Of a DNA stretch of 33,379 nt, positions 1 through 33,379 are shown piece after piece. The notes beneath the pieces were generated by a model. The model did no database searches. It was not told the DNA's origin and worked only from the letters and a program-made list of their open reading frames with translations. The stretch covers positions 1 to 33,379 of IMG/VR virus record IMGVR_UViG_3300007609_000057. One strand, given 5' to 3'. The position numbers were made by a program, and so were the translations under genes. The stretch is from a virus. Each line of letters opens with the position of its first letter. Position 1 is the stretch's first letter.

Positions 1-501
1 ATTGTTTCTGTAGCTTTCCAGCAGAGCGACAAATTTGCCACCTGCACCTGCCACTGTGACCACATCAACACTTGTCAGCGGGTCTTCGACCAGCGACTCG
101 ATGATTGGTCCTTGTCTACCCTCAGCCTCGCCCATGTAGCTATTGCCCATGGCGTGAATCGACAGACCAATGTCATCTGCCATTTCTTTTATAATCGGCG
201 CATAGTGTGAGTAGAATTCAACGTCAGCAAACAAAGCTCCCTCTCGGAAGTATGAGTTGCTGACAAGCTTGCCTGCTAGTTGGTGAACATCCCGCTCTGG
301 TCGATCAGTCGACTCAGTAGCACTTGGATGGTTCATAAAAACTTTAGTACCCTCTGTAAAAACCTGAGGTCCATATTTGCGGAGCATGTCTGCTGGGTAG
401 TATCCTGAGGATCCCCAGCCGGATTCGATAACCTTGACACGCCATTTATTTTTAGAGTCAGCATTGAATAAGCTTGCGGACTCGTTTAGCTTTGTGGTCA
501 T
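1..501 (-). CDS. Capsid maturation (prohead) protease, 3' end cut by window edge
   Basis: The first 167 codons of a minus-strand gene whose C-terminus lies beyond the left edge. It starts at the ATG at 501 behind a GGAG ribosome site. The translation begins MTTKLNESASLFN and continues with KWRVKVIESGWGSSGYYPAD, a block typical of actinophage capsid maturation proteases, then FMNHPSATESTDRPERD and GLSIHAMGNSYMGEAEGR. The conserved histidine of the NHP block and the serine/histidine of the GLSIHA block are candidate catalytic residues, by analogy with herpes/HK97-like prohead proteases. The enzyme is expected to trim scaffold and capsid subunits during head maturation. It follows the portal gene directly, the usual order, so the major capsid gene should lie just outside the window. 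Family assignment is from recognised motifs, not a search. Confidence 0.75.
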   Translation of the reverse strand, partial: MTTKLNESASLFNADSKNKWRVKVIESGWGSSGYYPADMLRKYGPQVFTEGTKVFMNHPSATESTDRPERDVHQLAGKLVSNSYFREGALFADVEFYSHYAPIIKEMADDIGLSIHAMGNSYMGEAEGRQGPIIESLVEDPLTSVDVVTVAGAGGKFVALLESYRNN

Positions 502-551
502 ATCACTCCATAACAGAATTATCTAATAGAAATGATATCACAATGGCTTTT

Positions 552-1970
552 CTAGGCAGTTGGTTCATTGTCAGCATCACGCAGGTCATTAGCCTGATCC
601 TGCATAGAACCTACTGCTCCAGACTGACCTTGACCAGGAATTGGACTGCCGTCATCATCGCCTGTGTATGGGTCATCATCTCTTGGAGGTGCTGTATTGT
701 GCATCTTAGGCACATCAAGTGTCTCAATAACTGCAGCACGATATTCGTCATCCCAGATGGCGTTTGTCTCACGAGCAAGTGCAAGAGCTTGCATCAATCT
801 CTGTGATGGCTCAACTTCAATCTTTGGCCATGCAACATCTTGAGTTGGAGCACCCATCCACCTAAGCACACGCTGGTAGAACTGAGTCCAGACTGCCTGA
901 CGTGATTCCATTGACTTCAAAGTCGGAATGTCTAGTGTCGCTGCAGTTCCGTAAGATCCACCGCTTCCAGGGTTACTCAAAAGGGTAATCACAGAAACCT
1001 CAAGTGCCGAGGCAACCATCGCAGCCAGTGGACGACCTGTTTCTAAATCGACACTGTTTGAGCGAGGCAAGCTTGATAGCTCCATGCCATCACCAGTTAC
1101 CGCAGTTGAACCTGCAGTCTGTGGAGTAGCCACACTAGCTGCAGCGGCAGTCGCACCAGCTTTAGTCTTTGTGCGTAGTTGCCATGCAAACATAGCTAGT
1201 GATTTCAAAAGGCGTGAACCGTCTTTGAGGTACTCGTTGTAGGCATGTGCCCATGGGAGTGCTGGTAATGCATCTGGAACTCCCCAGATTCGACCCGCAC
1301 GACGATTCACACGACTGTAGAACATTGTTTTGTTTGGATCAACAGGCTGATTCTGAATTGTGCTTGCAAACCTGCCTCGTGGCTGGTAAGTGTCAACCGG
1401 ATACCAAACATCCTTAGCGATCAAGCTTTCTGTGTTTGTTGGGAAATCCATGTCGGTCTGATTCCAAGTCCTGCGAATGTAGCGAATACGCTCACTGTCA
1501 TCAGGATCGGTAACAGCACCTGTGATTTCATCAAAAGGAATTCTTTGCAATTCTTTGGTCTTGTTGTCTGCAAGAATAAAAAACTGACCGTCAGTAAAGT
1601 GGCTACGCTCGTTGATTAGCTGTGCCTCTGAGCTAAACAGAACATCTTGGTTCTGAGGATTCTCAATTAGTCGCTTGATTCTAGGTGGCTGATCGCCAAA
1701 GCTTACCCCACGACCAAATATGTAACTAGTACGCATTGCAGAGCCACGCTTTAGTAGCGGGTTACCTTCTGTGACTTCACGAATCTTAGAAGCAGCTACT
1801 CGCAACTCTGTCAGAGTAAAACCGCTTTGTCCAAAGTGTGTGCCTAGTGGATTCCAACCATCATCATCAAACTGAATGATTGCTTGTGCCATTGAAGCGT
1901 AAGATTCTCTAAGCAGTTCATTTTCTGCCGTCATCGCCTCAAACTGTTTTATGAAATCAGAGTTTGACAA
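552..1970 (-). CDS. Phage portal protein
   Basis: A 472-aa protein that forms the dodecameric channel at the capsid vertex through which the terminase drives DNA. The length is normal for siphovirus portals. The N-terminal third has the typical alpha/beta look, with TEGNPLLKRGSAMRTSYIFG followed by a gpVGF-like block. The middle (about 215-260) has RVNRRAGRIWGVPDALPALP, and the C-terminus is acidic and Gly/Gln-rich. Translation appears to start at a TTG at 1970, seven bases after an AAGGA ribosome site. It lies between the terminase (with an inserted nuclease gene) and the capsid protease, as in many actinophages. The assignment rests on context plus overall resemblance; no catalytic residues exist to check. 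Confidence 0.8.
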   Translation of the reverse strand: MSNSDFIKQFEAMTAENELLRESYASMAQAIIQFDDDGWNPLGTHFGQSGFTLTELRVAASKIREVTEGNPLLKRGSAMRTSYIFGRGVSFGDQPPRIKRLIENPQNQDVLFSSEAQLINERSHFTDGQFFILADNKTKELQRIPFDEITGAVTDPDDSERIRYIRRTWNQTDMDFPTNTESLIAKDVWYPVDTYQPRGRFASTIQNQPVDPNKTMFYSRVNRRAGRIWGVPDALPALPWAHAYNEYLKDGSRLLKSLAMFAWQLRTKTKAGATAAAASVATPQTAGSTAVTGDGMELSSLPRSNSVDLETGRPLAAMVASALEVSVITLLSNPGSGGSYGTAATLDIPTLKSMESRQAVWTQFYQRVLRWMGAPTQDVAWPKIEVEPSQRLMQALALARETNAIWDDEYRAAVIETLDVPKMHNTAPPRDDDPYTGDDDGSPIPGQGQSGAVGSMQDQANDLRDADNEPTA

Positions 1971-1988
1971 TTGCTTTTCCTTAAAGTT

Positions 1989-2402
1989 TTAACTAATAAT
2001 AGCATGTTTTTGCATATAAATTATCAAATTCATGGCATTTTTGGGGTCATTTTTGTAAAGACCTTCGGCTATATTGCACCTTCTGCAGAGAGTGCCCCTT
2101 AGACAGTTTCCACAACTAACATTTCCGGGGCAGCAAGAGTGGTCATGGTCAATGCACAGATTGTCGCCAGATCCACAGACCTCGCAACCATTTTCAATAA
2201 ACTTGTAGTAAGCCTCTTTGTCTAACTTGTATTTTTTCTTAATACTTCTAAGCTTGACTTCTTCTTTATTTCTTTGATATGAAGCTTGGTTGACGGCAAC
2301 CTTGCAATCTTTGCATCTTCTCTCATATCCATCTTTATATTTTGAAGATTTAAAAAATTCATCTATTGACTTTTCCGTATTACAAACATTACAAATTCTC
2401 AT
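1989..2402 (-). CDS. HNH / recombination endonuclease VII-like nuclease
   Basis: A 137-aa protein with two zinc modules. The N-terminal module has C4/C7 and C30/C33. The endonuclease VII core has C73/C76, the catalytic-type CIDHDH at 83-88, and LRGTLCRRCN at 101-110 with C106/C109. This arrangement is that of the Endonuclease_7 family, whose members cut branched DNA or act as free-standing homing nucleases. The gene sits between the large terminase and the portal, two genes that are normally adjacent. Its DNA is visibly more A+T-rich than its neighbours, and it has its own TATAAT-like box just upstream. These signs suggest a mobile insertion rather than an ancestral head gene. Whether it acts in packaging (HNH proteins assist some terminases), in homing or in junction resolution cannot be decided from sequence. 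Confidence 0.8.
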   Translation of the reverse strand: MRICNVCNTEKSIDEFFKSSKYKDGYERRCKDCKVAVNQASYQRNKEEVKLRSIKKKYKLDKEAYYKFIENGCEVCGSGDNLCIDHDHSCCPGNVSCGNCLRGTLCRRCNIAEGLYKNDPKNAMNLIIYMQKHAIIS

Positions 2403-2407
2403 ACTTA

Positions 2408-2435
2408 AATTATATCATGCCATAAAAAGCATGAT
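2408..2435 (-). promoter_or_regulatory. Hairpin plus TATAAT box before the HNH gene
   Basis: On the minus strand, a perfect 7-bp inverted repeat (ATCATGC / GCATGAT, plus-strand arms 2414-2420 and 2429-2435, 8-base loop) is followed by TATAAT, which ends about six bases before the ATG at 2402. No ribosome site is visible. The HNH gene may therefore be expressed from its own promoter as a nearly leaderless mRNA, as is common in actinobacteria. A convincing -35 box is not visible. Confidence 0.35.
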
Positions 2436-2441
2436 TTGTGG

Positions 2442-3950
2442 CTACCATGTCCAGCCCGTATAAAACGGGTCTTGAATCATAATTTCTGGATCAGAGTAAA
2501 CTTTATCTCCTGGCTTCATGTCACCATATGGCGATGCAACTACATGATCTAAGTTCACACAAGCATAAACTGCAGCATCTAAATTGTCAGGTGACTTTAC
2601 TCCACGGGATCGCATGTCATCTTTTGATTCAATCTGGATTGACCCAAGCTGTGAGAACTTATACCTGAGCATCATCATCTCATCAAATAGACCCTTGTCA
2701 TCCATGTCGATGTCAATCTTGCCATTTAGCATTTGCTCACGCATGGAATCAAAGTTATAAGCCCTAGCGTTGTAATATCTTGACCTGTCTGGACTTGCCG
2801 CAGATCCCATCATAGAGATTACAGTGTATTTGCCATCTGCTAAGACTGCTAACTGGTCAATGACTGGACCACCAAGACCTGCACCGTCGACACGCACCTG
2901 AGAAGCCCCAGTTTCAATTGCAGCTTGATGCACACGGTTTGCAGACTCTACAGAGGTTGCTTTACTCCAACTGGCGTAATGTCTCAGCCTGCCATTATTA
3001 TTTACATAAATAACACTGTCATCTTCACCAAAGCGAGCCAAGTCGACTCCAAGCACAGTGCCAGCCTCAGTATCAGCTTCAATCTCGGTGTCTAGACCTT
3101 TGTCAATTGCCTGCTGACTAAAAAAGGCTGTGTCATCTTCATCTGGGAACTCGCCAAGCACTTTTGACTTGAATCTTGCTGAGTCCTCGCCCCAAGCAAT
3201 TTTTTGCCTGTCAACCCAGCTTGGCTGGATTAGGAGAGGCTTAACATCTTCCGGGACCCACTCGCCAGTGAAATTAGGGCTATCATAGGCAGATATCGAA
3301 ATCTTGTTCCAAGTTTCGTCTTCTCTGAAAATCCTGTGGAACTCGGTCCCTCGACGGTCCGGATTACCAATGGCAAGTACCCTTGAGTCCGCAGAAGTCG
3401 TAACAGCCTCAGCTGCCGTATAAAGGTCAGGGGGGATACCCCCAGCTTCATCCAGAATGACAAATACAAAGCGTCTGTGGATTCCCTGGAACGCTGAAAC
3501 AATATCCGTATCTGCGGGCCTTCGCCCAAATCCAAGTAAAGTTCCGAACTCATCATTTAGCTTCCATTCTTCAGACTGGTTGATGTGCCCTGGTAACGGA
3601 TACCCCCTAAGCTTCGCTGCTTTGTGGTTATCCTTTAGTTCTCTAAATAATACACGACTAATCTGTGGATAGGTAGGTGCTGAGGCAATCAGTGCAACTT
3701 CATAGGGATCATGTGTAGCGATCCACCAAGCTCCCAAGATACCCGCAGTCGCAGATTTTCCAGCTCCGTTACAAGAAACCACAGCAGTGTGCGTATTATC
3801 TACAATTGAGCCAGCGATCTCAGCTTGTTTGCTCCACATGTGCTTTCCCACAACATCAGAAGCCCAAGCGACGGGATCATTCAAGTAAAGGGAGTTTTTA
3901 CTCCTGCGTCGCATCTCTGCAAGAGCGCCATCAATTGCTGATTCAATCAT
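2442..3950 (-). CDS. terL: Terminase large subunit (packaging ATPase-nuclease)
   Basis: A 502-aa protein, full length for a TerL. ATPase domain: Walker A-like SCNGAGKS at 59-66 and Walker B FVILDEAG with the acidic pair at 167-168. Motif III and the linker follow around 190-200 (VLAIGNPDRRG). The RNase H-fold nuclease domain has GVDLARFGEDD with D303, RVDGAGLGG with D355, and SPDNLDA with D455/D458, giving the expected acidic metal-binding triad. It cuts the concatemer and pumps DNA into the prohead through the portal. The start ATG at 3950 overlaps the stop of the upstream FmdB-type gene by ATGA, indicating translational coupling. A hairpin and an inserted nuclease gene follow before the portal. 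Confidence 0.95.
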   Translation of the reverse strand: MIESAIDGALAEMRRRSKNSLYLNDPVAWASDVVGKHMWSKQAEIAGSIVDNTHTAVVSCNGAGKSATAGILGAWWIATHDPYEVALIASAPTYPQISRVLFRELKDNHKAAKLRGYPLPGHINQSEEWKLNDEFGTLLGFGRRPADTDIVSAFQGIHRRFVFVILDEAGGIPPDLYTAAEAVTTSADSRVLAIGNPDRRGTEFHRIFREDETWNKISISAYDSPNFTGEWVPEDVKPLLIQPSWVDRQKIAWGEDSARFKSKVLGEFPDEDDTAFFSQQAIDKGLDTEIEADTEAGTVLGVDLARFGEDDSVIYVNNNGRLRHYASWSKATSVESANRVHQAAIETGASQVRVDGAGLGGPVIDQLAVLADGKYTVISMMGSAASPDRSRYYNARAYNFDSMREQMLNGKIDIDMDDKGLFDEMMMLRYKFSQLGSIQIESKDDMRSRGVKSPDNLDAAVYACVNLDHVVASPYGDMKPGDKVYSDPEIMIQDPFYTGWTW

Positions 3951-4120
3951 TTATCAGTCGAGTAAAACCCGCCTCCATTGAATGTCACAGCAGGACTGCC
4001 CAATTGCTTAGCCATCAAATTATGACATTTTTCACATATTATGGTCGGTTCGTTCACAAACCCATGGATAATTTCTTTGACATTGCCACACTCGCACTTA
4101 TAGTCATACATCGGCATCAT
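3947..4120 (-). CDS. FmdB-type small zinc-ribbon protein
   Basis: A 57-aa protein beginning MMPMYDYKCECGNVKE, with a second pair CEKC at 29-32, then a tail ending GGGFYSTDK. The MPxYDYxC start, the two Cys pairs and the GGGFYSTD tail are the signature of the FmdB/CxxC_CxxC_SSSS zinc-ribbon family. In cellular genomes members are annotated as putative regulatory proteins; in phages they are common small genes of unknown role. It overlaps the small terminase stop (4117-4119) and the large terminase start (3948-3950), each by ATGA, so it is co-translated with both. The start could be the ATG at 4120 or the next at 4117. Confidence 0.8.
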   Translation of the reverse strand: MMPMYDYKCECGNVKEIIHGFVNEPTIICEKCHNLMAKQLGSPAVTFNGGGFYSTDK

Positions 4121-4650
4121 TCAGTCTCCGCTTCCAACTCGCCCTTGGCTCGTACCAAGCCCTCCATTATTAGCTCATCCAGCTCATCTTTGTCAACTTC
4201 TGGGTAACGCACCTTCAATTCACCTTTTGCAAAGTTCAAAGCCGCATCCATTGCCCTGAGCATAATCCGCTGTTGATACTCATTTAGCTTGATAATGTCC
4301 ACATCGAGGCTTTCCCTCTCTGAGTCAAGCCTGCGACCAATTTCCTGCAAGACTTTTAGCAGTAATCTAGCTGAGTCCTCATCACGCATTTCAATCGCCC
4401 GTTGAGACAAGCTGTCTTTTAGTTCGTTTAGCTCAAACAGCAGCAACTGTCGGCGTTCGATTTCGCTCCAGATGTCTCTGTTTGAAAGCAACTGCTTTAC
4501 ATGGAGCACAGCTTGTGCGGCTGGGATGCCTGTTAGTTGCTCCATCTCGTCGCCAGACTTTCCGCTGGCAGCGGCTTTGATTAGGGTTTCATCTAAGAGG
4601 GAGACGGCATTTTGTGACATAGGGACATTATACGCTGTCTTTATCGTCAT
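4117..4650 (-). CDS. Probable terminase small subunit
   Basis: A 177-aa, largely helical and acidic protein directly upstream of the FmdB-type and large terminase genes. The N-terminal part (about 17-50) reads ETLIKAAASGKSGDEMEQLT then GIPAAQAVLHVKQLL, which looks like a helix-turn-helix of the kind used by small terminases to bind pac/cos DNA. The long helical middle (about 60-125) fits an oligomerisation region. The ATG at 4650 has a weak AGGA four bases upstream. The second Met at 4620 (MSQNAVSLL) lies seven bases after the stop of the 55-aa gene but lacks a ribosome site. The call rests mainly on position and the HTH-like segment. Confidence 0.65.
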   Translation of the reverse strand: MTIKTAYNVPMSQNAVSLLDETLIKAAASGKSGDEMEQLTGIPAAQAVLHVKQLLSNRDIWSEIERRQLLLFELNELKDSLSQRAIEMRDEDSARLLLKVLQEIGRRLDSERESLDVDIIKLNEYQQRIMLRAMDAALNFAKGELKVRYPEVDKDELDELIMEGLVRAKGELEAETE

Positions 4651-4795
4651 CTAGTCCTAAGGCATGAAGAATTTTATCTATTTTGCCTTCTACTTGCTCT
4701 AGATAAGCTCCGAGAGAGTAAACCATCTCTAAGACGGCCTTATTGTCTACTTCTGGCTCTTCTGGCGTGTAATCGTCTGTTAAACCTCTTGCCAT
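4628..4795 (-). CDS. Small acidic protein upstream of terminase
   Basis: A 55-aa ORF starting ATG at 4795 behind AAGGAAAA (9-base spacing) and ending TAA at 4628. Sequence: MARGLTDDYTPEEPEVDNKA, then a helix-prone AVLEMVYSLGAYLEQVEGKI, ending HALGLDDDKDSV. It overlaps the longer form of the small terminase by 23 bases. The middle can form an amphipathic helix or short coiled coil. No family is recognised. Its position as first gene of the packaging operon and its good ribosome site support it as real; a role in packaging is only a guess. Confidence 0.6.
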   Translation of the reverse strand: MARGLTDDYTPEEPEVDNKAVLEMVYSLGAYLEQVEGKIDKILHALGLDDDKDSV

Positions 4796-4848
4796 ACCCG
4801 TTTTTCCTTAAAATTAATCGAAAAATTTTTTTATTTGGGGTCTTAGCC

Positions 4849-5127
4849 CTATTTTATGCCGTTTTGAATTGTTTCAAGGCCAACTTGGATCAACTCAATG
4901 CCTCTAGTCTCGACTGGGACCTCAAAATACTCAATTTGCACAGGTCCGTCTTCATCATTGAGGGTCGCGCACATAACGTCAAAGTCAATGCCAGGGTCCG
5001 TCTGCTCGATGCACAGCTCAAGGACTTCGTTATCCATACTGATGGTACAAATGATCTCGTTCATAGGCAAAAGCTTAGCATGAAATCGTGGGAAAACAAG
5101 GCGAATTGCATACGGTATGTATCCCAT
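4849..5127 (-). CDS. Hypothetical protein, 92 aa
   Basis: A predicted acidic protein. The reading frame from the ATG at 5127 begins MGYIPYAIRLVFPRFHAKLL. A second Met at 5064 gives MNEIICTISMDNEVLELCIE, which may be the true N-terminus because the region after it has a regular beta-strand pattern ending IELIQVGLETIQNGIK. Neither start has a strong ribosome site (AGG before the first, none before the second). It lies just after the terminator at 5171-5196, so it is the first gene of the packaging/head transcription unit. No family recognised. Confidence 0.5.
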   Translation of the reverse strand: MGYIPYAIRLVFPRFHAKLLPMNEIICTISMDNEVLELCIEQTDPGIDFDVMCATLNDEDGPVQIEYFEVPVETRGIELIQVGLETIQNGIK

Positions 5128-5170
5128 GACCTATTCTGTAAATTTCTGCATTTTTTGATTTCTTTAGCGC

Positions 5171-5196
5171 AAAGAAAAACCCCCGAAAATCGGGGG
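5171..5196 (-). terminator. Intrinsic terminator, minus strand
   Basis: A 7-bp perfect stem, CCCCCGA (5180-5186) with TCGGGGG (5190-5196) around a 3-base loop, followed on the minus strand by TTTTTC (plus-strand A run 5175-5179). It closes the clamp-SSB operon just after the 112-aa gene and separates it from the head/packaging genes. The plus-strand side lacks a T run, so it acts mainly in the minus direction. Confidence 0.85.
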
Positions 5197-5212
5197 CTTC
5201 TCTGGTTTTGGT

Positions 5213-5551
5213 TTAATTTTTTGTTTCTTGTTCCCCTTCGCATATTGGGCAAAATGGAGTACAGTCAAAATTTCCCTCATGGTTAGGGCATACTGTGACT
5301 TTACTTAATCGGGCATTGTCTAGCATTTCCCTAAGATATGCGACTGCGTAATTATAGGCGTTCGCCTGTCCGTAATGTCTAACTGCCTCGTGTTCGATAA
5401 TCCATTTGTCAATTGGGCGGATATCTTCTGACGCGTTTTGTGTTTTCTTCTCGTAGTTCTTAGCGATTAGCTCCGCGGTTTCCGCGTCTATCTCTAGCTT
5501 GTGGATTAAGTGGCGGATTGTGTCCTCATCCCAATTGTTTAGTTCTTCCAT
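5213..5551 (-). CDS. Hypothetical zinc-binding protein, 112 aa
   Basis: Starts at 5551 behind GGGAGAAAAA. The N-terminal half is acidic and helical (MEELNNWDEDTIRHLIHKLE). The C-terminus carries a compact metal site: C88, H91, C97, C101 and C104 within CPNHEGNFDCTPFCPICEGE. It is the last gene of the clamp-SSB operon and stops 17 bases before the terminator stem. The zinc module suggests nucleic-acid or protein binding, but no family is recognised and no function is assigned. Confidence 0.65.
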   Translation of the reverse strand: MEELNNWDEDTIRHLIHKLEIDAETAELIAKNYEKKTQNASEDIRPIDKWIIEHEAVRHYGQANAYNYAVAYLREMLDNARLSKVTVCPNHEGNFDCTPFCPICEGEQETKN

Positions 5552-5577
5552 TTTTTTCTCCCTTTTCTTTGTTGTGT

Positions 5578-5670
5578 TTAGATTATGCCTAGGCCTTGCA
5601 AAATAAACAAGGCCGCTAACGGTGTCCCTAGCGCAAAAGTCATTGCGAAATCTTTTAGAAACTGTTTCAT
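5578..5670 (-). CDS. Thirty-residue membrane peptide
   Basis: A short ORF starting ATG at 5670, overlapping the SSB stop by ATGA, and ending TAA at 5578. The peptide is MKQFLKDFAMTFALGTPLAA followed by LFILQGLGII. After a short charged start (KQFLKD) it is one continuous hydrophobic segment of about 20 residues, so a single-pass inner-membrane peptide is predicted. The coupled start and clean fit between ssb and the next gene support translation. Function unknown; possibilities include superinfection exclusion or tethering of replication proteins, neither shown by the sequence. Confidence 0.55.
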   Translation of the reverse strand: MKQFLKDFAMTFALGTPLAALFILQGLGII

Positions 5671-6002
5671 TGGTCGGCCTTGTTCCAGTCCTTGTCTGGC
5701 GTGTGTGTGGAGATCCCGTAGGCTAAGTTGTGGCCGATTGCTTCGGCGAAAACTTCCACGCTTGTACCTGTTTTCTCGCCATTATCCCAATCGACAACTT
5801 CTAGCCTGCCAGTTAGCGTAACGTGCTGGCCCTTTTCGATGGATGTTAGAACGTTCTCGGCTAGTTGGCCGTAGGCTCGTATGGTGTACCAGTTAGAACG
5901 TGCTTCGTCCCTATGCTCGACCAGTCGGAAAATAGCCAACCCCTCGGCGGGGCGTGGCGTAGTTGCGACTAGGCCGGTCAGTGTGATTTGTGTTCCGTTC
6001 AT
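5667..6002 (-). CDS. ssb: Single-stranded DNA-binding protein (OB fold)
   Basis: A 111-aa protein with the SSB OB-fold order: NGTQITLTGLVATTPRPAEG, then a core with SNWYTIRAYGQLAENVLTSI, KGQHVTLTGRLEVVDWDNGE, and TSVEVFAEAIGHNLAYG. The aromatic positions and the KGxxVxVxGRL strand are those used by bacterial SSBs to bind single-stranded DNA. The C-terminal tail after about residue 97 is short and lacks the acidic DDDIPF tip that recruits host partners, so interactions with host repair proteins may differ. The start is at 6002 behind AGAGGA. It is in one operon with the sliding clamp, so a replication role is expected. Confidence 0.85.
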   Translation of the reverse strand: MNGTQITLTGLVATTPRPAEGLAIFRLVEHRDEARSNWYTIRAYGQLAENVLTSIEKGQHVTLTGRLEVVDWDNGEKTGTSVEVFAEAIGHNLAYGISTHTPDKDWNKADQ

Positions 6003-6050
6003 TGCGTCCTCTTTCGGTTGGGCGGTCGGTTGAACTATTCAAGTCTATCG

Positions 6051-6066
6051 CTATGTAGCTAAATAG
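6051..6066. promoter_or_regulatory. Operator-like palindrome, copy 1
   Basis: CTATGTAGCTAAATAG is a 16-base near-perfect palindrome (14 of 16 positions agree with its own reverse complement). It lies about 50 bases upstream of the SSB start. A second, more degenerate copy lies 93 bases away. Paired palindromes before a replication gene suggest a repressor or initiator site. Confidence 0.5.
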
Positions 6067-6143
6067 TCCACCCAATTAGGGCATTATTTGGTAACAGTTT
6101 GATAACGCTTTGGCGGTTGATTGTGCTACTGTTTAGCGTTACG

Positions 6144-6159
6144 CTATGTTGCTAAATAG
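6144..6159. promoter_or_regulatory. Operator-like palindrome, copy 2
   Basis: CTATGTTGCTAAATAG differs from copy 1 at a single base and shares the preceding CG, making an 18-base near-identical direct repeat (6049-6066 and 6142-6159). This copy is less symmetrical (12 of 16). Confidence 0.5.
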
Positions 6160-6195
6160 CAAACCCCTATCGGTGGCCCTGCCAGAATTGCTAAA

Positions 6196-6253
6196 GCGGT
6201 TATTAGTTTTAGTAACTATCCACTTGAGAATAGCTGCTGCAACTAATAACCGC
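6196..6253. repeat. Long hairpin between SSB and the 99-aa gene
   Basis: A perfect 13-bp inverted repeat, GCGGTTATTAGTT (6196-6208) and AACTAATAACCGC (6241-6253). Across a 2/2 internal loop it is extended by a further 9-position stem (AGTAACTAT with ATAGCTGCT; one wobble pair, one mismatch) around a 10-base loop. No T run follows on either strand, so a simple terminator is unlikely. RNA structure in the clamp-SSB transcript or a single-strand initiation hairpin are the main options. Confidence 0.6.
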
Positions 6254-6318
6254 TGAGATATAGCTAAGGGCTAAAAACCCGTGAGATATATCACCGAGTA
6301 AAAAACCCGAGAGATTTT
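6251..6318. repeat. Three iteron-like direct repeats
   Basis: Three related blocks begin at 6251 (CGCTGAGATATA), 6280 (CGTGAGATATAT) and 6308 (CGAGAGATTTTA), spaced 29 and 28 bases. The last two are preceded by TAAAAACC-type runs. The regular spacing recalls iterons bound by initiator proteins. Together with the hairpin and palindromes, they fill the only sizeable gap (6003-6316) in the clamp-SSB operon; no ORF worth calling lies there. Confidence 0.45.
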
Positions 6319-6616
6319 AGGCGTGATCCATAACCGCTTGCTCATATCCATCAACAAAATCTCTAATCTCATTCGGCCTACTTGAATAAGCTTCCAACGC
6401 TTCCGCTAGGTAACTTAGTTCAACATAGCCAGGTGTCTGGTTTTTTAGATTGTAGATAGTTTCCCCAAAGTGTTCTTCCGTCCACCCGATAAGGTCTAGG
6501 AACAAACTGTAGGTGTTCGGGTAGCTTTCGTTAGCTGCCCAATTGATTAGGTTAGCTATAGGCCTAGTTGTGTCGTTAGCGGTTTCTAGGTACTCGTATC
6601 CGTCCATTGTTGGCAT
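6317..6616 (-). CDS. Hypothetical acidic protein, 99 aa
   Basis: Starts at 6616 with MPTMDGYEYLETANDTTRPI behind AGAGGATAAGGAA. The protein is acidic and mostly helical, with several aromatic residues (SYPNTYSLFLDLIGWTEEHF). No metal site, signal or membrane segment. It is cotranscribed with the sliding clamp upstream and precedes the repeat-rich gap before SSB. The family is not recognised. Its place between clamp and SSB suggests a replication accessory or early takeover protein, by context only. Confidence 0.6.
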   Translation of the reverse strand: MPTMDGYEYLETANDTTRPIANLINWAANESYPNTYSLFLDLIGWTEEHFGETIYNLKNQTPGYVELSYLAEALEAYSSRPNEIRDFVDGYEQAVMDHA

Positions 6617-6645
6617 TTCCTTATCCTCTTTCTTTTGTGTTGTGT

Positions 6646-7227
6646 TTAGAAATTGCGTGGTTGTATTATGACACTAAAATTGTCTGCTTGCAACTTTACG
6701 GGCCCTGCCCTGTTCTCTCTCTCTTGCGGTGTAAGTGTCTGCACAACTTGCTCGACTTTTCCAAAGTTGCTAGACAACTTACCTAACTTCAAAAGATGAG
6801 CAACAGTTAGTTTCACTGGATAAGCTTGCTTAGCGTCTTCTTTAGTCTTTTCTTCTATGAAATCGCCGAGTGTTCTGCCCTTTTCACTTTCGACCAATTC
6901 ATCATTGAATGAACCATTGGCGGTAGTGATCACTAAGCTGTCTTCCGTCTTAGTTAGCACAACTTCACCAATTGTTGTTTTCTTTACATTAGTAATTAGC
7001 CACTTGCAAGCATTCACGCTTAGCACAAGTTCAGCTGAAACATTTTCTTCTAAGTCGATTGAATAACTGGCCATAGTGTACCTATCGGTGGCTAGGGCTT
7101 TTAGCTTGCCATCAGCAATAGATAGGTAAACCCTAGCTAGCTCTGGATGAGCGTCCCTGCCCTTTTGGGCGAATTCGGACAAGCTGGCAATAGATACTGC
7201 TTGATTAGTTTTTAGTGTGATCTCCAT
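6646..7227 (-). CDS. DNA sliding clamp (beta-clamp-like, two-domain)
   Basis: A 193-aa protein with clamp features: VYLSIADGKLKALATDRYTM resembles the ATDRYR block of bacterial DnaN; then LVLSVNACKWLITNVKK, LTKTEDSLVITTANGSF, and a C-terminus NFSVIIQPRNF that matches the end of beta clamps (the YLVMPVRL-like strand). A bacterial clamp monomer has three such domains (about 370 aa); this has room for two, like T4 gp45, so a trimeric ring is the likely form. It would tether a polymerase to DNA, but no phage polymerase is present, so a host enzyme is the probable partner. It is the first gene of the minus operon, behind GGGAG and a good extended -10 promoter at 7258-7287. Confidence 0.75.
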   Translation of the reverse strand: MEITLKTNQAVSIASLSEFAQKGRDAHPELARVYLSIADGKLKALATDRYTMASYSIDLEENVSAELVLSVNACKWLITNVKKTTIGEVVLTKTEDSLVITTANGSFNDELVESEKGRTLGDFIEEKTKEDAKQAYPVKLTVAHLLKLGKLSSNFGKVEQVVQTLTPQERENRAGPVKLQADNFSVIIQPRNF

Positions 7228-7257
7228 TAGATCTCCCTTTCTTTGTGTTGTAATTGC

Positions 7258-7287
7258 AACTTAGCACAACTGCCAAACTATTGTCAA
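7258..7287 (-). promoter_or_regulatory. Minus promoter for the sliding-clamp operon
   Basis: On the minus strand, a consensus TTGACA (7282-7287), an 18-base spacer and TGC-TAAGTT (-10 at 7258-7263 with the extended TGn). Predicted start near 7251, giving a leader of about 24 bases with a GGGAG ribosome site before the ATG at 7227. Confidence 0.65.
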
Positions 7288-7321
7288 GTATTTTTTAAAA
7301 AAAAGTTTTTTTGTTTTTTAT

Positions 7322-7350
7322 TTGACAATTTCCAATTACTGCCCTAGTGT
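7322..7350 (+). promoter_or_regulatory. Plus promoter before a hairpin
   Basis: TTGACA (7322-7327), 17-base spacer, TAGTGT (7345-7350). The predicted start (about 7357) lies four bases before the hairpin 7361-7408, so the transcript would be very short unless terminated inefficiently. Confidence 0.4.
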
Positions 7351-7356
7351 TCTTTT

Positions 7357-7417
7357 CGGGTCGAGTGATCAATGACTTCTTCCCCCTTTCTTGACATTGA
7401 TCACTCGATCTTTTTTT
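7357..7417 (+). ncRNA. Candidate 60-nt promoter-terminator RNA
   Basis: A perfect 14-bp inverted repeat, TCGAGTGATCAATG (7361-7374) and CATTGATCACTCGA (7395-7408), with a 20-base pyrimidine-rich loop and a T7 run at 7411-7417. With the promoter just upstream this makes a complete small transcription unit of about 60 nt with no coding capacity. It could be a small RNA, an attenuated leader, or a roadblock that stops plus-strand transcription. The inverted repeat could equally be a protein-binding site. Confidence 0.4.
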
Positions 7418-7479
7418 ATGCTCAAAATATCGATCCAAAATTGCTTCTGAGATAGGCCTAAAACATAAAAAACCCTGAG

Positions 7480-7510
7480 ACAAATTCGTGTCGTGGAATG
7501 AATTTGTTCC
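7480..7510 (+). repeat. Regulatory module, copy 1
   Basis: ACAAATTCGT, five bases, then GGAATGAATTTGTTCC. The same order and spacing recurs at 7765-7795. Here it is followed by the 12-mer CATAATAATAAT at 7538-7549 and the promoter at 7536-7564. Confidence 0.6.
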
Positions 7511-7535
7511 ACCACTTACTCTCTCCTCCAAACTA

Positions 7536-7564
7536 TTCATAATAATAATATATATATATATAAT
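7536..7564 (+). promoter_or_regulatory. Plus promoter with perfect -10
   Basis: TTCATA (7536-7541), 17-base spacer, TATAAT (7559-7564) at the end of an alternating AT tract. It would transcribe the long inverted repeat at 7663-7753 and then the 84-aa gene. The -35 is weak and the AT tract may simply be an unwinding element. Confidence 0.4.
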
Positions 7565-7662
7565 CGAGGAGAGAGAGGGCTTATAAAAACAGCGATTTTG
7601 GATCGTATTTGCACAATTCTGCGTACAAATTCGTCTAAATAATCGTATTTGCGCCAAAATCC

Positions 7663-7753
7663 AAAACACTACAATGCTATACATTACAAAAAACGCTATT
7701 TGAAATAGTATTATAAATAGTGTTTTTTGTAATGTATAGTGTTATAGTGTTTT
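7663..7753 (+). repeat. Large inverted repeat with 39-base arms
   Basis: Arms 7663-7701 and 7715-7753 surround a 13-base loop. The inner 25 positions pair apart from one G-T wobble. The outer 14 have two G-T wobbles and one C-A mismatch. Read as plus-strand RNA it forms a 39-position stem with three wobbles and a single mismatch, far beyond a normal terminator, and only four T follow. The 15-mer TGCGTACAAATTCGT occurs in direct orientation on both sides (7620-7634, 7760-7774). It could be an RNA structure, a cruciform for replication or a relic of a small mobile element. Confidence 0.75.
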
Positions 7754-7764
7754 GCAAGTTGCGT

Positions 7765-7795
7765 ACAAATTCGTTTTTTGGAACAAATTTGTTCG
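7765..7795 (+). repeat. Regulatory module, copy 2, with perfect palindrome
   Basis: ACAAATTCGT, five T bases, then GGAACAAATTTGTTCG. It contains the perfect 14-base palindrome GAACAAATTTGTTC (7781-7794). The palindrome ends seven bases before the -35 of the strong promoter at 7801, an ideal place for an activator or repressor site. Confidence 0.65.
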
Positions 7796-7800
7796 CTTAC

Positions 7801-7829
7801 TTGACAACATAATAATAATCACTTATAGT
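7801..7829 (+). promoter_or_regulatory. Strong plus promoter of the early operon
   Basis: TTGACA (7801-7806), exactly 17 bases, TATAGT (7824-7829). Predicted start near 7836, then AAAGGGG and the ATG at 7860. The spacer starts with the CATAATAATAAT 12-mer shared with the copy-1 module. This is the best promoter in the window. Confidence 0.85.
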
Positions 7830-7859
7830 GATCCACAACACAACCTAAAGGGGTAAAAA

Positions 7860-8114
7860 ATGCAACAAATAGAAACAGGAAGAATAATCGCAAACTGTAT
7901 TGAATGCGGAAATAATGTAGCGGTTTGGGACGATGATCCGAAACCACTTTGTGAGTTTTGCGATCACGCCGAAACTTGCTTACCACCAAAAACTATCGTT
8001 TTTTATCAAGCGTGGTTTACTGGCACAGCAACAGCAGAATGTACCACTTGTAGCTATTTGGCAACTGGTTGGGAATGTAATTGCGATCTTGAACACGACT
8101 GCAAGAAACACTAA
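7860..8114 (+). CDS. Hypothetical two-zinc-knuckle protein, 84 aa
   Basis: First gene after the strong promoter, with ribosome site AAAGGGG. The cysteines pair as CIECG (C13/C16), CEFCDH (C31/C34), CTTC (C61/C64) and a final CNC...C cluster (C73, C75, C81), consistent with two zinc-binding knuckles. The acidic, Cys-rich make-up suggests a small adaptor or nucleic-acid-binding protein. As first gene of the early operon it may act in host takeover, which is inference from position. Family not recognised. Confidence 0.65.
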   Translation: MQQIETGRIIANCIECGNNVAVWDDDPKPLCEFCDHAETCLPPKTIVFYQAWFTGTATAECTTCSYLATGWECNCDLEHDCKKH

Positions 8115-8127
8115 GGAGAGATAACTA

Positions 8128-8310
8128 ATGAACGCATATAAGGTAACCATATTAGGCAGTAACTACAGCATTACAACCGATGTAATGGCAGTGAATGAAG
8201 ATCTTGCTTTTCAGCAAGCCCTTTACACGCTTATAAACAGCACACCAAAAATCGACCTATTCGATGAAGAACTAAGGTATGAAGCCGAGTTTTTGGAGGT
8301 TGTCGAATGA
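8128..8310 (+). CDS. Hypothetical protein, 60 aa
   Basis: A small protein, MNAYKVTILGSNYSITTDVM onward, with a good AAGGAGAG ribosome site. The pattern of a beta hairpin (YKVTILG...YSITTDV), then a helix (NEDLAFQQALYTLI) and an acidic end (DEELRYEAEFLEVVE) suggests a compact alpha/beta fold. The next gene overlaps its stop by ATGA. Family not recognised. Confidence 0.6.
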   Translation: MNAYKVTILGSNYSITTDVMAVNEDLAFQQALYTLINSTPKIDLFDEELRYEAEFLEVVE

Positions 8311-8786
8311 TCGAATACACACCAACTACGCCAGCAACTGCCGAGGCTTTTGACTATGGCTATGCAAAAGGCGTTGAGGAAGCCTTAGGAGAGCTATACG
8401 AGGTATTTGGCACAGAGCTAGAGGCAACAAGCCTATGGAAAGAATACATAGAGAAAGGAGACGATTATTCGCTAACACCAGTCAAAAAGAAAAAGTATGT
8501 ATTCGTCTACTCCTACGACCACGAGTATGACAAAAGACCATATGTCGAGGTTTTTGAAACTGAACTAGATAAAGACGGCACAGAGCAAATTGGCAGAAGT
8601 TTACAGATACACAGATACACCGATAGCGACTGCAACTGGATTGACAACAGAGAAGGCGGGACATTCTTAGGGCAGTCAAGTTGGTATGAGATCTTGACAA
8701 CAGAGGACAACTGGCAAACCCAATTCCCCGAAACTATTGTGCAGAAGCTACAAAGTTTGCCAGAATACGAGAGGTTAGAAATATGA
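8307..8786 (+). CDS. Hypothetical protein, 159 aa
   Basis: Coupled to the gene before it by ATGA, with GGAGG upstream. The N-terminus (EYTPTTPATAEAFDYGYAKG) leads to a helical acidic stretch, then a beta-rich region (KKKYVFVYSYDHEYDKRPYV) and a C-terminal EYERLEI tail. No metal site or membrane segment. Family not recognised. Confidence 0.6.
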   Translation: MIEYTPTTPATAEAFDYGYAKGVEEALGELYEVFGTELEATSLWKEYIEKGDDYSLTPVKKKKYVFVYSYDHEYDKRPYVEVFETELDKDGTEQIGRSLQIHRYTDSDCNWIDNREGGTFLGQSSWYEILTTEDNWQTQFPETIVQKLQSLPEYERLEI

Positions 8787-8923
8787 GAACGGTTAGGTTA
8801 TCTGGCAATGACTTTGCCGAGATAAGGCGAATTGTCGAGTTGTATGTTCTCGAATGGGAGCTACTAGGCAAGACACCACCAGAAGAAGCACAGACACTAT
8901 ATAGAAAGTTGAGAGATCAATGA
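8783..8923 (+). CDS. Hypothetical protein, 46 aa
   Basis: A 46-codon ORF starting ATG at 8783 (ATGA overlap with the previous stop) and ending TGA at 8923, which overlaps the next start. It reads MRTVRLSGNDFAEIRRIVEL then YVLEWELLGKTPPEEAQTLY and a basic end RKLRDQ. Mostly helical. Support comes from the coupled starts on both sides and the tight operon packing. Family not recognised. Confidence 0.55.
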   Translation: MRTVRLSGNDFAEIRRIVELYVLEWELLGKTPPEEAQTLYRKLRDQ

Positions 8924-9054
8924 TCGAATTAGCACAACACTTAGGACACAGGATCTATGTAGCCAGATATGGATACACAGATAACACACACCACCACGCA
9001 ATTGAATGTATGGATTGTATGGAGATAATCATTGACGATGAAGGAGAAGAATAA
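8920..9054 (+). CDS. Hypothetical His/Cys-containing protein, 44 aa
   Basis: Starts ATG at 8920 (ATGA overlap) and ends TAA at 9054 (TAATG overlap with the next gene). It reads MIELAQHLGHRIYVARYGYT then DNTHHHAIECMDCMEIIIDD and EGEE. The HHH and CMDC group could bind one metal ion. The layout RIYVARYG...IECMDC...EIIID resembles a miniature single zinc ribbon. Family not recognised. Confidence 0.5.
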   Translation: MIELAQHLGHRIYVARYGYTDNTHHHAIECMDCMEIIIDDEGEE

Positions 9055-9278
9055 TGCAACACAAAGTTAGTTGGGACATTCAGGATTTAGTGGATCAGCA
9101 ACAAGAGATAATGATGAAAAATCCCGATAAGTATGAAGAACTCACCCAAAGTGAGCAGGATCAAATTTGGGAAGACTTGTCGGGCATTATAAGTAAGTCA
9201 ATTGACGAACACATAGGTGAAGTTTTACACGAGATCGAATACGCCATAAAAGACAACCTAAAGCCAAAGGAGGAATAA
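9054..9278 (+). CDS. Hypothetical acidic helical protein, 74 aa
   Basis: Begins MQHKVSWDIQDLVDQQQEIM and is highly charged, with long predicted helices and no Cys. Overlaps its neighbours by TAATG at both ends. Family not recognised; small acidic helical proteins of this sort are frequent among phage inhibitors, but nothing here proves that. Confidence 0.55.
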   Translation: MQHKVSWDIQDLVDQQQEIMMKNPDKYEELTQSEQDQIWEDLSGIISKSIDEHIGEVLHEIEYAIKDNLKPKEE

Positions 9279-9418
9279 TGCGAGGATATGTAGAGGCATT
9301 AGAGAACGCACAATACAGTAACCCCAATGCTGGATATGACGAGGTTATGGACAGCTACTACGAGGCGATTGATATCGCCAGAGATAACGCCAAATACGAG
9401 TCAGAGGAGGACGAATAA
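9278..9418 (+). CDS. Hypothetical acidic protein, 46 aa
   Basis: ATG at 9278 behind AAAGGAGGAATA, TAA at 9416-9418, overlapping the next ATG by one base. It reads MRGYVEALENAQYSNPNAGY then DEVMDSYYEAIDIARDNAKY and ESEEDE: helical, very acidic, many Tyr. The strong ribosome site and end-to-start coupling on both sides support it. Family not recognised. Confidence 0.55.
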   Translation: MRGYVEALENAQYSNPNAGYDEVMDSYYEAIDIARDNAKYESEEDE

Positions 9419-9930
9419 TGGGATTAGACCAGACTTTTTACCTTAGAAAATGGGTTAGCTCGATTGACTGGATCAAGACCAATGGAGGAGAGTTAGTTCA
9501 CAATGAGGAGTATGACAAGCTAACACAAGCGTTTTTGCCATTAGACATTGACAACCACGCTAAGCACAAGTCGGCACACATTGAAGTGAAGCTAACTGAA
9601 TTGAGAAAGTTATATCCGCTTGAGAATTGGCTTGACGCTAATTGTGAGTTTGCAGAAGACAGAGATGAGTTTGAGATCTCGCTGGACGAGTTTGAGAACT
9701 TAGCTAAAGCCTGCCGAGAAGTTGTGCAAGCTTCACACCTAGGATTTGAGGTAGAGCGTTTTCAAAATATATTTTTCAAATATTTCGGAAGCGTGAAAGA
9801 TTACACAACTGAAGATCTTGAGCATTTTGTGCAAGAGCTGGACAAGCTTGCCGATTGCATTGACGATACATTGAAGCTAACTAAGAGAGATGGATTTCAC
9901 TACGAGATCAGGTATTCGAGGAGCTACTGA
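9418..9930 (+). CDS. Conserved phage-type hypothetical protein, 170 aa
   Basis: Begins MGLDQTFYLRKWVSSIDWIK. The MGLDxxxYLRKW opening is shared by a loosely defined group of phage proteins of 150-200 aa that usually start MGLDMYL. The remainder is helical and acidic, ending DGFHYEIRYSRSY. No catalytic motif is visible. It lies in the early operon, coupled by TAATG to the previous gene and by TGATG to the next. The grouping is from memory of the N-terminal motif, function unknown. Confidence 0.6.
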   Translation: MGLDQTFYLRKWVSSIDWIKTNGGELVHNEEYDKLTQAFLPLDIDNHAKHKSAHIEVKLTELRKLYPLENWLDANCEFAEDRDEFEISLDEFENLAKACREVVQASHLGFEVERFQNIFFKYFGSVKDYTTEDLEHFVQELDKLADCIDDTLKLTKRDGFHYEIRYSRSY

Positions 9931-10289
9931 TGGAATACACATTTTTTACTTATAACGAAAACGGTTATGCAGTCGCTGAAGCCTATGTAGGCAGTAATCA
10001 ACCGATACACACGCTGAAGCTACCATTGCAAGAATTTTATGCAGGAGAAGTTGCATATCTACTTGACAACGAGGACTGGATGGACGATGCTGAGAATTAT
10101 GAACATTACAAAGAGATGGACTGGAATAGTTTCACAGAAGGTGACACGCCTCCACTAGTGAAGTGGTGGCTTGCCAGCCTCCCAACACCAACACGCAAAC
10201 AAAGGAGAGAAAGTTGGATAGAACCGAGCAAGAGTATGCCCTTATGGAAATGGCTACTTGGATTGATACGGTGGCTAAGACTGAGTTAG
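9930..10289 (+). CDS. Hypothetical protein, 119 aa
   Basis: Starts at 9930 (TGATG coupling, AGGAG upstream). The N-terminal 85 residues are acidic with aromatics (MEYTFFTYNENGYAVAEAYV). The C-terminal 35 switch to a basic, Trp-rich amphipathic stretch ending PLWKWLLGLIRWLRLS. That tail is encoded where the next gene begins in another frame (76-base overlap), so its make-up may be a by-product of the overlap; it might still associate with membrane. Family not recognised. Confidence 0.5.
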   Translation: MEYTFFTYNENGYAVAEAYVGSNQPIHTLKLPLQEFYAGEVAYLLDNEDWMDDAENYEHYKEMDWNSFTEGDTPPLVKWWLASLPTPTRKQRRESWIEPSKSMPLWKWLLGLIRWLRLS

Positions 10290-10441
10290 AACTCGGACTT
10301 GCCACACACACAGCAAAGATTGCTCTCGACCAGGCAATTGAGTTTATTGAGAGAAACATTGCTGATAACCCCGACAGAGATAGAGCTGTCATTGACCTAA
10401 TGAAAACAAGACTAAAGATTTCGGAGAAACTAAATGAATAA
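10214..10441 (+). CDS. Hypothetical helical protein, 75 aa
   Basis: The best start is a TTG at 10214, five bases after AAAGGAGAG, giving (M)DRTEQEYALMEMATWIDTVA and so on. The frame is open further upstream to an ATG at 10163, but that start has no ribosome site and extends deep into the previous gene. The protein is helical and ends DLMKTRLKISEKLNE. It overlaps the previous gene by 76 bases and the next by 8. Family not recognised. Confidence 0.55.
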   Translation: MDRTEQEYALMEMATWIDTVAKTELELGLATHTAKIALDQAIEFIERNIADNPDRDRAVIDLMKTRLKISEKLNE

Positions 10442-10808
10442 GCAAATACTAAATGAAGTAGAGATTGAAGTCTGGGACACCGAGAGTGGCGTTGATATCT
10501 ACGATCAAGATCCAGACACCATTGACTTGAGATTGACCGTCTATAAAGCTAATGATGACTATGTGACCTACAAGTCAATTCAGCTAGGCGTGGATCAATT
10601 TGCAGAGGCAATGAATAAGGACATAGAGAGTGGTTTTGGGTTCACAGAGTGGATGACTGGATTGTATGCATTGACACAGTATTCATTCCCTAAAGATATC
10701 CAGAACTTTATTATCTACACAATTGCCGAACAGGAGAACATTACTGTTGGTGAGATTGAGCAGATGATCGCTCACGAGAAGAACGAGTTAGCAAAGCTAG
10801 GAGTCTGA
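10434..10808 (+). CDS. Hypothetical acidic protein, 124 aa
   Basis: Begins MNKQILNEVEIEVWDTESGV. A beta-rich, acidic N-terminal half (VDIYDQDPDTIDLRLTVYKA) is followed by helices (GFTEWMTGLYALTQYSFPKD). No Cys or membrane segment. Packed within the early operon. Family not recognised. Confidence 0.6.
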   Translation: MNKQILNEVEIEVWDTESGVDIYDQDPDTIDLRLTVYKANDDYVTYKSIQLGVDQFAEAMNKDIESGFGFTEWMTGLYALTQYSFPKDIQNFIIYTIAEQENITVGEIEQMIAHEKNELAKLGV

Positions 10809-10810
10809 TA

Positions 10811-11005
10811 ATGACACAGCAGTATTTTGACGCTAACGGAAACTACGGTGACGCTGAAGACTTGATTATTTGCCATACAGACTCGTTTACGGATGAGGAT
10901 TGGGCGATGATCAAGTCCTCACCTGCCGACCTGCGGCTAGAAGTCGTGGAGCTGATACTAAAGAAAAAGAAAACAACACAGACAAGGACACTAAAAGGAT
11001 TATGA
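10811..11005 (+). CDS. Hypothetical protein, 64 aa
   Basis: Starts at 10811 behind AGGAG, begins MTQQYFDANGNYGDAEDLII, acidic in the first two thirds, and ends with a very basic tail LKKKKTTQTRTLKGL that could contact nucleic acid. The stop overlaps the next ATG (ATGA). Family not recognised. Confidence 0.55.
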   Translation: MTQQYFDANGNYGDAEDLIICHTDSFTDEDWAMIKSSPADLRLEVVELILKKKKTTQTRTLKGL

Positions 11006-11271
11006 GTACTTACGATGTAAAGGTGACCGGTGATCTCAATAGAGTCGGAACATTCCTAGCAGACTTGCTAGAGAGACAGATAACACCACTAAACCTGAAA
11101 TACCACAACCTAAAGATTGATGACCTGAAGTGGATGACACTTGAAGGCGGATCATCAGAGAGTAAAGGTCGTGTGCATATTCACGAGGATAAAATCAAGC
11201 GATTGCACCTGACCCAAATCAACAAAGAATACAACATCAAAATTACAGCACAGAAAGTAGAAGGCAAATGA
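11002..11271 (+). CDS. Hypothetical alpha/beta protein, 89 aa
   Basis: Start at ATG 11002 (MSTYDVKVTGDLNRVGTFLA), coupled to the previous stop by ATGA. An upstream in-frame ATG at 10900 exists but lies inside the previous gene. The protein has alternating strands and helices, with a basic central region (KGRVHIHEDKIKRLHL). It overlaps the next gene by 4 bases. Family not recognised. Confidence 0.6.
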   Translation: MSTYDVKVTGDLNRVGTFLADLLERQITPLNLKYHNLKIDDLKWMTLEGGSSESKGRVHIHEDKIKRLHLTQINKEYNIKITAQKVEGK

Positions 11272-11744
11272 ACCTAAGCACACAAGCAAAGAACGCATTA
11301 GACAGAGTAGTGAACACCCAAGTGTCCTACAAAATCGCCAGAGAAGGCTTTGAGCGTGAACTACAAGCAGAACTACAAGAGAAGCTAAAAGAGTTTGTAG
11401 AGCAACGCAATAGGGCTGTGATTATGGCAGATAGAGCTGGAGTGCCGAGGACTCAAATTGGCAAAGCAATGGGAACTACTAATTACCGAACTGTGCAAGA
11501 GATCCTAGAGGATGCAGCTGAGAGCGTGGACTTTGTAGCTGGTGAGCGTGAAGATTGGGCAGTAGCTAAGGTCGAGAACGGTTATGAGCTGTCTATTGTC
11601 GAGCTAGGTGCTGGAGCAGTTAGCGGTACAGCAATTGTGCGTGTAGTAAATGGAGAGCTTGAGTTTGTTCAAGGAGATCCGTTTGTTGTGCCACAGGTTT
11701 ACCGCAACAACATTGCACCTGAGATTATTGAGGCAATATCCTAA
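11268..11744 (+). CDS. Helix-turn-helix DNA-binding protein, 158 aa
   Basis: An N-terminal coiled helix (about 20-48, ELQAELQEKLKEFVEQRNRA) leads into a helix-turn-helix: VIMADRAGVPRTQIGKAMGT then TNYRTVQEILE (about 50-82), with the GVPRTQIGKAM turn typical of transposase/resolvase-like or Xre-like HTH. The C-terminal half is beta-rich (VAKVENGYELSIVELGAGAV). It is a candidate regulator for the operator-like sites in this genome. Some actinophages carry similar small HTH proteins in the early operon. No closer family is named. Confidence 0.6.
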   Translation: MNLSTQAKNALDRVVNTQVSYKIAREGFERELQAELQEKLKEFVEQRNRAVIMADRAGVPRTQIGKAMGTTNYRTVQEILEDAAESVDFVAGEREDWAVAKVENGYELSIVELGAGAVSGTAIVRVVNGELEFVQGDPFVVPQVYRNNIAPEIIEAIS

Positions 11745-11926
11745 TGTCCTGGGTGCTAGGAGTCTTAGCTGGCGTATTAGCTTTATTTGTTTTGTTCAAG
11801 ATAGAGGGTAAAAAAATGAGCAAGCAAATAAATGATTTAGGCGATCCAGTTGTAGACAGGACAGAATACGAAAATCTTTACACAACACAGGAGCAATACA
11901 ACCGATATGACGGAACAGAATATTGA
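11744..11926 (+). CDS. Single-pass membrane protein, 60 aa
   Basis: MSWVLGVLAGVLALFVLFKI is an uncharged membrane segment at the extreme N-terminus, followed by KIEGKKMSKQ (positive, so cytoplasmic C-terminus likely) and an acidic, Tyr-rich tail (YENLYTTQEQYNRYDGTEY). Starts by TAATG coupling and overlaps the helicase start by 20 bases. An early single-pass membrane protein may act in exclusion or membrane anchoring; not determinable. Confidence 0.55.
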   Translation: MSWVLGVLAGVLALFVLFKIEGKKMSKQINDLGDPVVDRTEYENLYTTQEQYNRYDGTEY

Positions 11927-13298
11927 CAGGCTAAAGCCATATGACTATCAAGAGAGAGATATACAAAAGCTAGTAGACAACGGAGGCACAGGGATTATTG
12001 CAACACAAGTTGGTGGTGGTAAGACTTTGGTTGCCATTGAGGTTGCTAGGCGGCTTGAGACTCGTAGTCACTTGGTAATAGCACCTAAGGGAACTCACAA
12101 GAGAGCTTGGGAGAAAACTATCAAGAGGCAAATACCAGACGCTGAAGTCTTTTACCTAAACAGCACTAAAGCTGGTAAAGAAGCTTGGTCGTACTTACAA
12201 GATGATCGACGTGGCTGGTACATCATCTCGCCAGAGTATTTTCGTAAGTTTCATTGGGGATCTATAACTCCAGACTTTGCTGTCTTTGATGAAGTTCACA
12301 GAGCTAGTAATCGTAAAGCCAAAACATCCACAGCGTTATCGACGCTGAGATCAAATTGCAGAATAGGTATGAGCGGCACAATTGCCGGCAACAAGATAGA
12401 AGGCATTTGGTCTGTGCTTCGATGGGTTTACCCTGCTGTCGCTGGCAGGAGCTTTTGGAGATGGGTCGATGAATACTGCTATACAAAGTTTGATCCATTT
12501 GCAGGCAAGATAGTTGCTGGAGAAAGAAAGCCAGGAGCGATTGTAAATTCGATCCCCTGCTACATTCGACACCTAAAAAGGGAACGCTGTTGTGAGTTTC
12601 ACCCGAACGGAATGGATGCAGATCTTCCAAGTATGGTTACAGAGGAACGCGTTGTGCAGCTGAGTCCAGAACAGAAACGCATTTATAAGAAGTTTGAGAA
12701 GGACTTGCTTGTGTTCTTAGAAGGTAACCCGATGGTGGCAGAAGTGCCAGTTGCAAGCCGAATTCGCTTGAGGCAGATAACTTTAGGAGTTCCCACAGTC
12801 ACCGATGAAGGTGAAGTCACCTTTGCTGAGGATTGCAAGTCATCCAAGCTTGATGAGCTAAAAACGATCATTGAGGACTTGCCAGATGGTGAACCAATAC
12901 TGATACTCACTCACTCTCAGAAGTTTGCTCAGGTAACCGCTAAGCGGTTGGGGGAGAAAGCTTTTGAGTGGTCTGGCAACAAATCCCAAAGTCAGAGAGA
13001 TGAGGCATTAGAGAAGTTTATTGCAGGTGACTTACAATACATAGTCGCTGTGATATCTGCCATCGGTGAAGGTACTGATGGCTTACAGGAGCGATGCTCC
13101 ACCGTAGTTTGGCTAAGCCGAGATGACAACCGATTGCTCAATGAGCAAGCAGCTGGTCGTTTGGATCGTCGTGGTCAGAAGTCTTCTGTGACAAGTTTTG
13201 ACATTATTGCAGAGGACACATATGATGAAGGACAGTTGAGCAAGTTGATATTTGATCAGCTGACAATGAATAAATCACTAAGGAGAGAAGATGGCTAG
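11907..13298 (+). CDS. SNF2-type superfamily II DNA helicase/translocase
   Basis: A 463-aa protein with the SF2 motifs in order: motif I TQVGGGKT (33-40), motif II FDEVH (127-131), motif III MSGT (155-158), motif V in AIGEGTDGLQ (385-394) and motif VI EQAAGRLDRRGQ (413-424). The QAAGRxxRxGQ ending is characteristic of SNF2-like enzymes, which translocate on double-stranded DNA using ATP. No nuclease or zinc domain is fused. It is in the replication segment and could remodel forks or strip proteins from DNA. The start at 11907 overlaps the membrane-protein gene, with AGGAGC 13 bases upstream, so a slightly later start is possible. Confidence 0.85.
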   Translation: MTEQNIDRLKPYDYQERDIQKLVDNGGTGIIATQVGGGKTLVAIEVARRLETRSHLVIAPKGTHKRAWEKTIKRQIPDAEVFYLNSTKAGKEAWSYLQDDRRGWYIISPEYFRKFHWGSITPDFAVFDEVHRASNRKAKTSTALSTLRSNCRIGMSGTIAGNKIEGIWSVLRWVYPAVAGRSFWRWVDEYCYTKFDPFAGKIVAGERKPGAIVNSIPCYIRHLKRERCCEFHPNGMDADLPSMVTEERVVQLSPEQKRIYKKFEKDLLVFLEGNPMVAEVPVASRIRLRQITLGVPTVTDEGEVTFAEDCKSSKLDELKTIIEDLPDGEPILILTHSQKFAQVTAKRLGEKAFEWSGNKSQSQRDEALEKFIAGDLQYIVAVISAIGEGTDGLQERCSTVVWLSRDDNRLLNEQAAGRLDRRGQKSSVTSFDIIAEDTYDEGQLSKLIFDQLTMNKSLRREDG

Positions 13299-13536
13299 GA
13301 TAAGTGACTTTGATGACAAAGAAGTCTTTGATATTAGGCAAGATGCACTGAGTATGGATGAGGCAGCTCAACATTATTACAGTGCTTATAAGAGAGGTTT
13401 AGCAGAAGGTAAGAGAATAGCAAAGCAAGATATTGCTGAGGCAAAAGCTCAGCTAAAGAAGCAGGCAAGCACCACACCTGGACCAGTTTTTATGGGCATT
13501 ATGAACTGGCTAAATGCTTTAGAGGCTAAATACTAA
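13291..13536 (+). CDS. Hypothetical helical protein, 81 aa
   Basis: Starts at 13291 behind AGGAGAGAAG, overlapping the helicase stop by 8 bases. Begins MARISDFDDKEVFDIRQDAL, then charged helices (YKRGLAEGKRIAKQDIAEAK). No Cys and no membrane segment. Possibly a helicase partner, judged only from the overlap. Family not recognised. Confidence 0.55.
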   Translation: MARISDFDDKEVFDIRQDALSMDEAAQHYYSAYKRGLAEGKRIAKQDIAEAKAQLKKQASTTPGPVFMGIMNWLNALEAKY

Positions 13537-13550
13537 TTTTGAATTTTGGT

Positions 13551-13579
13551 ATGTCATTAGATAGTTAAGCTGGTATTAT
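13551..13579 (+). promoter_or_regulatory. Extended -10 promoter before the first WhiB gene
   Basis: ATGTCA (13551-13556), 17-base spacer, then TGG-TATTAT (-10 at 13574-13579 with TGn). Predicted start near 13586, only about ten bases before the ATG at 13596, and no ribosome site is seen. The WhiB mRNA may therefore be nearly leaderless. Confidence 0.5.
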
Positions 13580-13595
13580 ATGCCAAACTATTTCG

Positions 13596-13889
13596 ATGGC
13601 TCCTAAAATCCGGTTAGACGAATCTGCACTATGGAAATCAAAAGATGCTCAACAAAAGTGGCGAAAGCTTACCGAGGAGCAACAAAAACTTGATAACACA
13701 AAGTGTCAGATATTCCCAGAGCCATTCATAGATATCCCACAAATCATTAGTGATGATCACGCTGAAGAGCTGTGCCATAAATGTCCGTTGCTAAAACTAT
13801 GCTACGACTATGCAGTAGCTAATGATGAAACTTGGGGGATCTGGGGTGGTGTCAATTTTACAGACGCACAACAACACATACAGGAGTAG
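13596..13889 (+). CDS. whiB: WhiB-family iron-sulfur regulator 1
   Basis: A 97-aa protein with the four WhiB cysteines, C37, C60, C63 and C69 (C-x22-C-x2-C-x5-C), and the turn GIWGGVNF after them. WhiB proteins bind a [4Fe-4S] cluster and associate with the primary sigma factor of actinobacteria. Phage copies (as in mycobacteriophage TM4) can repress host whiB2 and affect septation or superinfection. The lysine-rich N-terminus and absence of a long C-terminal basic region differ from the neighbouring copy. It has its own promoter-like sequence. The family is restricted to actinobacteria and their phages, so this gene anchors the host assignment. Confidence 0.9.
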   Translation: MAPKIRLDESALWKSKDAQQKWRKLTEEQQKLDNTKCQIFPEPFIDIPQIISDDHAEELCHKCPLLKLCYDYAVANDETWGIWGGVNFTDAQQHIQE

Positions 13890-13891
13890 GT

Positions 13892-14245
13892 TTGTCCCTA
13901 TTATTAGAGGCACTAAGAAAATTACAGCAGGATGAGACAGTAGATTGGACAAAGGAGGCGGCTTGTGCAGAGACAGATCCAGAAGCATTTTTTCCAGAGA
14001 ATATGTACTTTGCAAAAGAAGCCATAGCAGTATGCAACACCTGTCCGGTTATGGACAAATGTTTGAACGAAGCCTTGAGTATGGAAAATCCATCGGGAGT
14101 ATGGGGCGGAGTAGACTTCACCGTTAGAAGTCGAACAAGTAGAAAGAGAATCAATGAAGCAATCAGACTTCGACGCAGCGGACTTAGCCCTAAGGCTGTT
14201 GACGCAGAGATCCGAAAGAGATCTACAAAAAACCGTTGGGGCTAG
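13892..14245 (+). CDS. whiB: WhiB-family iron-sulfur regulator 2
   Basis: A 117-aa protein started best by the TTG at 13892, five bases after AGGAG; the open frame extends further upstream only inside the first WhiB gene. It has C25, C48, C51 and C57 in the same C-x22-C-x2-C-x5-C pattern, followed by GVWGGVDF. Unlike the first copy it has a strongly basic C-terminal extension (RSRTSRKRINEAIRLRRSGL and on to the end), the region that contacts DNA in WhiB proteins. It is translationally linked to the first copy (two bases between genes) and overlaps the next gene by 92 bases. Likely a transcription regulator of host or phage promoters. Confidence 0.88.
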   Translation: MSLLLEALRKLQQDETVDWTKEAACAETDPEAFFPENMYFAKEAIAVCNTCPVMDKCLNEALSMENPSGVWGGVDFTVRSRTSRKRINEAIRLRRSGLSPKAVDAEIRKRSTKNRWG

Positions 14246-14894
14246 TCAGATTGGCGATCCTTGCACTTACCACTTAGCTCAAGCGATGTTGCCTCGTGAA
14301 GACGAGGAGCACGAAAGCAAGTATTGGCTAGGTGCAAAGATTGGGACTGCTGTTCACTACTTGCTTGAGAGCTTGGTTGAGGATGCAGACTTGAGCGAAT
14401 TCCCGGAGCTAAAAGGTGCAAAGGTGGAGCAGAAAATTCACATTGGCACAATAGAAGGCTACGGAGAAGTGAACTCCAAGCCAGACTTGGCATTAGTTGA
14501 AGAGAAACACTTGATCGACTGGAAGACAACAAGCAGAGCAAAGAGTAAGAAGTTGCAGTTTGCTTTTGACTATCCAGATAAAGCAGACCAGGATTCTTTA
14601 TACACTGTGCAGAAGTACACAGCACAGACTCAGCTTTACGGCTGGGGATTGAATAGGGCAGGGATTGAGATAGACAAGCTAAGCCTTGTGTTCATCAACA
14701 GAGATGGCACAACAAGTAGCGACATCTGGTCGACAACCTTTGACTATTCAGAAGAATATGCAATTGCAATTTGGGAAAGATTAGAAAACATCTGGACATT
14801 ATTGCAAGACTATGCAAACATAGAGGATATGGCGAGGCATCCGAGTTGCTTCAAATGTAAATCTAGCAACACGCCGAGTCTCATCATAAAGTAA
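14154..14894 (+). CDS. Cas4/RecB-like PD-(D/E)XK exonuclease
   Basis: A 246-aa protein with RecB-type nuclease motifs: GTAVHYLLE (H68), NSKPDLALVE (D111), HLIDWKTTS (D122, K124) and QLYGWGL (Q160). It also has C37 near the N-terminus and CFKC (C232, C235) at the C-terminus, close to the arrangement that holds an iron-sulfur cluster in Cas4-type nucleases, although only three such Cys are seen. These enzymes resect DNA ends. Placed directly before a Sak4-like ATPase and an SSB-like protein, it probably makes single strands for recombination. The start at 14154 lies within the WhiB 2 gene. Confidence 0.75.
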   Translation: MKQSDFDAADLALRLLTQRSERDLQKTVGASQIGDPCTYHLAQAMLPREDEEHESKYWLGAKIGTAVHYLLESLVEDADLSEFPELKGAKVEQKIHIGTIEGYGEVNSKPDLALVEEKHLIDWKTTSRAKSKKLQFAFDYPDKADQDSLYTVQKYTAQTQLYGWGLNRAGIEIDKLSLVFINRDGTTSSDIWSTTFDYSEEYAIAIWERLENIWTLLQDYANIEDMARHPSCFKCKSSNTPSLIIK

Positions 14895-14940
14895 GACAAA
14901 TACGTGCTAACTTAATACCACACGACACGAGGAGGTTGAA

Positions 14941-15678
14941 TTGTCGGAAACTAAGTTCCCAGCATTGGCTTTTAGTAAGGCCATCAAAAAAGCGGAACAA
15001 CTAAACACACCTAAGTCAGTTTTGATTTACGGTGATCCAAAGAACGGTAAGACTTGGCTTGCAGCTAGTGCAAGTGAGGTAGCCGATCTGAGCCCAGTTC
15101 TATTGATTGACGTTGAGGGTGGAGCAAGTGCTATTGCCCGTGACTGGAAAGATGTAGACGTTCTAGCTGTCGATACGCACGAACAGCTAGATATGGCAAT
15201 CGAGCAGCTAGTGAACGAAGATCACGGCTACAAGACTGTCATTATTGACACCTTGGGTGTCGCTATGGATAGAGCCGAGAAGGTCTTCGAGCAGAAAACA
15301 GAAAACTTGAAGAATCCTTTTGGTAAGTGGGGTGACCTAAAAGAGTGGGCTAACGATATGATTCGTAAGCTACACCATGCTCCATTTATGGCTGTGTTTA
15401 TTGCACACGCACAGGATGAAAAGGATCAGACAACTGGCGCAATCAAAACTGTGCCAATGTTGCCAGGTTCAATGCGTAGCACACTCCCAGCAATCCCAGA
15501 CATCATTGGTTATATGACCAGTGAGCGTACTGAAGAGTCAGTAAAGCGTTCTGTGATTTTGCAGGGTAGTGATCGTCTAGTATCTGGTAACCGCTTTGGT
15601 CTGCCAGCTCAGATGAAAGACCCTTCTATGAAGAAGATCATCACAACAATAGAGAAGATAGGAGAAGCTAAGAAATGA
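14941..15678 (+). CDS. Sak4-like RecA-fold ATPase (AAA_24)
   Basis: A 245-aa P-loop ATPase: Walker A GDPKNGKT (31-38), Walker B VIIDTLG (100-106), and a strand VFIAHAQDE (152-160) in the position of the sensor histidine of RecA-like folds. The length and motif order match the phage AAA_24/Sak4 group, short RecA-related proteins that anneal or pair single strands. It starts with TTG at 14941 behind AGGAGG and overlaps the next gene by 4 bases. With the Cas4-like nuclease before it and the DUF669-like protein after it, it forms a compact recombination cassette. Confidence 0.75.
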   Translation: MSETKFPALAFSKAIKKAEQLNTPKSVLIYGDPKNGKTWLAASASEVADLSPVLLIDVEGGASAIARDWKDVDVLAVDTHEQLDMAIEQLVNEDHGYKTVIIDTLGVAMDRAEKVFEQKTENLKNPFGKWGDLKEWANDMIRKLHHAPFMAVFIAHAQDEKDQTTGAIKTVPMLPGSMRSTLPAIPDIIGYMTSERTEESVKRSVILQGSDRLVSGNRFGLPAQMKDPSMKKIITTIEKIGEAKK

Positions 15679-16124
15679 GTTTCACAATCAACGTACCTGA
15701 GGATGCAGGTACATCAGCACCACAGACCGAAATGGGTCCAATTCCAGCAGGGACTTATGCCTGCAGCATCTTTGATGCAACCGCAGAAGAAGTCCGTTCA
15801 GGACCAAATGCAGGTAAACCACGCTGGAACGTTCAGTTCAAGGTAACTGAAGGCGAGTACGAGAACCGTCGCGTATTTGCGTACATTCCACTTTATGTTG
15901 CCGGAGACTTTTGGAAGACTCAGGCGTTCTTCACTGCACTTGGCTACGATGTCAAGGGTGAGTTTACTGTGCCAGACATCAGAGACGTGCTAGGTAAGTC
16001 TGTTGACGTAAAGGCGACAGTTCGTGAAGCACAGGGAGATTACCCAGCCAGTAACAATGTTGCCGGATTTGTTAAGGCTTCCTCCTCCGCAAGCTCAGAG
16101 TCGAAAGATCTCTGGGTCGAATAA
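15675..16124 (+). CDS. DUF669 / SSB-like partner of the Sak4 ATPase
   Basis: A 149-aa beta-rich protein: PIPAGTYACSIFDATAEEVR, GKPRWNVQFKVTEGEYENRR, VFAYIPLYV, AFFTALGYDVKGEF, and VLGKSVDVKATVREAQGDYP. The order (entry strand, RWNVQFKV, then GKxVxVKA) is that of the DUF669-type proteins that regularly follow Sak4-like genes and are thought to be single-strand-binding OB proteins. The Ser-rich C-terminal linker ends in DLWVE, an acidic-aromatic tip like an SSB tail. The ATGA coupling to the ATPase supports joint function. The family name is from recognition, not a search. Confidence 0.65.
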   Translation: MSFTINVPEDAGTSAPQTEMGPIPAGTYACSIFDATAEEVRSGPNAGKPRWNVQFKVTEGEYENRRVFAYIPLYVAGDFWKTQAFFTALGYDVKGEFTVPDIRDVLGKSVDVKATVREAQGDYPASNNVAGFVKASSSASSESKDLWVE

Positions 16125-16131
16125 CGGGCGG

Positions 16132-16166
16132 TAGGGGTGCGGCTACCATATCAACGCACAGCCCTA
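16132..16166 (+). repeat. Hairpin competing with the tRNA-like acceptor stem
   Basis: TAGGG (16132-16136) and GTGCG (16137-16141) pair with CGCAC (16155-16159) and CCCTA (16162-16166) across a 2-base bulge, with loop 16142-16154. The right arm uses the same GCCCT bases as the 5' strand of the tRNA-like acceptor, so the two folds exclude each other. Confidence 0.45.
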
Positions 16167-16226
16167 ATGGTTACCACGTTTTTCGGTTCTCTTTCCGTGG
16201 TCTAGGTTCGATTCCTAGAAGGGCGC
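16161..16226 (+). tRNA. tRNA-like element without a D arm
   Basis: A canonical T arm, CTAGG-TTCGATT-CCTAG (16202-16218), is followed by AAGGGCGC. GCCCT (16161-16165) pairs with AGGGC (16220-16224) as a 5-bp acceptor. Between them is a 6-bp stem ACCACG/CGTGGT with a 17-base loop (16179-16195). There is no D stem, only AATGGTTA, which matches a D-loop consensus. No normal 7-base anticodon loop exists. The total of 65 nt is too short for a normal tRNA. It may be a decayed tRNA, a phage tRNA mimic, or a tRNA 3' half kept as an attachment-site core, although no integrase was seen. Confidence 0.4.
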
Positions 16227-16239
16227 AAAAAGGAGGATA

Positions 16240-18441
16240 ATGAAAGCCAGAGATTTTTTTGAGAGCATCTTTGAACAGGGCATGGGTTATGCCACTGTTG
16301 TTACCAAAGATAATAACGGTCAACCGACTGTGCAAAAGTGGTTTAGTTATCCTGAGCAACTTCAAGAGATGGTTGAATACTCAGAGAAGTATGAAGATCA
16401 AGATGTTTACTTTTCACCGATTCTATTTAACGACAAAAGGCGAATAAGAGAAAACGCTAAAGCAGTTTCTGTTGTCTATGCCGATGCGGATACCTGTCAT
16501 CCAGATAACTTTAGATTGCCACCGAGCATCACTGTGCAGACAAGTAATGGAAGGTGGCACGCTTACTGGATGCTTGAAGGAGTTGGCGATCCGCAGAGAG
16601 TTGCCCAGCTTAGTAAGAAGATTGCCTACGCACACAAAGATCAAGGCTGTGACTTATCTGGATGGAACCCAACAAAGCTGTTGCGAGTGCCAGGAACATC
16701 AAATACAAAGTATGAAGTCACAGAAGAGGTTTGGGCAGAAGCTAGTGGTTTGGTTTATGGCATCTCTGACATAGAGGCAGTCTATGTAGATGTAGAAGTA
16801 GAAGATGTTCCAGTTGCAGTTGAGAGCAAAGATGCTCCAGAAGAAGGACCAAGGCTTATTGATGTATTGGCTAAGATTCCAGCAAGCGGAAATATTATGG
16901 AGCTTTACACCGAAACTCCACCTGCTAATGCAGATATGTCAAAGCGACTTTGGAGATTAGAGCTAGAGCTATTTAGAGTTGGTCTAACTCGTGAAGAAGT
17001 TTATGTAGTTGCCAAAAATGCAAAGTGCAATAAGTATCACCATCCAGATAGACCAAGAAGAATGGATCCCGACGGTGATCTCTGGCGTGAAGTCCAGAGA
17101 GCTGAACAGAGCTACCAGATTATTGAGGATGAACCACTTGAGGAAATTATTGAGCATCGTGAGCAAAAGAAAGAGATTTCTTTTCTTGAGGATGAAGAAC
17201 GTGAAATCGTAAAAGGCACTACGACTTTTGTTGATAAGTATGTTGATTGGACTCGCAAAAAGACCGACGGTGCTGTTGAGTTTCAGATTGCAAGTGCCTT
17301 TACAATTCTTTCTGCTGCATTTTCTGACACTGGTCACGGAACTCCACGCTACGGAAAGCTGGGTCTAAACCTTTGGTTTATGGTGCTTGGTGAAACAACT
17401 CTTAGCCGTAAGTCAACCTCAAGACAGCTAATGTTGAGAGTGCTCAGGGCTTATGAAAGTTATGTTGGCTATCAGATTGACATCGGATCAAACGTAACCG
17501 CAGAGGGTTTAGTAAAGCACTTATCTGGTCGAGATGGAATGACAAGCCTGTTTCACCGAGATGAGGTGCAGGGAATGTTCAAAGAGTTTATGACTAAAAC
17601 TTACATGGCAAACGCTGCAGATCAGTTTACTGAGCTTTACGATGGCTCTGTGCCAGTTGTTATTCGATCAACTGGAGGATCAAGTGGAACAAGTGCTGTG
17701 CAGTCAGACAGAGCCGAGACACACTTTTTGATGTACCTGATGGGCATCACAAGCAAAGTCTCAGAAATTCTTACTGTTGATTACTTCCGCTCTGGATTCT
17801 TGGCAAGGTTTCTTTACGCAGTTGCAGATGCACCACCAAGAACGTTTGAAAAAGAAGCTATTGAGCAAGCATCAGAAGAAGATGTAATTGCCGTCCAAGA
17901 TTTTGAGATGGATGAAATTGTGCGGTCTTTGTATGATGCCAAGTTGTTCTGGGAGAAAAAGGGAGCACCGTTTCCAAGACCAGTAAGAATGACTGACGAA
18001 GCACTAGAGCGTTTCAATGCTTTCAAATGGGATATGGGAACTTGGGTCGAAGGTCACCCGAACGAAGAGAGTATTGAACCATCTAGACAGCGACTTGCAT
18101 TGTCGATTTGGAAAGTTGCGATTTTGATTGCGATGTACGAGAAGTCATCAGTTGTTGAATTGAAGCATGTGCTGATTGCAATCAACTATGCAGAAGGATG
18201 GTTTGAGTCTTTGGTTAGGATGGCTAACTCGATTAGTGAATCAGAATGGCAAAGGGAGCTTGACTCGCTAGAAGCCTTTGTGACTAACAAGGGTGGCAAG
18301 GTCAGGTTTGATGAAGCGTTTAGAAGGTTTGGATCAAAGCGTAAGCGTGAGTTTGACGAAATGATTGAATCACTTAGGTCACAAGGGAGATTGAGAATGT
18401 ATGTAGACACAAACAAGACTTATTTGGAGACACAGGTATGA
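16240..18441 (+). CDS. AEP-type primase with C-terminal helicase domain
   Basis: A 733-aa two-domain replication protein. N-terminal primase-polymerase (archaeo-eukaryotic primase fold): VVYADADT with acidic pair D82/D84, TSNGRWHAYW (His107), then GWNPTKLLRVPGTSNTK (141-157), the core of RepB/PrimPol-like primases. C-terminal ATPase of the DUF3987 helicase type: GETTLSRKS (384-392) as Walker A and FHRDEVQGMF with the acidic pair at 441-442. A winged-helix-like tail ends the protein. It would make primers and unwind DNA at the phage origin. It is preceded by GGAGG at good spacing, follows the tRNA-like element, and overlaps the next gene by ATGA. Confidence 0.8.
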   Translation: MKARDFFESIFEQGMGYATVVTKDNNGQPTVQKWFSYPEQLQEMVEYSEKYEDQDVYFSPILFNDKRRIRENAKAVSVVYADADTCHPDNFRLPPSITVQTSNGRWHAYWMLEGVGDPQRVAQLSKKIAYAHKDQGCDLSGWNPTKLLRVPGTSNTKYEVTEEVWAEASGLVYGISDIEAVYVDVEVEDVPVAVESKDAPEEGPRLIDVLAKIPASGNIMELYTETPPANADMSKRLWRLELELFRVGLTREEVYVVAKNAKCNKYHHPDRPRRMDPDGDLWREVQRAEQSYQIIEDEPLEEIIEHREQKKEISFLEDEEREIVKGTTTFVDKYVDWTRKKTDGAVEFQIASAFTILSAAFSDTGHGTPRYGKLGLNLWFMVLGETTLSRKSTSRQLMLRVLRAYESYVGYQIDIGSNVTAEGLVKHLSGRDGMTSLFHRDEVQGMFKEFMTKTYMANAADQFTELYDGSVPVVIRSTGGSSGTSAVQSDRAETHFLMYLMGITSKVSEILTVDYFRSGFLARFLYAVADAPPRTFEKEAIEQASEEDVIAVQDFEMDEIVRSLYDAKLFWEKKGAPFPRPVRMTDEALERFNAFKWDMGTWVEGHPNEESIEPSRQRLALSIWKVAILIAMYEKSSVVELKHVLIAINYAEGWFESLVRMANSISESEWQRELDSLEAFVTNKGGKVRFDEAFRRFGSKRKREFDEMIESLRSQGRLRMYVDTNKTYLETQV

Positions 18442-18821
18442 AACTACAAGAAAAGTTAGCTGCAATAGCTTTGGCAATAAACATTCGCGATAACAGTGAA
18501 TCAATGCAACCAGACAAGCTAAGAGAAAGTTTGCAAGAGCTAAACAAATATCAAATGTTTTCTATTAGGCAGATAGGAAATATTGCCGATAAGCCAGCAA
18601 GTAGTTTGTATCGCTTTTTGCAAAAAGAAGATAGGTACGGCGGAAAGCTAAACCCAGCACACTTGGAAACTCTTAGATCTTTGATTTTCCAAAACGATAG
18701 GGGAGAAGTGGATTATCACGCCGCTGGGAAGTTGGTAAAGGAGGGGACAAGCATTGACACCATTCACAAGTTTACGAATATCCCAAAGTCAACAATCTAC
18801 AGGAAGTGCAAAGATGTCTAG
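18438..18821 (+). CDS. Helix-turn-helix protein, 127 aa
   Basis: Two HTH-like segments are visible: MFSIRQIGNIADKPASSLYR (about 40-60) and IDTIHKFTNIPKSTIYRKCK (about 106-125). The second resembles the resolvase-type HTH (hIxxIxxxxxIpkSTIYR). Between them is a charged linker. It lies between the primase-helicase and the RuvC-like gene, overlapping both (ATGA, and 8 bases). It may direct the resolvase or regulate replication genes. No closer family recognised. Confidence 0.6.
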   Translation: MKLQEKLAAIALAINIRDNSESMQPDKLRESLQELNKYQMFSIRQIGNIADKPASSLYRFLQKEDRYGGKLNPAHLETLRSLIFQNDRGEVDYHAAGKLVKEGTSIDTIHKFTNIPKSTIYRKCKDV

Positions 18822-19254
18822 ATTAGTCTCAGTCGATCCAGGTGTCACCACTGGTGTTGCTTTTATTAGTTATCACGATGATGGCGTAGAGCTTGAACAA
18901 ACATTTCAAGTTGGTAATGGTCGAAGAGGGTTCATTGACTTTTTGCACAGAGAAATAAAAGAAAACTCGATTCCCGTGGAGACTTTTGTGTGCGAAGACT
19001 TTATTCTTAGACCAGGAGTCCACGGTGCAAACATAGAGCCAGCTTTTGTGATCGGTGCTATGGAGGGGATTTTGAAGGATCACAAAGTAAACATGCAAGA
19101 AGCGGGCTTGAAGAAACTTGTAAATGATGAGCGACTAAAGAAAATGGGAATGTTTAGTACTGGCTGGCCCCATGCAAATGATGCAACACGACACGGTATA
19201 ATTTACTTACGTAATAAAAAACATATGCCAACGTTGCTGAAAGGCTGGGACTAA
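18814..19254 (+). CDS. RuvC-like Holliday junction resolvase
   Basis: A 146-aa RNase H-fold nuclease: VSVDPGVTTGVAF (D8), FVCEDFIL (E61) and HANDATRHGI (D123 and H127), the acidic set of phage and bacterial RuvC-like resolvases. The ATG at 18814 overlaps the previous gene. It would cut branched DNA before packaging and works downstream of the Sak4-like and Cas4-like proteins. Slightly shorter than host RuvC (about 170-190 aa). Confidence 0.8.
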   Translation: MSRLVSVDPGVTTGVAFISYHDDGVELEQTFQVGNGRRGFIDFLHREIKENSIPVETFVCEDFILRPGVHGANIEPAFVIGAMEGILKDHKVNMQEAGLKKLVNDERLKKMGMFSTGWPHANDATRHGIIYLRNKKHMPTLLKGWD

Positions 19255-20406
19255 GTGCCCTACTACATCTCAGAAAATCATCCAGACTGCTCAAATTGGG
19301 CTGTTGTGAAAACCGACTATGAGCTTGTTGCGTGTCACGCAACACGCAACGATGCAATCGCACAAATGGTTGCACTTAGCGGAGCAGAAGATTTAGAGCC
19401 AGGTGGAACTCACCCAAGAGATGAGCAAAGGTCAGAAGCAAAGAAGCCTAATAAAAAAATCAAAGTTAGCGAAAAGACAAAGACTGCTCTTGAAGCTAAA
19501 GTAAAAGAACACAATGAGAAGATGCAAAAGGCTAGTAAGCCAGAGCACACTCTTGCAACCTATAAACAACTTGATCGTGTTTACCGTAGAGGTGCAGAAG
19601 CTTACGCAATTTCACATCGTCCAGGAGTCAGTCGTGCTGCTTGGGCAATGTCGAGAGTAAACTCACACCTTTACCTACTTAGAAACGAAAAACCTAAAGA
19701 TCCGAAATATACAGCAGACAATGATCTTCTAGCAGAGAGTCACCCAATGTCAAACAAGTCAAGCAAGCTAAAAGAAGTTATGGACACAGATTTATACAGT
19801 CAGCTAGAAGGCGACGAGAAAGCTCTAGTAGATGCAATGTATGCAATTGTGCAAGAGTATGGTCGCTTTGGTGGCGAAGACAGCACAGTTTATGTTGAGT
19901 ACCAGTCACCAGCTGAAAACGACAACAAGGACAACGGAATCAAGTGTGGCAACTGTGTGTTCCATTATGAAGCAGAAGACGGCATTGCTTGTTCTGCAAT
20001 TAATGCAGAGATTCAAGATGGTGGATTGTGCCGACTAGCAATGGTCCCACCGGGATACTTCCAAGAAACTATCAAGGTTCGTGAAGCCGAGAAGATGTAT
20101 AAAGTGCCTGAAGGTGTGCAAAATGCCGCTAAGAGAGCACAAAAATGGATCGAAGAAGGCAAGGCGGGAGACGGATTTACTGATGTTGGTCGTCGGCGAG
20201 CCACGCAGCTTGCAAGCGGAGGTTCTGTCAGTCTAGACACTGTTAAGAGAATGAAATCTTATTTAGCTAGGCATCAAGTTGACAAGAAAGCAGAGGGTTT
20301 CAATGCAGGAGAAAAAAATTATCCTTCTCCAGGTAGAGTTGCTTACGACGCTTGGGGTGGAGACGCTGGCTACACTTGGACCAAGGGATTGAAGCTTGAC
20401 GAATAG
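19255..20406 (+). CDS. Conserved actinophage protein with Cys cluster, 383 aa
   Basis: Starts with GTG at 19255, directly after the resolvase stop. N-terminal domain: YYISENHPDCSNWAVVKTDY and a GCH-like VACHATRNDAIAQMVAL. A central helical block, YKQLDRVYRRGAEAYAISHR then PGVSRAAWAMSRVNSHLYLL, is followed by LAESHPMS. A four-Cys site, C231, C234, C246 and C259 (CGNCVF...C...GLCRLA), recalls a small iron-sulfur or zinc fold. The C-terminal domain has NAAKRAQKWIEEGKAGDGFT, DVGRRRATQLA and RVAYDAWGGDAGYTW. These blocks recur, to my recollection, in actinophage proteins, often in structural proteins or fused to proteases. Function unknown. The place between nuclease genes is unusual for a structural protein. 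Confidence 0.6.
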   Translation: MPYYISENHPDCSNWAVVKTDYELVACHATRNDAIAQMVALSGAEDLEPGGTHPRDEQRSEAKKPNKKIKVSEKTKTALEAKVKEHNEKMQKASKPEHTLATYKQLDRVYRRGAEAYAISHRPGVSRAAWAMSRVNSHLYLLRNEKPKDPKYTADNDLLAESHPMSNKSSKLKEVMDTDLYSQLEGDEKALVDAMYAIVQEYGRFGGEDSTVYVEYQSPAENDNKDNGIKCGNCVFHYEAEDGIACSAINAEIQDGGLCRLAMVPPGYFQETIKVREAEKMYKVPEGVQNAAKRAQKWIEEGKAGDGFTDVGRRRATQLASGGSVSLDTVKRMKSYLARHQVDKKAEGFNAGEKNYPSPGRVAYDAWGGDAGYTWTKGLKLDE

Positions 20407-20436
20407 TTTCTACGTTTTACGAACAAAGGCGCAAAA

Positions 20437-21171
20437 ATGAAAATCCTCTTTATAGATATAGAGACTACGCCCATGACGGCTTACACCTGGGGCCTCTGGC
20501 AGCAAAACGTTTCACTAAGTCAAATTATTGACTCTACCGAAATGATGTGCTTTGGTGCTCGCTGGTATGGCGAGAAAAAAGTGCACTTCAAATCTGTTCA
20601 CCATCATGGCAAAGAAGATATGCTTGAGTCTGTGCACCAACTACTAGATGAAGCCGACGTAGTTGTTGGATGGAATTCAGCATCCTTTGACAGCAAGCAC
20701 ATCAAGCGTGAGTTACTAGAGGCACAGATGCTGCCACCATCACCATATAAAGACATGGACTTGATGAGAGTAGTAAAGTCTCAGTTTAGATTCCCAAGTA
20801 ACAAGCTTGATTATGTAGCACAGAAGCTGGGCGTAGGTGCAAAGGTACAACACTCTGGTTTCGAGCTTTGGGTCAAGTGCATGGCGAATGATAAAAAAGC
20901 TTGGGCAGAGATGAAGCGATACCAGATTCAAGATGTTGACTTGCTGGTTGATCTTTATGAGAAGCTAAAGCCTTGGATCAAAAACCATCCTAACGTGGCT
21001 CTTTATGATGGCATTGAAGACGGTTGCACAAACTGCGGATCTCAGCACTTGCAGAAGCGTGGATTAGCTAGAACTAGCACGGCAAGCTATCAAAGGTATC
21101 AATGCCAGAGTTGCGGTAAGTGGCAAAGGGGAGCAAGTTTAGTAGGGAAGTCTACGAATAGGTCAATATAA
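20437..21171 (+). CDS. DnaQ-like 3'-5' exonuclease with zinc ribbon
   Basis: A 244-aa protein. The exonuclease core has FIDIETT (D7, E9), VVVGWNSASFDSKHI (D85) and RYQIQDVDLLVDLY (Y162 and D166), that is a DEDDy set. The C-terminal 50 residues form a zinc ribbon: C197/C200 and C223/C226. It degrades DNA from 3' ends; the ribbon may bind DNA or a partner. With no polymerase in the window it may act as a stand-alone proofreader or nuclease. Ribosome site AAAGGCGCAAAA precedes the ATG, and the stop overlaps the next gene by one base. Confidence 0.85.
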   Translation: MKILFIDIETTPMTAYTWGLWQQNVSLSQIIDSTEMMCFGARWYGEKKVHFKSVHHHGKEDMLESVHQLLDEADVVVGWNSASFDSKHIKRELLEAQMLPPSPYKDMDLMRVVKSQFRFPSNKLDYVAQKLGVGAKVQHSGFELWVKCMANDKKAWAEMKRYQIQDVDLLVDLYEKLKPWIKNHPNVALYDGIEDGCTNCGSQHLQKRGLARTSTASYQRYQCQSCGKWQRGASLVGKSTNRSI

Positions 21172-21458
21172 TGTTCGGCTGGTTCAAGAAGCGTAGCAAG
21201 AAAAACGAAATGCCTGCCGATCCTTTTGAGGGGTTAGAAGACACTGGACCAGAGTTTGTAGTTGAACAATACTTTGATGAAGAACGTGGCTTGACTATCT
21301 GGATTGAGCTTGTGTGCACCTGCGGCTTACCGGTTGCCAGAAAAGGTGAAGACAGTTTTTATTGCCTACACTGTGATGAAGGATGCGATGAAGATCCAGC
21401 TCGCTGTAAGTACTGCCAATACGCAATGATGGACAGAGAAGAAGAAGACGAGTTCTGA
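21171..21458 (+). CDS. Cysteine-rich acidic protein, 95 aa
   Basis: Begins MFGWFKKRSKKNEMPADPFE: a short aromatic and very basic start, then an acidic body with seven Cys (C49, C51, C65, C68, C72, C79, C82) that could hold two zinc ions, and an acidic end DREEEDEF. It is the last gene of the replication operon, coupled by TAATG. Family not recognised. Confidence 0.6.
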   Translation: MFGWFKKRSKKNEMPADPFEGLEDTGPEFVVEQYFDEERGLTIWIELVCTCGLPVARKGEDSFYCLHCDEGCDEDPARCKYCQYAMMDREEEDEF

Positions 21459-21463
21459 TCGTT

Positions 21464-21522
21464 CACGCATAAATTGCAGTAAAATGCAATAATTACCGCA
21501 TGATTTGCGTCAAATATGCGTG
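21464..21522. repeat. Nested inverted repeats after the replication operon
   Basis: An outer 8-bp repeat CACGCATA / TATGCGTG (21464-21471, 21515-21522) encloses an inner ATTGCA / TGCAAT hairpin (21473-21478, 21485-21490). No T run follows. It may be an RNA structure at the end of the long operon or a protein site. Confidence 0.35.
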
Positions 21523-21555
21523 TTCGTGCAGTGAATAAAATCGTGAATTTGTAAC

Positions 21556-21604
21556 AAGTGTTGATACAAAATCACATACCAACACGTAATAAGCTAAGTG
21601 TTGG
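21556..21604. promoter_or_regulatory. Operator-like triple half-site
   Basis: AAGTGTTG at 21556-21563, the inverted CAACAC at 21580-21585, and AAGTGTTGG again at 21596-21604. The last copy overlaps the -35 box of the promoter at 21601. The arrangement fits cooperative binding of a regulator that controls the methyltransferase unit. Confidence 0.5.
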
Positions 21605-21629
21605 CAAAACTACCGCTAAACCGTTATAT
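21601..21629 (+). promoter_or_regulatory. Promoter of the methyltransferase unit
   Basis: TTGGCA (21601-21606), 17-base spacer, TTATAT (21624-21629). Predicted start near 21636, followed by CAGGAGG before the ATG at 21648. The 189-base gap 21459-21647 contains this promoter and the repeats above and no ORF. Confidence 0.65.
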
Positions 21630-21647
21630 TTTTGACAGGAGGCAAAA

Positions 21648-22232
21648 ATGACAGATACACCAGAGGAAACCGCTAGGAAGCGGCAGCTATTGAAAGAGCT
21701 TATTCAGCTTGAGCAAGAAGCGGGATTATATGACGAGATAGTGTCTCCGGAAGAGGCTGTTGCAATAACCAAGCAGGTCAGGAAAGAGCTTTATGAGGAA
21801 AGAGAGCGTGAGCGTAACCGCATCGTGTCCCGATTGAAAGAGTACGTAGAAGACCTTAGACTATGCAGCAAGAAAGACAGCTGTGCTGATATTGCTGATG
21901 CGATCCAAGGACAGATTGAAGAAATAACGGGAGAACAAATGGATAACGAAGAGTTTATTGACGGCATGGCAGAAGTGCATGAGGTTGTTTATACGACCTT
22001 AGACAGATTGCAGCAGAGCATAAACGACATGATGGGTGTCTACATGGACATGCCAGACGACATCACAAGGCAGAACCCAGAGGTCAAAGAGCTATCAGCT
22101 ATGCACGCAGTGCTCAATCAGTTTAGGGAGATGTTCATTGACAACTATGATGAGGCCATGCGTAACTATTACTCATCAAAATCTTGGCGTGAGGATGCAG
22201 AAGAACTAAAAGGCGAATGGCCTGAGGTATGA
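21648..22232 (+). CDS. Coiled-coil protein upstream of methyltransferase, 194 aa
   Basis: Begins MTDTPEETARKRQLLKELIQ; highly charged and helical almost throughout, with a strong coiled-coil stretch at about 58-85 (KELYEERERERNRIVSRLKE). It has only two Cys and no known catalytic motif. Good CAGGAGG ribosome site. It overlaps the methyltransferase start by ATGA, so the two proteins should be made together; it may be a partner or specificity factor, or an unrelated early protein. Family not recognised. Confidence 0.6.
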   Translation: MTDTPEETARKRQLLKELIQLEQEAGLYDEIVSPEEAVAITKQVRKELYEERERERNRIVSRLKEYVEDLRLCSKKDSCADIADAIQGQIEEITGEQMDNEEFIDGMAEVHEVVYTTLDRLQQSINDMMGVYMDMPDDITRQNPEVKELSAMHAVLNQFREMFIDNYDEAMRNYYSSKSWREDAEELKGEWPEV

Positions 22233-23218
22233 GGACTAATGCCAAGATTTACATAGGTGACGCAGTCGAAGGAATGAAGCAACTAGAAAACGAGTCGGTG
22301 CAGACAGTAGTTACATCTCCTCCTTATTGGGGACTAAGGGATTATGGACAAGAAGCACAGCTTGGACTTGAGTCAACACCTCACGAGTTTATAGAGAACC
22401 TTTGTAAAGTCTTTGACGAAGTTTGGAGAGTGCTTGCCGATGATGGGACTCTTTGGGTGAACTTAGGTGACAGCTATGCGAGCTTTAGGGATAGTAAGTC
22501 AGTGCCAGACAGTCTTAGAGAAGGAGACGGAACAGCAGTAGGTCAGGCCAGTAATGGTAATCCTGAAATGCTAAGGCAGTCAGGTCTTAAGCATAAAGAC
22601 TTAGTTGGAATTCCGTGGAGGTTTGCTTTTGCTATGCAAGACCGAGGTTGGTATCTACGCCAAGACATTATCTGGGCAAAACCGAACCCAATGCCAGAGA
22701 GCGTGAAGGACCGTTGCACTAAGTCGCATGAGTATGTGTTTTTGTTAACTAAAAAGCCTCGTTATTATTTTGACCACGAGGTGATTAGGGAGCGCGGGGT
22801 TATGACAAGAGGCGACAGTGCTGGTTCTAGCCAGAGGAACACCATTAAAACGCATGGGGTTGGTGGCGGTAATAGTGGAATAAACGTCGCTAAGGAAAAG
22901 CTTGCTAAGGAGATCGAGGAAAAAGGTTTTTCTACTCGAAACAAACGTTCAGTGTGGACTGTTGCAACAAAAAGTTTTAAAGGCGCTCACTTTGCAACTT
23001 ATCCCACTGAATTAATCGAGCCTTGCATTTTGGCAGGCTCAAAGGAAGGCGACACGGTACTAGACCCATTTAGCGGAAGTGGTACAACCGGTCAGGTTGC
23101 AATGCAACACAACCGCAACTACATCGGTTTAGAGCTGAACCCTGACTACGCAAAGATTAGTGAGAAGAGGCTGCGCGATGCACTCGGCATGTTTGGCGAG
23201 ATTAAAATTATTGACTAA
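22229..23218 (+). CDS. Beta-class DNA methyltransferase (N6-A or N4-C)
   Basis: A 329-aa enzyme. The catalytic motif IV, VTSPPYWGLRDYG (28-40), comes before the SAM-binding motif I, VLDPFSGSGTTGQ (277-289), the order of class-beta amino-methyltransferases. SPPYW is common in N4-cytosine and some N6-adenine enzymes, so the modified base cannot be settled. A target-recognition region lies between (about 90-240). It ends YIGLELNPDYAKISEKRL, a normal C-terminal motif. No restriction partner is present, so protection of phage DNA from host restriction or regulation of phage genes is the likely role. Confidence 0.85.
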   Translation: MRTNAKIYIGDAVEGMKQLENESVQTVVTSPPYWGLRDYGQEAQLGLESTPHEFIENLCKVFDEVWRVLADDGTLWVNLGDSYASFRDSKSVPDSLREGDGTAVGQASNGNPEMLRQSGLKHKDLVGIPWRFAFAMQDRGWYLRQDIIWAKPNPMPESVKDRCTKSHEYVFLLTKKPRYYFDHEVIRERGVMTRGDSAGSSQRNTIKTHGVGGGNSGINVAKEKLAKEIEEKGFSTRNKRSVWTVATKSFKGAHFATYPTELIEPCILAGSKEGDTVLDPFSGSGTTGQVAMQHNRNYIGLELNPDYAKISEKRLRDALGMFGEIKIID

Positions 23219-23280
23219 AAACTTGTTCGATAGAATAGAAGTGCCCTTGCGTAACTACCACTCAAGTAAAAATCAGACGT

Positions 23281-23286
23281 TATAAT
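23281..23286 (+). promoter_or_regulatory. -10 box for the structured RNA
   Basis: A perfect TATAAT at 23281-23286, with transcription expected to begin near 23293. The -35 region (about 23257-23264) is poor, so the promoter is uncertain; readthrough from the methyltransferase gene is an alternative. Confidence 0.4.
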
Positions 23287-23559
23287 TAGATAGGACTCGC
23301 CCTGTGAGCATCGTCAAGACCAGGGTAGTGCTTCACCGGATGGTGCGGGCGTGGTGCAACTCCACAGAGTCCACTGCTCACAGTTGGTCACTTGCTGTGG
23401 GGTCAACTTCGCCTAGAGTTTCGTCTCTAGAGAGTGACAAACAGCATTACCCTTCGCTCTGCAACGGTTTGGGATGGGAGTACTCGTCCGACTGGAAGTT
23501 GCAAGTCAACGGTGATGGTGGGGGTCAGACCCATTGCTAAGGCAGGTCTGGCCCCGCTA

Positions 23560-23633
23560 GCCCCCGTAGTCCAATCGGCAGAGACAGGCGACTTAAAATC
23601 GGCACAGTGTGGGTTCGAATCCCACTAGGGGCA
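23560..23633 (+). tRNA. tRNA with UAA anticodon (Leu by anticodon)
   Basis: A 74-nt cloverleaf. Acceptor GCCCCCG with TAGGGGC (five pairs, one mismatch, one wobble), short D arm GTC/GAC with GG in the loop, anticodon stem GGCGA/TCGGC (one mismatch), loop CTTAAAA with anticodon TAA, 5-base variable loop ACAGT, T arm GTGGG-TTCGAAT-CCCAC, discriminator A. No CCA is encoded. By anticodon it reads UUA (Leu), but a leucine tRNA normally has a long variable arm, which this lacks, so charging identity is uncertain. It would help decode UUA, which is used in these AT-leaning genes. Confidence 0.8.
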
Positions 23634-23674
23634 CGGTGGCTACCAGCTTTGCTGGGGAGAAATCCCACACCCGA

Positions 23675-23714
23675 TCCCGTGAGGAGTAGTAGCAGGAGTA
23701 GCGGGACTTTTTTT
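23675..23714 (+). terminator. Intrinsic terminator, plus strand
   Basis: TCCCG (23675-23679) pairs with CGGGA (23702-23706), 22-base loop, then seven T (23708-23714). It ends the RNA/tRNA transcript and faces the converging minus-strand lysis genes. Confidence 0.6.
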
Positions 23715-23752
23715 GTTATCTAGAGGCGACTTTAGTAAATGTCAGTTATAAG

Positions 23753-23986
23753 TTACAGCTCGTAAATATCTGGGTTTTTCTTGGTTTCTTTTGGAGACCT
23801 CTGGGTAATGATCGAAGTGAGTACAGACAAGAAGGCAGCTCCGAGAGACACGCTAAGCATGTTAGTCCAGTTAACTTCAAACAGTCCTACTGTCCCAGTT
23901 CCCAAGAAAGCTAAGGCCGCTTGTGCCCAAGTTTTCACAGCACGTTCTCCGGCATAATTCAAAAATTCTAAGCTAAATAGTTTCAT
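23753..23986 (-). CDS. Holin, r1t-like
   Basis: A 77-aa protein with two predicted membrane segments, about 17-36 (KTWAQAALAFLGTGTVGLFE) and 42-60 (MLSVSLGAAFLSVLTSII), and a charged tail. ERAVKTWAQ...FEVNW...LSVSLGAAFLSVLTSI matches the r1t-type holin pattern common in actinophages. It forms holes in the cytoplasmic membrane so that the endolysin can reach the wall. It is the last gene of the minus-strand late unit and overlaps the preceding membrane-protein gene by 4 bases. Confidence 0.8.
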   Translation of the reverse strand: MKLFSLEFLNYAGERAVKTWAQAALAFLGTGTVGLFEVNWTNMLSVSLGAAFLSVLTSIITQRSPKETKKNPDIYEL

Positions 23987-24285
23987 GGTTCGATATCCAA
24001 ATCTTTGTTGATCTTATCGTCTATTGTACTACCTGCCACATATGCCGAGACGATAATTGAAAGCAAAGTGACACCCCCAGTGATAAGTGCCGTAGCAACT
24101 TCTGGGTAAATAAAAAACGCAACTGCACCAAAGACAACCATAAATACAGAAACTCGGTATGAGCCGTAAATTAGTCTTCTACGAAACTTCCAGCGATCTT
24201 TAGGATCATCGTCTTTACCAGAGATAAAAAACAATCCATCCCATGCAACCTGTGCGTATTTCTTTAGAGTGGCTTTCCGCAACAC
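23983..24285 (-). CDS. Two-pass membrane protein of the lysis cassette
   Basis: A 100-aa protein with a basic N-terminal half (KDRWKFRRRLIYGSYR) and two membrane segments at about 46-63 (VSVFMVVFGAVAFFIYPE) and 65-84 (ATALITGGVTLLSIIVSAYV). Between endolysin and holin genes, it is probably a second holin or antiholin. It overlaps the endolysin gene by 22 bases. Family not named. Confidence 0.6.
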   Translation of the reverse strand: MLRKATLKKYAQVAWDGLFFISGKDDDPKDRWKFRRRLIYGSYRVSVFMVVFGAVAFFIYPEVATALITGGVTLLSIIVSAYVAGSTIDDKINKDLDIEP

Positions 24286-24947
24286 TTGCAGACTTCTCCT
24301 TTATCCTTTTGGGCAAAGAACCTGCTGAGAAGCCCGAAAATCGATTCTGAGGGACTTTCACCCTTCTCAGCGGCAACCACATCAGAAGAGTCCTGTTTGG
24401 GCTTCTGTGGCTTTTTTACTGGCTCTTTTTTTTCTTTTTCTTCTTCTTTTTTCCGCTGTATGGCATTTTTGTCATATTCCTTTATTTTTTGGTCAATAAA
24501 CTTTTCGATGTCAAAAGTTTTGGCATATCGAGGATCTGGAGTCTTGTGGATTGTGACATGGACGTGATCGCCGCGACTGCAATCCCCGCTATTCCCCTGA
24601 CGACCTACTGGCTGGTCAAACTTTAGTTTGTCGCCAACTTTTAGGTTCTTCATGCAGGTTGATCCATCGCTGTGCCCTTTACCATCACAATCTGTGCCAT
24701 GAGTCGCACAGTTCAAGTGAGAGTAGCCAACATAAAGACCTTCGTCATTTGTTTTCTGTACAATGTACCAACCGAGACACTTAGAGTAATCAATTTTTAC
24801 AACCTCACCTGCGGTTACCGCACGGATCAAATCTTTCTTTTTAGGACTGGCGTAGTCGGTTCCGCGATGTGGTGACTTTCTGCCAGCTGTTGCGCCATAT
24901 TGAGCTGTTATGTAGCTCTTTGGCATCGGATGTTGCCATTTGTTCAT
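24264..24947 (-). CDS. Endolysin, M23-type peptidase
   Basis: A 227-aa protein whose N-terminal 150 residues are an M23/LytM-like zinc peptidase: HRGTDYA (H27, D31), VGYSHLNC (H77) and GDHVHVTI (H128, H130), the expected metal and catalytic residues. These enzymes cut cross-links in peptidoglycan. Then follow a Lys/Glu-rich linker (about 160-200) and an unusual C-terminus, EVCKCCGKPL, with three Cys close together. There is no signal peptide, so release depends on the holin. Confidence 0.85.
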   Translation of the reverse strand: MNKWQHPMPKSYITAQYGATAGRKSPHRGTDYASPKKKDLIRAVTAGEVVKIDYSKCLGWYIVQKTNDEGLYVGYSHLNCATHGTDCDGKGHSDGSTCMKNLKVGDKLKFDQPVGRQGNSGDCSRGDHVHVTIHKTPDPRYAKTFDIEKFIDQKIKEYDKNAIQRKKEEEKEKKEPVKKPQKPKQDSSDVVAAEKGESPSESIFGLLSRFFAQKDKGEVCKCCGKPL

Positions 24948-25199
24948 TTAGTTTCCTGTCATTTGTATTACTGCAACAGCCACAGCACCCACACCCGCAG
25001 TCAGGGCAGCATACGCAACTTTCTCTAGCCATGCGGTCCTCGCTTCCCTTAGCTCAAGTTCACGGACTCTGTGCGGCAATTGCTCTATAGCGGTAAGCCT
25101 CTGCGACAACTCAATTAGTAAACGCTCATTGGTCAACTGCTTCTCATAAAGCATGTTCATCGTCACACGAGCTGATGGTTGCTCACCGGTATTGGACAT
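24948..25199 (-). CDS. XhlA-like coiled-coil/membrane protein
   Basis: An 83-aa protein: a coiled-coil stretch at about 16-52 (NERLLIELSQRLTAIEQLPH), then a C-terminal membrane segment at about 60-80 (AYAALTAGVGAVAVAVIQMT). This order is that of XhlA-type lysis proteins (coiled coil, single C-terminal TM). It is adjacent to the endolysin gene. A holin-assisting role is likely but not proved. Confidence 0.6.
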   Translation of the reverse strand: MSNTGEQPSARVTMNMLYEKQLTNERLLIELSQRLTAIEQLPHRVRELELREARTAWLEKVAYAALTAGVGAVAVAVIQMTGN

Positions 25200-25209
25200 T
25201 TATTTACTC

Positions 25210-25584
25210 CTATGATAGATCGCTGGCGTGCCAGATTATTTTGATAGTATCTGCGCCCGATCCACTTAGTCTGTAAATTTTCGCTGTAAAGCTGGTAGTC
25301 GTAGTGGGGCCGACAACCATTACTGAATAGTTACTTGAAGAGGAAATGCCCTCCACTGTGCAAGTAACTTTTGGAGCTGAGTCCATAGTTGCACCAAAGT
25401 TGATTACAACATTATTGCTATCTCCGGTGTTCTGTGGAACATCGCCACCCGCAACAGAGTAAGTTCCACTTAGGATGCCTACGCTGTCTGCTCCTTCGGC
25501 TATGGTTTGCAAATGAGATTCTAAAGGTGCAATGTTATCGCTTGATGTCGGATAAGTAACACCCTTAGTAGTTGTATTTGCCAT
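25210..25584 (-). CDS. Tail protein with H-type lectin-like domain
   Basis: A 124-aa protein. The N-terminus MANTTTKGVTYPTSSDNIAP is typical of actinophage minor tail proteins. The C-terminal domain, VVINFGATMDSAPKVTCTVE then YSVMVVGPTTTTSFTAKIYR and IKIIWHAS, follows the H-type lectin pattern (F...P.V..., ...V...TTT.F...I, ...I.W.A). It may bind sugars on the host surface. It is the last tail gene before lysis. Confidence 0.6.
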   Translation of the reverse strand: MANTTTKGVTYPTSSDNIAPLESHLQTIAEGADSVGILSGTYSVAGGDVPQNTGDSNNVVINFGATMDSAPKVTCTVEGISSSSNYSVMVVGPTTTTSFTAKIYRLSGSGADTIKIIWHASDLS

Positions 25585-25588
25585 GAAA

Positions 25589-25720
25589 CTATTCTACCTC
25601 ATCATTATCTTTTGACATTGCGGCGATAACAGCCTTTAGCGTGGCTATCTCTTGTGCTTGATTGCCAATTTGCTCTTTGAAAGCAGCGATAATGTCATTT
25701 ACGTCTAACTGGTTATCCAT
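25589..25720 (-). CDS. Small coiled-coil tail-region protein, 43 aa
   Basis: ATG at 25720, overlapping the fibre stop by 8 bases, ending TAG at 25589, four bases before the lectin-like gene. It reads MDNQLDVNDIIAAFKEQIGN then QAQEIATLKAVIAAMSKDND and EVE. The IIAAFKEQIGNQAQEIATLK heptads predict a coiled coil. Such short proteins are found beside fibre genes in many actinophages and may be trimeric accessory or chaperone parts. Confidence 0.6.
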   Translation of the reverse strand: MDNQLDVNDIIAAFKEQIGNQAQEIATLKAVIAAMSKDNDEVE

Positions 25721-26795
25721 TTTCTAGCTCCGTTACTCTCTGATTTAGTTCTTGCAATGCTATAAGCAAAGCAGAAGTTAGCTCTGCGTATCTAATTCCA
25801 TCTGGGATAAGGTTGCCATTTTCGTCTTTTGCATAAGAAACAAAAATATCTAAGCCAGTTCCCGCTAAGTCTTCAGCTATAAACCCAGGATAGTCTCTAG
25901 CTTTGTTTCCATAAACTTCATATTCATCTTTTAGCTTGAAGCTCTTTGGTTGCATTGACAGAACGTCTGATGCGGAAAGCTCAAGTGGTTTTACGTCAGT
26001 CTTGTAGCGAATTGATGAAGTGGTTCTAATTAGAGAACCTTGGTCATTGATAGAAGCTCCAGTAGTGCCACCACCGATTAAGTTGTTCAGCCTAAAGTTT
26101 CCACTCAAATCAACGCTGGTGTCAATATCTACTGTGTTTCCAGGACCGCCGCCCAGAATGTCTATACCACTATTAGAACTTAGCACAAGACCATTTACAC
26201 CCTCAACCGTAGTGGTTGTTTGACCTTTCACGGTGAGTTGACTTTGCCCCAAAAGATACATTCCATTAGTTGAGTCTGCATACACGAAACCCACAGCAAG
26301 AGATGAGCCATCTCTGTAGAAAGTTATTCGGTCATCATTTGAAATAACAACTCTTTGACCAGAAGAACTTGTTTGAATTGTAAAACCAGTAAGTGTTCCT
26401 GCGCTAATTTGATTAGCCTCAATTGATCCAGCGTAAACGTATTGAGAATTAATTTCATCAGCAGTAATTGTTCCAGCTTCTATTTGATCAGCAGTAATCG
26501 AATTAGCTTCAATTTTATCGGCGGTAACACTTCCGTCTGCAAGCTTTACGCCGTTTAGTTCTTGGGTTTCTGGAACATAAATATTGTTAATTAGGGCTTC
26601 TAAAGAATCTTGCTGAATTGCCAAGTCGACAAAAGCTTTGTCAAGTCTGTTGTAGCTTGCTTGTAACTGATCATCTCTTGTGCGGTTATTTATATTGCTC
26701 TGAGTAAAGTCTCTTTCAAAAGTCTGAATTCTTGACTGAATTTCTCTAGCCCAAGGCTGAGACTGTCTAGGTAAGTAATTTTTTCTAAAGCTCAT
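25713..26795 (-). CDS. Tail fibre with S74 intramolecular chaperone
   Basis: A 360-aa protein. The N-terminal helical region (1-75) probably attaches to the tail. Short repeats follow at 85-137 (ADGSVTADKIEANSITADQI, AGTITADEI, AGSIEANQISAGTLTG), typical of fibre shafts. A beta-rich domain spans 140-250. The C-terminal Peptidase_S74 chaperone has SSIRYKTDVKPLE (S260/S261 and K265 as the candidate self-cleavage Ser-Lys pair), GFIAEDL and RYAELTSALLIALQELNQRV, then a coiled-coil end. The chaperone drives trimer folding, then cleaves itself off. The fibre is likely a receptor-binding part of the tail. Confidence 0.82.
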   Translation of the reverse strand: MSFRKNYLPRQSQPWAREIQSRIQTFERDFTQSNINNRTRDDQLQASYNRLDKAFVDLAIQQDSLEALINNIYVPETQELNGVKLADGSVTADKIEANSITADQIEAGTITADEINSQYVYAGSIEANQISAGTLTGFTIQTSSSGQRVVISNDDRITFYRDGSSLAVGFVYADSTNGMYLLGQSQLTVKGQTTTTVEGVNGLVLSSNSGIDILGGGPGNTVDIDTSVDLSGNFRLNNLIGGGTTGASINDQGSLIRTTSSIRYKTDVKPLELSASDVLSMQPKSFKLKDEYEVYGNKARDYPGFIAEDLAGTGLDIFVSYAKDENGNLIPDGIRYAELTSALLIALQELNQRVTELENG

Positions 26796-28372
26796 TATGC
26801 CTCCGCTAAGGGTATTGTAGTAAATTCATTGAAGCTTAGGTAGTCATCAAGTGAATCTTCTGGATCAAATGCAAAGTCGGTTAGTTCATCAAATGTTTTG
26901 CCAGTCCACTTTGAATTGAAGTCAGCAATTGACGCACAGCTAACAGCTTCTATTTTAGTCGTGTTTTGATTGAAGTTTGCAGATATAACCCTAAACTTAT
27001 TGTCTTCGTAAAAGAAAGTAGATCCAATAGTATTTGCAAAGCTAGTGTCGACTGGGTTACTTATAGTCAGTCTTATGTTTGGACCACAGTTGAATTGAGC
27101 AGCAGCTAAACCTCTTGAAGCAATATCTAAGGGCTTGTTCATAAAATAGTTTTCTACAGTTGCTGGTTGCTCAAGCTCAGAAGTGTAGTCGCTGTCTGCA
27201 CCAGTGTAAAAACTCTTTACCTTCTTCTCAAAGAAGACACCTGTGCCAGTTATCCATAAAGCAGGAAAAGTAGTATCGCCAGTAGACTCAACACCTATTT
27301 TGTATGGAGCTAAAGTATTCTCGCCATTCACTCCTTCAATTTCAAGCACAGTTGGAGCAATAATTGTTACTTCAATTTCATTTGGGTTTTCCGTTAGCGA
27401 TACATTTAGTCTTCCACCTTGTGCCGCCCATTGAGCTGGAAGAATCGGCAAGTCATCAGATCCGACAACAACATACTCACCACTTGCTCCAGTGTAGGGC
27501 AAAGAACTTATTTGACTTACGTTGAGAGGTTGGTTCACGGACTCTAGAGACGCTTTGATCGGGAATCGCTTGATTAGCACTTCACCAGCTTCTACTTGCA
27601 ACTGATCGTTGATGCTAACATTTTCCAGCCCAAGAACTTCGTCTGTGCGATCTTCCTCTTCTGTGATTATGCCATTCTGCTTGTATTCAGTTTCATAAAT
27701 AGTTATGTCTATTCTCTGGTTTGCGTCAAAAGAATCAATCTCAAGTGAAATGTCAGAAGCATTGCTCACCAAGTCGGCTGTGCGGTCTTTTGCAATCCTG
27801 AAGTTCAAAGTGTATTTGTCGATAAACATTTCAAACGGGATGTCTTCATTGTCACTAGCTGACACTCCAGCACACAAAGCTTTTAGTTGCTCCCAGACGT
27901 TACCTTGCCAGCCAATAAAGCTAACTTGCTTGGCTTCTAGATAAGGCAAAAGCTCAGAGTCATAGACGGGAAAAACATCAACTAGGTTGCAGTAAGTGTC
28001 TAGGGCTTCTTTGAGAGTAGCTCCAGTTCCGCCAACAGGAGGAGCAGTTCGTTCAACATCTAGTCTTGCTTGAATTGTTTCGCCAGTAACGCTTACTAGC
28101 TCGTTGTTTTTAGAAATTTTTCTTACTTGAAATTCAATCTCATCATCGCCGTCAATGACGCTCATTGTATTGTTGATCAAGAACTTACTACTTGGGTGAG
28201 ACGTTGCCGTCTTTATCTCATTGACTGCAATAGCCTGGAATTGAACTTGACTTGTGCCACCAGATAGCTCAGTAGGCTCAAGACTTGTAACATCTTCAGT
28301 GTAAGAATAGGAAATCTCTGAGCCTTTTAGCACAGAGCCACTGCCTGTTAGCTTGAAAGTTTTTGCTGACAT
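26795..28372 (-). CDS. Minor tail protein, 525 aa
   Basis: A large, beta-rich acidic protein encoded between the Dit-like gene and the fibre. The N-terminal third (KTFKLTGSGSVLKGSEISYS) has alternating strands; the central part (VSFIGWQGNVWEQLKALCAG, FEMFIDKYTLNFRIA) resembles hub/baseplate-type minor tail proteins. The C-terminal region (about 380-470) has GLAAAQFNCGPNIRLTISNP. Position after tape measure and Dit-like genes makes it the probable tail-hub protein. Start and stop overlap the neighbours by one base. Confidence 0.65.
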   Translation of the reverse strand: MSAKTFKLTGSGSVLKGSEISYSYTEDVTSLEPTELSGGTSQVQFQAIAVNEIKTATSHPSSKFLINNTMSVIDGDDEIEFQVRKISKNNELVSVTGETIQARLDVERTAPPVGGTGATLKEALDTYCNLVDVFPVYDSELLPYLEAKQVSFIGWQGNVWEQLKALCAGVSASDNEDIPFEMFIDKYTLNFRIAKDRTADLVSNASDISLEIDSFDANQRIDITIYETEYKQNGIITEEEDRTDEVLGLENVSINDQLQVEAGEVLIKRFPIKASLESVNQPLNVSQISSLPYTGASGEYVVVGSDDLPILPAQWAAQGGRLNVSLTENPNEIEVTIIAPTVLEIEGVNGENTLAPYKIGVESTGDTTFPALWITGTGVFFEKKVKSFYTGADSDYTSELEQPATVENYFMNKPLDIASRGLAAAQFNCGPNIRLTISNPVDTSFANTIGSTFFYEDNKFRVISANFNQNTTKIEAVSCASIADFNSKWTGKTFDELTDFAFDPEDSLDDYLSFNEFTTIPLAEA

Positions 28373-29253
28373 TAGACCTCAATCCACTGAGTAGACAGAC
28401 CTACTTGTCCTTCGTTTATGTTAGCTGAGTAGTATTCGATGTTTACCGAATTGGAAAATTCTAATCCAGTTGTTCCCCTGCCAGAGACGAAACCGCCAGA
28501 CTCTGGGTAACCTGTGCCTTTTAGTATCTGAGCAATCATTCCGGCAACTGTAAAGTCGTAATCGTCTCCAGCTGGATTATAAAAGTAAATGTCAACCTTT
28601 GAGTAAACAGTTCCACTAATAATTGTGTTAGTCCTGTTGCTTGAGGTAACTGAAATTACATCAGGGTTAACGGACTCAATGCTTCCATCGCTTCTTCTGT
28701 ATCTGTCAATTCGCACACCTGCGGAACCCGAAGCAACCTGTCCGTGCCAGCCAAAGTGCAAACTGTAGCCATCAGGAATAATCAGGGTTAGCTTTTTAGT
28801 GCTGTCCTGTTCCGCTGTATCGCCTGACGTATATCTAACTGAAGTCGCTGGGTAATTTAGCAAGTTGCTGGCAGTATCTACATATTCAAATGGAGCTACA
28901 TCCCAAAGCTGTGGCCAAGATTGTTGTTGCAAAGCAGGAGCCGCCCAGTGAGGTGGAAGCAAGTTCATGTTGGTTGCATAAGGATCTAGCCAGTAAAAAG
29001 GGCCCTCGCCATAAATGCCATCTGAAAAGTCCTTGATTGTTTGCAAACTGTTTTCAAGCTCAGGAGCGTTTAGCGATCCTAGCCAGTTTGCACTAAAACG
29101 CCTGTGAGAGCCTCTAGAACGGTTTATATGCACTCTACCGTTTAGTAACTGCGACTCGTTGTAATAAGACTGTGAAGAGGCGTTCAAGCCTGTTCTAGGG
29201 GCATTTATCCAGACTTGGTTCTGGTCGTTGCCAAAATAAACTTTTCTATCCAT
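28372..29253 (-). CDS. Distal tail / minor tail protein, 293 aa
   Basis: Follows the tape measure gene directly (TAATG-type one-base overlap), the usual place for a Dit-like protein. Begins MDRKVYFGNDQNQVWINAPR. A block INRSRGSHRRFSANWLGSLN and YGEGPFYWLDPYATNMNLLP is of the type seen in actinophage minor tail proteins that follow the tape measure. The C-terminal half is a beta-sandwich-like stretch ending QVGLSTQWIEV. It would cap the tail tube and carry the hub. Confidence 0.65.
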   Translation of the reverse strand: MDRKVYFGNDQNQVWINAPRTGLNASSQSYYNESQLLNGRVHINRSRGSHRRFSANWLGSLNAPELENSLQTIKDFSDGIYGEGPFYWLDPYATNMNLLPPHWAAPALQQQSWPQLWDVAPFEYVDTASNLLNYPATSVRYTSGDTAEQDSTKKLTLIIPDGYSLHFGWHGQVASGSAGVRIDRYRRSDGSIESVNPDVISVTSSNRTNTIISGTVYSKVDIYFYNPAGDDYDFTVAGMIAQILKGTGYPESGGFVSGRGTTGLEFSNSVNIEYYSANINEGQVGLSTQWIEV

Positions 29254-32200
29254 TAGTTCAAGCCTCGCTGTGCCAGTAAGCTGTTGCCATCATTAGCAGA
29301 CTTTGCAATTGTGGCATTATCTGTATACAAGCTTATCGGTCTTTCCATAGCAGCCCTGAGCAATGCCCTATCCTCTGGAGAAAGTTGCATAACTCCTGAA
29401 CCGTTGCCGCTTCCGCCACCGCCAGACATTACTGGGTTTGCCCTTACCATGCTTTGATTTAGAGCGTTCATAAACGGAAGACCGTATTTGTCAACAGCAT
29501 TAGCTTGGATCACATACTCGCCGTCTGAAAGCATTGCTGGGATGCTGTCGCTTCTTGGTCCACCAGGACCGCTTATAAGTCCGCCGTTGCTATAACCGCT
29601 AACCAGTCCTCCATTTGCCAAAGCGGTGTAACCAAATCCACCAGAGTAAAGTCCAGCTGGAATAGCATTTGCTACCGTTTGAGTTATAACAATGTCTTTT
29701 TCAAGATCAGATAACCTCTTGTTTGCTTCATCAACAAAGTAATCAATGTCTGCTAAAGCAGTGTCAATTTCTGCACTTATTTCAGTTTCAATATTTTCAG
29801 GAATGTCTTCCATTGAAGCAATAAGTTCATCCTTGAGCACATCGGCCATGCTACTTGCTTCATCTTCGGTGTAGCCCATTTGCTTTGCGTTTTCTTCAAA
29901 TGCTGTTACCTGCTTGTCGATAATGTCGTTTAGATCAGCACCCTCTTCGGCATTGATCAACATAAAGGCTGTTGCGTCAGCATATTTCACAGCAAGATCT
30001 TCAAGAGCACGAGTTGCTTCAATTGTTTCTCTAGTGCTTTCGGTTCGCACGTCAATGATGCCTTGTTCAGCTTCTGCAATATCATCCTGCGAATCGGCAA
30101 TGTCTTGATTAGCATCTGATATATTGTTTTCTTCACCAGATATATCAGTGTCTATACCTTCTATTTCAGCACGAATGGCTTCAGCTCTCAGCAGGTCACC
30201 GTAGCGTAAAGCAACCTCTAGCTGGTATTCGAGTGTCCCTCTTTGAGCCTCTAGCTCTTTGATAGCAGCGTTAGCTTCTTCAATAGCTTGCCTAGCGTCA
30301 GTGATTTCTTCGTTTGCATCAGCAATGTCATCAGTAAAGTCTTGAATGGCTTCAGAGGCTTCCTCCTGTGCGTCTTCGTAGTCAAGCATCGCCAGTGTAA
30401 TTTCATCAAGTGCCCTAGCCTCTGCAAACCTAGCTTCAAGACCAGACTTTACTGATGAGGCAAAAGCATCAATTGCTTCAGCAGCTGTCACTGCTTCTTC
30501 ACCAGTGTTGTTCAGGACCGTGTTGAACCTTTGCATTTCTTTTGTGCTGGCAACTCCGGTAACTCCGAGATCATCAAGCGCTCTATCAATATGACGCAAG
30601 CCGTTTTCTCCGACTCCCATATTTGAAAGCACAGTCCTAAGGGACATTAGTGAGTTTGCAAATGATTTTACATCTCCCTGGGACTGATCTGCCAAAGCGT
30701 CAATAACATCAAGAATGTTTTGTACGTTTTCTTGACCACGTTCACTCCAGATACTAAATACTGCAGTGTTTTCTTGTAGTCCTGTGCCGAGTGACCGAAT
30801 TGCATCGTTGACACCAGCTTGCCTATTAAACCAGTTAAAGGTTTTTTCTAATTGCTCTTCTAGTTTTTCAAGTGCAGTTTTTGCAGTTCTGCTGGAAGTA
30901 CTGATTCTAGAAAGCGCATCGGAGATAGCTGTTTCATAAGACTCAGCAAAATCTCCACCAGTTGTCATCGCACTGTAAATTGCACCCAAGTTAGTAATGA
31001 CATCTTCACTAGCGTCTTCAGATGCTTCTGCAGAAGCAAGAAAACCAGCGACAATTTTAGCAGCAGCACTAAAATCGGGTTCTACGGCTAAACGAAGTCC
31101 GAGTTTTGCATACGCTCCGCCCATTTCAGACAAAGATGCACCAAATAAACCTCTTGTTCGGTCCCAAATATCAGAGGTGTCTTCACCTTGTTCACCAAGG
31201 GCAAAAATTCCAGCAGACACCCTTTCTAGTCCACCAATTACAGTATCGTCTTCTGCGAAGCCTGCGGCAAAGGCAGAATCTAAAAAGTCCTGCAGATTAT
31301 CTAGGTTGTCAGAAGATGCCTTGCCCACTCCATCAATACCCTCTTCAGTATCTTGCAACCCAAGAGCAAGCTCAGCATAAGCTTGTGCGTTATCTTGGTT
31401 AGCCGCTTCTTCTTTACCGACTAATTTTAAATAATCTTTAACGTTATCGTTTAGAGTTTTTTGGCTTTTTGCATTATCATCAGTTGAGTCGGAATTATCG
31501 TCAAGCTCATCAGAAGCTCCTTTAAGACTTTTTTGATATTCTTTCTCTGCTTCAATCCCGTCTTGAATTTCAGTATTTATTCCTTGAATATACCCAGCGG
31601 CATCTTGATATTGACTAAAGTCAAGATTACTTAGTTCATCAAACATGCGATAAAAATCTTCATTAGTTTTAGCATCAGCAAAAAGATTAGAAATAATCTC
31701 TGAAAACGCAGGGCCAAACTCAGCTTCTATTCCTTTAAGGGCAGCATCAACATCAAATTCTTCATCTAAAGGAGTGGCATCGTACTTAATTTTAAAGTTA
31801 ACTATCGCATCATCAATACTATCCATAAATGAAAGTTGTCGCTCAACAAGAGAAACGCCTCCGCCAGCTTTCTTAAGTTCTGCTTCGTAAATTTTATTTA
31901 TATCTAAGCCCAATTCCTTGATAACTTTCTTATCAGTATCCGAAAGGTCACGCTGATACTCAAAGAAAGATAATTCTTGATCGCCGATTGGCTCTTTTAG
32001 TCCTTCAAATATTAACTCACGGTATCTCTTGCCATTATCTTTTGCTATATCTAAATCAGCGTCTTCACCTTCTGGCACAGAGTCGCGATATTCCTCATAG
32101 AGGTCAATACCGAGTTGCAGAGCGTCGTTTACTTTAATTTGGGAATCTTCTAAGTCACCAAGTGTTTTTACCCTTGCTGATTCAGCGTCTTGCTCTAATG

Positions 32201-33379
32201 CGTTTGTGAAGGCTTCTAGACCGCCAGCTGCCGCAACACCAGCTTGCCCAACTTCTCTAAGCCTCTTCGCTTCTTCTTCAGCTTTCTTGGCAGAACTATC
32301 AAAAGCTCCACCCATACCAAGAACGGCAGTTCCAGCCAAAGCTATTCCGCTTGCAATTCCAACCCAAGGAAGCAATCTCAAAGCGACACTAAGACCCCTT
32401 GTTGCAGTTGCCGCTTGAGCGTTAGACAAAGCAAGTTGTTGATTTTTTTTAGTAAGCGTCCCAGCTAATACCGCAGCTTCCATTTGTTCTTTGTTTAAAA
32501 ACTCTAAGGCTCCGGTTTTCATCGTAACTGCAACTGTTGTTCCATCTATTTGACTTTTCAAAGCCTTTAAGGTAGAGATAAATCCAGTTGCTCCAAGAAT
32601 GTTCATGCTTTGCATCTGACCCATTTTTGCCATTGCAGTTCTCATGGCCAAAAGCTGTGCGGTTGCTATGTTCAGCACAAAGTTCATTCCTGCAAATGCT
32701 GCAGTTCCAGCTGCTAAAACTGTTATTGTGCCTAGAAGAAAACTACCGACTGGATTTTCTGCGAGTTTTGTGAACCATCCTACAAGTTCTATAACTGGAT
32801 CCAGAATACCTGCTAAAGCGGCAGCAAAAGGTCCAGCAGCAGCAGCTTGGAAAGCATCAAACGCATTGGCAAGCCTTTGTAGCTTGGAGTTTAGGTTATC
32901 CTGTGTTTTTTCATATACATTAGCTAGTTCAGTACCCTCAGCGTAAGCCTCACTCGTTTCACGAATTGACTTTTCATAGACATCCATGTTTTCAACAAGC
33001 CTCTGAATAACGTCAACAGTTCTCCTGTTTACAAATCCAAACTCATCTAGCTTGACTGTTAGGTTATCTACGCTACCAAGTCCCGAAAGAAACTCACTAA
33101 AGAAGGCTTCTGGATCAGATTCAAATAATTCTTTAGCGGCTGTTTCGGTCAAGCCCATGATGTTTGCAAAGTTTGTTATGTTTTCAGATGTCCCCTGAAC
33201 GGATCTATTCATTTCAGAGAACAACTCTTGAATCGCACCTCTGGCTCGTTCTGGTGGCACAGCTAGAGAGGACAATGCCGTAGCCAAACCAACAACTTGG
33301 TCCCCTGCAAATCCAGAGTTAGCAGCAGCCGCTACGATAGACTCTGACATTTTCAAGATTTCTTTTTCTGTTGCAACAG
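29253..33379 (-). CDS. Tape measure protein, 5' end cut by window edge
   Basis: At least 1374 codons, open to the right edge; the N-terminal start lies outside. The visible start, VATEKEILKMSESIVAAAAN then GFAGDQVVGLATALSSLAVP and PERARGAIQELF, is the conserved actinophage tape measure block. Two hydrophobic stretches follow near LDPVIELVGWFTKLAENPVG and LLPWVGIASGIALAGTAVLG. Long coiled coils fill the middle and the 1000-1150 region (DITDARQAIEEANAAIKELE). The Gly-rich C-terminus has ALANGGLVSGYSNGGLISGP and SDGEYVIQANAVDKYGLP, typical of the family. It sets tail length: about 1400 residues would give a tail near 200 nm using the usual 1.5 angstrom per residue. Confidence 0.92.
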   Translation of the reverse strand, partial: VATEKEILKMSESIVAAAANSGFAGDQVVGLATALSSLAVPPERARGAIQELFSEMNRSVQGTSENITNFANIMGLTETAAKELFESDPEAFFSEFLSGLGSVDNLTVKLDEFGFVNRRTVDVIQRLVENMDVYEKSIRETSEAYAEGTELANVYEKTQDNLNSKLQRLANAFDAFQAAAAGPFAAALAGILDPVIELVGWFTKLAENPVGSFLLGTITVLAAGTAAFAGMNFVLNIATAQLLAMRTAMAKMGQMQSMNILGATGFISTLKALKSQIDGTTVAVTMKTGALEFLNKEQMEAAVLAGTLTKKNQQLALSNAQAATATRGLSVALRLLPWVGIASGIALAGTAVLGMGGAFDSSAKKAEEEAKRLREVGQAGVAAAGGLEAFTNALEQDAESARVKTLGDLEDSQIKVNDALQLGIDLYEEYRDSVPEGEDADLDIAKDNGKRYRELIFEGLKEPIGDQELSFFEYQRDLSDTDKKVIKELGLDINKIYEAELKKAGGGVSLVERQLSFMDSIDDAIVNFKIKYDATPLDEEFDVDAALKGIEAEFGPAFSEIISNLFADAKTNEDFYRMFDELSNLDFSQYQDAAGYIQGINTEIQDGIEAEKEYQKSLKGASDELDDNSDSTDDNAKSQKTLNDNVKDYLKLVGKEEAANQDNAQAYAELALGLQDTEEGIDGVGKASSDNLDNLQDFLDSAFAAGFAEDDTVIGGLERVSAGIFALGEQGEDTSDIWDRTRGLFGASLSEMGGAYAKLGLRLAVEPDFSAAAKIVAGFLASAEASEDASEDVITNLGAIYSAMTTGGDFAESYETAISDALSRISTSSRTAKTALEKLEEQLEKTFNWFNRQAGVNDAIRSLGTGLQENTAVFSIWSERGQENVQNILDVIDALADQSQGDVKSFANSLMSLRTVLSNMGVGENGLRHIDRALDDLGVTGVASTKEMQRFNTVLNNTGEEAVTAAEAIDAFASSVKSGLEARFAEARALDEITLAMLDYEDAQEEASEAIQDFTDDIADANEEITDARQAIEEANAAIKELEAQRGTLEYQLEVALRYGDLLRAEAIRAEIEGIDTDISGEENNISDANQDIADSQDDIAEAEQGIIDVRTESTRETIEATRALEDLAVKYADATAFMLINAEEGADLNDIIDKQVTAFEENAKQMGYTEDEASSMADVLKDELIASMEDIPENIETEISAEIDTALADIDYFVDEANKRLSDLEKDIVITQTVANAIPAGLYSGGFGYTALANGGLVSGYSNGGLISGPGGPRSDSIPAMLSDGEYVIQANAVDKYGLPFMNALNQSMVRANPVMSGGGGSGNGSGVMQLSPEDRALLRAAMERPISLYTDNATIAKSANDGNSLLAQRGLN

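Follow-up and report, generated by a model that had tools for sequence, protein, structure and literature searches.

An orphan candidate RNA gene with an embedded tRNA-Leu in an accessory block of a phage genome fragment

The window analysed here is the whole of an IMG/VR record (33,379 bp), and in it we describe a stretch of about 420 nt, from a TATAAT box to a terminator, that we read, by a modest preference, as an orphan phage ncRNA gene carried as cargo, with a tRNA embedded in it. Support for reading the stretch as a structured, non-coding RNA that contains a tRNA comes from its strand-specific stability, its high-GC island, the spacing of its promoter, its terminator, the absence of a coding signal and its setting in an accessory cassette.

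Genome setting and accessory block

The window encodes the genes of a tailed phage (portal, terminase, tape measure, primase, helicase, exonuclease and a Sak4-like protein), and since genes are cut at both ends it is a genome fragment; two WhiB genes point to an actinobacterial host. The original prediction had placed a large structured RNA between methyltransferase and lysis genes, and this placement holds, with the methyltransferase upstream and the convergent holin/endopeptidase module downstream (Table 1). The feature thereby sits in the junction at which rightward early/replication genes face leftward lysis genes.

Table 1. Coordinates of the RNA feature, its predicted parts and the neighbouring genes in the window
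Feature	Position	Strand or direction	Remarks
Exonuclease	20437-21171	rightward	close to the end of the early/replication genes
95-aa ORF	21171-21458	rightward	after the exonuclease
194-aa protein	21648-22232	+	accessory block; no Pfam, PHROG or PADLOC match
N6/N4 DNA methyltransferase	22229-23218	+	accessory block; PF01555 E 1.5e-51; PADLOC MTase_II
-10 box TATAAT	23281-23286	+	puts +1 at G23293, first base of P1; no good -35
Cloverleaf-like 5' domain	23293-23372	+	local fold, MFE = centroid
P1 (5' domain)	23293-23298/23367-23372	+	6 bp
P2 (5' domain)	23299-23307/23314-23326	+	local fold
P3 (5' domain)	23330-23337/23342-23350	+	local fold
P4 (5' domain)	23351-23354/23362-23365	+	7-nt T-loop-like UGCAACU loop
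P5	23377-23384/23394-23401	+	local fold, probability 0.98
P6	23402-23438	+	inner stem 23413-23418/23425-23430; local fold
P7, long irregular hairpin	23442-23520	+	z -2.8 on +, 0.0 on -
P8 hairpin	23521-23555	+	11-bp helix, one G-U; z -4.2 on +, -2.9 on -
tRNA-Leu (anticodon UAA)	23560-23633 (3' end 23633/4)	+	ARAGORN; RF00005 46.6 bits, gathering 29
3' three-way element	23635-23671	+	GGUG/CACC around CAGC-CUUUG-type and GGGA-GAAA-UCCC hairpins; local fold
Terminator	23675-23714	+	6-bp stem 23675-23680/23701-23706, 20-nt loop, T7 23708-23714
r1t-type holin	23753-23986	-	convergent, end of lysis module; PF16945 E 1.6e-22
M23 endopeptidase	24264-24947	leftward	lysis module; small membrane-type protein gene also leftward

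In the closest relatives, L048/L049 (= L072/L073), which share 84% DNA identity over 12 kb continuing into the lysis module, 115 bp replaces window positions 21527-23720, and the methyltransferase is missing from the junction. L074, L077, L078, L080 and L082 possess both flanks with 33-400 bp between them, and none of these junctions holds a tRNA, a methyltransferase or a matching RNA; those of L077 and L080 carry a plain GC-rich hairpin terminator. Because relatives with both flanks lack the RNA, the tRNA and the methyltransferase, the 194-aa gene (whose product has a partial 54% match in L092), the methyltransferase and the RNA/tRNA together make up an accessory block of ~2.2 kb, which among the relatives compared appears to have been gained, or else retained, by this lineage alone.

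A convergent junction would also suit a transcription-level role, in which the feature is a folded buffer or terminator separating early (+) from lysis (-) transcripts, and the simple hairpins of L077 and L080 lie exactly there. However, a terminator needs far less than 420 bp, a tRNA and a separate -10 box, and the stability of the feature is strand-specific, so that we consider such a role improbable.

Several other elements of the genome were noted in passing. A palindrome-rich element (..TTTAGTAAATGTCAGTTATAAGTTAC) at 23721-23760, flanked by the terminator and by the stop codon of the holin gene, is kept in L048, L043, L044 and L099, its position relative to the holin/lysin genes varying, and is perhaps a regulator-binding or recombination site. 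The divergent, AT-rich intergenic region 7290-7860 (fold z -9.2), 80% conserved in L072/L073, holds a 53-nt inverted repeat (7655-7707/7709-7761), two identical 14-bp repeats (7361-7374/7395-7408) and several copies of ACAAATTCGT, and has the look of an origin of replication or a control region. Intergenic positions 6000-6320 are rich in long inverted repeats, show structure whichever strand is folded (z -4.5 and -4.8) and gave no BLAST match in the fetched relatives.

Boundaries, coding potential and the embedded tRNA

The TATAAT box that the original prediction took as the 5' boundary is present and ends 6 nt 5' of the first base of P1, where the usual -10 spacing would start transcription. 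With 13 occurrences of the motif over the two strands of the 33 kb (5 of them on the + strand), so precise a position is unlikely to be fortuitous, though the coincidence was noticed post hoc. A consensus promoter scan found neither a full sigma-70 site at the box nor a consensus -35. The intrinsic terminator read at the 3' boundary stands as far as its T7 run after a 6-bp stem is concerned, but it is atypical owing to its long loop and is not listed by a consensus terminator scan.

Between these boundaries the GC content is 56% as against 43.6% genome-wide, the maximum among all 430-nt windows. The - strand of the feature has no ORF of at least 60 aa, and the two on the + strand (78 and 64 aa) have no counterpart among the PHROG families and found no relatives in back-translated pattern searches. 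Moreover, their GC by codon position (49/52/63 and 55/59/55%, respectively) departs from the 54/40/38% of the phage core. With no family, no relatives and the wrong codon pattern, a protein-coding reading of these frames was rejected, in agreement with the earlier view that the ~420 bases carry no credible gene.

The normal tRNA claimed near the 3' end proved to be a tRNA-Leu(taa) with the cloverleaf and sequence signature of RF00005. It has a short variable loop and a G-G mismatch in the anticodon stem, and its CCA is not encoded. By BLAST similar tRNAs occur in many phages, and the tRNA-Leu of the related contig L014 is 85% identical over 61 nt. It is an ordinary member of the phage tRNA genes, differing in that it stands singly inside a longer folded predicted transcript and not in an array. 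UUA is not unusually common among leucine codons, at 13.8% in the phage core and 18.9% of the 37 in the cassette.

These properties bear on the main rival reading, which is quite possible if on balance doubtful: that the feature is a plain phage tRNA gene whose long GC-rich leader and trailer may be what is left of a decayed tRNA array or host DNA acquired with the tRNA, the leader being removed and degraded and its folds without a role. It would account for the tRNA being the only recognisable part, for the rest having no homologue in any search and for a 5' cloverleaf that alone is not above chance. It does not sit well with the strand-specific folding excess and hairpin P8, or with a promoter positioned exactly at P1, nor did ARAGORN searches at 80-90% of the threshold give a second tRNA. 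Tied to the tRNA as well is tRNA-dependent lysogeny, in which a phage tRNA makes up for a host tRNA that integration has disrupted and which is known in actinobacteriophages (PMC10865867); we hold it to be very unlikely here, as no integrase was found among the proteins scanned from this contig, itself a fragment.

As separate observations, tRNA-Thr and/or tRNA-Asn lie immediately 5' of the primase gene in relatives that share this primase (L084 9811-9963, L096 4567-4716, L102 9829-9978 and L104 9895-9967), not at the convergent junction. L014, which has a related methyltransferase, encodes a full tmRNA at 8034-8369 (-) (145.5 bits, tag AESRSAFALAA) together with its tRNA-Leu and a tRNA-Gln.

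Folding of the feature

The first 80 nt were thought to adopt a tRNA-like cloverleaf, and such a fold does form locally, with pairing probabilities of 0.99-1.0 for P1 and 0.98-0.99 for P4 when folded up to 23440, but its stability alone is not above chance (z -1.3, 64/500 shuffles). The idea that this domain is a second tRNA found no support, since neither Rfam (RF00005, E <= 10) nor ARAGORN at its default, 90% and 80% thresholds reports a tRNA in 23293-23372. Positions 23340-23367 match Rhodobacter phage RcSimone-Hastad at 27/28 nt, but inside a coding gene and without similarity to either side, and this match was set aside as chance.

It had further been proposed that the cloverleaf alternates with an exact 9-bp helix, 23302-23310/23375-23383, as a switch. 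The helix exists as described, but an equally long one is found in 12% of shuffles, which is no better than chance, and its probability is 0.00 in every fold window, so that a mutually exclusive switch is unsupported.

The folding signal is found further 3', in the part containing P5-P8. When compared with dinucleotide shuffles, 23376-23559 has a z of -4.4 on the + strand (0/1000 as stable) and of -1.8 on the - strand, and every sub-hairpin tested within it is more stable on the + strand. The difference between the strands comes from G-U pairs and speaks for a + strand RNA. Across the genome, z <= -4.5 is reached in 3 of 362 equal-size windows, which puts the signal in the top percent or so; the excess is therefore not unique and is common to a few other stretches. 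The 11-bp helix with one wobble that the original prediction singled out is present as 23521-23531/23545-23555, although helices of that length with wobbles occur in 65% of shuffles.

Downstream of the tRNA, the predicted GNRA-capped hairpin (GGGA-GAAA-UCCC, 23655-23666) forms in the local fold, and the stability of the post-tRNA hairpins is not above chance (z +0.5). When the whole 424 nt is folded, long-range pairings displace many local helices and compete with those of the 5' part; we infer that co-transcriptional folding would favour the local helices over the long-range ones.

Relation to known RNAs and possible role

GOLLD and ROOL are, by habitat, the closest known systems, being phage RNAs near tRNA islands whose function is not known (PMC12286853), and kinship to them had been suggested. 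This suggestion found no support. The tRNA is the sole real Rfam match in the feature, the remaining cmscan matches at E <= 10 being chance or tRNA-derived. For GOLLD (RF02032) neither cmscan at that threshold nor a direct covariance model search of its conserved region gave a match, and for ROOL (RF03087) cmscan and the direct model were likewise negative, though the control set has no ROOL match either and this is a weak negative. GOLLD sometimes has tRNAs in a linker region (PMC12286853) and resembles the feature in being a phage-borne structured RNA near or around tRNAs, here with the tRNA inside and phage genes around it; however, many of its members exceed 800 nt (PMC12286853), and the feature, at ~420 nt including the tRNA or 267 if it is left out, is about half that length or less. 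GOLLD identity was rejected on the missing match and this length. ROOL, a phage or prophage RNA near tRNA islands as here (PMC12286853), has a model of 574 positions, and the feature is shorter. That a strongly diverged or reduced relative of either works here as an RNA multimer thus has the shared habitat, next to or around a tRNA, in its favour, but with no match to either model at E <= 10 and such lengths we give it very little credence. tmRNA (RF00023) is of the same size class and has a tRNA-like part, but has no match in the window, and was rejected, the same tools detecting the tmRNA of L014.

No homologue of the RNA was found in 50,697 phage records, 72,556 plasmids or 36 related viral records, nor in IMG/VR with 12 back-translated patterns and one exact pattern, nor in 84,980 species genomes with 6 patterns; these pattern scans respond to runs of ~24 nt that are identical except for synonymous changes, and could miss a clearly diverged homologue. 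A match in a Krumholzibacteriota record (L069) falls in a coding, lipoprotein-like gene and was discarded as chance. Covariance models built from the single sequence of either the 5' domain or P5-P8 recovered only themselves in ~890 kb of related phage contigs, the next best hit having an E of 0.93. The mark of a new structured RNA class would be compensating base changes among homologues, and on the single copy found such a class is conjectural. In its fullest form it would be a class of compact tRNA-carrying phage RNAs in which a tRNA-shaped domain seals the 5' end and P5-P8 serve as an RNA effector, such as a decoy that occupies host factors or defences reading tRNAs, supplied along with a functional tRNA; this seems to us unlikely.

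Our preferred reading remains the cargo RNA gene, while recognising that the missing homologue, the folding excess elsewhere in the genome, the cloverleaf and 3' hairpins that alone are no more stable than chance, the long-range full-length fold, the lack of a consensus -35, the long terminator loop and the unremarkable use of UUA all speak against it. In this scheme transcription would run for ~420 nt from the dedicated promoter, with its start at G23293, to the T7 terminator. The first ~267 nt would comprise a cloverleaf-like domain that may cap the 5' end and, after it, the hairpins P5, P6, P7 and P8, with tRNA-Leu(UAA) next in line. Excision of the tRNA by RNase P and 3'-processing enzymes of the host would then yield, besides the tRNA, a stable 5' RNA ~267 nt long. 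The RNA gene would have arrived with the methyltransferase and the 194-aa protein, as one block between the early/replication and lysis operons.

At present we can suggest a use by analogy only. Phage tRNAs are established as counter-defence in other phages (PMC10264068, PMC11555353), and the analogy with phage tRNAs facing tRNA-cutting defences, together with the company of a methyltransferase, makes host takeover or protection of infection the most likely use. The tRNA may stand in for a leucine tRNA in short supply or cleaved by a host defence, and the methyltransferase may shield phage DNA, with the RNA acting alongside. The value of the finding depends on a second copy or a transcript; given either, an independent RNA smaller than GOLLD or ROOL, carried as cargo next to a methyltransferase, would make it easier to test whether large tRNA-associated phage RNAs have a counter-defence role.
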